Assembly: GCA_022925895.1 (NCBI GenBank)
Contig: JAKSYS010000356.1
Span: forward strand, 1-62,236
Source: Fragilaria crotonensis
Taxonomy: Eukaryota; Bacillariophyta; Fragilariophyceae; Fragilariales; Fragilariaceae
Direction: 5' to 3'
DNA: 62,236 nucleotides
Part shown: positions 1-62,236 of the stretch, piece by piece
Position numbering within the stretch: the stretch's first letter is position 1
How the letters are laid out: each line of letters begins with the position of its first letter
Program-made: the position numbers and the translations under genes
The notes under the pieces: model-generated
The model's database searches: none
What the model was told of the DNA's origin: nothing
What the model saw: the letters and a program-made list of their open reading frames with translations, nothing else

Positions 1-149
1 CGATTCCTGCCTCTATTTCTTGCCCATTTAGTGATTTCTACGAGCATTCGATGATCAGACTGCATATTTTTTGTATAATCCAACGATGCAATGAGTATTT
101 AAGTGGACACTTTAACCAACCTATGATCTTGTCTACCTTTCTGATACCT

Positions 150-890
150 CTGGTTGTGAGAGGGTTTATGCCAGCCTTGTTTCCCAGCCCACAAGAGCCG
201 AAATGTCTGGTTTGCAGAGGAAGAGACCTTCACAACACCTTCGTATTCAACCGCGAATGGTACCACCATTTAAAACGGCTGCTTGGGTTGAGGGCAAGTC
301 GACACCAATGATGACGATGGGCTCAATCACGCGGTCACCTTTAAGGTTGTCAACTTTAGATGCCAACCAGTGCCAACGGTGACTGAGTTTCTCGTACTGC
401 TACCGTGAGCCAGAAATGTCGCTGGAACAAACGCGGATTGCTTCTGATTATCAAAGAATGTTCGTCGTTCATTCAGAATCTCCTTGTGGCATGCTTGGAT
501 GGCTAGAGAGCGTTATACAACGAATACGCACCCTTGTTAAGAGCCCTTTGGTAACGGGCTTTTGTATCTACAGTCCTATTTCACCAGTTTCGAAGAAGAG
601 TGGCTACAACATAGGTATCATAGCACAGCGGAGGCCCGGAGGCGCCTCATTGGTACCTCAAAGGCTTGTCTCTTGGTTGCGATGGTTGTGACTGCAGGAT
701 AAGTTTGGTAGGGCGAAAACCTGCATCTGACGCGTCATCAGCGCAGCATCGGGGTTACCAAAAAGCCAACCACATCGGCACCGACGAAGTACTGAGTAGC
801 GATGTTTAGACGCAAGAGCATGTGATTCGAATCGGAAACTTTCCAATGAGGACACTTCGCTCAAGTCTTGTTGGTCCGGGTAGATCCAAA
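150..890 (-). pseudogene. GH31 alpha-glucosidase (glucosidase II alpha) fragment
   Basis: Degenerate remains of a glycoside hydrolase family 31 gene. Around 150-450 the DNA aligns by eye with the C-terminal end of the longer copy at 58878-59165. Around 640-890 the minus strand reads GNPDAALMTRQMQ, matching GNPDAELMTRWMQ in the longer copy near 59760, just after the catalytic region. The stretch that should join these two parts is missing or unrecognisable, and no frame stays open. Positions 1-60 match the sequence just after the SET gene stop at 53590, so the window probably begins immediately downstream of another SET gene, giving the same SET/GH31 tail-to-tail junction seen twice at the right end. 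Confidence 0.75.
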
Positions 891-3290
891 GTGCTGCCTT
901 TCTTGACGAATGACTCTGAAGCTGTTCCTTATTGACTTGTGTCGTTGTGTATTGCTAAGTGCCAACTCTACGACTAGTAAACGTAATGATCCCTTAATCC
1001 GTTACATAAAACTATATATGATTACCAGTTTAGAAACTGGGCTACGGTGACTGTTCACTGTCATTGTTCACTGTCACTGTTCACTGTCGAATCGGTCGAC
1101 TGTGAATGAAACTCTCGCTAGAGTAGAGGTTAGATCCAACCGGCACTCAAAATACTCGACAGGCGTCGTATTACTGGTCGTCGAATTCGGTTTATGTGAT
1201 TATGTGTGAATGAACCGGGGCCGATGAGTAGGATGCGAGGGAGACGGATACATCGGATGCCAATCGTCACTCTCGCCTTCTTTCATTTTCTCTCTTGTTC
1301 CATGCATCGGAAAGGCGTTTCCTGCGATACCTTGTCGTGATAAAATTAATATCGTGAGCAATACGATCATCATGTGGAATAGACGACAATCGTTGGCCGC
1401 TCATTTTTGAACCTGAAAATCTAACTGAAAAGGATACGGCGGATGACTGCACCCGATGACGTCAAGTGGATTGTTGTTGGAACAGTATTCGTCTTGCATG
1501 TATCCCTGTGACCTCCTCAAAAGTGGCGTACGCCAACCATTGATACTTTTCATCCAGAAGTGGCATGTTTATCCACTAAATATGGCATCTGGTGGCATCC
1601 ACAAATATGGTACAAGTACAGTAGACATGGTACAATGATGACATAAGTGATCAGTACCTGACCACCTACCGTACCATTTTACCTAGCACTAACTACCGTG
1701 AATCTCTCTGGTTAAGAGTTAAGAGCCCATGAATTGGGAATTGTGAGTGATTTGACACCTTTTTGCGGGGTGGGTCTTAAACTACATTAACCGAGAGCAA
1801 GATTCTGTGCAAATGCGGAGCATAAAAATAGGCGTTTTACCTGCCTTCTTTCTTGGCGCGCGTTTCTTGTGAGAAACGTGACTGTTGTTGCTTCTCATTT
1901 TGGTTTGTTGAAATCCGTCAACATTGTTGTGATTCACCTATAACTTTGAACAGAAATCATTCATAACGTCGCCTGATTACAATGTAGGTGTTCTTGTAAA
2001 TGAAATGGAGGAAGCCGTTTCTGGCCTCTTTTCCGTCACGTTATCCATTCTAGTTAGAGCGAAGTACTACTGGATTGGCATGCACATGTCTGGAAAACAA
2101 CAACGCTTTCTTGCGGGAGTGGGTCTTATCCTAGCTACGTGGTGTCTTTACCAGAGAGATTTATGGTAGTACTGAAAATGCTGGGAGCACCATGGAATCC
2201 CAAAAGACGGACGCCAAAGCATTTATGATGTATGACTGGCAAAGGTACATGTATGAATAGATCATGCCAATTGGATTCGAGCCAACTCTATATTTTCTTT
2301 TCGATTAAAAATGAACGCAAAGCCAACGGGAGGTTCTACATCGCACATACGACAAAAAAGTTAAATGTGGCATTTGGTGGCTCATTTTGCAAAAGTGCCA
2401 CTTTTTAAGAGGCCTGATCCACAAAAACTTTGTTTCTGTGTTAAAGGAAAGCAATCTAATATGTGCAACGTCGTCCCAACACACAAGTACCATATCAGCA
2501 AGAGATTCAATGAACAGTCAAGGACGAGGAAAGCAGATAGTACCAACTAAGTCAGATTGGCCGAGGATATAGTAGTAAGCAATTAAGTCAGATAAGCCGA
2601 GGATATAGTAGTGAGAAAGTTTAGACCGGACAAGTTGCATCAACTTGCTCCCCTTACTTCCAACATGTTTAACTCACCCGGCAACAAAGTGTAGAGTTCA
2701 TAGTAGCTAATCTATAACACTATGGTCAGATTTGAGTTTGAAGCATTGCTGCTTCTTAGTCTCACCAGAATCTGACTTCCTGACACACCACTGATGATGG
2801 AGGATTGGGCTTCTGACAAGCTCAGCACTGAAGAACTTTGCGAATTATGACTCTAAAAGAAACTGAAATCATGGCCCAAATTGATGATGGGCGGGGCCGC
2901 AGAGGGCACAGTTCTTGAAGAGGAAGTGCCAGCAGGCCCAGATGCAACGGTTTTAACGGCGGGACAGCCGTGATGAATGACCAAGAGGAGATGACACATT
3001 TACCCAAAAATCTGTCCATTCTACAAGTGGGATCATAGCTTACAGTTGCTGGTACAACAATAAGAGAATACTAGCCATTTCTACTATTTCAACCAGCCGA
3101 ATGGAATGCTTACAAAACTAAACCACTTACTTCACCAACTCCATTATTACAACAACACCAGGCACTTGGGATGCATTTCATTACTACTAGTTCTGCAATA
3201 CATCTCCAATTTTCCAATTTTTGTGCGTGTCATCATTTTCACTTCCCACTGAAATTTTCTTGCCCTGTGATGTTATCTTGAATTGTGATC
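891..3290. other. Intergenic, no gene recognised
   Basis: I found no convincing coding frame here. The short open frames lack recognisable domains and are of chance length. The stretch includes a 13-bp tandem repeat at 1051-1088 and ordinary AT-rich spacer. Confidence 0.5.
1051..1088. repeat. 13-bp tandem repeat, three copies
   Basis: Three head-to-tail copies of a unit close to CTGTTCACTGTCA, with one base differing in the second copy. No gene is close. Confidence 0.85.
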
Positions 3291-3295
3291 AGCAA

Positions 3296-3679
3296 TGCCC
3301 TACGCGCGAAGTAATCAGTTTTATTTTGGAGGCTAATTTGTAGCTAGTTTTAAAGGATTAATAGTTGCACCTTATTAAAAGTTATGAGACTAGTTTTTAA
3401 AACAAGAGAGCAGTCCCATCCTTGGTGGGATTGGACTGTTCTCTTTCATTCATCTAGGAGACTCAGTGAGTCTCCAAGAGATGTCAGACAGTTCTCATTC
3501 TACTGTTGTAGGGTTGTACTGTTGTACAGGATCAGTGTTCTATTGTTGCACTGTACTATGGTATTACTAGTCTACCGGTATATCCAAGTACTATACATGG
3601 CCATTGTATTGTAGTACTGGATACTAGTAATATAGTATACTGTATCGCACTACGCTAAGGGCACGTGCGGTGTACTGCA
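3296..3679 (-). repeat. 3' LTR of the Gypsy element
   Basis: 384 bp, TG...CA. Compared with the 8114-8495 copy it has one extra G near its start, one extra C near 3475, and a G for C change near 3513. It contains several GTAC-type palindromes. Because the element runs on the minus strand, this left copy is the 3' LTR. Confidence 0.95.
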
Positions 3680-3850
3680 CTCGCTTCCCTAATTGGGCGT
3701 ACGCGTTCTTTATATGGTGTTAGTCGACGTATGTTGACACGTTCATTGACAATGCCACGTTGAATGCGTACTGTACCATTAGCATAGGTTTCAGTAATCC
3801 GATAAGGTCCCGTACGTGGGGCGGATAATTTGGAGATCAGTCCTGGTTTT

Positions 3851-6800
3851 CTAGTAGGACTTTTTCGCCAACACGGTACTCGTGTTCAATGCGTTTAGCA
3901 TTTTCCTTTTATTATTGGCGTTAATAGTATCTTGCTTACGTTGTCTTATCCTAGCCCAATCCGTCTTTAATTGGATGGGCAACAACATATCGCGTCCAAA
4001 TACTAACTGTCCGGGTGTAGCATCTAATGTAGTATGTACTGTACTACGTATTGCCCACGCAGCTGCACTTAGAACGGTCCCCAAGGGTCATTCGCATCGA
4101 GTTCTTTTTGTTCGAGTTCGAATGTCCGAAGTGCATTACCCAGTACTTGATGTACTCGTTCTACAATACCGTTTGATTGTGGGTTGTAACTGGATGACGG
4201 TTTTTCTTTCATACCATAATTCTCGCACATTTGTTTGAATTGTGCTTTGAATTCGAACCGTTATCATACCCTATATGTATGGTGGATATCTCATCAACCA
4301 CGTATTATTAAACGCTTCCATAACAGTATGTGCGTTCTTATCTGGTATTGCTATGACTTCGAACCATCCTGTTACGGGATCAATCATAGTCAACGCACGA
4401 AGTGTATGCGTAGACGTTGGAGTACGTACAACGTATGGTCCAATCAAGTCTACGTTTACACGAGACCAGGAAGTTCTTCAGCTTCCTTAGGAGGTAAGTG
4501 TCCATACTTCTTCCTTTGTTTCTTAAATAGTTGACACGTACGACCGTCTTACAGAATGTCTCAACGTGACTACGTAATTTTGGCCACGTACATGTTTGTC
4601 GTCGTTGCTTCAGTGCGTGATTCGCCTGGGTGTGCTAGATACTCATGATACCAAGCCACTACGCGTTGTTGAAGTTGAATAGGAATATATATTTTCCTTG
4701 GTACGTAATGACCTCAACTCCTTCAATTGTTTTGGTATTGAAGTTCTGACTTTTGATTTCGTACTTCTTCGTTTAAGCTCATTATCTAACCGTTGGTATT
4801 TAGCGATTAGCATAGGACTTAACGGAAAGTCAGTTTCTTTAACGTCTGTTTTGTCATGAAGATGTAAGCCATCGTCATTTGTAGGCTCTGTTGGTAACTT
4901 CTCATTGAAGTTCGCATCTAATCTTGACAAGGCGTCAGCAATGACGTTCTTTTCTCCTTTTATATGTAGAAAGGTAGGTCCAAACTCTTCTATCAGGAGT
5001 CTCCATCGTATTATACGATCAGTGGACATTTTCTGATATAGGAGATTCTTATGATCGGTATGTACTATCAGTTTTGACCTAATAGTATATTTTTGAATTC
5101 CTTAAGTGTTTCTACTATGGATAACAGCTCTTGTTCACCAGTCGTGTAACGTTTTGAGCGCTGTTAAGTTTCCTACTGTAGAAAGCTAACGGACGGTCAT
5201 TTTGCATTATGACTGCTCCCAGTTGATAATCACTGGAGTCCGTATAAATGTGAAAGTCTTTTGAGAAGTCAGGATAAGCCAGTAATGTCTCTCGACTTAT
5301 TATGGCCTTAATGTCTTCAAATGCTTTCTGTTCTTTATCGTGCCAAATAAATTTAGCTTTGGCAGAACACAGCGCCGTAAGCGGTGCTAGTATGTGACTT
5401 CTACGTCGCCACATGTCACGGTAGTAATTGATCATACCTAAGAAACGTCTTAACTGCCGTTTGGTAGTTGGTGGTGTCAGCCGCATAATCGCTTCCACTT
5501 TCTTAGGTTGAGGTTGGATACCGCGACGAGTAATCCAATATCCTAAGTAATCAAGCTCGGTCACAGCGAACGAGGATTTACGTAGGTTAACGGCAAAGCC
5601 AACATCAGTTAGGCGTTGCAACACGAGTTCAACATGCTGAAGATGGTCCTCGTAGGAACCTGCTGTTGTAATCAGTATGTCATCTAAGCACGCACATTAG
5701 GCAAATCGCCCATAATGTCATTAATTATGGCCTGAAAGATGTCAGGACTGCCATTCAAACCCATAGGTAGGCGACAGTAGCGATATTTGCCCCAGGGTAC
5801 AATCATTGTACATAGATAGCTGGATTCTTTATCCAGGACAATATGGTAGTAGCCCATACTTAAGTCCAGAGCCGTTGCCCAATTAAACCCTTCAAGTTTC
5901 TGAAGAAGGTCTGCAATCTTGGGTAACGGGTATGGTTTACGTATTACCTATTAAGTACACGAAAGTCCGTTAGGACTCGAACGTCACCAGTCTTTTAGGC
6001 TGTATGAACGTTGGTGCCGCCCACTCGAGTCATTGCACTTCGTTAATACTCCTATGTCACATAAACGTTGAATTTCTTTCTTCGTTGTTTCCTCGTAGCA
6101 TTTTGGTACAGGGAACGGACGAGCGTGATACGGCTTCTCATCCTTACTTAAGGGCCGTAGTTCGAGATGTACAGGCGGTACATTGAGTACGCCCAGTCCT
6201 CCACTAAACAACTTCGGATACTTTCGTAGCGAACGTACGAGTTGTTTTGTTGATCGTTACTTAGGTGCGTATCCATGTGTGCGTAGTCATCCAGATCTAA
6301 CGCACTATAGTCTGCATCCAGTATACGTTTCTGCCTCGCTTCTGCTTCCTTGAGTACCGTAGGTTCGATACTGTGGTAGTAGATAGCTGTAGCATTCTGT
6401 AGATCGGATATTACGTGTTTTCTTTCATGGGAATTTCTACACCTTCCCATACTATCCGTTGTGTATTGAAATTAATTTCGATACCCAATTCTGATAGTAA
6501 ATCTGCACCGATGATCATGTCATACTGTGCATTCTTGCAGAACGTATGTGTCCTCGTGACACACCCATTGTACTATCTTTGACGTACTAAACTCGGGTAA
6601 TTTGAATTTAATTTCCCGTTGCAGTTTCGTTACGAATTGACCACCCATAGTGTGCCATCGTGTATGTGATGTTTTGAATACCGGTCCAGTTAAGCCCCGT
6701 ATCGCATCCTTATATAATTGTCGCAGATGCTCCAGTGTCTAGCAAAATGCGAACAATGCCGGGTTTGCCTGTTCCCATCACTTCGCCCACGACTTCGGTG

Positions 6801-7216
6801 GTTTTGTGTTTTTGTTTTTGTCTCTTACTGCCATGGCCATCTTTGGATGGCAATATCTCACTAGAAAATGAACCAAAGTAGATGGAACTTTCGTCACTAT
6901 CTTCTTTAGTCTCTACTGTGCTAATGGTTGTCTTGGGACTGAACATTTCCACGATTTCTGCATCCGAATTCTCGGGTGTAAAGTCGCGGACCTTACGCTT
7001 GCCAGACTTCGGGTTGCGTGGAAGACGCTCAAGGATAGCGTTAAGCTGCTCCTGCGTCATCAAGACATTTCGGTCGGTAAAACCGACATTTTTCTTACCA
7101 GGTTTCTGTTTCCCCTTGTTCTCAGGGTTAAACCAACAGTCTTTCGTAGTATGATTCGTACGACCGCAATGCGCACACTTCTTATACTTAGACGACTGTG
7201 TTTTGGCCGTTGCCAT
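3851..7216 (-). pseudogene. Gypsy pol (PR-RT-RH-INT), frameshifted
   Basis: Protease motif LLDTGASATII lies near 6712-6745. Reverse transcriptase follows at about 6210-5560, including the segment VPPVHLELRPLSKDEKPYHA, a GLNGSPDIFQ stretch, and a catalytic box reading CLDDIL near 5690, where a frame change precedes the DD. RNase H carries YTDSSDYQLGAVIMQ near 5210. Integrase shows HEYLAHPGESRTEAT and a downstream Cys region of the HHCC zinc domain near 4640-4540, and the end motif HTTLDATPGQLVFGRDML near 3990-4030. Stops and frame shifts interrupt every domain, so the copy is inactive as written. Confidence 0.9.
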
Positions 7217-8079
7217 TTTGTCAGCGGACTTACCGTTCCAATTGCCCTTTTTCGTGCCCTCAGGGTTATCGGTTTGTCCACCTTACGACGTTTGGCCTCA
7301 AGTGCCTGTCTGAGTTCAAGTTTCTCAAAATAATCAACAGTGCCTTGAAAATCGAACTTATAAAGCTCGATGTTCGCACCAAGAATGACCGCTTGCCATT
7401 CTTCAGGCTTCGCCTGGTTGAGAATTTGAATCAAGTCGTCATCAGACAATTTAGACGGTTCAGCCTTACCTTCTTCCCGTGGAAAATACGGTAAGTAATT
7501 ATTTAGCTCGCGCGTAGCAAAGTTACGAACCGTATGACTTCCAAGACGTAGGTAATGCTGCATGTACACCACCTGCTTCTGGTACGCATGCAAGATTGGG
7601 AAGTAAGACTTACCAACTTCCGTCATTACCAGCTGGAAAATCTCGTTTGAGTCTTCCTCTGTCGTGCGGGACCCGCTACGTTCTCCGTATCGAGTCTACG
7701 CCACGTTTGCTGGAATTTGTCTCTTGCACTGCCCTTAAGTAGTGCAAGAGCCATAGACGCTTTTTGTTCGCCAGACTCGAGCGGATAGTCACGAATGACC
7801 TCCTCGAGCTCTATGCGCCACTTCACCCACGCTTCTGAGGTGTCGTAGTCTCCAAACAAACGAATTCTCTTTTCGATATTTTTGGAGTTCGCATTTCCGG
7901 CTTCAATCGGGACGTCGATTTTTATAGTTGCCCTCATCGTCAGATTTCTCTGTCGATTTCTTGGGCCTATCAAAATAAATCGACGGCGGATTCAACGCGA
8001 GGTTCGACTGACGGAATGCGACATGTTCCGCAGACGAATTTTCAGACGCTTTGCGCTTACCTTTATTTTTGTTCGTCAT
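7060..8079 (-). pseudogene. Gypsy gag, frameshifted
   Basis: The Gag reading begins at the ATG at 8079 (MTNKNKGKRKASENSSAE...), about 35 nt inside the 5' LTR. It changes frame near 7930, again near 7640 and again near 7230. The middle part (WVKWRIELEEVIRDYPL, LLKGSARDKFQQTW) reads like a retrotransposon capsid region. A CX2CX4HX4C zinc knuckle, CAHCGRTNHTTKDC, appears around 7150-7190 in the frame that leads into protease. No intact Gag could come from this copy. Confidence 0.85.
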
Positions 8080-8113
8080 GGTGATGTACTGACTACTGGG
8101 AGTGAATTCACTG

Positions 8114-8495
8114 TGCCCTACGCGCAAGTAATCAGTTTTATTTTGGAGGCTAATTTGTAGCTAGTTTTAAAGGATTAATAGTTGCACCTTATTAAAAGTT
8201 ATGAGACTAGTTTTTAAAACAAGAGAGCAGTCCCATCCTTGGTGGGATTGGACTGTTCTCTTTCATTCATCTAGGAGACTCAGTGAGTCTCAAGAGATGT
8301 CAGACAGTTCTCATTCTACTGTTGTACGGTTGTACTGTTGTACAGGATCAGTGTTCTATTGTTGCACTGTACTATGGTATTACTAGTCTACCGGTATATC
8401 CAAGTACTATACATGGCCATTGTATTGTAGTACTGGATACTAGTAATATAGTATACTGTATCGCACTACGCTAAGGGCACGTGCGGTGTACTGCA
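8114..8495 (-). repeat. 5' LTR of the Gypsy element
   Basis: 382 bp, nearly identical to 3296-3679. It lies just upstream of the gag start at 8079 on the minus strand, so it should carry the element's promoter. The base pattern AGCAA follows it directly and matches the five bases before the left LTR. Confidence 0.95.
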
Positions 8496-8500
8496 AGCAA

Positions 8501-10041
8501 GACACCAAAATTAGCATCATTCATGACATTGTTGTCAATTTTTTCATGATTTTGTACTCCAATCTGTTCAATTCTGCCTTTTGTTATTCAGTATGTTGTA
8601 TGTTGAATCTTCTGACTCCATTGACACTGGTCATGATTTAGCACCACACATGTGGTATTATGTCTCATTAATGATGTGCAATGTGTCATTTGTGACGGAG
8701 CACAGTTTAATATCACTTAAGCATTCTTTGTCCATCCTGGCACCCGGCACTGGTGCTCCAATTCTTGCAGTGCAATCCTAGATGCTGAAGTTTGCAACCA
8801 TTTTGAGATGGACGTCAGCAGGTGTCAGGTATCAGGATGAACAATGAAGAATACTTAATGCAGGACTTGCAGCACTGCCATTGCATCCACCTGAATTCTG
8901 GCAAATTGCAAAGAATAAACCATCAGCTATATGATTGTGAATGCAGTGCCACTACTTGGGCAGATCCATCATTGTCACCGAATCGCACGTCGGCTAGGAC
9001 GTCGCGCAACAACATCACGTAATTTGTTCGTTCGCCCATGTTGGGGGAGCGAGGGGGTCCGGTGGCAATGGAATCCAGTAGCAGCCTTAATGAATCTTAA
9101 CCTCAAGCAAGTGGAATCGCAGTGTTTCATTGAAATCAAAACCTTCAATTCCAATGCTTAGGGTTGCTTTCCAAACTCACCCCACAAAATCAATGATGTG
9201 CTGAAAATTTGTGATTGCAAATACCGGTAGATACTTCTCCAGGGCAAGCAAGGTCACCTAGTAGTTCGGACAAGATCCTTGACGGTGATTTGGTTCTTTG
9301 TCGTTTCACCATAGCATTTTTCTGAAAATCATACATTCGAGGATGACGTAAGGCTTAGATTAAGTCTCTCGAGGCACTCTACCACACTGAGTGCAAGTAC
9401 TCTCCTCACACGTGAGGACATCAACTGTAACAATTCTGTCCCAGGGTTTGAAAGTTTGAAACGCATTTGATAGAACTTCGGCTACGAGGTTGTACACAGC
9501 CTGAAAGCATATTTGGAGTTTGGATTTCAACTCTTGGCATTTTTCAGGTTCTATTGTCTATTGCACAGCGCACTGCAAGTACACCATCGGTTCGGAGGGC
9601 GGACGCAAGGACTCAATAACTTCGATGGTGAAAGTTACAACTCTACATAAAAATTCCAGCACTGTGTGTGAGTGCGTACCGTGAACCGTGAACCGTTACC
9701 CAGGAGCCAGGAGCCGGAGCTGGGTCATAGCCACATAGCCGCCCCCTCCAATCCTCCACTAAATTTGGTTTTTTTTAACAGATTCTACTCTGTTTTCAGC
9801 TTGATGTGTAATTTGATACAAATCCTGAATCCTGTGTCCGGACTGTGCTGTCGAATCTGAATTTGCATCACGACATTTACTCGAGAAGTCCAATTGAACT
9901 CGTTGTTATTGCGCACTTCTCTCTACGGTGCATCTGTATCTTCAGCAATCGTCGCCACATCTCACAGAGTGTTTATCGTTGTCATCGTCGTGGCACACAT
10001 TCGCATTCTCACATTCACAAAACAACAGCTAATCCAACATC
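8501..10041. other. Intergenic; upstream region of argininosuccinate lyase
   Basis: No coding sequence recognised. The last 100 bases before 10042 are the 5' region of argininosuccinate lyase and are rich in CA/TC, but I see no definite promoter element. Confidence 0.5.
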
Positions 10042-11555
10042 ATGGCGAGCGGTACGTTGCCACTTTGCACTACTTTGTCCTCCATGACGACCACGACTCT
10101 ATTGTAGTATTGTCGCACTGCGTATGTCATCTCTAACTGTCAACTGTTGTCGGACACAACTTGTCCTTTGCAGGAGCACGAGGTGGCCTCTTTGGGGCTG
10201 GAGGACGATTCAAGGGAGGCACTGATCCCATCATGGAAAAGTTTAACGAAAGTATCTCCTTCGACAAGCGCATGTGGAAGGAAGATTTGAATGGATCGGT
10301 GGCTTACGCCAAGGCAATCGCCAAGGCTGGCATCATCACCGACGAAGAGAGCAATCTCCTCGTCGAGGGCCTCGAGAAGGTTCGCGAAGAGTGGGCAAAC
10401 GGAGCATTCGAGATCAAGGCGGGAGATGAAGACATTCACACCGCTAACGAGCGTCGTTTGACGGAAATTATTGGGCCCACTGGTGGCAAGCTTCACACTG
10501 GTCGCAGCCGAAATGACCAAGTTGCGACCGATACTCGCCTCTGGACCGTCGCTGCCGAACGCGACATTCTTAATGACATGGCAACTATTATTTCAGCAGG
10601 CGCTGAATACGCCAAGGAACACATTGACGTACTCATGGCCGGATACACTCACTTGCAACCCGCTCAGCCTATTCGTTTCTCACATTGGATCTGCAGTCAC
10701 TTGGTCGCTCTCATGCGTGACGCCCAGCGCCTCAAGGAAATGATCCCCCGCGCCAACATGTGTCCGCTGGGATCCGGTGCCCTGGCTGGCAACGCCTTTG
10801 GCGTCGACCGAGAGTTCCTCGCCGCCGAACTCGGCTTTGACGGTGTCACTCCCAACTCCCTCGACGCTGTCTGCGATCGCGATTTCGTTGTAGAATTCCT
10901 CATGTGGAGCACTCTCATGCTGACACACTTGAGTCAATTCGCAGAAGACGTCATCATCACCAACCTCCTCAAGGGAGTAGACATTGATGATGCCTACGCA
11001 ACTGGTTCCTCCCTGATGCCGCAAAAGAAGAACCCCGACGCACTCGAGCTCCTCCGCGGCAAGGCCGGAATCGCCCTCGGCCGTGCCGTTGGTTTTACAG
11101 CCACCCTCAAGGGCCTCCCTCGTGCCTACAATAAGGACTTGCAAGAAGACAAGGTCCCACTGTTCCAGGCCGTTGACACGGTCAAGGACTGTCTTGCCAT
11201 TGCGACGGGAGTTATTGTTACCATGAAACCAAATCCTGATATGCTGAAAAAGGCACTCTGTCCGGAAATGTTGGCCACCGATTTGGCCGACTACTTGGTC
11301 CGTCGGGGTGTGCCATTCCGCGAAACACATCATATTAGTGGTGCGTGCGTGCGATTGGCAGAAGAGCAGAAGGTCAGCATCGATACGTTGACGTTGGAAC
11401 AGTTGCAAGCTATTGATTCGCGTTTCGAAGAGGATGTTATGCAGGTTTGGGATTATGAAGTAAGTGTGGAGCGTAAGAGTTCGACCGGTGGAACTTCCAA
11501 GGCGAGTGTCATGAAGCAGATTGATGACCTCATGGCATTTGCTGCCGCTCTGTGA
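10042..11555 (+). CDS. ASL: Argininosuccinate lyase
   Basis: Splits argininosuccinate into arginine and fumarate, the last step of arginine synthesis and part of the diatom urea cycle. The gene has a 10-nt first exon (10042-10051, M-A-S plus one base), a 122-nt GT-AG intron (10052-10173) and one long exon, giving 463 residues, the usual family length. Visible family motifs are TGRSRNDQ, the GYTHLQPAQPIRFSHW stretch with a conserved His, and the fumarate-lyase signature GSSLMPQKKNP near 11004-11036. The N-terminus is short and Gly-rich (MASGARGGLFGAGGRF) and does not look like a transit peptide, so a cytosolic location is inferred. It is convergent with the lumen-protein gene at 11742. The frame is intact. 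Confidence 0.96.
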
Positions 11556-11741
11556 GTTCACACAACTATATAGAGAGTATACAAAGCTTTAATAGATTAG
11601 GTTGCATTATCATTATTTATATTTCTAAGGATGACCAAGTTCCATCCTAGCCTCGACTGCAGGCGTCGTTCAGTCGCTCAAATTCTTAACTATCTGTTTA
11701 GGCATTCTGACAATTCTCCTGCCAATAGCATAGCATCTATA

Positions 11742-12311
11742 TTAACAACCACGTCCCAACATTTCGCACATGTCTTCTCGCTTCTGTTTCTTATCACGCT
11801 TGGCCATTTCTTCTTGCTTTTCAAGAGCAATTTTGGTATTCTCCACGAATGATCGTGATCTCAAATCAGTCCCCGCTTCGGGATTGATATCCGATCGAAT
11901 GTCTGCTGTATATGCCGAGGATGGAATGCCTGCAGATGATGCGGCTGATGTTGAACCACCACCACCACCACCACCACCACCACCACGAGACTTTCGTTGT
12001 AGTTCCAGTTTGCGAGCCACCCGGGCAGCCATTTCGTCTTCGGTCAGGACACCACCTTCGTCTGACGCCAAGACCATTTGTGGAACGGTCGCAGTGGTCA
12101 TCAACATGACACCACTTGTCGCCATGAAACGACCCAAGGCAGTCACCATGGCATCACGACGAGATAGTTGATGTTCAGATTGTTGATGCACTTGCTGTTG
12201 TGGAGGAGTCTTGGACATGATGACTCCAGGTATTTGGAAGGCAACACAACACTGAGCGATGCAGACCAACGAAAGGAACATAACGAGTGGGGAGGCAGCG
12301 GTATACTTCAT
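11742..12311 (-). CDS. Predicted thylakoid-lumen protein of unknown function
   Basis: 189 residues. I chose the Met at 12311 because it starts a clean signal peptide (hydrophobic core VMFLSLVCIAQCCVA) with Phe just after the probable cut site (CVA-FQIP), the diatom plastid-entry pattern. Next come RRDAMVTALG, a second hydrophobic stretch and VLASDEGG, which resemble a twin-Arg lumen signal with an A-x-A type cut. The mature part would be about 100 residues: a conserved-looking LTEDEMAARVARKLELQRK, a ten-Gly tract, then a charged C-terminus ending CEMLGRGC with two Cys. I do not recognise a named family. The lumen location is inferred from the presequence only. Confidence 0.75.
   Translation of the reverse strand: MKYTAASPLVMFLSLVCIAQCCVAFQIPGVIMSKTPPQQQVHQQSEHQLSRRDAMVTALGRFMATSGVMLMTTATVPQMVLASDEGGVLTEDEMAARVARKLELQRKSRGGGGGGGGGGSTSAASSAGIPSSAYTADIRSDINPEAGTDLRSRSFVENTKIALEKQEEMAKRDKKQKREDMCEMLGRGC
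11956..11986. repeat. (CCA)n microsatellite inside the lumen-protein gene
   Basis: About ten CCA units in frame on the minus strand encode the poly-Gly tract between the two conserved parts of the predicted lumen protein. Length variation here would change the linker without shifting the frame. Confidence 0.9.
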
Positions 12312-12932
12312 CGTACTTCTGATCGTCTTGCAAATAGCAGATGCGGAGCGTTGCTTGACTTGCTCTTCAGGCTGTTGACAGAATATGTGGAAAACATCGT
12401 TTTCAAGTTGAGAAGTCAAATTGTCGTGCGTGTTGGCCACATCATGTGGCATTTGATGACAGCACATGCCGTCATTACAGTGCAATCATGCAGCCGTGAT
12501 GAGAGCACAGATATCGTACTGGTACGACATAGCTGGTACAAGTACTTGTATGTTAGCGCAGTAATGTCGTGCTGAGGTCCTCTGCGTACGTGGTACCAGG
12601 TACGTACCTGTACCAGGAACTGGTACATACATTCCCCTATTGGCTATTGGTATGTACTGTATACGGTACAGTAGCAGGAGTACTGGCGTAAGATAACTAC
12701 GTCGACTAAAATTTACTCCAAAGTACTACTATGACATAGTAGTACCTGGTACTGTACTTCACACATAAAAGATATCGCGCAAAAATCACGCATTCGGTGC
12801 TGAATCATTACAGGGATCATCAAGTTTTATGATGGGACAATCTAACAACTCGGCAAGTAAAGTACTCGGAGTACTTCACTTGAACGTAGCCACCCACCAC
12901 ACTCTATCCAAACGCCAATCACAGAGGCTACT

Positions 12933-13889
12933 TTATTCTTTCGTCGCAACCACCCTTTGATACAGTCCGCCAAAGTATGTGTTCTTTTGAATCGACTTGA
13001 TGGATTCTGGCATCCACGAGGACAGATCGCGCATCCATAGATCTTTTGCAAACGGCTCGTAGATTCGGTACATGGTCGACATGATCCCCTGCCAAAGCAT
13101 GGATGTGGGTTTATGGTAATCAATAAGAACCAGTTTACCCCCGTTCGGTTTGAGGACTCGACACGCTTCGGCAAGAGCTTGTTGACGAACGTCGTCGGGA
13201 GTTTCGTGCAAGAGGAAGAATAACAGCACTTGATCGAAACTTTCGTCTTGAAAGTCACTCAGGTCATTGGCGTTGTAACAGGAGAGAGCGACTTGGTCGA
13301 GCTTGGTACTGTTACTGCGATGCAACTTACGATTGAGATTTTCCAGCTGGGCAGGAACGACATCGATGACATCCAAGGATGACTCTGGTCCGAGCCGATC
13401 TACCACAGCTTCGGTTAGGTTGGCATAGACGCAAGACATTTGCAGCGTCTTGCCTGGAATCAACCGATCCTCAGATTGCAAAGCGTCGACTGCCGCATCG
13501 CGAAGCTTGGAGAAGTTCCCCCAGAGAACGATATCGACTAGGAACTGGTGATCAAGGGTTCGGATCATGGTAGGACTGATATAAGCCCACCAGTAATAGT
13601 TCCGAAGATAGTCTGGAATTGGTGGATGATTTGCCAGGGATAAGGTAGGTTTCTGATGCACATCCGGGTAGTGGTACTGGTGGGCGATGCTGGAAAACCT
13701 TGTGACCGAGCTAGGCTTCTGCAAAGATTGCTGTGACGCTGCATTTGTGAGGACTTTAACTTCTGGGTGAGGCTTGTGGGTCGATGAAGGATTGCTTAGA
13801 GCGGCGGTCGAGGCCGCACGCAACAGATCAAATGCATGCCTCTGCAGTCGGGTCGCAAGGATAGACGAAGTCTTCGCTGAGGCAAGCAT
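12933..13889 (-). CDS. rquA: RquA-like rhodoquinone biosynthesis enzyme, mitochondrial
   Basis: RquA is a methyltransferase-fold enzyme that uses S-adenosylmethionine to turn ubiquinone into rhodoquinone, an electron carrier for fumarate reduction at low oxygen. From the Met at 13889 the protein has 318 residues. The first ~95 look like a mitochondrial presequence (MLASAKTSSILATRLQRHAF, Arg/Ser/Ala-rich, few acids). The core starts IPDYLRNYYWWAY and continues LVDIVLWGNFSKLRDAA. In place of the Gly-rich SAM loop it reads LQMSCVYANLTE, the RquA-type form and not the UbiE/COQ5 form. LLFFLLHETPDDVRQQAL and YFGGLYQRVVATKE close the domain. An in-frame Met 48 nt upstream is less likely as the start. 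The call rests on recalled family patterns, not a search. Confidence 0.82.
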   Translation of the reverse strand: MLASAKTSSILATRLQRHAFDLLRAASTAALSNPSSTHKPHPEVKVLTNAASQQSLQKPSSVTRFSSIAHQYHYPDVHQKPTLSLANHPPIPDYLRNYYWWAYISPTMIRTLDHQFLVDIVLWGNFSKLRDAAVDALQSEDRLIPGKTLQMSCVYANLTEAVVDRLGPESSLDVIDVVPAQLENLNRKLHRSNSTKLDQVALSCYNANDLSDFQDESFDQVLLFFLLHETPDDVRQQALAEACRVLKPNGGKLVLIDYHKPTSMLWQGIMSTMYRIYEPFAKDLWMRDLSSWMPESIKSIQKNTYFGGLYQRVVATKE

Positions 13890-14943
13890 GGGTCTGGTAC
13901 TGTAGAAAGATATAAATGCGAAAGTTTTTAAAATCAAAGAAATTGTGATATCATCAGGTTCCGAACTGCTAAATCACCGATGAGAAGTGTCAGATGAGAA
14001 GCGTACGATTCATGGAACGAGGTAGAATGCGAACCCGATGGCGACGAGATTTGCGCCAGCAACTTGAAGTTCCAAACGACCGCGCCTCCAACTTTGAAAA
14101 CAACTGCATAAACACAAAATCATTGGCACATTATTCTAGCAGTAGCTGTCGTTTGTAGGGACGCGATGCCAATAGTCTCACGGGAGACCCATTGAGCCGT
14201 GCAAACCGGTCGATTGATAAAACGATGATCCACCCCCCGTTGTGTCCCATTTGGTTTCCTTGACCCATCCAAGTTCAAGTTTCTCTGGATGCAATTTAGG
14301 CATCAGAGAGAATCCCCGGACTATTCTCATTTTGTGTCACTCACATGCACCTCTGTATGCATACGACGTACATATGTCCAACATGGGATCTATGGCCCTT
14401 GCCGTATGATAGTATGCATATAACTCCGAGGTCCGCGTAGACTATAGTACTACGGGTGGTCAGTGATTTGAAATATTTAGATACTCCCCGATTCACTCCG
14501 TGACTCGTACTGGACTCTGGACCTTGACAACATCCCGGTATTAATAACGCCAGTATTTCCATCTACCAGTAGAGTCACCAGTGCCAGTTCTAAACTTCCG
14601 TTTTCAGTGATTATGGAATTCTCCGACCCGGAACCTGCCGGTAGTACAAGTAGTGCAAAGTTCCTCGTACTGTAGTAACGTAGTAACGAGGTTTTTCCAA
14701 TTTTCTGTAGCAAACGAACGCCATTCGTTTCGTGGCGAGTATGAAAAGGAAATGAAATGCATCCGTACATACCAATTCGTGTGTGCGTGTGTGTGTTGAC
14801 CCTCGGACTGTGTCGTGTCTGTCATGTAGTTTGTGTCAGCGCACTCGACATTCGACTGTCACACAATCGGCATACTCAATCAGCGCACCGCATTTGACAT
14901 CTCACATCACTTGACTAAATCAACTTGAGAAAAGTACAGAGCA
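13890..14943. other. Intergenic between divergent genes
   Basis: Divergent spacer between the RquA-like gene and the coiled-coil gene. No coding frame recognised. It should hold both promoters, but I cannot point to defined elements. Confidence 0.5.
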
Positions 14944-16068
14944 ATGAAGTCGACATGTAGAACTCTCGCAACATCACTACTTCTTCTTTTGATGAATGAT
15001 ATGTGCAGCCCCTTTGTACTTGGACCATCATCAATGTCGGCGAGATGCACAATGACAACATTCCCCTCAAGGTTTGGCTCCACAAGTAATACAATGTCCT
15101 CCGACTGTCAAATCCAAACGACGAAATCATGCACTCGCACATCGGAGACAGGGCAAGGCATTGTCGTTGTTATTGGCACAAGATGGACTGCAACCAACCA
15201 CCAACCTTCAATCGTGAGTTCCCCCTTGTACTTTTATATGGATGATGTGATTAAGTGTTTCATTTACACGTGTCCGTTTTCGTGCCAATGCATCCATCAT
15301 ACTCAACTCGACTCACTCACTAAACGCTGACTCTCTTCTTTCCTGACAAAAAAAAACTCACGAATGAATCCAACAAAAAACAAAACCATATGAACAAAAA
15401 GACTCGAGCAAAAGATTGATGAATTGACGGAGCAGCTCAAGAATGAGCCGAATGAGATGTTTGAGGAAGAAGCCTCAAAGTTAGAATTGGAGCTGCGGCA
15501 AACGATTGCCACGTTGACTCGAAAATTACAAGAAGCTGAAACGGAATTGCGCAAATTCAAGGACCTTCAAGTCATTATGGCGAATGAACGAGCAGCGTTG
15601 GAAGTTGAAATTGCAGAGTTGAAGAAAGAATTTGAAAAAGGCTCTGATTGGCAGGGAAAATACAAAGAAGCCCTGGAGAAGCAAGGCCAAGAACGAGCCG
15701 AAGCGAAAAGGGAAATTGAGCGCCTGCAGCAGGAGGTTCGTATCGTATTTTCTATTGGTCGACGAACATCGGACAAAACGGTTGAAGCACTGCAAAGCAT
15801 GTTGGAAGAAAAGGAAGAGAGACTGTCCATGACACTGGAAGAGATGACTTCCGCAAATGAAAAACTTGCCGAATTCGAAGAGGAGCGCCGATCATTGCGG
15901 AAATTGTGGGGGCTATCTTTGCGTCTCGCATCTCAAAGACTTCGACGTCGACTGAACGACTTACGCAAAAAGATCTTTGGTGGAATACTTCCAGCCGTGG
16001 ACGCAAAAGAAATCGGAGAGGCAAAGGAGCAGGCAATACAAATTCGGAAAACCCGATCGCGATCATAA
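14944..16068 (+). CDS. Coiled-coil protein with N-terminal signal peptide
   Basis: Predicted from two exons: 14944-15213 (90 codons) and 15415-16068, with a 201-nt intron whose donor is GTGAGT and whose acceptor ends AAAAG; both ends are phase 0. Total about 307 residues. The N-terminus is a hydrophobic signal (LATSLLLLLMND) followed by CSPFVLGPSS, where the Phe near the cut site resembles a diatom plastid presequence. The second exon is almost wholly a charged heptad coiled coil (KLELELRQTIATLTRKLQEA onward) and ends with the basic RLRRRLNDLRKKIFGG. No enzymatic domain is visible. Structural or scaffold function is possible. Exon choice is moderately certain. Confidence 0.6.
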
Positions 16069-19000
16069 TGTCAATAGTGTAGGTGTGGCACCAGGTGAAC
16101 CGACAATGACTAGAAATTGATTCTAATGGTGAGGGGTCAAGCATCAGCTGGAGCGACCCCAAATCGTCCTAAATCAAATTTGTAGCGATTCAGTAACAAA
16201 ACATGTAACTCATGGCGTCCGATCAAGGCGGATTGCTCCATAACTGACAGTATGGTAAGAGTACCTGAGTTCCGAGTATTTGTTCGTATCGCCACATGGA
16301 GTCGAGGACTAGGCTGATGTGTCCAACAAAGGCTAATCCCAATGATTCATTACTTCGAACGCAACTTACTATTCCTGAATCAAGCGAATCATTGGGAAGA
16401 ATATGACTACACGCCTTCAGTCATGCACGACATCCAGGATGTAACACTTTTCCAAGCTCACAACGTAAAGCATCCCAACTCTACTACCCAAATAGGAATC
16501 CCCGTGAGTCTTTAATGCAGTTACAGGTTGCGCAAATATGAAGCAAGCACAAATGGCACAAAGGGAAAAATGTGGCATTGTACAGTAGAACATTAGGTGG
16601 TGTAAAGAATAAGTGCTTGATGCAGGGTTGGTTTGCATCCGTCAAGAATCACGATTTGTTTGGTTCATGCGTCCAGGTTACTCATTCATAACTCCCGGAA
16701 TGAATCATAGTGTTGAATTGCTGTCGAACAATTCAAGAGGTTGATGTGCTCCTAGGATCTTGACGTGAATTTTATCCTCTCTCGTGATGATCGCAAATCG
16801 GATGAAAAAGGGAATCATTATGTTCCAATGCTAGGTGGGCATCAATGTCGGCTTAATTTTTCATTCAATGGTTCGCGCAGTGGAGAAGTCAATCAAAGCA
16901 GGGAATCATCACTGGTGTTGTGTGGTGTAACAGAGATGTGTAGCATTAGTATCTGAATGAAGTCTCCTTATTATGATTGACATTGTGATAACAGGATGGA
17001 GCAGCAAGGGCACATTGATATTCAAGCCAGCAAAAATAGAACTTCAATCTTCATGCATGTAAGGGCTAAAACAAAGTACAAATGAGTGCAAAGTCATGCA
17101 CCAAAGACAAGTTCAGAGACAAATGTGCTTGACCTTCACACATTGTGATTTGCGGCCAGTCAGCAAAGGGAGGAGCGTTGGATTCAAAGCAACTATCAAG
17201 TGTTGCGTGGAGGAAAACAATATCAGGAAATCAAGCTTAGGCTTGCCAACAGGAATTGATGTTACAGGAGATGCGTGACATATGCGTAATATTGATACTT
17301 TGGTGCACAAGCAAGGAATGGTGGCTTACAATAGAGACAACAAGAATGCAGAATATGGGGACAACTTGCTCATGATAATGGCCCTTGATTGCAATTTGAG
17401 TGCAAAGGTATGCTCATCATGTTTTGCTCATCACGAATTGTATAGCAATTTTTGTTCTTGAATTTCAAACAACATTTTCTGATCATTTTTTTTTGCTGAA
17501 TCGACAAGCAAGAAAGGCATCACGGAGGAATCAACATCTTTGGTGCTACGTTGTTGACCTTCTTGTTATGGATATGAACAGCTGTTGACACCTTCATTAC
17601 TACTATATATGACTGGAGCAGTAAATGCATCCGTGAACTTTCAACTTCAAACAATGACGACGGAGCCAGGGTTTTAGAGGTCAGTGCCGTACATCAACAG
17701 GAAAACAAAATCTCGATGGTACAGTGTGAATCTAGCTCAAGTAGTATGATGAACAGTACTTGGAATAGTACTACGCTCGTAGAAGAGGCAAATTTTACAA
17801 ATTGTAGTTTTTAAGCAAGTGAAGTTTGTAGAACTTATGTGCTTTTGCATGGCATAAGTTTCAAGAAGTCCAAAATGGGTTTGGGCCAAAACTGAAAGGA
17901 CAAGACTTTAACTACTTGGACTACATCCCTGCTGCATAAATTGATCCACTTAAATCTTTTATTTCATGCATGCCTTCCAAGGTATCAGATAGTTGATATG
18001 CGATGCCTCTTAGCGCATTAAATATACAATGCACCAAAACTTCCAAGTTTTGAAGTTATGAACATTTGTAACAAGGCAATAGGTCATGAATGTTCAAAAC
18101 TTTGAAATCCATGACTTTGTTCATTTGACTGACTGCAGCCAAAACTTTAAAGCTTGAAGTTTCAAACATCCACAACCTATTGATGCATAACATTTGTAGC
18201 ATGGATTTGAGGTTGAGCAATAAGTTGTTGCATCATGCTTGGTTTGCAACTTGCAACACCATGAGAAAGCACCCTCAACAATGCATGTGATTGAATTGCT
18301 AAATACTACTTTGTAGGATCAGGATGTCTTTCTAGCACCTTTTCTTATCGGTCTGTCTGGTGTTTAGTCACTGTCATAAGCTGATTTGGAATTGTCCTCG
18401 ATCATTCATCCAGTTTCTAATGCGATTCCAAGCTCCAAGCCCTACGACAGTAGAGAAATCATATGTATATCATAGACTTCATTTTAAGGACAAAGCTTTG
18501 CACCAAGGCATGCCAAAGACATGATCTCGGCAAGAAGGTGTGTATGATACTCGTTTTCTTGAAGAACGGCGTACCGCCGACCGTCGAACGTGGCACGTGA
18601 CCCTATAGGCCAGATGTACTTCTAAATTTTGATTGGCGCAGCACGCCGCCCATCGCGCACACCATGTTCCATTGCCAATGAAATATATTCAACGCATCCC
18701 ATGAATCAGCTCCATCATACGGGGTTCTATGGGACGCATACTACTACATGTAGATTCGACAAATCGCATCAACCCCTTCCCATTGGTGCGCTGCCGGAAC
18801 ACCAAGGAAAACCCGAACTTCACCTCCGCGATAAAAACGACAATACGACGTACTGTAGCACATAAAATTGAAATTCAAATTTCTTGTTTGATATATATCA
18901 CGTATGATTCGTGATTAGATGCATACATTGAAAGTGCGCGGAGACCCGGTTTCAAAAAAGCATATTCCGATGTTCATGCCTGCCTGCCGGCTCGTCTCAA

Positions 19001-19386
19001 CGTATATAGTTCTGGTTCGAATGCATTCCACATGGTAGAAGTCCCGGCGGGAATCGACGTCCGTCCCGTTTCTGCGCACTAGATCGCCCTTGCACGCGAA
19101 ATGCAATGCCAACACAGGTCATCATTATGGTCTGCAAGAACCAGTAGATGTACATGAACCAATACAAAGAATCATACTCCGAGTACCAACAAGCGCCTGC
19201 TTGGAGAACAAGATTCGCCCTCCGATCTACGATCGTGGATAATTCGCCTGCAAATAAAGTGTATATCAATATGCATATACGACACTGTTCTTGACCGCTG
19301 CACTTGAACCTTCAGACGAATTCCACTTGGGGCTTGTGGCTCACGACACAAATAACTTGGTATCAATTTCTCCGTCACATTTCATC
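16069..19386. other. Long intergenic stretch, no gene recognised
   Basis: AT-rich sequence with only short open frames. A minus-strand frame at 18997-19269 encodes a possible membrane segment (LYWFMYIYWFLQTIMMTCVG) but has no supporting context, so I do not call it. The last ~100 bases lead into the SET gene at 19387. Confidence 0.45.
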
Positions 19387-21529
19387 ATGGCAGTGATTCG
19401 TCGAGGATCTCCTCGGTTAGACGTCCAGCAGCCGTTACAAGCTGTAGACGTTGACGAGGAGAACACGTTCACACCCGTCGCGCTGTTTTCACCACCAATC
19501 GCTTCTCCAAGACGACCTCAGAGTAACCTGCTCAAATTTTGCGTCTATGCGGCATTGATCTCGTTAGCTGGCATTGTCTTTTCGCTTTCGTCCGGCATTG
19601 CTGCATCGGGCCACAAGGACACACTTCGGAGCGCTGACACTCCCATCAAAGTCGCAAGGAAATGTAAGTATGATGGCGTCCCGTTCCAGTTGGAGTTTTG
19701 CGTCGCTAACTCTTGCCTTTGCTCGTTGATCTAGGTTCCATTTACATGGCTCCAACATCGTTAAAGGGTTCGGATACCATGGGGATTTACACTACGCGAG
19801 ATATGAAAAATGGCGAGCACATCCTCACAGCCCCAGACGGGCCATCTATTACACTGCTTACTGATATCTTTCGATCAAAAACTTCTAAATTCCCTGCATC
19901 GAATTGGATCTACTTGTGGGGCGAGTATGCCTGGGGTCGCGGTAAGGGGGTTCCGGACCACATCTCCTACGAGGCCTATCGAATTATGGAGTTTCAGATT
20001 ACGACGGGTGCCTTGCCCAATCATCACTGTCTTCTGGACTCCATCTCGTACGAATTCCCGTCGCCGTCGTATGACGATTCTCGATCGGATCATCGACACA
20101 GCCCGGGTACGGGTGCCTATTCCTACAATAAGGGCCGAGATTTCTATGTGGATCGGGCAGTGAAAGGTGGAGAAGAGCTCTTTTTGAACTATGGCAAGTG
20201 CACCCACGAACGAAGCCCAGAATGGGCCAAGGGCACACCAATGCCGTCGGACTATGCGGTTGCAATGGAGATCATTTCAAGTGCGTGGAAAAACCTGACC
20301 AAGGACGGCGGTAAGGATAAAAAGATCGACTTGCCCGCTAATACGGATCCAATGGTGGCAATGATCGTACCCAAATCGACAAGGGAACTCAAGGAGCTCA
20401 TGTCCAAAAACTACCAACCGGACGAACTCACGCGAGAATTGGCGCTTCGAACGGGAATCAATCGCCGAACTCCGGAATGGATTCGCAGCCATGGAAAGTG
20501 TCTCGAGCACATGATACAAGGCCCATCTTATCTTCCTCATGCCGGCCTCGGTGGCATTGCGCAACACTACATCGCCAAAAATGAAGTGATTGTGCCGGCT
20601 CCGTTGATTCACATTATGGATGAGGACGTTCTGTCCATTTATGATGAGGATGGCGCCAAGATTGGTGATCAAGTGGTTTTGAATTACTGCTTCGGGCACC
20701 GAGAAAGCACATTGCTCTTATGTCCCAATACCAACGCCATATTGATCAATCATTGTGTAAGGCGATCCAAGAATTGTAGTCCCAATGCTGTGATGCGATG
20801 GTCATATGGTTGGGATCCCACGTCCGATGAATGGCGCCAAGGAAGCCTGAAGGAGCTTTCCCGAAAATCCTTTCGCGGGTTGAGCATGGAGATTGTTGCG
20901 ACTCGTAACATTGTGCCCGGCGAGGAGGTGCTGATGGACTACGGGGATGAATGGGATGAAGCCTGGAAGAAGCACGTGGCAACTTGGAAACCGAAGGAGC
21001 CAGTCTTGACTGCAAAGGAAGCCAATGACATGCGCTCGCCTCCTTCGTCTATGCTATCAGGTGATTTACGCAGTGGTAATTGGACGAATTCGCATCTCTT
21101 TGCTGCTTGTCTGTATTGGACGACAGACTTGGACACGCATCGCACTTGGGACAAGAGCGATCCTAACTGGACCAATCTCACGGACTCCGAAATTCTACGC
21201 AAGTATGCGGATGATGGTTCAATGTATTCCGGGAGCTATGAGGATCAAAACAGTGGCGCCTATTGGCCTTGCGTTGTAATCCGCGAGGAGCCGCACGGCA
21301 AATCTCCGAGCCGACTTTTACGGTACGAATACTTCAAATTCCTTTTGATGAGGACACAACCTGGACGAAGAACAGCCTTCCGCGATTCTTGACAAACTAC
21401 TCGCGTTCCTCAATTCAATTCTTTGTGAGGAGGGGTATGGGAGATCAGTACTTGCCGGGAGTGTTCCGACACAAGATTGGCATTCCTGATGACGTGTTTC
21501 CGGCGCACTGGAAGAATAAGGCCACATAG
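19387..21529 (+). CDS. Membrane-anchored double-SET-domain protein (frameshift near C-terminus)
   Basis: SET domains transfer methyl groups from SAM to lysines. Exon 1 (19387-19663) encodes a cytosol-facing tail and one membrane segment (FCVYAALISLAGIVFSL). A 71-nt intron (19664-19734) follows, then the long second exon. The first SET-like half spans roughly residues 105-250 (MGIYTTRDMKNGEHI to ELFLNYGKC). The second spans about 370-505 with HAGLGGIAQHYIAKNE, NYCFGHREST, ILINHC, SMEIVATRNI and LMDYGDEWDEAWKKHV. Near 21305 the conserved reading changes frame: the original frame stops at 21392, whereas the other frame continues to FRHKIGIPDDVFPAHWKN at 21529, matching the end of the paralogue at 53590. 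A one-base loss is the simplest explanation. Substrate unknown. Confidence 0.8.
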
Positions 21530-22382
21530 GAAGGCTATCATGATTAAGGATGATATTCTTGGGGTAATATGTATGACCTTGATCTCACTACGCGAAACTC
21601 CAATGGACGAATCCCGCAGCGGAATTGCCGCAATCTCGATGATAACTGGTGCCTTTCCTTAATAGGTTCGAGCATCGCCCTGTCGCGCTTCTTGTCATCG
21701 TTATTTGGTTCAGATGCGCAGTGTTATGTACAGCGAAACCAAAATGATTATAGCATGTTGAAACCTCTGCCAGTCTGATCCAGGAACATCTCAGTAATCA
21801 TGCCTCTCTCTACTAGTATGTACTCTAAAAGTCTAGTTGAGAGAGCATCAAACAATTGTACAATTGTACCCTCGTGCACTTGGTCACTACATCCCTGGTG
21901 CACCAATTTCAAATTACAACGTACGGCTCCGAGAACCAGGTCCTTGTAGTAGTGGAGTAGTAGAACTAGCTAGTACTTACAGTACTGTTTGCTTGTTGCT
22001 TGTGCGCGATGCGCATGATGTGATGACGAGGTGACGACTGACCCATGTCGTAGATGTATATGCATACCAACGTCATTTCGAGGATTATGCGTCCGTCATT
22101 CTCACCCTGTAGCATTGTGGTTGGATTTGGATTTAGATTTGGTGATTCCAATTGCAACCTGCAACCTGCAACCCATCCAACTCAACTCTACGTGCATTCA
22201 AAGCGCAAAGAGTGATCAGTGCACTACTCCAGTACAAGTACTTGTCTGTCGACTCATCTCATTGGGATCCATCGCTCTTGTTCTTGTTATTACCTTTGCG
22301 GAGTTGCGTGTGAATTGTCTGTTGTCCTCTATTCAATCTGGAAAGTGCATACACGCAAGCCTCTACATTTGAATATAGTATC
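21530..22382. other. Intergenic, no gene recognised
   Basis: Spacer between the SET gene and the dehydratase-fusion gene. Only short chance frames. A small CAACCTG repeat lies near 22155-22175. Confidence 0.5.
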
Positions 22383-24779
22383 ATGGCACCAAAGGCAGCA
22401 CCATCGATTGGCCCTAAAGATGTTTATCTTATTCTGTACAACTCAGCCTGTTGCGCCGGTTGGGCTGTTGTCTTGGCAAGTTCCATATTGTCCTTGGTCC
22501 AGGCCAGTGGATCGTCCTTGCCAGAACGCTTGGCCAACGTCTATCGCAATGCCCCCTTGGTGGCGGAAATGCTTACCTGGGTGCAGTTGGCAGCCTTGAT
22601 GGAGATCCTTCATGCCGCGATTGGCTTTGTTCGCAGTCCAGTCCTCGTCACAGCTATGCAAGTAAGCAGCCGCATCTGGGCTCTTGTCGCCATTGTCTTT
22701 GCGCCCTCTGCTCAAGGTGAGGATCTGCGAGACGCATTGGCATTCAATGATCGAATTGATACGAAATGAAGAACACAATGCCTAACACAGATCGTCATTC
22801 TGTTCTATGTTCCACTCTTTACTCTGACAGATCAATGGGGGGCTGGATTGATGATTTTATCTTGGTCAATGGTGGAGGTTCCTCGTTATGCATTTTACCT
22901 CGCCGCTATCGCCACCGGCGATGCAACAAAGGGCACACCCTTCCCTCTCTTTTGGCTCCGTTACTCCCTTTTTGCCGTCCTCTATCCTACCGGCATCACC
23001 GGAGAGCTCACAGTCTTCTTTGCCGCCTCCCGCGATCCCGATTTTGCCGCAACCTTTGGCGCCGCCATTTCCAAAGCAATCTTTGCCTATGCTCTCCCTT
23101 CTATTTACTTCTTCGGCTCTCCCTTTATGATCATGAACATGGTTGCCAACCGCAAGAGCGCATTCCGCAAGCGTTTTGCGAAACCACCGCCTCCTCCTCG
23201 TGGTCTCGTCTTTCCTATCTCCGATGACAAGGGTGGTCGATCCTCAACGCCCGTCAATAAGGCCATTTTGGAGGCCGCTGTCCGGGTCGTTGATCCACAG
23301 CTTGCTGATAAAATCGCCAATGCCAAGGGATGGAGATTTGGGTATGTCAAGTACCTCAAAGGCATGGTGGAAGCACAGTGTAAATCCCCCGAGGCAGCAC
23401 TCCAAGTGGCACAAGCTGGAATCGACAAGGCGTATGAGATTTTTCAATTTGTGGATGAAGATGGTGTTACTGTCAGTTTCAAGGAGGCCATGGCCAGCAA
23501 GGCAAAGACAAAGTTCCACACTGGGTTTGTTAAGGGTACAGGTGCTGCCAGCAAGAAGGTTCTGGAGGTGCCATACAAGGGCGAAATTCTTACTGGGCAG
23601 AAATTGAAGGATCAGATTACCAAGTGGGTTGACTACGGCACCATCGAGCCAAGCGCTGGTGATGCCATGAAGAAGTGTGTTGATAATCCAGGATGGATTG
23701 ATCTTTCGAACAAGTATTTCGTACTCCTTGGGGCTGGCTCAGCCATGGGACCCTTTCCTCTCTTGATGGCGCTTGGTGCCAACGTAATTGCGATTGATCT
23801 TGATCGCGATTTCATCTGGAAGCGTCTGATCGGTGTGGCAAAAGCATCTCCTGGAACACTCACGTTCCCAATGAAGATCCCGCAGGCCGACTGCAAGGAT
23901 GATGACGCCATCTACGGAGCATCTGGCTGTAATCTTTTCACCGAGACTCCGAAGATCCGCGATTGGCTTCTCGATTTGTATCCTGGTAAATCCTTCACGG
24001 TCGGCTCCTACGCCTACCTTAATGGTGCCCTCCACGTACAGGTTTCCCTAGCCATGGACGCCATTTCCAGGGACTTGACTGAAAAGAGGAAGGGCACTTC
24101 CCTTGCTTACCTTTGCACGCCGACTGATTTGCATCTCATTCCCCAAGAGGCACACGCAGCTGCAACCGCTCATTACAAGGACTATTCCAAGAAGCTGTAC
24201 TGTGTGTTGATGCACCTCCTGAGCAATGGAAAATTCTTGAGAAAGAATGCACGTACACCAGTTGCGTCAGGCGACGGCAAGGACCTGTTTTATATTGTCA
24301 ATGGCATTAGCGTCGCCCAGGGTCCCAACTACGCACTGGCCAAGCGTCTCCAGCACTGGCGTGCCATTCTGGCACGTTCCAAGGCGGGATGCATCGTGTC
24401 GTCCAACATTGCGCCATCCACGTCAACAGCGTCGGTGGTCCAGAATCGAACCTTTGCGTGGGCCTACGAGGGCATGCCGTACTTTAAACCCTACGAGATT
24501 TTTGCGCCGGAAACCTCCAATGCTGTCATGTCGGCCATTTTGTTCTACGATTTGAATGATCCCGGCAGCGCGGGCAACCCCAAGACCAAGCTCAGTAACC
24601 CTAATGAGCTTTTCAAATACGGTGGTTTCCACGGTGGAACCTGGAGATGCGCGTATGAAGTGGACAGCATCGGTGAGTCCAGTGTCTTCATCTACTTCGG
24701 ACGTCTTGCCATGCCATACATCGGTGTTGTGGCTGCAGCTGGAGCGGCGATTGCTGCCAAAGCGATGGGCTACATTTGA
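22383..24779 (+). CDS. 3-hydroxyacyl-CoA dehydratase (HACD/PHS1) fused to a Rossmann-type domain
   Basis: Two exons, 22383-22716 and 22831-24779, with a 114-nt GT-AG intron; 760 residues. Residues ~1-260 are a multi-spanning HACD domain, the enzyme that dehydrates 3-hydroxyacyl-CoA in very-long-chain fatty acid elongation at the ER. Diagnostic are VPRYAFYLAAI, FWLRYSLFAVLYPTGITGE (Tyr and Glu seven residues apart, as in the yeast Phs1 catalytic pair), and a basic Pro-rich tail KPPPPPRG. The remaining ~500 residues carry FVLLGAGSAMGPFPLLMAL followed by VIAIDLDR, a nucleotide-binding beta-alpha-beta fold with an acidic residue ending strand 2, then GSYAYLNGALHVQVSLAMDA and a hydrophobic C-terminus. 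I do not recognise the second domain's family. A reductase step in the same pathway is an inference. Confidence 0.88.
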
Positions 24780-25083
24780 GACGTTTCTACTTTGATTGCA
24801 CACCATGGTACTCCTGATGTCGGAGTAATTGTCCGTAAGGATATGCATAAAGACTGCTACGTGTTATAGTGACAAGATCTCTACTCTGTCCTCTACTAGA
24901 GTACATGTTGTAGTCTACCGCTGAAAAATCAAACCTCCGCCGTGCAGCAATATACTTCTCGTGGACTTGCCAGAGAGAATGTGTGAGTAATGTGCGACTC
25001 TGCCCTTGAGGAACTCAGAACGGACGATGATTGTAGCTTCGAAACTCGACGAATACTCTGTTTGTTGGAGTACTTGTATACTA
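24780..25083. other. Short convergent spacer
   Basis: Space between the 3' ends of the dehydratase fusion and the propeller gene. Nothing recognised. Confidence 0.5.
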
Positions 25084-26390
25084 TCATTTCTTCTTCTTTA
25101 CCACCAAATTGGTAGGAACCTTTAGAGGTTGGCTCCGTACCATCATGCGGTAGAGATCAGTAGCGCTGCTAACGTAAAGGAAGCCATCTTGACCCAATGT
25201 AAGTGAGGTTGCCGGTGCTGGTAATTCCAGAGACGCTATGATTGCACCTTGCGATGTCAAGACAAGGAGCGTTTGGCCAAAACCAGCGTAGAGGTTGCCC
25301 CCTTGATCAACCACAATAGGCCCTGGTGCAGTTGCACTTGCATCCGCGCCAATGCTCCATTCGTACACAACTTCGTACCGGCTGTCCCAGAGAGGTTCGT
25401 CGTCATCATCATTAAGAAATAGATGCAACACTTTAATGGAACTACCGACTTTTACCACAGCGTAGAGACCTTTCCAGGTCATATCCAAAGCCAACCCACC
25501 AATCGCCGTCAATCCCGGTGCGCTGTAAAAATCTTGACAGGAATGTCATGATTCTGAGTGGTATTCCACTCGTGAGCTAATCAGGATTCCCATGTGGATT
25601 CCAGTGGCGGGATCGACATGGCATTGTCCAAGTAGTACAAGGCCGCTTGCTGACAATCGACATCGTAGTCGGCAACAATCAAATCGCCGTATGTGGTGTA
25701 CAACAATGAATTTGATTGATAAATTCGACGTTGCGATTGTTGTGTTTCATCTGTGGAACAAAGACTGGGTACTTGAAGGATGAGAGGCGTCCGAGCACCG
25801 GATTCCTCCATGCGAACAATGCGTTGTTCTCCCCATTCAGCAATAACGAGTCTGCCCTCGGCACTCGTGTGCTTGGATCCAAAGTCTATGGCCAGTCCTC
25901 CGGATCCTCCATGGTCAACGGTGGAGCAGTTGCGCCATGGATGATGTTTCGATCGACATCCACTAGGATCCATGTGGAGTGTCTTGCCAATGGCAATCGG
26001 CCCTCCGCCCACTTCCCATCGCCAGATGCGACCCGCATGTGCCGATTGACTGAGTAGAAGAAAGCCGCGACCGAGATCTTCGTCATGCTTCCAAATTGTG
26101 TCGACAACGCCTTCAAGAGCCTGACCTTGCACTAAATTAAGACCTTGCAGGAGCGTTTTCGGCGTTTTGGAATCCAGATAAAAGATTTTTTGGGCAGGCA
26201 GCATAAGCTCGATGCTGATTTGATTTTGTACTAAAGTTCCCATGGATCTACCCGACAGACGCGTATCTTGGAGTCGAGAACCCAAGAAGTATGCCAAGGC
26301 TGGTATGAAGACTGTCAACCAGGCATATGATGGCGGGATGGAATGCTTTGCTAGACTCATTCTCATGGTCTGTTGTCCAAATGACACCAA
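25084..26390 (-). pseudogene. SMP-30/strictosidine-synthase-like beta-propeller, disrupted
   Basis: The N-terminal half (26390 to 25581) has a membrane anchor (AWLTVFIPALAYFLGSRL) and a propeller part with WRWEVGGGPIAIGKT, GGSGGLAIDF and EGRLVIAEWGEQRIVRMEE, typical of SMP-30/gluconolactonase-like lactonases and strictosidine-synthase-like proteins. The C-terminal half (25512 to 25084) has GGLALDMTWKGLYAV, VVDQGGNLYAGFGQ and LGQDGFLYVSSATDL. Between them the reading continues past a TGA (25581) as LAHEWNTTQNHDIPVKIF and then needs one extra T in a run of five T near 25527 to reach YSAPGLTAIGG. I saw no good GT-AG intron to explain this. Either the gene is decayed or the sequence has errors. 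Substrate unknown; the anchor suggests the secretory system. Confidence 0.65.
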
Positions 26391-26726
26391 GTCTTAAATC
26401 TCTCAGCTCTCAGGTGCACTGGGAGTGAGTGGACTGTGGACTGTGGATTGTTGATTGTTGATAACAGTATGCGTAGTAGGGTATGTCATACTACACACTC
26501 TACCGGTAGTGAGTGGAATCATTATTGTCGACTATCGGTGCTTATACTACCGGTACTGTAGTAGTATCGTACCTGGTAGACTATACATGGTAACTGGTAA
26601 CCCGAGTGATGGATAAATTCTGAACCTGCTACCAGGTACTGTAGCATATTCGGAATATCTTCCGCATTTGTTGGATACGACATAAAGAACACACACTCTC
26701 GGAACTGCTAATCCGCGCATTGCCAA
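26391..26726. other. Divergent promoter spacer, GTAC-rich
   Basis: Between the propeller gene and the methyltransferase gene. It contains many TAGTAC/GTAC palindromes and ACCGGTA-type repeats. No coding frame. Confidence 0.5.
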
Positions 26727-27737
26727 ATGATTCGATCGTCGTCGTTGTTTCATTCTGGAAGGTTTCTGTCGCACACTTGGTTTTATCGTGCTCTTCATTC
26801 TTATTTATTCCTATCTCGAGCTTCCAGTTTACGACCGTTCCGAACGACTTTCAGGACGACAACTGGATGGTCTAGTGCTGTCATGATGTCTGCCAGATTG
26901 GATTCTCCCTCGGCACAACGCAACAAGGAAGTGATTTGGAACGTTTTGAAAAGCAGAATATTTCATCCCGAAGGTGAATCCCATGTATCACAACTCCGAG
27001 TCCTCGAAATTGCGGCGGGGTCAGGTGTTCACAGTCGTTACTTCTGCGAGCAGCTCTTGTCACTGCTTGAGGATCGGGGCAGCAGCGACAGCAGCCAAAC
27101 GTTTCCCAAATCCGTAATCTGGTTCCCAACTGATCCGACCGTCGAGTCGCGGCGATCTATAGAAGCATATCGCGACGATACAGTCTCTGGAATCTTGCAA
27201 TTGCCTTTCGCGCTCACATTGGACGAGACTGGAATTGTGCAAGACGACCTTCCGATAGATGATGGATCTATTGATGTTATTGTGTGCATAAACATGATTC
27301 ACATTTCGCCGTGGGAGGCCACTGTGGGCTTATTGAAGGCGGCGCAACGACTCTTGAAACCTGGCAGTGGTATCCTGTATTGTTATGGCCCTTTCAGGGA
27401 AGGTGGTACTGCTGTCGAATCGAATCTGTACGTTTATTGTTGTATGTGCTTTCATGGGTAGTAGTATCTGAGCAAATTCACACATCTCACCTATGACTCC
27501 CGTGCTCTTTATGCTGCCACCTCTGTTGGTAACACCAGGGCGTTTGAAGTTTGGCTTCATTCCCTTGATTCATCCTATGGGCTCCGTAATTTGGAAGATG
27601 TAGTGGACCTGGCCGAGTCCTCCAACCTTCTGGAATTCATGGAGCGAGTGGAAATGCCTGCCAACAATTTGAGTGTCTTATTTCGGCGCAAGCACAATCC
27701 CACCACCATCAATTTAAAGGAAATTGGCGATAGCTGA
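26727..27737 (+). CDS. METTL26/DUF938-family methyltransferase
   Basis: SAM-dependent methyltransferase-fold protein of the DUF938 (METTL26) family, whose substrate is not established. The core begins SPSAQRNKEVIWNVLKSRI, followed by the SAM loop VLEIAAGSGVHSRYF, then CINMIHISPWEAT and GILYCYGPFREGG. A 45-nt GT-AG intron (27428-27472) splits ESNL; after it exon 2 reads GLRNLEDVVDLAESSNLL and ends with the family motif MPANNLSVLFRRK. About 321 residues. Roughly 55 residues before the core are rich in Ser, Arg and Phe and may target an organelle, though the internal Met at MMSARLDS is an alternative start. The intron is short but keeps the frame and joins the conserved motifs. Confidence 0.82.
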
Positions 27738-28002
27738 CCTGTCATACTAGGAACTGTTTCCGATCTCTCCACTCCCTACTTGACTTCCAACGTTATAAAG
27801 TTGTTTTTGTGAAACGCAGTCCTCCAGACGACTAAACGCTGCGCGTCTTGAAGAACCAACGCTTGCTCAGACTCAGGTCCCGACTCCTCCTAGCTCGTTT
27901 CACTGGACTTTGGAGTGCAAGTACCAATGGACTGCCTCCTAAGTGCAGTACGGGAACAATGGAGTGGACCAATTATAGGAGGGAGACGTTCAGTCTTTGC
28001 TA
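27738..28002. other. Spacer before the inverted-repeat element
   Basis: No gene recognised; ends at the TA that flanks the element at 28003. Confidence 0.5.
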
Positions 28003-28025
28003 CAGTCTACTCTCGATATTATGGG
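28003..28025 (+). repeat. Left terminal inverted repeat
   Basis: Reads CAGTCTACTCTCGATATTATGGG in full (23 bases, split here only as CAGTCTACTC then TCGATATTATGGG). Paired with 29043-29065 on the other strand with one mismatch. Confidence 0.85.
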
Positions 28026-29042
28026 TACCCTGGTAACTGGCGAAAAGTGCCCATAATATCGAAACACCCATAATACATTAACACGTGATATGTACGTGCT
28101 TTTTAAGTACTGGCACAGTACAGTAGTGTTCTACTGGAATAAGTGGCCCTGTCTTGTACCATAGTACGTAGTACAGAAGTACAGCTACTAGCTATGGAGT
28201 ACTGGAGTGAAGGCAATATAGCACCCTCAAAACCTACACACAAAACATTGACTATTAGCTACGAACAGCAATGGCTGAATGAAAATGCTTTCCCTGAAGT
28301 TGAGATTATGTTAGACCATACAAATGATACTTCTACAAATGCCAATAATATGTGGGTCATTATGGCAGCAGTAACATCTTGGCTGGGACCAGCACATTAA
28401 TGATAGATGAGGAGATGCTATTGAGCCTACAATTGAGGTAGCAAATGAGGATGCTATCAATCCATCAACAGAAATAGCAAGGGTGTTGATCCTGATGACC
28501 CTCCACCTCATCAATTGCTCTCACACAATGCTGCCCATGAGACCCTGAAGAGCAAGAATGCTTCAAAGAAAAAAATCTTGGCTAGCTAGTACCTTGAATC
28601 AGAGCCTTACCAACAAAGATGCCACCAAAATGATGCAAAAAGGAAGAGGGACACAGACATTTTAGGTGCATTCAATCTAATGGAGAACAATGCTGTGAAG
28701 CATTTGCAGAAACAAGGTATCTTGGAAAGAAGTAAAGCTGCCAGCCAACTGTGCTTCATTTTTTCTACTATGAATAAGCCACCCACAGATGAGGGCATTG
28801 CTGATGCATATCATTATGACTCTTCCTACTCCTCAGCAGCAAGTGCCAGTGCAATACATGATGTAATAAGAGAGTAGTAATGAGTACAACAAGCATATGA
28901 ACTGGCCATTATTAGGCAGTAGGTGCAATAATCCGGTACAGTACCACACACACAGTACACAGTATAGAGGTGGTCTGTCCGTCATCGGAGGTGGTAAATC
29001 CAGAATAATGCCCATATTACCGAGAGTGCCCATACTATTTTG

Positions 29043-29065
29043 CCCATAATATCGCGAGTAGACTG
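29043..29065 (-). repeat. Right terminal inverted repeat
   Basis: Reverse complement begins CAGTCTACTCGCGATATT, matching the left end at all but one of 23 positions. Confidence 0.85.
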
Positions 29066-29067
29066 TA

Positions 29068-29902
29068 TTGCATTGAGTAATACCGGCAACGGTGATACAG
29101 TACTCCGCTCTCCAGTACTGCAGTAGTCGTTCTCAAGTACCTGGTACAGTACCAAAGAGTACCTCCATGTCATACCAGTACTTGGCAAAAAGCGCTTGGA
29201 GTACCAGTAGTGTTGTACCATACTGGAGTACTAACGTTGTCAGTACTCTTGCTCCTATCATAGCTACCGTAGTAGTCGTTCATTTTTTACTGGAGCACTT
29301 GTATACTTGTAGCTTGTAGCTTGTAGTACCTGGTACTCCTTTGTTATACATACGCTACTACTAGCTATTACACTTAGTACTCCAGTACAGAATAGAGGGA
29401 ATATCATAGAGCCCTCCATGGCATACTCTACTACTAGCTACTCGTCGTAGAGAGTAGAGTAATCCAGTACAAGGACAGATGCCATACTCGAGAACACCAT
29501 CCGCATAGGCGTATAGTCATATATACCATATACCACATCCTTCCATGAACATTATAATTCAAAATAATGGTGTTTATCAACCGTCATTTGCCGGACCTTC
29601 CTGCAGCATTTTGTACGTCCAAGTCATCGCTGACGCGGTGAGGCTAATCCTGACGAGGCCTCCCACGACAGCCATTCCTTCCTTCGTTAGACTCAACTCC
29701 CGTGTCGGAATGCAGCGGTCCTCGTACATTTGTTCTCTGCTGCGTTTAGTCAGCTCGCTGACTAACGAGAACCTTCACATCAGACCAAGAGTCCATCTGC
29801 TGATCACATCACGAACTGCGAAAATTTGTTCCAAAGGATTAGGGACAAGTTGTGATTTGAAAAGCGGCTGCCCCACGCCTCGATTTCCATCACGATAGAG
29901 TA
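29068..29902. other. GTAC-rich intergenic region upstream of guanylate kinase
   Basis: From about 29095 to 29480 the DNA is dense in GTAC, AGTACT and TAGTAC palindromes. An open frame at 29545-29898 precedes the kinase and is not recognised; it may be 5' untranslated DNA. No other gene seen. Confidence 0.5.
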
Positions 29903-30697
29903 ATGCCCTTGTTCCCATTGCGAACTATCGTCATGTTGACAATGCTCGTTCGCTGTGTACCGGCGCTTGTCACTTCATCGCGACCCATTTTATCAACGCC
30001 GACCACACTTTCCGCGGCGAGCTTGGACATTTCTGCAATTCCCTCATTCTCGAGTCGCTTCTCGACAGCATCCTCCTTTTCCGACAAGTCGGATGCACAC
30101 AGTATGGTCCTCGACCCGCTCGTCGTGTGCGGCCCGAGCGGAGTGGGCAAGGGAACCATCATTCAACGGTTTATGGCAGACCATGATCGTAGCTTTGGTT
30201 TCACTGTGTCACATACGACCCGCAATCCACGTCCTGGCGAAATTGACGGCATTCACTACCACTTTGTGTCGCGGGATGAGATGGAAAAGGACATTCGGCG
30301 ACAAAATCTGTTTCTGGAACATGCCGAGGTACACGGGAATTTGTATGGTACAAGTTGGAAGGCATTGCACGACGTTCAAAACCAAGGTCGGCGGTGCTTG
30401 TTAGACATTGATGTCCAAGGGGTGCAAGCGTTGAAGAAGCAGACCGTCTACTCGGGTTCCGAATGGCAGCCGCGATTTGTCTTCATTGCCCCGCCGTCCA
30501 TGGAGCTTTTGGCGAAGCGCCTGTCATTACGAGGAACAGAAGACGAAGCATCTCTAAGGCGACGAACGGCCATGGCAAAAACAGAAATGGACTATGGTCT
30601 GCAAGAGGGTAACTTCGATGCCATTATCGTTAACGACGACCTTGACACCGCATGTCGAGAATTCGCGAAGACGGTTAAAGCCCTGTATGCGATGTAA
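29903..30697 (+). CDS. Guanylate kinase, organelle-type
   Basis: Phosphorylates GMP to GDP with ATP, needed for GTP and dGTP supply. Uninterrupted frame of 264 residues. The kinase domain starts near residue 70 with LVVCGPSGVGKGTIIQRF (P-loop). It continues with SHTTRNPRPGEIDGIHYHFV (GMP-binding), FLEHAEVHGNLYGTS, LLDIDVQGVQ, and the lid region ERGTEDEAS-like LRGTEDEASLRRR. The extra ~70 N-terminal residues include a hydrophobic start (MLTMLVRCVPALVTSS) and a Ser/Thr-rich part low in acids, consistent with organelle targeting, plastid or mitochondrial. Tail-to-tail with the CAF-1 gene, 120 bp apart. Confidence 0.93.
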   Translation: MPLFPLRTIVMLTMLVRCVPALVTSSRPILSTPTTLSAASLDISAIPSFSSRFSTASSFSDKSDAHSMVLDPLVVCGPSGVGKGTIIQRFMADHDRSFGFTVSHTTRNPRPGEIDGIHYHFVSRDEMEKDIRRQNLFLEHAEVHGNLYGTSWKALHDVQNQGRRCLLDIDVQGVQALKKQTVYSGSEWQPRFVFIAPPSMELLAKRLSLRGTEDEASLRRRTAMAKTEMDYGLQEGNFDAIIVNDDLDTACREFAKTVKALYAM

Positions 30698-30817
30698 ATT
30701 ACCGTAGAGAGGCTATCCAACCTGTTACTAGAAGAACACTGTATGATACATGAAGTTGGACTTCTATGCATTTCATTAGATTAAGGCTTCGCGACAAGCC
30801 ATCCACATAAGTCGTCC

Positions 30818-32594
30818 TTATTGATGTCCCGGTGATACGACAGTAAGTTCGACGCGTTTCTTCTTTTTCTTGGGTTCCAAGACGTTCACCGTCGGTGCTT
30901 CGCCATCCCCATTATTGAGCCACATACTCTTGTCTGCCGTTGCCGCAGGCACACCAGCAACCACTCGTTGATTCGATGCATCCGACTTTCGATGAGGTTG
31001 CAAAATGTTGACTGTTGGTTCCGGCCGCTGACGTTCCCCGATGGGTGAAACGAGCGCAACATTCTCTAAAGTAATAGTGCCGGTCGTCGTCATGGTGGGT
31101 GTTCTATTCATATCCACCAGTAATGTCTCCTTGGTTTCCACATCGTTCGTCGTCTCCTTCTTGTCATAAACTCGTCCCAACTCGCCCTCCTCAAACATGA
31201 CAAACGATAGATACCCATCGGAACTGCATACAATCAAGGACTGGCCGTCTGGTGTCCACATGGCATCCGTCAATCCAGAATAGTGCAAACCACGGGCCAT
31301 GGCAATGGGCTTCGTATGGTACGTATCGTAAATCAACACGGATTTCTCGGTCAAGACGCAAAAGATGGTTTTGTAACGTAATCCAGCATGCTGCTGAACG
31401 CCCTCCGGCAAGTGGAACAAGATGGGATTGGCGGCCACGACTCGAGAGGGCTAGGTTTGGCAGAAAATCAGAACGCGGAATCGGCATAGAAAATGAGTTC
31501 CACCAACTCGCTGTTGTTGGGGCATCAAAACGTACCTTATCATGTCCCGGCAAAATCTTGCAGGGGGCGTCATAGCAGTGACGGCGGAATATCAATGTGG
31601 CGCACTGATCCTTCCACAAACCGGCAGGTGTTACGAGGTAAGCGCCATCCGCTGTCCAGGCCAGGCGCCGGAAGAAGGATTCCAGTGCTGCCTCTTCCGC
31701 AAAGAGCGGTTCACGTTTGGCCTTTTCGCTCCCATCCAAAACACCAGCAGTGCTTGTCGCAGCTGCAGCAGGTGCTTCGTCCACCTTGGGAATGTAATAC
31801 TTGATGAGCTTCCCCTTTCCCAACTCAAGTTTCGTATCCGATGTTGCTTTCTTCTTCTTGTTGAATTTTCTGGAGTACAGGCGAACGGTACGATCGCAGC
31901 TCATGGACGCCACGTAGGTTCCCAGTGGGTCCATCGCCACTCCTTGAACGTAATGAGTATGATCCCTGGTATTGCGATAAACGCAGGTCCAAAGCGACTC
32001 TTTTTGCAATTCCACCGTGCCGGTGTTGTTGGTTGTGTTTAACGCAAACGATTCGTCTTCGTAAATGGAAAGGCAATGATCGAGTGTGCCTACCACCAAG
32101 CGTCGCGAATCGGCACTCCAGTCGAGATCGTAAATGGCATCGTGGCCACTCAAGATTTTGATTGACAATTGTTGTTCTGTTTCGATGGAACTCCAATAGT
32201 GCTTGCCGTTGCCACCCCCGCGTTTGGAAGGTGGAATGGAGTAGATGATGATAGACCCTGAATCACTGGCGGTCGCCAAATGCAATCCGTTGGGGCTGAA
32301 TTTGACCGCGTTAACAGTGGCATCGTGTCGCGTCAGTGTCGTTAACAGCTCTACCTTTACCATTTTGAAGGGTGAGTTGCGGTCCAATTTAGAATAAATT
32401 TCCTTTCCTTCGGGGACAAGCAGTAGCTTCCAAAGGTTAACTTCGTGGTTCCCGGCAGTTGCGAGCACGAGACCAAATTTGTTGTGGGCGACCATACCGG
32501 ACTCTAACAGCGAAAGCGAAAAGATTGGAGCATTCTTGTTTTGTTCGTTGTCCGTGCCGTTGTGCCACAGGATTTGCGGCGTTTCCACTTTCAT
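30818..32594 (-). CDS. CHAF1B: Chromatin assembly factor 1 subunit B (p60), WD40 protein
   Basis: CAF-1 p60 helps place histones H3-H4 on newly copied DNA. Exon 1 is 32594-31536 (353 codons), an 85-nt intron (31535-31451, GTACGT...CCTAG) follows, and exon 2 is 31450-30818; 563 residues. The N-terminus MKVETPQILWHN resembles the family start. WD40 blades show VNAVKFSPNGLHLATASDSG, IYDLDWSADSRRLVVGTLD and VQGVAMDPLGTYVASMSCDR. The splice joins GHDK to PSRVVAANPILFHLP, restoring the conserved KPS-type motif, then IFCVLTEKSVLIYDTYHTKP and LTDAMWTPDGQSLIVCSSDG. The C-terminal ~100 residues are low in structure with repeated TVNILQP/TVNVLEP motifs. The frame is intact once spliced. Confidence 0.92.
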
Positions 32595-32776
32595 TGTGAG
32601 TGTCTAATCGCTTGTTGGCCAAAGGAAGCAGTATCAGGAATGATTGAAGACGACTTCGTGAAACAGCAAAGAGGTGAGGGAGTATATACGATGCACAGCA
32701 CCACTACTGGTACCAGGTAATAGTGTGAATTGTGAATTCTATGAGAGGCGATGCAAGATGCAAGTCGAGGTCACAG

Positions 32777-32842
32777 TTTTGGCGTTGAAGCGAAATTGGC
32801 GCAGTAATGTTAGTTTTGGCGCGTCATTTTGAATTGCGCGCC
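32777..32842. promoter_or_regulatory. Cluster of E2F-like sites upstream of CAF-1 p60
   Basis: TTTTGGCG (32777-32784), ATTGGCGC (32795-32802), TTTTGGCGCG (32814-32823) and TTGCGCGCC (near 32834) lie 180-245 bp before the CAF-1 p60 start. TTTTGGCGC fits the E2F/DP consensus TTTSSCGC. CAF-1 is an S-phase gene in animals and plants, so E2F control is plausible; binding itself is inferred. Confidence 0.6.
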
Positions 32843-33031
32843 GTCCCTGGGACATGCGGAAATTCTTCTCAGGACGGAAATAATAACCGTCTTTGCCGTT
32901 GACTGATTTTAAAACCAATGATGGATAACGGCAAAATATTTTTGAGCATATCGAAAATGTCAGACTCGCGCTCGTGAGCTTGGCTTGCGCGTTTCCGAAA
33001 CCTTCTTAGGAACGAAGAATGTTGAAAGGAC

Positions 33032-33235
33032 CTTCTTCGCCCGAAGAAGCCTGCTTCCAAATCTTCTTCGTGCGAAGAAACCTTCTTCGTTGGATGTCGT
33101 TTTCTACTTAGGTCATCGAAGAAGGTGTTCACATGAAAGTCTGGTCTGGTACATGTTGCACACTGAACCAACGTAGAATATTTTGGTGTGTGTCACTTCA
33201 AAACCTTCTTCGCATGTCTTCTTCGTCCGAAGAAG
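33032..33235. repeat. Cluster of CTTCTTCG/CGAAGAAG hairpins
   Basis: The 8-mer CTTCTTCG and its complement CGAAGAAG recur in inverted pairs: 33032-33049 and 33218-33235 are perfect with a 2-nt gap, 33063-33079 is one base short, and 33082-33089 pairs with 33117-33124 across 27 nt. A further lone copy is at 33205-33212. No gene overlaps. Confidence 0.85.
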
Positions 33236-33245
33236 GTTTGCAAAT

Positions 33246-36202
33246 CGTCCTCTTCGCTGGAAGCGTGTTGAAGATTTTTGTCTCTCAAAACGTTGTTGGG
33301 GTGTGACTGGCGTGCTCGATGGGAATCTGAATACGCAAGATTACCTTCAAGACGTTATGAAATAACGTTGTAGTAGCCGTTCAAGGTATCCAATAACCCC
33401 CGAATTGACTGCCGACTAAGGTTAAGAAGGAATGCCGCATGTCCCTGGTACAGCAATACAGCAATACGCAAAAAAACATGTATGACATGTGCTGCAGTAT
33501 GAAGTATGACAAACTAAGAGGTACTGGAGTACCAGGTGCAGTACAAGTAGCGTTTAACATCAAACCAGAAGCCATGAGCATATCTCTATGGCTGGTTTCA
33601 TCAAGAAACTACATATAGTACAAGTTGTGTAGGTATGGTACAAAATCCATTGACGTCATGGAGTGAAATTCGATCCGGCATCCTCGCATCTCCGAACAAC
33701 ACGAGTGGCACCACACAAATAAACGATCTTGAGACCATGAGATTGCAATGACGATTTGATCGTCTTCCAGTCCTCATCAGCCGGACCTTTTTTGAACTCA
33801 GAGCTCGTTTATCAAGTTGGTTAGGCCCCTGAACTGAAAGGTCCGGCTGATCGGCCATAATGAACTCACAGCTGATGTCCTTCCGATGATGGCTGTAAAC
33901 ATTCGCCTCTCGCTCTACAGAATGCATTTCCGGACGCCAATTGGCGTGGATACGTCCCCTGAAGTGATTCATTTCCAAAGCCAACAAGAAGTGTGCATCC
34001 CATACCCAGCAGATTGCATGCAACAACGTTGCTGAATTCCTCAGCAGTGGTCTTCAGAAAGTTGCTCGACCATAAACACTACCTGACTATGACTATCAGC
34101 TATCAGGTGCGGAGTTATACACAGTCTCGCACTTGAAACATAAGGAAAGGCTGCTACCGGCTATTTGGAGTTCTCATCATCCCATCTTGAAGCATCTGAA
34201 TAAATTAGTAAACCAAAAAGTGCTTTGCTTCACTACAGTACTAGTATTTCACTCTTTGTGTTTAATATTACATGCGATCGTCATTTGTGGTCCTCTCCTG
34301 CCTCAATAGGTCGTATGCAGTGGCATAACTTTTGACCACACAAGATTCCCCCACAAAAAGGAGTTTGATAGAAAGCAGATGTTGATGAAGTGGGCATACT
34401 CATGGTCGGCTTGAAATCATCCACGACATTGCTTTGCTGGAAATTCATTCATGTAGTGTCCATCCTCGCCAACGTCAGAGTACTTGGAGCTTTCAAAGGC
34501 TGGAACCTTCATCATCTGATTATGAACGTTCCTCTCGCACTCCAGAATGTAGGGTTCGCCGGCAACATGGTTTGACTCAGCTGGTACGTAGCAGGGCTAG
34601 TAATGCAATGACAGACAGCAATACACAACCCGGCGATAGGAGTCAATGATCGTTGCGGAGCATGCGGTATTGAGCCAAGTATGGCATCTCATGAAAGGCA
34701 TACTTCATGATAGTCATCATAGTCATGAGGTCAGAGTCAGGAAGGTTGCTCAGTTTGGTGTTGCATATGACATCAGGTGCAAGTCGCTTCACTTTGCTGC
34801 TGCACCATCAAGATTAGGGTCGTGCTGGCTGCAAAAAGGCCTTCAAAACAAGGTAGTCAGTGTTAAGAACTTCGGCCATGGCAATCATCGCCTTCAAAAA
34901 GTCAGTTCCAATGATGGTGTTCAAGTCGCTGAAGGTCTTCCGAATGGTACGAGTCGAAATTCCGATGCCGCAGTATGTGACCGACAACGCTGCACCTTCC
35001 CTAGTGCCAGTACAGAAAAAAGGCATCGATTTCGATAACATAAGGAACACATTTGAAGGCGTTAGTCAAAGATGCAAAAAGCAGGGAAGTTCTCACAACC
35101 GAGACAGTCCTCCGCAAGTGTTCAAGGCAGGCAAGCGAGAGGGTACGTCTGCGCGTATCATTTATGAGAGCACAAACAGGGCAGATTAAAGCACAAAACT
35201 CACCCTTCCGCTAATCGAACGCCTTGTCAAGGCATTTACAACAAATGAAAGCTGTCGACTTTTGATACAGGCTTTGTTTACGGCTTTGTGCCTGCCATGA
35301 CGGATGGATTGTAACTTGTAACAACTATGACTAGATGACGAACGACGAGAGCTTGATTCCAAAACTTTTGTGCCAGATAAATTTTTTAGAGTACTGAGTG
35401 TACGTGTTGCTACGATATTCAGCCAAAGGATGAAACCAGCCATATAATCCAAGTATAGGCGTATGTACAATACCAGGTAATGTACAAGTACTCGGAGTAC
35501 AAGAGTATGCATACAACATACAACTGTACTTGTTTACTGTACTACAATGGAAGTACTACAGTACTCCGAGTGAATACTACATTCATTAACGGATGCATGA
35601 GAGAGCATAACCTAGGTTTGGAATTAGGAACAGCAGAAACATGGTGCTGTAACATGATATTGGTCAGAATGAAGCATTTCAAAATTCAACCATGGATGTA
35701 CCATCGTTGTCTGCAGCATTTGTTATTCAGCTCTTCTGGAAATAGCGCAATTCTGATCCACCACAAAGACGAAAGCAACAGCTCTGCATCAATAGCTTCT
35801 GGGAATGGCAATTCTGTCACTTCATACTGAAACTTGAGGCATCAATCTCCAACAATCTTGAATACCCTTGCCATATTTACTGCAGCCCAAATGGCTTGGA
35901 TGCCTGGCTGCTAATTTGTGAATCATGTGACTTGTCAAGGTCACATCATAAACACCTTCAGCACCAGTAAGGCCTTCCATGTTGGAAATCTTGTTCAACA
36001 TGTGGTGTGTTTTACTTACTCCTTAACTCCTGCAGGAATAGACTCATTGTCAGAACTTTAAAACATGTGCCAAAAGAAATGTATTGGCGTTTGACCCCAG
36101 ATTAAAATCCATCCACAATGATTATAGACATATAGTGGTAGTAGTATGCAAAATGAAGCATCCATTTATCCCAAAATGGTTTGCCCTGCCACATCACTTT
36201 TG
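33246..36202. other. Long stretch without a recognised gene
   Basis: Several medium open frames exist (for example minus 33601-34026 and 34814-35050) but none shows a domain I recognise. GTAC-rich islands lie near 33440-33560 and 35460-35580. Given the flanks, much of this may be decayed transposon sequence. Confidence 0.4.
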
Positions 36203-36493
36203 TCAGTAATGTTTTAAACGGTTCATCCTAATCTTCAGATAATTGAAAGAGGAATCATTAACCACCAGGACAATCTTTCTATCTAATACCTGTGTTATTG
36301 TATCATACATGCGATGAGCAATCATATGAAATTGAAATTTCTGTCGGACCACAAAATTAAAGAATTCCTGCTGTGAATATTTCTGTATCATTTGAAATTC
36401 ATCTTCTGACAGCTGATGCTTGCTTTTTGTGGCCATATCAGTTTTCCATTGCCTTCCTCGTGTCGCTCCTGTGCCATTACCTCGCTCAGCCAT
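36203..36493 (-). pseudogene. Crypton tyrosine-recombinase fragment
   Basis: A minus-strand frame of 96 residues includes KFQFHMIAHRMYDTITQVLD, which lines up with NFQFHMIARIDDTTQVVMD in the fuller Crypton copy near 42630-42680. The upstream part (GATRGRQWKTD, LSEDEFQMIQKY) corresponds to the segment before that box. Only this N-terminal catalytic portion is left; the HxxR and Tyr boxes are not found nearby. It is diverged from the 41875-44230 copy, so it is a separate, older insertion. Confidence 0.65.
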
Positions 36494-37830
36494 GAAGATA
36501 GTGAAAGCACCTCCTAGCTAGTATAATCATGACATAATAATATGGTTGTCATATCATGACACCGCCATTGTCCCGTTTCTGGCGCTCATCGTTGGTCCAA
36601 TCAATAGCTCCAAGGCTTGGCAGTTTGAGTTCATTCAACAGACTTTTGTACAGCCTATGGAAGCCGCAAACACAAGCTGTTTTCTTCTTCACAAGGAACT
36701 CAATTTTGTCATTTCACAGAGGTGGATAACCTTACTTGATTGAGTGTGCTTGACTTCGTTCATACTTCGCTCACTATCTTCTTTGTCATGGAATCTCAAT
36801 TCTGAACAATAAGCGCAATCAATCTACAAAACAGATGTTTGTGAGCTCAGTACTTGCCCTTGAGCCATTGGCTGACAATCTTTTGAAGGTGGTTGATGAC
36901 TAAATTCCTGAACTGTCCACTGGTACTTGTCCTGCTGGTTCCTTTCAGTTCTCCAGTCTTCATTTGAAGGTGCATATCCACGTAAGAGAATTATATCTAA
37001 TTTAAGAAATCAAGCTCAGGATTAGATTAGATTCTTCACGTTGCCTCATTTTCTTCAGGATTTGATGAAGAAAAAAACATTTGCACAAATGAATTTCCAT
37101 TTGATTGATAATGAACCACCAGTTTGCCAAACAGAATAAACGTATTTGCATTTAACTCCTTCCTCCTCCTGAATTAATGTACTTGCATTTAACTCCTCCT
37201 GATGATAGGGAGTTACTACCATTGTTATGACCCAAAGTTCTAATTTTTCTCTTCTTTATTTATTCCTAAGAAAGAAAATTTGATTTCTAAAGCCATGGTG
37301 TGAGAGGTTCTATTATTGAAGCTGGTGCTGTACTATTGTTGGTGACACAACAGATTATGGTTGTTGCTGACCATGTCAGCCACAAAGTACCGGCCTAATG
37401 TATGCCATTTATCATCATAATCCTTCGGTCCCCGAAATCACATCAACCTTTGCATCAGCAGCAGTCTTTAAAGAGCGTTTGGTGATAATGTCTCAGTTCA
37501 TGCAAAGACTATTTAGTCAGCATCCTGTGCCATCCACTTGCTGCATTACAAATCCCCAAAAGGGCAGCTAAGAAGGTCTTCACTTGAGGTCAGGGTCCAG
37601 TAGGGGCGGATTCATCAATCACAAGTTATTGTTAAAAAAACAAGTCAAAGAATTATGAAGTAAAAATCATAGATGATCCAGGATGTGTGTATTCAATGTT
37701 ATAAATGCATGAATAGCTTTCCATGCAAGGGAATTCAAAAGGTATGATGTGATGCTGAAGTGCCAGAACTAATACTAGCTGCTGGATCAAGTGGGACTCC
37801 ATTTTTAAACAGAGCAGTCCTACAAGTAGT
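36494..37830. other. AT-rich stretch, no gene recognised
   Basis: Lies between the Crypton fragment and the Plavaka-like element. It may include the 5' end of that element, but I could not find its terminal repeat. Confidence 0.4.
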
Positions 37831-40620
37831 TTGTTTGTGTTTGCTCTTCAACATTGTTTTGTGAAGTTTGCCAACATCATCATCGTTAGAAAACATCTGT
37901 TTTTCTACGTGAATATTGTTTGGAACCTTTCATACAACTGTGTTGTTTTCTTGTCATTCTTCACTCTTGCTGCTAATGACAAGATGTTGTCATTTGTGCG
38001 TTGTGTTGGTTGCACAAAATCTTTCAAGTGGCTTTCCACTCACCTGGTTTGTGCAGCTCATTATTATGGTAGTCATATCACCAGCACAGCATGTGACAAA
38101 GCAGCAACAATTCTGACAATTGCAAATGATGGTAGTAGTTTTCAGCAAGAGGTCGCTAACACTCGTTTGAATTCAAGATCATCATCCCGCCATCCTGCTT
38201 TGCTTCCAATCAGGGAGGGTGTGATTGAAGAAGACAATGAGCTTCATATCGGAAATGCGAACGATGTTGATGACAATTTTGTGGTAGATGATGACGATGA
38301 CTTTGTCCATTCAGTTGAAGATAATCATCCCGATGTTCCTAGTGAACAAGAGGAAGGCCATGATGCTGATCACTGTGTTTTTGATGTGTATGAGAATCTG
38401 TTTAAGCTGCGATCAAACCCCCTTGGTCTTGAGCGTTTTTCTTTGAAGGAGAAGGTCCAAATTGAACTATTGCAACTCCTAAGGGATCTGAAAGCTCCTC
38501 TCAAAGCGTTCACCTTAGTCTTAACTGGGCCGCAAAATCAAACACGAGTGGTCATGCCTTCAAGGAGGGTTGTCAACCATCTTGTGAGAAGGTGATGAGA
38601 AATTTATATGAAAGGTACTACATGAATGGATTGATCCCGAAAGAGAAACAATTGTACCTTCCTTACTCACAGAGGACAGTGTCATTTGTGTACTTCCATG
38701 CCAGTGAAGTTTTCACATCACTACTCTCATGTCCCACACTTAATCAAGATGAAAATTTTTTATTTGATAGTGAAAAGGATCCATTTGTTGCACCATTGGG
38801 AAACGCATCCCATGTTGGTGATATCAACACAGGTTGTGGTTACAGAAAGACATACAAGGCCTTGGTAAAGGATATCGGTGTCAACATACTTCTACCTTGC
38901 ATTATGGCTATGGATAAGACCCACATTGATATGGCGGGTCGGCTCCAGATGGAGCCAATAACACTCTCCCACGGTCTTTTGAAGCATATTGTGCGTCGCC
39001 TACCAATTGCCATGCGCATCCTTGGGTACACAAATAATAGTGCCCCTGCCCACCTCCCGGCCATATCCGAACTTCAATGCACCTTCAGGCCTACCGCATG
39101 GAACTGTGGCTTGTGACGCCCCACTCAGGCGCATCAAAGATGTGACTTGGCCGACATATCTCCTGAATGAGCTCCACATACAGATCCAGTTTATTCTTGA
39201 GGAATCCGGCTTTTTGCAATTACAGAGGAAGGGATTGCAATGGAATCTACTCTACAATAGAACAATCCATCCTGTTGTGTTCCGTCTGTACACTGCATGC
39301 TTCTCAAACATAAACAACTTTGTCGCATCTGTGAATGTCCAACATACTTGACTGGTTACTCAAAGTCAAAGTTTCCCCATTGTATGCCAAAAGGTATCAA
39401 CAAACTTGTCAGGAATGGCAACACCATGCAGCTCAAGATGCTGTTGCAAAACTATCTCAAGAATGGTTTTGATGAAGTCCGATTTGGTCAACTCAATCAG
39501 CGAGGTGTTTTTGGTTTTTGGTGCCTGTCCGGGTGAAATGCTGCACCTGATTTTCCTTGGCTGGTTCAAGAACTGCCTTGAGGCCTTCTCATCCCAAGCC
39601 GGTGGTACCAATTCTGTGGCATTGAAACAGTTCAATGGGCTATGTGCGACATTGGGCAGTAGATTGTCAAGACAGAGTGACCGCAACATCCCACGCACAA
39701 ACTTCCCAAAGGGATTCTCCTCCGGCTCAAATCTGATGGGACACGAGATGGTAGGGTATCTCCTGGTTAAGTTATTTGCACTACATACTACCACTTATTT
39801 CCGCAGTATCTTCCCTGTTGGGAACAAATGTAAAGCAGCTGCACCTCCCGAAGAGCAAAGGCTGAGGAATGAAGCCCATGTTTCAGATTGGATTCTGGTC
39901 ATGTCGTCCCTCATAACAGCATGGCAACAATGGATGAAGCAACCGACCATTGCAAAGAAGCAGGTAAAGGCTTCACATGTTGCTGTGCAGTGGCTGATGC
40001 ACCTAGTGGCCACGGTTGCACCTCGCACCACGGGAATGACAAACAATACGATCAAAAACACTTGGTCTTGCATCTTTGCGAAGACAACCTTGACCATGGT
40101 GTTCCCGACAACGTGAATAGTGCATTTGCCGCGTCGGCCCACATTCCCCTCGCAAAGATGACATCACGTAACACACACAAACGTGCCATTTCCTTCACAA
40201 AACAAGCGGCTCATTGTTACATCGAGAACATTGTTGTGTCCCTTGCATCTGCAGACGTGGTGAACTATCACAAACTGAAGGGCCACAGGTCCAAAAGAAC
40301 CCAATCCATGCCAACGGCAGCACCTAAATTCACCCCATCATGGTTCAATGCATGGTTATGAATCTGCCACATTTGAGTGGTACCAAAAGGGGCCCTCTGA
40401 TGATCCAGAGAAGTCCCATCTGTCACATGTAGTCACAGAGTACCTGGCTAATTTCTGCCTGCCAAACATGCCCAACAGCCGGCTTCCATGCTTCACTGAG
40501 TTTGTTACCATCAACAACAATCTGTTTCTGTTATGTTGGCAGAGAGAACACTCTGATAGGGCGTTATACTCTGCATTGCCATATATAAAAACTAATAATA
40601 GGGTTATCACCGTCCATGCC
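37831..40620 (+). pseudogene. Plavaka-like DDE transposase, broken
   Basis: The N-terminal part has a zinc-finger-like VRCVGCTKSFKWLSTHLVCA and an acidic DDNFVVDDDDDFVHS region (37981-38590). After a stop and frame change at 38590 comes the hallmark catalytic stretch LLPCIMAMDKTHIDMAGRLQ, MEPITLSHGLL and ILGYTNNS (38880-39050), typical of Plavaka/CACTA-group transposases. Further parts are GEMLHLIFLGWFKNCLEAF, LSRQSDRNIPRTNFPKGFSS and LLVKLFALHTTTYFRSIFP (39500-39840), and the end AHIPLAKMTSRNTHKRAISF (40140-40200). At least three frame changes or stops interrupt the reading, some of which could be introns. Terminal repeats were not identified. Confidence 0.78.
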
Positions 40621-41874
40621 CGGTAGTGCATAGTGCGTACCCCAATACTCTGCATTGCCAGTCACCAAGTGAAAGACCAACATTGTACCTGGTGGACGTT
40701 GAGTCACTCAGGTCGCCAACATTGGCATTCCAGATGTCGGATGCGCTTTAGAGAACATACCGAAACACAAACGTCATCATCTCTTCCTGATCCGTCGCAA
40801 AGTTGCATGACCCCAGGTCTGGGATTCCATTACCAATAGTTATTATGATACAGCCTTGGAGAAAGAGTATGAGAACGTAGTCACGATGGCTAATGGCACA
40901 AAAGTCATAACGGTCAAGACCGCCAAAGAGGTAGCCGCCAACACTACTGCACGAGATGCTGCTCTTGATACCACTGGTAGCAAGAAAAGGAAGAAGTAGA
41001 GAGATCGATCGTTTCGACAAGGAAGTACTTGTATTAGTAGTTAGTACTTGCTTGTCCCACTGGCACCTCCTTTTCTTTGGTATCTTGTACCCCGCACCAC
41101 CAACATCCAAGTCTTCCGCCTGCATCCGGCATACAACTTGACACAATCAGCAAGTCAAGATTGACATGTTGCAATCAGTCAAGTTGCTGACAACTTGTGC
41201 AAACACCAGAAAATGCAATCATGATGTGGTTTTGCCTCATATCATACTCAACAAAAAGTTGTATCCATTCCTGCTCCAGATTAGCCTGAGGATGCTGATC
41301 CGCATATGGAGGCTATTCAGTTGAGCTACATGTCTTGTTCAATGGATAAGCTGCAGTGCAACTTGTGCACTCCCATGCATGTTTTGTTCAGTTGCAGACC
41401 AACGGCTTGATTTTGGAAATCAGCTAGCAGCCATAGCAAACGTTGGTCGTTCAGCTACTGAGTACAACACGCGACAATTTCTTGAGCTGTTACATTACAT
41501 CAAATCACCACTGAACGTTTTGCCTAAAACACTGCTGCTGGTTAGTCAGAAGTTGTCAAGACCTTTTCAGCAGAGGCCCTCAAACGGAATGTCAATCCAC
41601 AATGAACCATCTTCTTCATTTGGTGTTTTGTGATACTCCTTCCCCCATGGCATGACACATGATCGTGTATCTACAAAATGGTATTGTTTATGGTGGAGAT
41701 ACCAATCCCCATCTCAGATTTCAGCCTTGCAATCGGAGGGTGGCTTGGCGTGTCCACGACCAGTTTGCTGACTATTGTCGCATGAGTACAGTACATTCTA
41801 TACCAAACCCTACTACGTTAACATCCTGCGTGACTATACTTCCTACTACAGTAGACTAGAGAGTTACTCTCGTA
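40621..41874. other. Stretch without a recognised gene
   Basis: Downstream of the Plavaka-like coding part. Contains small frames only; possibly the 3' end of that element and the 5' flank of the Crypton. Confidence 0.4.
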
Positions 41875-44230
41875 TTGTCTGGGAAATGCACCCCAAGTGG
41901 TATTGTTGTGTGGGTTTTCTCGGAGGCGAGAAAATTAATACTGTATGAGATAATACTTGTATGCAACCATGACGCATGTAGGGTCATAATTTCGTATCCA
42001 AATTTGCTTCGGATGCAACCTGGCATCCTTCGTAGAATCGTAGAATGTGTACCAGAAAAGAACAACATGATTATTGATATCGAATGCATGATTTCTTGTT
42101 ATTTTTTGACACCATTCAAGACACGGATCACCATGAGAGGTCAGAAGGTTTACAAGCAAATCTTGGACAGTTTGATGTCGAGCGTCCATCGGTTGGGTCC
42201 AGGGGAGCAATATGACTATGGGCGAGTGTATACTGACAACGAGAAGAGGCAGGTTACCTCAGAAGAACTGATGCGATGGTTGAACATAAGAACTTTTGGA
42301 GTTCCTGACCCCGGGCCACAGTTGGCAATTTGACCCTTGGTACGTGCTAACACTGTTGCCTTTTGGAAAAAAGCTATTTCATTCTATATGCCAGATCATT
42401 TGCATGGTTGGAGAACAGGTTCAAATGATGGAAATCCTACGAAGTGTGCTGAAGTGAACAATTTTGTTAAGTATCTAAGGAAGCTGGAAGCGAGGAAACA
42501 AGGAGCAGAATCGAAGACGCGGCGTCCAATGGAAGAGAGGGAGTTTCGACGTTTGCATGAAGTTTTCAAGACATTTGGTGGTTCTCATAGTTCAGGGATT
42601 TGGAAGCTTGGAATGCCGGCGCTTATCAACTTTCAGTTTCACATGATTGCCAGAATTGATGATACTACACAGGTTGTGATGGACCACATTCGTGTTCACG
42701 ACAATTTTGAGAATGCATTGAAAACAAGGTTAAACTGGAGTAAGAATGTACAGGATGAAAGGGATGCACCGTGGCAGATTGTGCTTGGGAGTATGAACCC
42801 AATTTTCTGCGTATTCATCAGTTTGGGTTTGTGGCTTGAATTCAACTTGAGATCAAATGCGACGGCGATGGCCTCGCCTTACGTTTTTGCATTCTCTGAT
42901 GATATCACAGTACCTGGTGGCGGGCTCAAGGCCAAGGAAAATGCACAGAATATATTCGGTCAGAAAGTATTGCGAATGGAGGAGTTCCGGTCCGGAGGTC
43001 TTCTTGGAAGTCACTCTATTCGCAAGTTCGCTTCCACACATGTTCGTCGATGCGGAATCTCCAAGGACAACAAGGACACGAGAGGCCGTTGGAAAGGGAG
43101 GGGACGGGTTTCGGATCGATACGACGATGTCGAACTGCCCTATCCAGATTGCAAGGTGGCGGAGAAACTGTGTATGGGCGGAGCTTGCTACTACTTGATC
43201 AATAATTCAATTTGCAACTCGAATGTCATGACAACATTTATTCTAACGAAAGTCGTTCCTAACATTCGGCTACTACGACTTCCGGATTCAACAGCAATTG
43301 TGCTGGGTAAGGCTGTGCTTTGGCTTGTGTTTTTGAGTGTTGCTTCTGATTTCATTTCAACAGGAGACCGAGATTGAGTGAAGAGGGAATTGTCGGAAAC
43401 GGGAATTGTTATTGCCGAAGGTCAGAATCCGATTTCGAAGGTGCCAGTTTTAGTGAGCGGCAATCAAGGTACAGTCTTCATTGATGAGATTCCAACAACA
43501 AGTATCGAAGGTGATGCTGTGGGAGCGGAGAATGAAAATGGAGAACCTGCAGGCGAGACAATCAAGCATGCGAAGACTGAACCAGAGACTTCTACAGAAC
43601 AATCAAGCGAGTGGCGACCAACTTCAAAACTGGATGCTTCAGTTGCAAAGCGGTTTTTTGAGTCTTCGACGCGAGAACATTGAAATTCGAAACAATATTG
43701 CTGGAATGCTGCAAGCGATGGAACGAGGATTCCACATAATCAATGGAAATGTCAGGAGGGCTGCACTGCAGCCAGCGCAACGTGTGCCAAGACCACCGGG
43801 GGGAGCAGCAGCAACGGCAGCTACTGCAGCTGCAATTGCTGCTGCAGCTGCTGGTGCTGACGATCAGGGTGCCGAGGCTCTCGAACGTGCTTTGCTCCGG
43901 CCTGCCCTCGCGATGACGAGTCCCGCAACCCTCATGCCGAATCCACGAAGTCTTTACGACTTGTGGAATGAGTATCTACACGGGGTCGGGGGGAGAAAGC
44001 CTGCAAGGCTTTTCTCCGAAACCGAGCGAGGGCAGGTGAAGTACAAGTACTCGAGACGGAAGGTGATCTGGGATGTGATTCGCAACCTTGTGAGCTTGGG
44101 ACACAGTTTGCAACGGGCCATAGACATGATCTACAATGTCTATGGCCCTCAAACAAGTGTGACGGAGATTATTAATAGACTCCGGAAAGACAAAAACAAT
44201 GGGACTCTCAATCCCAATCTTCAAATTTAG
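41875..44230 (+). pseudogene. Crypton tyrosine recombinase with GCR1_C DNA-binding domain
   Basis: Cryptons are DNA transposons moved by a tyrosine recombinase. The reading runs LMRWLNIRTFGVPDPG, a TGA at 42331, then VRANTVAFWKKAISFYMP in the same frame. The catalytic domain shows FQFHMIARIDDT (likely first Arg), GSHSIRKFASTHVRR (HxxR box) and SDRYDDVELPYPD (candidate nucleophile Tyr). A 57-nt GT-AG intron (43307-43363) is possible, but a TGA at 43375 remains. Near 43500-43640 the conserved reading shifts frame into QSGFLSLRRENIEIRN, an Ala-rich linker and a GCR1_C domain: SLYDLWNEYLHGVGGRKPA, KYKYSRRKVIWDVI and RLRKDKNNGTLNPNL. Two stops and one shift make this copy inactive as written. Confidence 0.82.
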
Positions 44231-44398
44231 GTGATTAGATAATTCAAATGATACATGCGATGGGTTTCGCAACTTAGGAATTTCGAATGTGGCTGCAATC
44301 TCTCTACCGTAGTATAACTACAGTACTACAATGTTTCGGTAATTCTAGTAGTGGAGTCTCCGTATTGTTTTGACATACCTTAGTCTCCACGTACCTTC

Positions 44399-44564
44399 GT
44401 TCAAATCCGTACGTAACGGAGGATTCTTACCTTAGGAAGTGTTCAAAGGGATCTCGAGAAAGCAACAGCAATAGTAAAACGATAACCGATAAAATTGTGA
44501 TCGCTACTCATTCTTACCCGTATGCGTACTGGTAATTATCGTACCGTACCGTCAATACTTGAAC
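44399..44564 (-). repeat. 3' LTR of the Copia element
   Basis: 166 bp. Matches the right LTR apart from an additional ~36 bp after GATTCTTACC. Exact outer limits are uncertain because no TG/CA ends or target duplication confirm them. Confidence 0.8.
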
Positions 44565-44705
44565 GGTCCCCGTGAATCGTAAAGTGATAAACGCATATGA
44601 TTTATTCCCACGAACCTGGTCAATATGAACCCACGGTCGTTGCCGCGCCAGGAGGTAAAAGGCACCGCCCTTGCGGAATGCCAATAACCTACTAGGTTGT
44701 TGTAC

Positions 44706-47700
44706 TCAATACATAATGTGCCGACAAAGTGCACGTCGCCGATCCGAGGTCAAGACTTTCGTAAACAGATCAGCAAGATTTGTCATTCCATCCTCCTTAC
44801 CGACTCGAAGAATTTTCGCCGCAACTGCCTCACGAATAACGTGGTAATTTATGGCATTGTGCTTCTTGGCCAACATCGACTCTGGGATTGTTGTATTCTT
44901 CACGACGCCGTTATTATCACAAAAAAACATTCGCTGGACCATCGATTGGGACTCCAAACATGCGGAGTTTATACCGCAAAGCCACGATCATATCCTTCGC
45001 CGTTCGTAAAGCAACGAATTCACTACCGAAGTTGGAAGATTCGACGGTATTTTGACGTTTGGAAAACCAGAGGATCGGAGCATTCTGATCGTAAACAAGG
45101 ATCCCCGTATGCGATCGTCGAGTAATAACATTTCCGGCATGATTGGCATCCACGAAACATGAGATACATACACTCTTTCCTTTTGGCTCGGGCATGTTCG
45201 GCGGTAGCTCTTCGCTCACGTCCCCGTAAAAATTGCTCCAGTCTGCATCAGATCGGAATACGCGTTCATCGATAATCGGGGTCTTCGGATCAAAAACAAT
45301 CCGCGCGCCATTTTCATGTTTCTTAAGGTATGCGAATATGTGGTAAACTGCTTAAAGGTGTCGCTTCCGTGGGATTGCCTGATGCTGTGAGATTTGTGAG
45401 ACTTCGACAAAAATGTCAATGCGGCCCAGTTCGATTGCCCATCGCAATATCCCAATGAGTTGTAAGAATCGCGCTGCCAGCTCGTCGTTCAATTCGGGGG
45501 TAATGTCCAATTCGGGTTTATAGCCGCTCGGAAAAGGATTCCGTGCAGTCGTTTTCAACGTCGCCGTTGAGTCGTCTTCCACAATGAGAGCCTCAACAAC
45601 CTTCACGGCATTCTTGACATACGTTTTGCTTCCCATAGACCATTCGAGCTTACCGTTAGGCAATTGTACCTTTTCCATGTTCGCGCACAGATAAATTTCT
45701 GGCTCTTTACCACTTTCTGGTTTCAAGCTTACCCAATTCGTTCATAGTTACCTTTGGGTCTTTCGCGAATATCAAAATGTCATCAACGTAAACGAGGACC
45801 ATGTTATAATGAGTATCAGCACTCCGGATCCACCCATTCGGATCAGCCTTGGTAGACGTAAAATTCAAGTCACGCAGTGTTGCTGCTAAATCCGCTCTCC
45901 ACGCGGCACCGGACGACTTCAACCCGTATAACGCGCGCGTAACGATCAATACTTTACCCTGGTCTGCCCCAGTTTCAAGGCCGCCCTCAAACCAAATCTT
46001 TTCACGACAAGCTGCATTTAAATAAGCGTTCGTAACATCGCCGGCCAAAACATCAAGATCGTTGAGCCTGGCAATCAAAAATGCCAATCTCACGCTGTCT
46101 TGTGAGACGACACTTGAATATGTAAGCGAGCCCGGAGTATCCGTCGTATGTCCACCTGCGACGAACCGTGCCTTGCGCGTGAAATCCATTTTTATATCAA
46201 AAATAATATGGCAACGTATCTCCTGAAATCCAATCAGACCTGGTTCTTTCCCGGTCCGTGCCTGCGTAGGCGTCACTCCATCCATCGGCTTCCATGCAAC
46301 TTTGACTTTGCTCATTGCCTTACCTAATGCCTTGCGCCAGTAGTCAGTACCAGTCTCTTCGTCAATCGCAAGCGCCTCTTCCACGGACTTGGGCAGGCGT
46401 ATACCAAACTTGTGTGTCGTTCTCCAATATCTCTTCACTTTTGCCACAATCCGATTCCTTTTCCGCAAGACAGTGTGAACCCACCAGTTAAATGCCGGCT
46501 CATGAGCAATATTGTTAGTCACAGCATATTCAGCTATTTGTACCGGATACGAATCTTTTATGTCCTTCAACGGTATCCAATCGGATGACCCATCCTTCCA
46601 TGTGACCAGGAGGGACCAACCGCGTGTGGTAACTTTCGGGATCCGGTTGCCATTCCTGCTTGTCACGAAACCGTTCGCTACAGAAATAGCAGAATTGTCC
46701 AGTGATCTCCTGTAGTAATTGAAATTGTCGCCCTTCCGAATCAACTTGTGCGTACATACACTCTGCAATTACGTTGGCGAAGTAGTTCTCGGTAGTGCCG
46801 TCCGTAAATTCAACGACATACCCGAGTATCAAAGAGGGGTTAGTATGGGCACGACCAATTGGCTCACCAGAGGTTCCTTTGGCACGTTTAACGACATGCC
46901 CTTTTCGTTCACTTCCAGTTCCGACATCAAAAATTAATTCGGCATTCAAATACTTATCCGTGATCTCATTGTCCAAGTCGTCGGCCTCCATCGCGTCGGG
47001 CACATTCATGTCGTCGTAATCTTTGTCATTAGTATAGGAAACGCCAATGTTGGTGTATTCGTCCTGTATGTAAAAGTCGTTTGGCTCATGTATTATGAAA
47101 TCTCGATCTGACAAACGTTCCTCAACGGCTTGATCGAAACGTTCAATTTCCAATTTCGTATCCTCATTAACATAGTCGTCCCGGACGACGTGTTGTACTG
47201 TCGTACGAGCGATTATCTTACCGGATTCGAGGAGGAGCCAATAACAGAGGTCGCTGCCGACCCGATGAGCAACTGCGAGCCATCGCGCAAGACGTCGACC
47301 GGAGCCATCGATCTCAATTTTCTTCTGATCGTAAAACCAAACCCTGTCGTAGAATTCGAAATCCAACCATTCGGAGATGTCCGGAGTTTCACCGGTTACC
47401 ATTTCTAAACCCGTCCTCTGATGGGAGCCACGCGGGATTCTGTTGAGAATGTTAGATTCATAAACGAGACCATAATCCCACAATCGAGGGGGAACCTTGC
47501 GTTTGAGCATTCGATTCCGCCAGCGCTTTTTCAACTCGCCGATCTCGCGTTCGGCGGCATAATTTTGGTTCGATCGTCCCACCTCTGAGCGTCTCAGCCG
47601 AATCTTTAGTAGATTTACCTCCTTCATGAAGTCCGTTCTCGGTCCAACGATTTCAGGTGCGCCATCAGAAAGCAACGAGTCGGGAATACCGACATCATCC

Positions 47701-48770
47701 GCAAATTCGGTCAACACGTGAGCAACTTTGGATTTTGATTCCATGGGGTGTACAGTTGTAAATTGCCCATTTGTAACGACCTGCGCGCATACATTACCTT
47801 GGATAGATATTACCTTAGAAAACAGAGTGTCCGTAAACCAGTTGCCGTTAAGGCGTCGACGATTCAGATACAGGTGGTGATCGACACGATACCGCCTATG
47901 TAACGGATGCACTGCAGTGCGAATTCCACGTTGCGTCGTAACTTGTAGTGTCTTTTTCGCCGTGTCAATCCCAATGTTCCATTTGCGGCTCAGGGTCTCG
48001 GCGGTGATACTCGAATGCCGTTTGCTTGAAAATGTTGCGCCTATACCATGTACTGTCCCCGTAGGCGCGTCATTCAGGACTGTGATCGCCTGTGTGTAGA
48101 GAGCAGAAAGACAACGGGGTCAAGTGCACACGAGATAGTGGATAATAGCGTTGCGGACTCCGACAAAACGGTACGTTGTATGGCAGAGGAAACGGTTGCA
48201 GCGTGACGACGGGCGTGTGAGAGTGCGATGCAAGTATGTGCATGTCAGCCGGGTTCCAGATGTTAGAGGTGAGTTCGATAAGAGCAAGATTCTCTAACTC
48301 CCAATCAGTCGGCACTCGGGATTCGAAAATCAAATTTGGTCCTGAAAGGGTGAGAGGGATGAAGAAGTGATCAAGTGTGATTCCAAGGTCTCGATTGGGG
48401 TCCCAGGGGTCATCAAACACCGTGACCATTTGCGCGAATCTGGTGAGGATTAATCAGAGAGCAATGGAGGTCGTTTCCAAACCCAAGGACCTGATCGGCA
48501 ACGAGAACAACAGAGTCGCCGTTCGCTGGGCATGTGTAAGTGGTGGCACATCGCGCGATCGGAATATCCGGTTTGGGAGAGTAATCAGAGGAAAAAGGGG
48601 CAACAGTGCAATATTCGCCGGTGAGTTCGAGCAAACGCCAATTAGGTCCGGCACAAATGGTGTCCGCATGATTATCGATTTCATTGGTGCCAAGTTGCCC
48701 TGGGGTTGTCGGTTGGGAATATAATTGGTGGGTGCCAGCACGTCGCGCGCTCGAGATTACAGGCATGGCG
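44706..48770 (-). pseudogene. Copia pol (PR-INT-RT-RH), frameshifted
   Basis: Protease-like DNHADTICAGPNW lies near 48670-48700, a DxHADT form in place of the usual DSG or DTG. Integrase spans about 47830-47350 (VVTNGQFTTVHPMESKSKV, LLSDGAPEIVGP, NYAAEREIGELKKRWRNRM, WLDFEFYDRVWF). Reverse transcriptase runs 46300-45740 with ALYGLKSSGAAWRADL and the catalytic MVLVYVDDILIF. RNase H has VDANHAGNVITRRSHTG and ESSNFGSEFVALR near 45190-45020, and the end ADLFTKVL near 44750. Several frame changes separate these parts. Confidence 0.85.
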
Positions 48771-49060
48771 GCGCGTCGAGTACTAGCTCCAGCGTGTCAA
48801 GTAGAGTTAGAGTTCGAATTGTTGTATGCGCCACGGCCAAAGCTGCGACCGTTCTGAGATCCGCGCTCAGTGATTTCAGAGACGACGGAATTTCCACCGC
48901 CGGTTGTAGCATTATCATTCGATTCATTGTTGTTGTTGGTAGTGGACACACTGCTTGTAGCCCGATTGGTGGACGTATTGTTGCCAGACCGATTGTCGCC
49001 GCGATTACCTCTGCCGCCATCCACCTTCTCGGAGTTGTAACACGTAGGATCTCATGGTGC

Positions 49061-50377
49061 CTAGACGTTCCCATTCGTCGGCAGAAAAGTTGCGGTGCAG
49101 GTCTGAGATGTCCACATTATTCGCAAATGTACGGCGATACTCACCACGTCCACGTCCGCTTCCACGATTGTCACGACCACGGCCATTATGCCGACCACTC
49201 GCTGTCCCGAGCGTCCGCCTGTCCGGGCACGACCGCGTCCACCAGTGGAGTCCGTGGCACTAACGTAGCGTCGCTTGTTACCGGCGGAGTTTCGGTTTGC
49301 GTAATCCAGTTGTGCAGATGCATGGAGGTTCGCAACAAGACCGGACATAAAATTCACAGCACCGTCAAAATCCGATCGATAGCTCTGAAAGATGTTGATC
49401 TTGGCGGAGGTAATACTTGTATCGGATGAACGAATACCCCGCATCAAACAATCAACCTGCTGTTGCTTACCGGTTAATGCCTCACTTTTGTCCTTACTCA
49501 AGATATAGAAATTCTCCTTCAACTTCGTAATGTAACGTTCGAACGGGAATACCTTTTCGTCTTTGTAGTGAAGGCGAGAGATTTCTTCCTTGGCCCTTTC
49601 CACCCGCTTGTTCAACTCACCTGTACCGTCATAATGCGCCACCAAGGCAAGCCAAGCCTGCCTGCCATTGGAAGTTCTGTAATATGATTGAATCCAAGTC
49701 CAAGCGTCGGTTTTGATGCAAGCTGACTTCAACAAGGTATACACAAGTTTGTTGTCCCGCTAAAAGTTCTCACCGGTAAGGGGAATTTGGTAACGTCTCT
49801 GTTCATCGTCATTCAGCGGTTTGTAATCGTCATCAATTTCGGGTCTAACAACATAGTCAATCGGGAATTTTGCTGCGCCTATCGTGGCGCTCAGCTTGTT
49901 GACAAAGGCAATCTGCCAATTGTCCCAAGCGAAGTCTGTTTGGCACTTCCCAGGGTCGATTAAATCAACATCAATCTTACCATAGTTATACTCGGACTCC
50001 TTCCGGTCCATGGCACGCGCCATTTCTTCCACAGTCCACCTGTCAGGGTCAATCTCGATCCCGCGGTTGGTGTTATCCTTCACCCAGTATACCAGCGCCT
50101 GCAGCCTCTTGTTGATCTGCATAGTACCAAGGATGACCCTGCCAGTAGCAACACTGGATCTTGCAGCCATACGTTTAGCCATTTCCGTAACATCCGTGTC
50201 ACCGCTCATGGAACCAAACGCTTCAATCGTATCAAGGCCTTCAATGTTTAAAAACGTTAAACGGTTTGCATTGTTCGCGATACCGCAAATTTGAAGTACA
50301 CGGTGAACCGGGTTCTCTTCAGCAACATGGACTTCGGGAATCGGTGGGGGAAACTCCGGTTCAGGTTCAGCGTCCAT
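49061..50377 (-). pseudogene. Copia gag
   Basis: The frame from 50377 encodes an acidic Pro-rich start (MDAEPEPEFPPPIPEVHV) and a helical domain with WTVEEMARAMDRKESEYNYG and DFAWDNWQIAFVNKLSATI. A stop at 49760 separates it from the next frame (49744-49061) with SYYRTSNGRQAWLALVAHYDG and the Gly/Arg-rich GGRGRARTGGRSGQ. This is the diatom Copia gag layout; I see no clear zinc knuckle. The first part may be intact, the second continues in a shifted frame. Confidence 0.75.
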
Positions 50378-50790
50378 CTGTACGGCAATCGCTGATAAGT
50401 GAGTGCAACTGGGCTATGTTCGTATCCGGCCCACGCTACTACGAGCGGGTTGTGAGGTGGGTCACAGTCCGGGCGCCGGTACGGGGTGATCAGTCCCGAC
50501 CTCAGCAATTAAAGTGCATCACGGTGACCATTAACCACGGTCAATTATAAAACGTGAGCAGTTGATACCGGTCGTTGTCGCCCACCATTGTGGCCAAAAG
50601 ATATTCACGAGCAACGATTACCGAGTATCACGTTTTTCCGTTACGTGCCGCAGTGCGTAGGTGATATACGAGCCTCAGCATAGGTTTTACCACATCCCTA
50701 GATCTACAAGGCGGTTGCATAACTTTCGCTCATTCGTTTTCCCTTTAACGTTGTTCGTCTATTCCGTAACCTATTTGGGTCTGATAAACT

Positions 50791-50920
50791 GTTCAAATCC
50801 GTACGTAACGGAGGATTCTTACCAGCAGTAGTAAAACGATAACCGATAAAATTGTGATCCTACTCATTCTTACGCGTATGCGTACTGGTAATTATCGTAC
50901 CGTACCGTCAATACTTGAAC
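50791..50920 (-). repeat. 5' LTR of the Copia element
   Basis: 130 bp, lacking the ~36-bp segment in the other copy. For an element on the minus strand this is the upstream LTR, next to gag. Confidence 0.8.
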
Positions 50921-51635
50921 CTTTGAACGCCTTCCTATGGTGTTGCATATTTCGGAGCATGAAATCCTTATACGTACGTAGTACATAGTAAAAAAGTTTG
51001 CCTACGTCATAGTAGTACGCAAAACGTTTCGCGAAAGATGTATGCATAGTCCCGTTTGTTTTGTTTTACACATTTTGTTTCGATATACAAATAAGCTCAG
51101 AGCACACTCGGATGTCGTCTAAAGGGCAAATTGTTGAAGGTACTCGTAGTTACGGTAGAAAGTTCGTCAACGGAAGGCAGAAGCTCTTGCAAATGCGTAT
51201 CGGGAATCTACGAATCTACCCAGGTGGACGTGCCTTACCAGTTCCAGAGTCCAGAGAGACGTTTAATTCGGGCGGGGGGGAAATGAGAAGAAACATAGGA
51301 AGTATTGTATGTCTTATGTCTATGTCGTTGTACATAAATGTGATAAAATGGGGGTTCATGAAGGGTCATTCATACCCACTACTTATTATGCATACAGCCA
51401 TACAAGACGGAGGCACATACAGTGTATATGATACACACCGTGTGGACATACGAGAAATACAAATCGACGATGATTATTCTTGATGTCATACGCATTTAGG
51501 AGATGAGACTCGGTCATGCCTCTATGTGTTAACTTCATATAAGGAAAAATTTGCAGAAGGGTTGGAAGTTTCGCAGCAATATACGAATTCTTCTTTTTAT
51601 GCGCACTATTTCATCCCCTTGATTTGAGGCAGATC
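50921..51635. other. Spacer upstream of the secreted SET gene
   Basis: A 140-residue open frame at 51061-51483 has no recognisable domain and lies in mixed-composition DNA. I do not call it a gene. Confidence 0.45.
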
Positions 51636-53590
51636 ATGCTCGAGTTGCAACGCCACCTCGCGCTCCTGCTTGCGCTGCTGTCCCACGTTCACAGTTCTGA
51701 TTGGAGGTGGAGCCTCCACTGTAGCGCCACCGATGGAAATTGTGCATCAGCAAAAAATGAGGAAATTCTTGGTCGAGCGACAAATGATAGTAGCAACGAT
51801 CCAACATCATGCGGAATTTGGTTTGCCAAAAGCACTATTCCGAATTCAGGACTGGGGATGTACGCAGGACGAAGCTTTAATGAGGGAGAGGATATGATGG
51901 CATCAGGAGATATTTTGATCCCTATCGTTGACTTGGAAATGCATCAGGGAGATGATTGGTTTTTTGTGTTGGACACGTATTCCTGGGGAATTCGAGGGCG
52001 CGAGAATGACGGCTTAAATGAAGTGCATTTTCTTTCTCCGGGCTTCGGAGCTGCGGCGAACAGCTTTCTAGACTTACATAATGTTGAAGAACTGAAGATC
52101 GATCACTCGCTTGTGGGGGTGCATCGTAGCAAGGATCCAGGAGCCGGTGCATTCACTCCCTATCATAATCGCAGATCCATTGCGAAAGTGCCCATACCGG
52201 CAGGCCAAGAACTATTCACGCATAGTAAGTTCGGGAGAATTTTTCTGATTGCTCTAATCGTAAAACGCAATCTGTGCTCTGAATCTCTCGACTCACATTC
52301 GGTCGCCTTGCGTTTTAGTCGGTGATTTCTGGTTCCATCAACGCGCGCATAACCTAGGCCCAATCCCGACCACTGGCGATCTCCCCAAGGCCAATGCTTT
52401 ATTAACAAAATGGGATACTTTGCGTCGACAACATGAGGGAAGGTATGATGCTGCTCTCAAGGATTTGTGGGAAACCTTTGTTTGGACGTCGCCGTACAGC
52501 GACACCTCCAGACAATTCTTCGCCTTGCCCAAGAATTGGGAGGAGACGGAGCAAGTCCTACAGATGGGTTTGGTCAATTTCCGCAAGCAGCAATCGACAC
52601 GCTCTCTTGAATGGCTTCAAGAGCATGGTATATGTGCTGACAATTTACGAGAGGGTGTCTCCGAGATTCCTCAGGCTGGACGCGGTGCATTTGCGACCAG
52701 GTTTCTGAAACGAGGGGCCATCGTCGCGCCCTTGCCACTCATTCATGTTCCGAGCCGCGAGCGGCTAGAGATGTTTCAACCCGACTTTTCAGTTGAAAAT
52801 GTTGTCAACAAGACCAAAGCTGTAGGGCAGCAGTTGCTCGTCAACTACTGCTTTGGACATCGGCATTCCACGATGCTGCTGTGTCCGTACGGCCTCCTGA
52901 CGGGTCTTATCAATCATGCTAGGACACCCAACGTGAAGTTACAATGGTCTGACTCCAGGCGAAGTTCACATGCTCCCGAATGGCTCAACAAGACCATCGA
53001 GGAATTCGCCAAACATAAGTTTGCTGTCTTGTCCATGGAGTTGGTGGCCCTCCGTGACATTGAGCCAGATGAGGAAGTCGTCCTGGATTATGGCGAGGAG
53101 TGGGAAGCAGCTTGGGACGCGCACGTTGCATCGTGGAGTCCAGTTGAAGGAGCAGCGTCGTATGTTTCATCGTCCGAACTCAACGAGGGCAACGAGACAA
53201 GGATACTCCGAGCCGATTATCAACAATTCTCAAAGCCATATCCAAAAACTGTGCATATCCGATTTGATTTGGCTTTCGCGAAAGAAAACTGGAAGGCAGA
53301 TTGGGAAAGTGGAGCACTTCTGAATCACACACTGGCATGGGATGCTGATGTGGCGCAGTGTACTGTTTTGAGTGTCCGCCGCGACAACGACGGCAACACT
53401 TTACAACACTGTGTACTGGACGGACGAACCGAGAAAGAGCGGGAAGGCCCGGGGAGTCCCTCGCGAGGCCTTCGTGTTCAGAGATAATCCGTACACGGCA
53501 GATTACCTTCAGCATAACGTATTTCGCCATGACATTCGCATACCAGATGAGATGTTCCCCGACGCATGGAAAAATCAGTTGACGCGGTAA
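51636..53590 (+). CDS. Secreted double-SET-domain protein (late frameshift)
   Basis: The first ATG is 51636, giving the signal peptide LELQRHLALLLALLSHVHSS. Exon 1 (51636-52224) carries a first SET-like half (GIWFAKSTIPNSGLGMYAGR, LMDLHNVEE-like LDLHNVEELKIDHSL, IPAGQELFTH). A 94-nt GTAAGT...TTTTAG intron (52225-52318) restores ELFTHIGDFWFHQR. Exon 2 has QAGRGAFATRFLKRGAIVAP, LLVNYCFGHRHSTMLLCP, LINHARTPN, SMELVALRDIEPDEEVVLDY and GEEWEAAWDAHVASW. Near 53401 it lacks two bases (CT) that the copy at 58530 has, so the frame ends at 53487, while the shifted frame continues the family end FRHDIRIPDEMFPDAWKNQ to 53590. The secretory location is odd for a lysine methyltransferase. Substrate unknown. 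Confidence 0.8.
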
Positions 53591-53689
53591 ACAATTCCTG
53601 CCTCTATTTCTTGCCCATTTAGTGATTTCTACGAGCATTCGATGATCAGACTGCATATTTTTGTACAAACGAACGATGTAATCAATTAT

Positions 53690-54090
53690 GTAACTGAATG
53701 CCAACCGATGGTCTTAACATTCTTGTTGATCCCTCTAATTGAGAGTGAGTTTCTGCAACCTTATTTCCCAGTCCACAAGAGCAGAAACCTCTGGTTTACG
53801 GAGGACGAAGACCTTCACAACAGCGTGTTATTCCAACTCCATGGTTGCACCATTCGAAACTGCCACGGGGCTTGAGGACTCGTTGGCGCCCGTGGTGACG
53901 ACGCACTCAATCATGCCGTCACCTTTCATGCTGTCGTCTTTCGATGCCCAGCCAGTGTCAACGGTAACTAGTTTCTGGTGCCGCCTGCCGCCTCACAGAG
54001 ACCAGAGCAATGGTCGGTGCCGTCGTACATTGCTCCACAACATTTTTGACAAAGAATTTCCACGTCCACTACGAAGCAAATTCTTGTCGG
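53690..54090 (-). pseudogene. GH31 alpha-glucosidase 3'-end fragment
   Basis: Directly downstream of the SET gene and convergent to it. The DNA aligns by eye with 58830-59200, the C-terminal end of the GH31 gene, and with 130-450 at the window start. The homology stops near 54090, so only the last ~130 codons remain and no frame is intact. It marks an incomplete duplicate of the SET/GH31 pair. Confidence 0.75.
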
Positions 54091-54270
54091 TTTAATGTCC
54101 ATTCGGCGAACATCAAATTCAATTAAGTCCGGGGGCTCCTGGAGTTACGTTCACACGAACCTGCCTCGTCCTCCCTGCAACGTGCCGGTTCGTCCTACGT
54201 CCTACTACATTGAGTATTCCGAGGATGTCCTCCAACCTCCAACCCACGTTGGACGAACACTCGCAGCATC

Positions 54271-54304
54271 CCACCTGCCACCTGCCACCTGCCACCTGCC
54301 ACCT
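54271..54304. repeat. CCACCTG heptamer array
   Basis: Four perfect CCACCTG units and a partial fifth (CCACCT). Confidence 0.95.
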
Positions 54305-54544
54305 ACTCGAGTACCAATAGTGCGTTTTACATCTACTGTACTATCATACTGTAGAGAGAGCGTAGCGCTGTGAGATTGACATTATGTAAATAATAAGATT
54401 GTCTTGTGTCCCATAAGATAAAAAATTCCACAGACATGAAGAACCGGACGAAATAGATGGAGACAACGATGGCGTACATGTATACGGAACGCTGTGTACC
54501 AGTACCGTGCAAGCCCCGGCCAGACGTCTTTATCAATAATATTC

Positions 54545-54790
54545 ATACCTGAAATTCGGCTCCCATGGGCCGTTTACGCATGGGCCGTTTCCGTCCGTAC
54601 AAAAATATCCATACCTGAGATTGGGCTCGGATGCACAATAAATATCCATACCTGAAATTGGGCTCCCATGGGCCGTTTCAGTCCGCCCCGGATGTACGTC
54701 CGGACATCAAAAAATGCATACAGTACAGTACGTACCTGCAATTGAGCTCCCACGGACGTTTCCGTCCGCCCCGGATGTACGTATCCGGAC
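54545..54790. repeat. Imperfect long tandem repeats
   Basis: Units containing ATACCTGAAATTGGGCTC, CCATGGGCCGTTTC and CGTCCGCCCCGGATGTACGT recur three to four times with changes. No coding role is apparent. Confidence 0.75.
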
Positions 54791-55261
54791 CAAATCTTGG
54801 CGTAGCCAGCACTGAGCACGGGCTGTTTGGCGTAGCCCGTATACCGATTGCCGCGCGGCCAACGGCCGCCCGTCAGACTGGTATGCTAAAATTCAGTCTG
54901 TTCCCTCCCGAGCTCGAAGATTTTTTTGAAACATGTTTTCCCAGTTTTGCTCTTGATGAGTCCGCACTCCGCACTCTGCACAGTCATATTGTCATTTCTC
55001 AGCAGCCAACAAAATGATATCCTCCCGTTCACTGTTCCACATCGCCGCCGGTTGCGCGGGATCCAGTGCCGCACTGCTATTGTCGTACCATCGTCTCCGA
55101 CGTGACCGATGGGTCACATTTCGACGCCATCCTTGGTCTTCCGTACGATATGTATATCAATCTCTCGCCATTTATCAGTTGGCATGGCGCGTCGACCGAA
55201 TCCACAGTCGGTTGGTACCTCCCGTGGACGCCATGGCCGTTATGGAGGGAGGAAATCTTAA

Positions 55262-56157
55262 GTGCCATTTTGGCAAGTGGGCCCGATACTTTTCAGTCAA
55301 AGCCGTCGAATCGGGCACAAATCCATTCTCTCATGGACTGTGTTTCCGATCTTGTCCAGCATGTTCGCCGAACCGGGTGACGCCGATATTGCTGGACCTA
55401 GGGGCAGCAAAGCGCTCTTCACAAGGGCAATCTACGAGGCGCTAGGTCGTCAAGTTTCGGCTGTTGCGATGGACCTGAGAGGACCGAAAGTGAGGGATCA
55501 TTTCTATGACCCACCTGTTCGCATTGACGATGGTCATGATATGCGTAGTGCTGACGCATCTCCAGGAGAAGATAATGATCCAAGATCATTCACTCGCGTA
55601 GTAGCAGATGTGCATCGCTTGTCACCAGATGGGTGGTTGCCACAGGATGGCGGTCGCCAACCAGGAAGCATCGTTGCCATGACGAAACACTTGTGCGGTG
55701 GTGCAACAGACGGCAGCATAAGGGCACTTTGCAATCCCCTGACCGAATTGGTTGGTGCATGCTGCCTCGCCCCATGTTGCCATCAGAAGATACGCAAGTC
55801 ACAGTATTGCAATGTTGCATTTTGGAATCTAAAGGCTTCTGTCAGACTCATGTCGGATTACGAGGAAATTTGGAGGATTCGGATTTTCGAACGTTTGGTA
55901 TGCTGATAAGCATGTCCAAATCTGATGATTTAAAGAAGTGGGAGTACAAAAAATCGACATTATTAAAGTTGCTTGGCATTCCGCGAGCGCGTCAGCTTGG
56001 TGTCAAAGTCAGGCGAATTCTGGAGGAGGGGCGGATCGAATACCTTAAAGCACATGGTTTCGAAGCACATTTAGTACGATACTGCGATGACACTGTTACC
56101 TTTGACAATCTGGCAATAATAGCAACAAGAATCACCAGTGGGGAAACGCTAAGATAA
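55262..56157 (+). pseudogene. TRM13: tRNA 2'-O-methyltransferase TRM13, broken
   Basis: TRM13 methylates the ribose at position 4 of certain tRNAs. The family motif MTKHLCGGATDGSIRALC is clear near 55680-55730, followed by CCLAPCCHQKIRKSQYCN and, after a frame change, ESKGFCQTHVGLRGNLEDSD, KKWEYKKSTLLKLLGIPRAR, RILEEGRIEYLKAHGFEAHL and VRYCDDTVTFDNLAIIATR to the stop at 56157. The change near 55820 is explained by one missing T in a four-T run (AFLESKGF expected). The SAM loop region (GPRGSKALFTRAIYEALGR) looks degenerate, and the N-terminal zinc fingers of full-length TRM13 are not seen. Probably an inactive or mis-sequenced partial copy. Confidence 0.78.
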
Positions 56158-56783
56158 GAAGCGCAGTAGAACTTTGGTATTTGGTGGTCATGGTGGTTGC
56201 AGTCGTTGCTTGGCTTCAGGAATTCACACTGTACACTTCGTCGAAGAAACGCTGAGTCTCGGTTTTTTATCAGGAAGTTAAGCTAGTAGTACTTCGGCTA
56301 CTCTCCTTCGCCGCCCCTGTTTTTCATTTTTATGACGGGTGGATGGAAGGTGAGCAGTGAGCAGAGGCCTTTCGAGGTTTTAGCAGCTCCGTGTTAAGTG
56401 TTATGCGCTCCCTTATGCATACATCAGTGCAAGCGTGTCAAGTTTCAATGTGTGTGTCGCATCGAAATGGACACGTGGACCTGACTACATGTACCAGGAA
56501 ATTTGTCCTGGAGGTGAGATGTATGATAACAGTAGATGCAACACGTCAATTGAGTAGACATATCCGGATGGCCAGTTGAAATAAGTTTTGTTTATCGAGT
56601 CGTGGACAAAAAAGATCTTGAGGTTCACGAGATATGCGTGATACACATACGAGACTCGTGCCTGTAAAGAGCGTCAAACGTCAAAACACATATATCGTGG
56701 TGTAGATATCAAAGTTGCTTGCAACTGACAGCTGACATCCAAGTGAATTCGACTGTGCACTTTTTCGTCTGCTTGGTCTGATC
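56158..56783. other. Spacer upstream of the second SET copy
   Basis: No gene or defined site recognised. Should include the promoter region of the adjacent SET copy if that is expressed. Confidence 0.5.
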
Positions 56784-58720
56784 ATGCCCGAGTTGCAACG
56801 GCACCTCGTACTCCTACTTGCGTTGTTCTCCAACATCTACACCTCTGATTCGAGGCGGGACCTCCTATATAGCGCCACGGATGGAAATTGTGCCTCAGTA
56901 AAGAACGAGGACCTACTTGGTCGAGTGACAAGTGGCTGCAACAACGATGCAACATCATGCGGACTTTGGTTTGCCAAAAGCAGTATTCCGAATTCAGGTC
57001 TGGGGATGTATGCAGGAAGAAATTTTGATAAGGGAGAGCATATGATGGTATCGGGAGATATTGTGATCCCTATCGTTGACATGGAAATGCATCAGGAGAT
57101 AATTGATCTTTCTTGGGACTCATACACCTGGGACTTGAAGCGGCATGACAATGACGGATTGAAAGGCGTGTTTTGCCTCTCCGGGCTTCGGATCAGCGGC
57201 CACAGCTTTTCAGATTTGCATAATGTCGATGAAATGAAGATCGACCACTCGCTTGTGGGGTTGCAACGCACAGGAGCTGGTGCGTTTACCCTATCATAAC
57301 CGGAAATCCATTGCGTGTGTCCATACCGGCAGGCCAAGAACTATTCGTGCATTGTAAGTTTGGGCTGTTTCTTTCTGCTTCCATGTTCTGCAGTGACAGA
57401 CAGGACAATGCTTAGGAGGATGTGAACTCGACTCACATTCGCTCGCATCACGTTCTAGACGGTGATTCCTGGTTTTATCATCGAGTGCAAGACCTAGGCC
57501 CAATCCCGACGACTGGCGATCTCCTAAGGCCAATACCTTGCTAACGAAATGGGATTCTTGCGTCGACAACATGAGGGAAGATACGATCCTGCTTTCAAGG
57601 ATTTGTGGGAAACCTTTGTTTGACGTCGCCGTACAGCGACACCTCCAGAAGATTCTTCGCATTGCCCAAAATTGGGAGGAGACGGAGCAAGTCTTGCAGA
57701 TGGGTTTGGTCAACCTCCGAAAGCAGCATCGACACGCTCTCTTGTTTCAAGAGCATGGTATATGTGCTGACAATTTACGAGGGTGTCTCCGAGATTCCTC
57801 AGGCTGGACGCGGTGCATTTGCGACCAAGTTTCTGAAAAAGGTGCCATTGTCGCCCCTTTTGCCACTCGTGCATATCCCGATTCGCAAGCGGCTTGAGAT
57901 GTTTCAACCCGACTTTTCAGTTGAAACGTTGTCAACAAGACCACTGTAGGGCAGCAGTTGCTCATCAACTACTGCTTTGGACATCGGCATTCCACGATGC
58001 TACTGTGTCCGTACGGCCTCCTGACGGGTCTTATCAATCATGCTAGGACACCCAATGTGAAGTTACGATGGTCGGACCCCAAGCGAAGTGCGCATTCTCC
58101 GGAATGGCTCAACAAGACTGTCGAAGAATTCGCCGAGGTCAAGTTTTCTGTCTTGTCTATGGAGTTGGTGGCCATTCGTGATATTGAGCCAGATGAAGAA
58201 GTTGTCCTCGATTATGGCGAGGAGTGGGAAGCAGCTTGGAACGCGCACGTTGCATCGTGGAGTCCAGTTAAAGGAGCGTCGTCACACGAATTAGCGTCCG
58301 AACTCAACGAAGGCAATGACACTAAGATACTGCGAACAGTATTTGAGCAATTCGAAGATCCATATCCTGATGCTGTACACATCCGATTTGATTTGGCTTT
58401 TTCAAAGGAAATTGGAAGGAATTCTGGAAGGAAGACTGGAAAATGGGACACTGCTGCAGCGTACAATTACATGGGATTCAGATGTGGCACAGTGTGATAT
58501 TCTGAGTGTCAGGCATGACGACGACGGCAACACTTTCTACAACACTATCTACTGGAACGATGAATTGGAGGAGCACGAAAAGGTCCAGGAGTCCTCGCGA
58601 GGCCTTCGTGTTCAGGAGAATCCTACACGGCGGACTACCTTCAGCAAAACGTATTCCGCCATGACATTCGCATACCGGATGAGATGTTCTGACTCATGGA
58701 AAAATCAGTTGAGTCAATAA
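56784..58720 (+). pseudogene. Secreted double-SET-domain paralogue, frameshifted
   Basis: Close relative of the gene at 51636-53590 with the same order of parts: signal peptide (LQRHLVLLLALFSNIYTS), first SET half (GLWFAKSSIPNSGLGMYAGR), a GTAAG intron donor near 57355, and second half (LLINYCFGHRHSTMLLCP near 57958, SMELVAIRDIEPDEEVVLDY near 58160). It has at least five small length changes relative to the other copy, at about 57290, 57620, 57735, 57850, 57940 and again after 58430, each breaking the frame. It does retain the CT at 58530 that the other copy lacks. As written no full protein is made. Confidence 0.82.
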
Positions 58721-58877
58721 ACGATTACTGCCTCTATGCTTGCCCATGTAGCGATGGTTGGCTGCATTTGATGACCAGCCTGCACTTTCTTGTATTAATC
58801 AACAACTAACGAGTACGTCACGGGATTCCAACCTATGCTCTTAACAATCGTGTTGATACCACTCATTGTGCGAGGGT

Positions 58878-61800
58878 TCATGCTATGGTTATCTCCCAGT
58901 CCACAAGAGCCGAAACGTCTGGTTTACGGAGGACCAAGACCTTCACAACACTGTCGTATTCAAACTCAATTGGTGCACCATCCGAAACGACCACAGAGCT
59001 TGGGGGCACGTCGACTCCCATAACGACGATGCGTTCAATCATACGGTCACCTTTCATGTCGTCAATTTCGATGCCCAGCCAGAGCCAACGGTGACTGAGT
59101 TTCTGATGCTGTCCTCGTGGACCGAAATGTCGCTTGAGCAAATTCAGACCGCTTCTGGTGACCAAACGTCTCTTCGTCGTCCATGTAGAGTGTCCCTACT
59201 GCATTTTTGGACGGATCGAGAGCAACATATATCGAGTACGGATCCTTTTTCATCATGTAGGCGCTGCGACGGAGTCGTAACTTACGCGGAATGATCGACC
59301 TCCTCGTTGATACACAGAATCTTGTCGATATCCGCAGCCACGGTCAGCGTTTTAACGCCGATTTCGGCGCCAGCTTGAGATACGACCATGCTCGTATCGA
59401 CATCGTACCAAATATCCTTGGAAGGAAGCGCACAATAGCCTCAGTGGCGCCAGCGTTCACTGGACGGATGAGTAGGTCGGAACCGATCAAATATTGCTCA
59501 TCAGTAGCAAAGAGAGCCTCCGTTTTGGGTATTGCATCCACATCGTTCTCATGACGGGCATCCCACTTTCACCAGCTTCGTGGAAGACTGTATACCACAT
59601 GGGAAGCAGAGCATATCGCGCCATAGCAGAGGCTCGAGGCGTCTCATAGTTTCTTCGCCAAACATCCAAGGCCTCGCCTCTTGGCATCGTGGATGCGCGT
59701 GACCGCGGAAGAAGGGTTGGTAGGCGCCAGCCTGCATCCAACGTGTCATGAGCTCAGCATCGGGGTTGCCGAAAAATCCACCGACATCAGCGCCGACGAA
59801 CGACAGAGCAGCGACATTGAGACTCAAAAGCATGGGATTCGATACTTTCAAATGAGACCACTCTGCTAAGTTGTCACCAGTCCAGATAGCTCCATAGCGC
59901 TGACTCCTGCAAAAAAGGCTCTGCTCAGGACGAACGGGCGGGCGTCTTCTTCGGGCTGGTTGCGACGAATCTGGCCCAAACCAGTAGCCTTGTGAAAGAG
60001 CATTCATAAAGGTTATGCCATTCACGATGCTCTTCACCGTTCAAATTAAGCAAGTCTTTCTGCATGCTAACTTCTGGACCGTTGAAAACAGACGGCTCGT
60101 TCATATCGTTCCAGGTGAAGAGAGACGGAGTTGACCCCTGGTAGCGGTCGTAGGCAAACTGGTCAGCCCACCAGCTACGAACCTTGTCGGCGGTGAAATC
60201 AAGGTAGGACGACGATCCTGGCCAGCACCAACCGTCGAAATCCTTCTTTCCGTCTTTGTCCTTGATGTAGAGCCCTTCTGATGGCATCCTTATGAATTCG
60301 GTATGCATTGTCGCGGAAGATATGTGGTCAATCAATAGTTACCATGCGACGTCCTTGGCTCCATAGCCGATTGATCATTGTCTTCGGATCGGGGAAGAGA
60401 TTGCTATCCCATGTGAAGTAACGCTTACCGTCGGTGTGTTCAATATCAAGCCACAAGACATCGTACGGATAATCGAGCTCTTCGAATGTTTCATGAACGT
60501 AGAAAACATCCTTCTCATCTTTGTAATTCCAACGGCATTGATGGTAGCCCAAGCTAAACATAGGGGAAGAGGCGTAGTGCCGGTGATCTTGGAATACTGT
60601 CTGTAGAGGTCACTTGGGCTCGAACCGGGAAGAAGGAACAGGTCGATAATGCCACTTTCACTGATCCAATGAGTTGACTTTCCAGCATTCTCTGCAGCAA
60701 CATCAACGTATGTTTCGGTAGGATTGAACCAAAAGAAGCCTGACGTTCCAGTCTCGCGCTATGACTAACAATAAGGGGCACATGCCCAGAGAGCCATGGT
60801 TTCATCCAATTCATACTGAAGACGTCGAGATTATACAACCTGTAGGGCTGCTGATAGTGGGCACCCTCGCCAAGTGTAGTCTTGAGCTCCGTTGACGAAG
60901 CATGCTCAGGAGTCCAAATAGATGGCTCGACTGAGGGAAGGTAACATCCATGCCGACACTCATTGACCATTTGGTTTGGAATCTGTGTGTGACTGAAAGC
61001 TTTCCTCCCACATTCCTTGGCGATCTAGTTCCGACGAGTCGGTCAATTTGCGGTGCTCATGCAAATCATTATCAACTTCTTTCTTTTCCTCACGAGTGCC
61101 ATCAGCGTAAATCGCTAAGCCGTCTTCCCAGTATCCAACAATCTCTTTTTCTGGTTCATTCTCAGCTTTCTTCTGGTCCTCGACAGGAATTTCATCAGCC
61201 GCTTTGTCTGTTTGTTGATCCTTCGAACGTCGAACTTCAAAGTGCATCATATCCTGTCCATTGATGACCATGATCGGCCCGAGCTCCAACGTGGCCTCAC
61301 GGTATAGGGACAGAGTAAACGGTTCAAGACGCACCACCAGCAACATGCTTTGCGTCGAACCTTTGGCATCTCCATACTGCAATGCTGTGAAATTCGTAAT
61401 TTCTTCGTCAGCAGGCACCACTTTTGACAACAAGGCCTTGTGCTCGTCATCGCTATCAGGACGAATCCATTGGGCGTGAGCGGCAGGTAGAAGCTTCTCG
61501 TCAATCAGAACTAGGTCATCGTAGGTGACACGGGCATGTTCATGGCTTACCAGCTGCCCCGTACGATTCGTGGATACGGACGCGCAGCAACCCATCTGCC
61601 ATGGCGTGGACTGACCAGTGCAATTCCTGAAGACCAGTCGAGGTTTTGGGAGCAACATTAATCAAAGTACCAGTCAAGGGGAGGGGCTCCACGGACAAAA
61701 GGGTCTAACTTGCCATCGCCTTTCCTCCCAAAATGCGGGAGGAAAATGATTTCCAAAGAGAGGACTCTTCTTCAGGTTCTTTTACTCCTTCGGAAGGGAG

Positions 61801-61971
61801 ATGGAAGTGCAGACTGTCCTTCACAAGCTTGTATTTGTAAAGTGATGCCGAGGCTTTCTCACGATGACGGCGACAAAAGCTAGTTTGATCACAAGTGCGG
61901 AACTTGGATCGGTCAACGGCAAAGGCCGTTGCGTAGATAGAAAAGCAAAGAAGACTCCAAAGAGGCGTCAT
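58878..61971 (-). pseudogene. GH31 glucosidase II alpha-like gene, frameshifted
   Basis: Glucosidase II trims glucose from N-glycans in the ER. The start at 61971 gives a signal peptide (MTPLWSLLCFSIYATAFA) and the family opening VDRSKFRTCDQTSFCRRHR. Onward: [86 protein letters not shown], the catalytic [10 protein letters not shown] (about 60084-60113), YGAIWTGDNLAEWSHLKVS (acid/base Asp near 59875), GADVGGFFGNPDAELMTRWM, and the end LRKPDVSALVDWEITIA at 58878. At least ten changes of frame occur, several being single bases; two near 61690-61730 compensate each other. No stop-free reading exists. Catalytic residues remain intact, so decay would be recent or the sequence contains errors. Convergent with the SET gene at 56784. 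Confidence 0.85.
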
Positions 61972-62236
61972 GGTGGAAATGACTGTGGAAACTTCCGGGA
62001 TGGGCACGGGAATTGTGCTCCGTACGACAGTACGCTTGTACATACTGGAGTAGAGTAATGTCAACTCCCCCCGCAAATACTGCTGTTGTCCTCAATATTC
62101 CACACAGCATCAATCCTGACCATGGCGGGATTGTATGGAGAGGAGGTCTTGACGACCACACACTCCCTTGATGAGTGGTAGGAGTAAATCATCCAGCAGA
62201 TAGGTTTTGTCATAAAAATTAATGGCATAAACAATA
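61972..62236. other. Upstream region of the GH31 gene
   Basis: No further gene recognised before the window ends. Confidence 0.45.

Follow-up and report, generated by a model that had tools for sequence, protein, structure and literature searches.

The locus described here raises the question whether a photosynthetic alga carries in its own genome a gene for RquA, the enzyme which turns ubiquinone into rhodoquinone using SAM and Mn2+ (PMC9814641), and whether such an enzyme could serve anaerobic respiration in its mitochondria. The window, by which we mean the whole stretch of 62,236 nucleotides analysed from a Fragilaria crotonensis contig, contains on its minus strand a frame which starts with an ATG at 13889, ends with a TAA at its low end (12933) and runs through 318 codons with 0 internal stops. 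It is a single-exon genomic locus, the frame having no intron, and consists of the following parts.

12933..13889, minus strand: rquA coding sequence, 318 aa, one unbroken frame with a TAA stop
13626..13889, minus strand: N-terminal extension, residues 1-88, a presumed mitochondrial presequence by physicochemical features only
12939..13619, minus strand: RquA domain, residues 91-317, aligned to NF038261 positions 1-218/218

The NCBIfam rhodoquin_RquA equivalog model NF038261 matched residues 91-317 with 240 bits against a cut-off of 175 (E 2.3e-71), and the model was covered over its full length. When the query was taken together with 49 bacterial relatives, all 50 sequences matched NF038261 at E <= 1e-20. 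The UbiE/MenG models listed gave the diatom protein 27-50 bits, against cut-offs of 158-420 (37 against 216, for example), and the UbiG models listed also stayed far under their own cut-offs. Pfam placed the protein above the family cut-off of Ubie_methyltran (48.6 bits) and also matched it to general methyltransferase families, while a sequence search of the PDB returned five distant methyltransferases, the best at E 1.3e-4. The profile search of the F. crotonensis genome (62,107,879 bases in 881 contigs) listed four RquA matches, among which only the gene at 12933-13889 was above the RquA cut-off, and no second copy above it was found in this search. In 14 control genomes the same search gave a match in 12 and none above the cut-off. 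RquA was also sought outside cellular chromosomes. The plasmid search yielded 10 records at 26-36% identity, none over 80% of the query, and the phage search two records at 28% identity, both sets containing general or MenG-type methyltransferases only; a scan of viral contigs with a 50-row alignment matched 179 stretches and gave 0 relatives.

The residues which mark the family were then compared with those of 105 bacterial RquAs, bacterial sequences only, that remained after removal of duplicates and include two under the cut-off. A column was taken as strongly conserved when one residue occupied at least 90% of these 105 rows, which gave 34 columns. The features concerned are these.

13581..13595, minus strand: YWWAY, residues 99-103, conserved N-terminal RquA motif
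13419..13448, minus strand: altered SAM motif I TLQMSCVYAN, residues 148-157, with the RquA signature Gln150 and Val154
13422..13424, minus strand: Ala156, where 105/105 bacterial RquAs compared have Gly
13362..13364, minus strand: Asp176, the position of R. rubrum Asp118 as mapped by motif and spacing
13278..13292, minus strand: five-residue insert, residues 200-204, present in 0/105 bacterial RquAs
13272..13274, minus strand: Asn206, the position of R. rubrum Asp143 as mapped by spacing
12957..12977, minus strand: YFGGLYQ, residues 305-311, conserved C-terminal RquA motif

The diatom protein agreed at 32 of the 34 strongly conserved columns, Gln150 and Asp176 among them. In the published RquA signature the third residue of motif I is Gln and the seventh is Val (PMC7813818), and both are present as Gln150 and Val154; in the bacterial set the Gln occurs in 103 and the Val in 89 of the 105. 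Motif I of the diatom protein has no acidic residue. It also lacks the motif-I glycine at 156, a conserved column which lies outside the RquA definition as given in the published text available to us. Ala likewise occupies this position in the UbiE-family protein of the host. Of the two SAM-site aspartates the first is kept as Asp176 (Asp in 105/105), and the second position holds Asn206, as in 11 of the 105 bacteria; this column, with D in 92, N in 11 and S in 2, is less strict than the 34. In R. rubrum RquA the double mutant D118A/D143A, the only mutant of this pair which the source reports in the text available, made no rhodoquinone (PMC9814641). Furthermore, Leu265 stands where 98 of the 105 bacterial proteins have Pro. 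Our caution about activity is due mainly to these departures, namely Ala156, Leu265, Asn206 and the insert at 200-204.

Bacterial relatives were gathered by scanning the genomes of bacteria and archaea with an alignment of the query and two bait sequences, which gave 360 pattern matches and 236 relatives; the best 80 of these were kept and showed 40-49% best-segment identity to the diatom RquA. A family search was also made over 385 genomes belonging to the same class as a Rhodomicrobium genome, which we read as the alphaproteobacteria because the class was taken from that genome; 25 had a match at E <= 1e-30 and 23 were above the cut-off. The top alignment identity among the 105 bacterial RquAs was 51%, to the partial sequence L083. 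In a tree of 109 rows, rooted on a plasmid UbiE together with the COQ5-like protein of the host, the RquAs were set apart with an SH-aLRT of 99; its branches are long, and three sequences, namely the query, L115 and L130, a distant RquA-like protein, lay on the RquA side without a settled place. Placement inside COQ5/UbiE was thus tested by both profile scores and tree and was not found. A second tree, built from 55 rows with no outgroup, separated the query together with 36 bacterial RquAs (beta-, gamma- and magnetococcal, plus a few alphaproteobacterial) from 18 alphaproteobacterial ones with support of 100/100 over a branch length of 0.86. The query fell outside the 36 with 91/81, the 18 A-like rows and the query forming one side of that branch, and its own end branch was long (0.94). 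Taken together, the two branches put the query on the B side, yet not among the bacterial B rows sampled. In the text available, Stairs et al. 2018 list gammaproteobacteria and a group of diatoms under Group B but not under Group A (PMC5953543), and for this reason we read the larger side of the 55-row tree as Group B; we infer this label for the query's side from a tree which holds no named Group A anchor.

Model, motif and tree together firmly identify the product of 12933-13889 as a member of the RquA family. The sequence-only reading had already named an RquA-type protein here; its coordinates were exact, the four peptides which it quoted are all present (residues 91-103, 117-133, 149-160 and 305-318), and the profile and tree comparison which it proposed between RquA and UbiE/COQ5 came out above the RquA cut-off and on the RquA side.

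Three observations concern the bacterial sequences in their own right. An RquA in a MAG labelled Gemmatimonadetes (L068) sits among Ramlibacter/Burkholderiales rows in the tree, a recent transfer or misbinning. One alphaproteobacterial genome (G056) has two full-length RquA matches, L110 and L129, both above the cut-off. L130 (G002:C290), with 115 bits under the cut-off over profile positions 12-217, comes from a genome which also has a true RquA, and is possibly an uncharacterised sister family of RquA.

The host had been called a photosynthetic alga from the letters alone, and this is borne out, since silicon-transporter matches make it a diatom: the genome gave 19, of which 18 were above the cut-off, the best at 646 bits, and the 14 control genomes gave a match in one and none above the cut-off. 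The published assembly of F. crotonensis SAG 28.96 has 61.85 Mb of nuclear sequence in 879 contigs with a GC of 47.4% (PMC9476933). In the profile search, the ORFs near rquA included argininosuccinate lyase, a SET protein, a PTPLA-containing ORF, guanylate kinase and an HIR1/CAF1B-like propeller, among which the propeller, SET and PTPLA are eukaryotic families. The GC of rquA is 0.50 against 0.51-0.54 in three neighbouring ORFs, and its codon usage correlates with those three pooled neighbours at 0.83, the yardstick being 0.91 for argininosuccinate lyase, which is itself in the three-gene pool.

Elsewhere in the window, we noticed remains of a Copia-type retrotransposon at 45707-47912 and 49061-50377, both on the minus strand, with an RVT_2 reverse transcriptase match of 69 bits; the ORFs beside this match look integrase- and gag-like by eye and had no Pfam match where tested. 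On the plus strand, the end of an ORF at 42337-43377 looks tyrosine recombinase-like by eye, with no Pfam match, and adjoins an ORF with a GCR1_C domain (31.6 bits) at 43481-44230, a pair which may be a Crypton-type mobile element. Two SET-domain ORFs, at 19713-21392 and 52420-53487 (both plus), lie about 31 kb apart and appear paralogue-like by eye. The neighbour of rquA on the same strand, at 11742-12485 (minus), had no Pfam or NCBIfam match, and its leader resembles by eye a plastid signal followed by a twin-arginine signal for the thylakoid lumen.

Diatom plastid leaders are two-part. In the rquA product the first acidic residue is at 21, the only one among residues 1-30, which contain four basic residues. 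Segment 11-28 is amphipathic; its hydrophobic moment is 0.59, a value which 41 of 5000 shuffles made from residues 1-40 also reached. As the highest 15-residue Kyte-Doolittle mean in the first 60 residues was just 0.73, there is no signal-peptide-like core. These features fit a mitochondrial presequence rather than a two-part diatom plastid leader. Of the earlier description of ~95 residues resembling a mitochondrial presequence, the mitochondrion-like character is retained and the length is amended to about 90 before the RquA domain. Most tblastn alignments with bacterial RquAs exclude the leader; four of them (L030, L048, L050 and L081) begin at residues 45-50, and therefore part of the leader may have a bacterial counterpart.

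We also looked in the host genome for the partners which a rhodoquinone chain would need. COQ3 was found with 191 bits (cut-off 103), a COQ5/MenG-like protein as a gene separate from rquA with 176.7 bits (cut-off 158), the complex I subunit NuoG/NDUFS1 with 485 bits (cut-off 470) and ETF-QO with 146 bits (cut-off 24). SDHA appeared as three exon-like pieces on contig C1 with 440, 419 and 48 bits, none of which alone reaches the whole-protein cut-off; a TAA, possibly at an intron edge, is read through in one of the matched stretches. Co-occurrence with complex II and ETF, as expected of a eukaryotic mitochondrial RquA, is seen here through the SDHA pieces and ETF-QO. The host thus probably contains what a rhodoquinone chain needs as substrates and partners, and with genes for COQ3, ETF-QO, SDHA and a subunit of complex I the pathway is feasible. 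No match to the pyruvate:ferredoxin oxidoreductase family was found in the host genome profile search. Of two Fe-hydrogenase-domain matches, one is strong, which by its look we take to be the cytosolic NAR1 type, and the second is a fragment covering 40 positions at 29 bits; together these results give little sign of a dedicated anaerobe.

The host also has genes for soluble fumarate reductase-like enzymes of the flavocytochrome-c type. The two, L131 (about 77-79.5 kb) and L132 (about 113-115.6 kb), lie ~36 kb apart on contig C55; L131 is seen as two overlapping frames and carries a cytochrome b5 domain, and L132 scored 359 bits against a cut-off of 285. An enzyme of the L132 type could be an alternative fumarate sink, passing electrons to fumarate without rhodoquinone.

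The explanation which we prefer, and as a whole consider probable, is that this is a nuclear gene of a photosynthetic diatom, laterally acquired and of Group B type, whose product would act as a mitochondrial rhodoquinone synthase and let complex II work as a fumarate reductase. The diatom RquA would enter the mitochondrion and there, with Mn2+ and with SAM as amino donor, convert ubiquinone to rhodoquinone, an activity we regard as likely. In dark or sediment hypoxia complex I would hand electrons to rhodoquinone, and complex II would reoxidise it while reducing fumarate to succinate, so that complex I could go on pumping protons without oxygen. That complex II is run as a fumarate reductase in dark anoxia is plausible from the gene content. 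For the more specific proposal, that a bloom-forming freshwater diatom makes rhodoquinone and reverses complex II in dark or sediment hypoxia with an RquA carrying Ala156 and Asn206, we would put the chances at slightly better than even.

Two other readings would take the gene away from this explanation altogether, and both appear to us very improbable. If a COQ5/UbiE-type or other quinone C-methyltransferase had been mistaken for RquA, a Pfam Ubie_methyltran match such as that seen would be expected; this reading is opposed by UbiE/MenG scores far under their cut-offs with the RquA score above its own, by a motif I without an acidic residue and by the separate host COQ5/MenG-like gene, whose product is 18.5% identical to the diatom RquA, and it is contradicted by the tree, which places the query apart from UbiE/COQ5. 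Bacterial contamination of the assembly would agree with the intronless frame, with the nonaxenic state of the SAG 28.96 culture (PMC9476933) and with the fact that the relatives retrieved were all bacterial, but the same 62 kb stretch carries eukaryotic gene families, the product has a presequence-like N-terminal extension, the codon usage resembles that of the neighbours, and identity is at most 51% to any of the 105 bacterial RquAs.

The remaining two accept the gene as RquA and differ on what the product does. The enzyme may descend from RquA with its activity lost or shifted in substrate or product, a change which Ala156 (against Gly in every bacterial row) and Asn206 (against Asp in 92 of 105), the insert absent from all 105 bacterial RquAs and the long end branch would mark. 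We think this unlikely: the frame is intact, nearly all conserved columns are kept, and Asn occurs at 206 in some bacteria and Ala at 156 in the host UbiE-family protein, so both letters exist in relatives. Alternatively, a genuine rhodoquinone synthase might supply mainly some other route, for example ETF-QO, and not fumarate reduction by complex II. ETF-QO is indeed present and the soluble fumarate reductase-like enzyme might fill the fumarate role, but the eukaryotic role described for rhodoquinone is that of serving complex II when it acts as fumarate reductase (PMC5953543), and an SDHA gene is present, which makes this quite unlikely.

A free-living diatom with this capacity had been thought notable, and the idea that it would be a first case is not supported. 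Stairs et al. 2018 reported rquA in 24 eukaryotes, the Group B diatom group among them, predicted mitochondrial signals for full-length eukaryotic RquAs with experimental support in Pygsuia, and described introns in those rquA genes with genomic records (PMC5953543); Euglena, which is photosynthetic, is a published rhodoquinone user with RquA. What is new in this locus is a genomic single-exon rquA with two SAM-site departures, Ala156 and Asn206, as read from the sequence. In the portion of the literature on RquA and rhodoquinone in diatoms available to us we found no measurement of rhodoquinone in a diatom, which does not prove that none exists, nor a paper linking Fragilaria with rhodoquinone. 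The locus gives a mapped genomic position to what is, in the literature available, a gene-based prediction in diatoms, and it does not alter the accepted view of rquA as a gene passed from bacteria to several lineages of protists. Diatoms survive dark anoxia through nitrate reduction (PMC3846789); if functional, this RquA would offer one possible survival route in the dark or in sediment beside that one, and would link anaerobic respiration based on rhodoquinone with a freshwater diatom that is widespread. If true, this would provide a photosynthetic model for anaerobic mitochondrial respiration, and the altered SAM site makes the activity of the enzyme worth testing.

Among known systems, COQ5/UbiE C-methyltransferases share with the diatom RquA membership of the class I SAM methyltransferase families by Pfam, and clearly differ from it in motif I, model scores and tree position. 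With Rhodospirillum rubrum RquA, compared through published residue numbers and text alone, it shares Gln and Val in motif I as well as the first Asp of the SAM site, whereas the second key Asp (143) is Asn in the diatom. The bacterial RquAs of Rhodoferax, Competibacteraceae, Rhodocyclales, Magnetococcales and others (L008-L087) are close to it by the best-segment identities and common columns given above, and differ in having Gly at 156 and no insert at 200-204; at residue 105 the diatom has Ser, in contrast to His in 80 of the 105 bacterial proteins. The diatom Group B RquA of Stairs et al. 2018 is likened to it by description, the diatoms being without species names in the main text available, and from this group the Fragilaria locus stands out as genomic, single-exon and freshwater. 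The two are alike in enzyme family, in algal phylum, in a Group-B-like position and in predicted mitochondrial targeting, which the features of the leader suggest for the Fragilaria protein.
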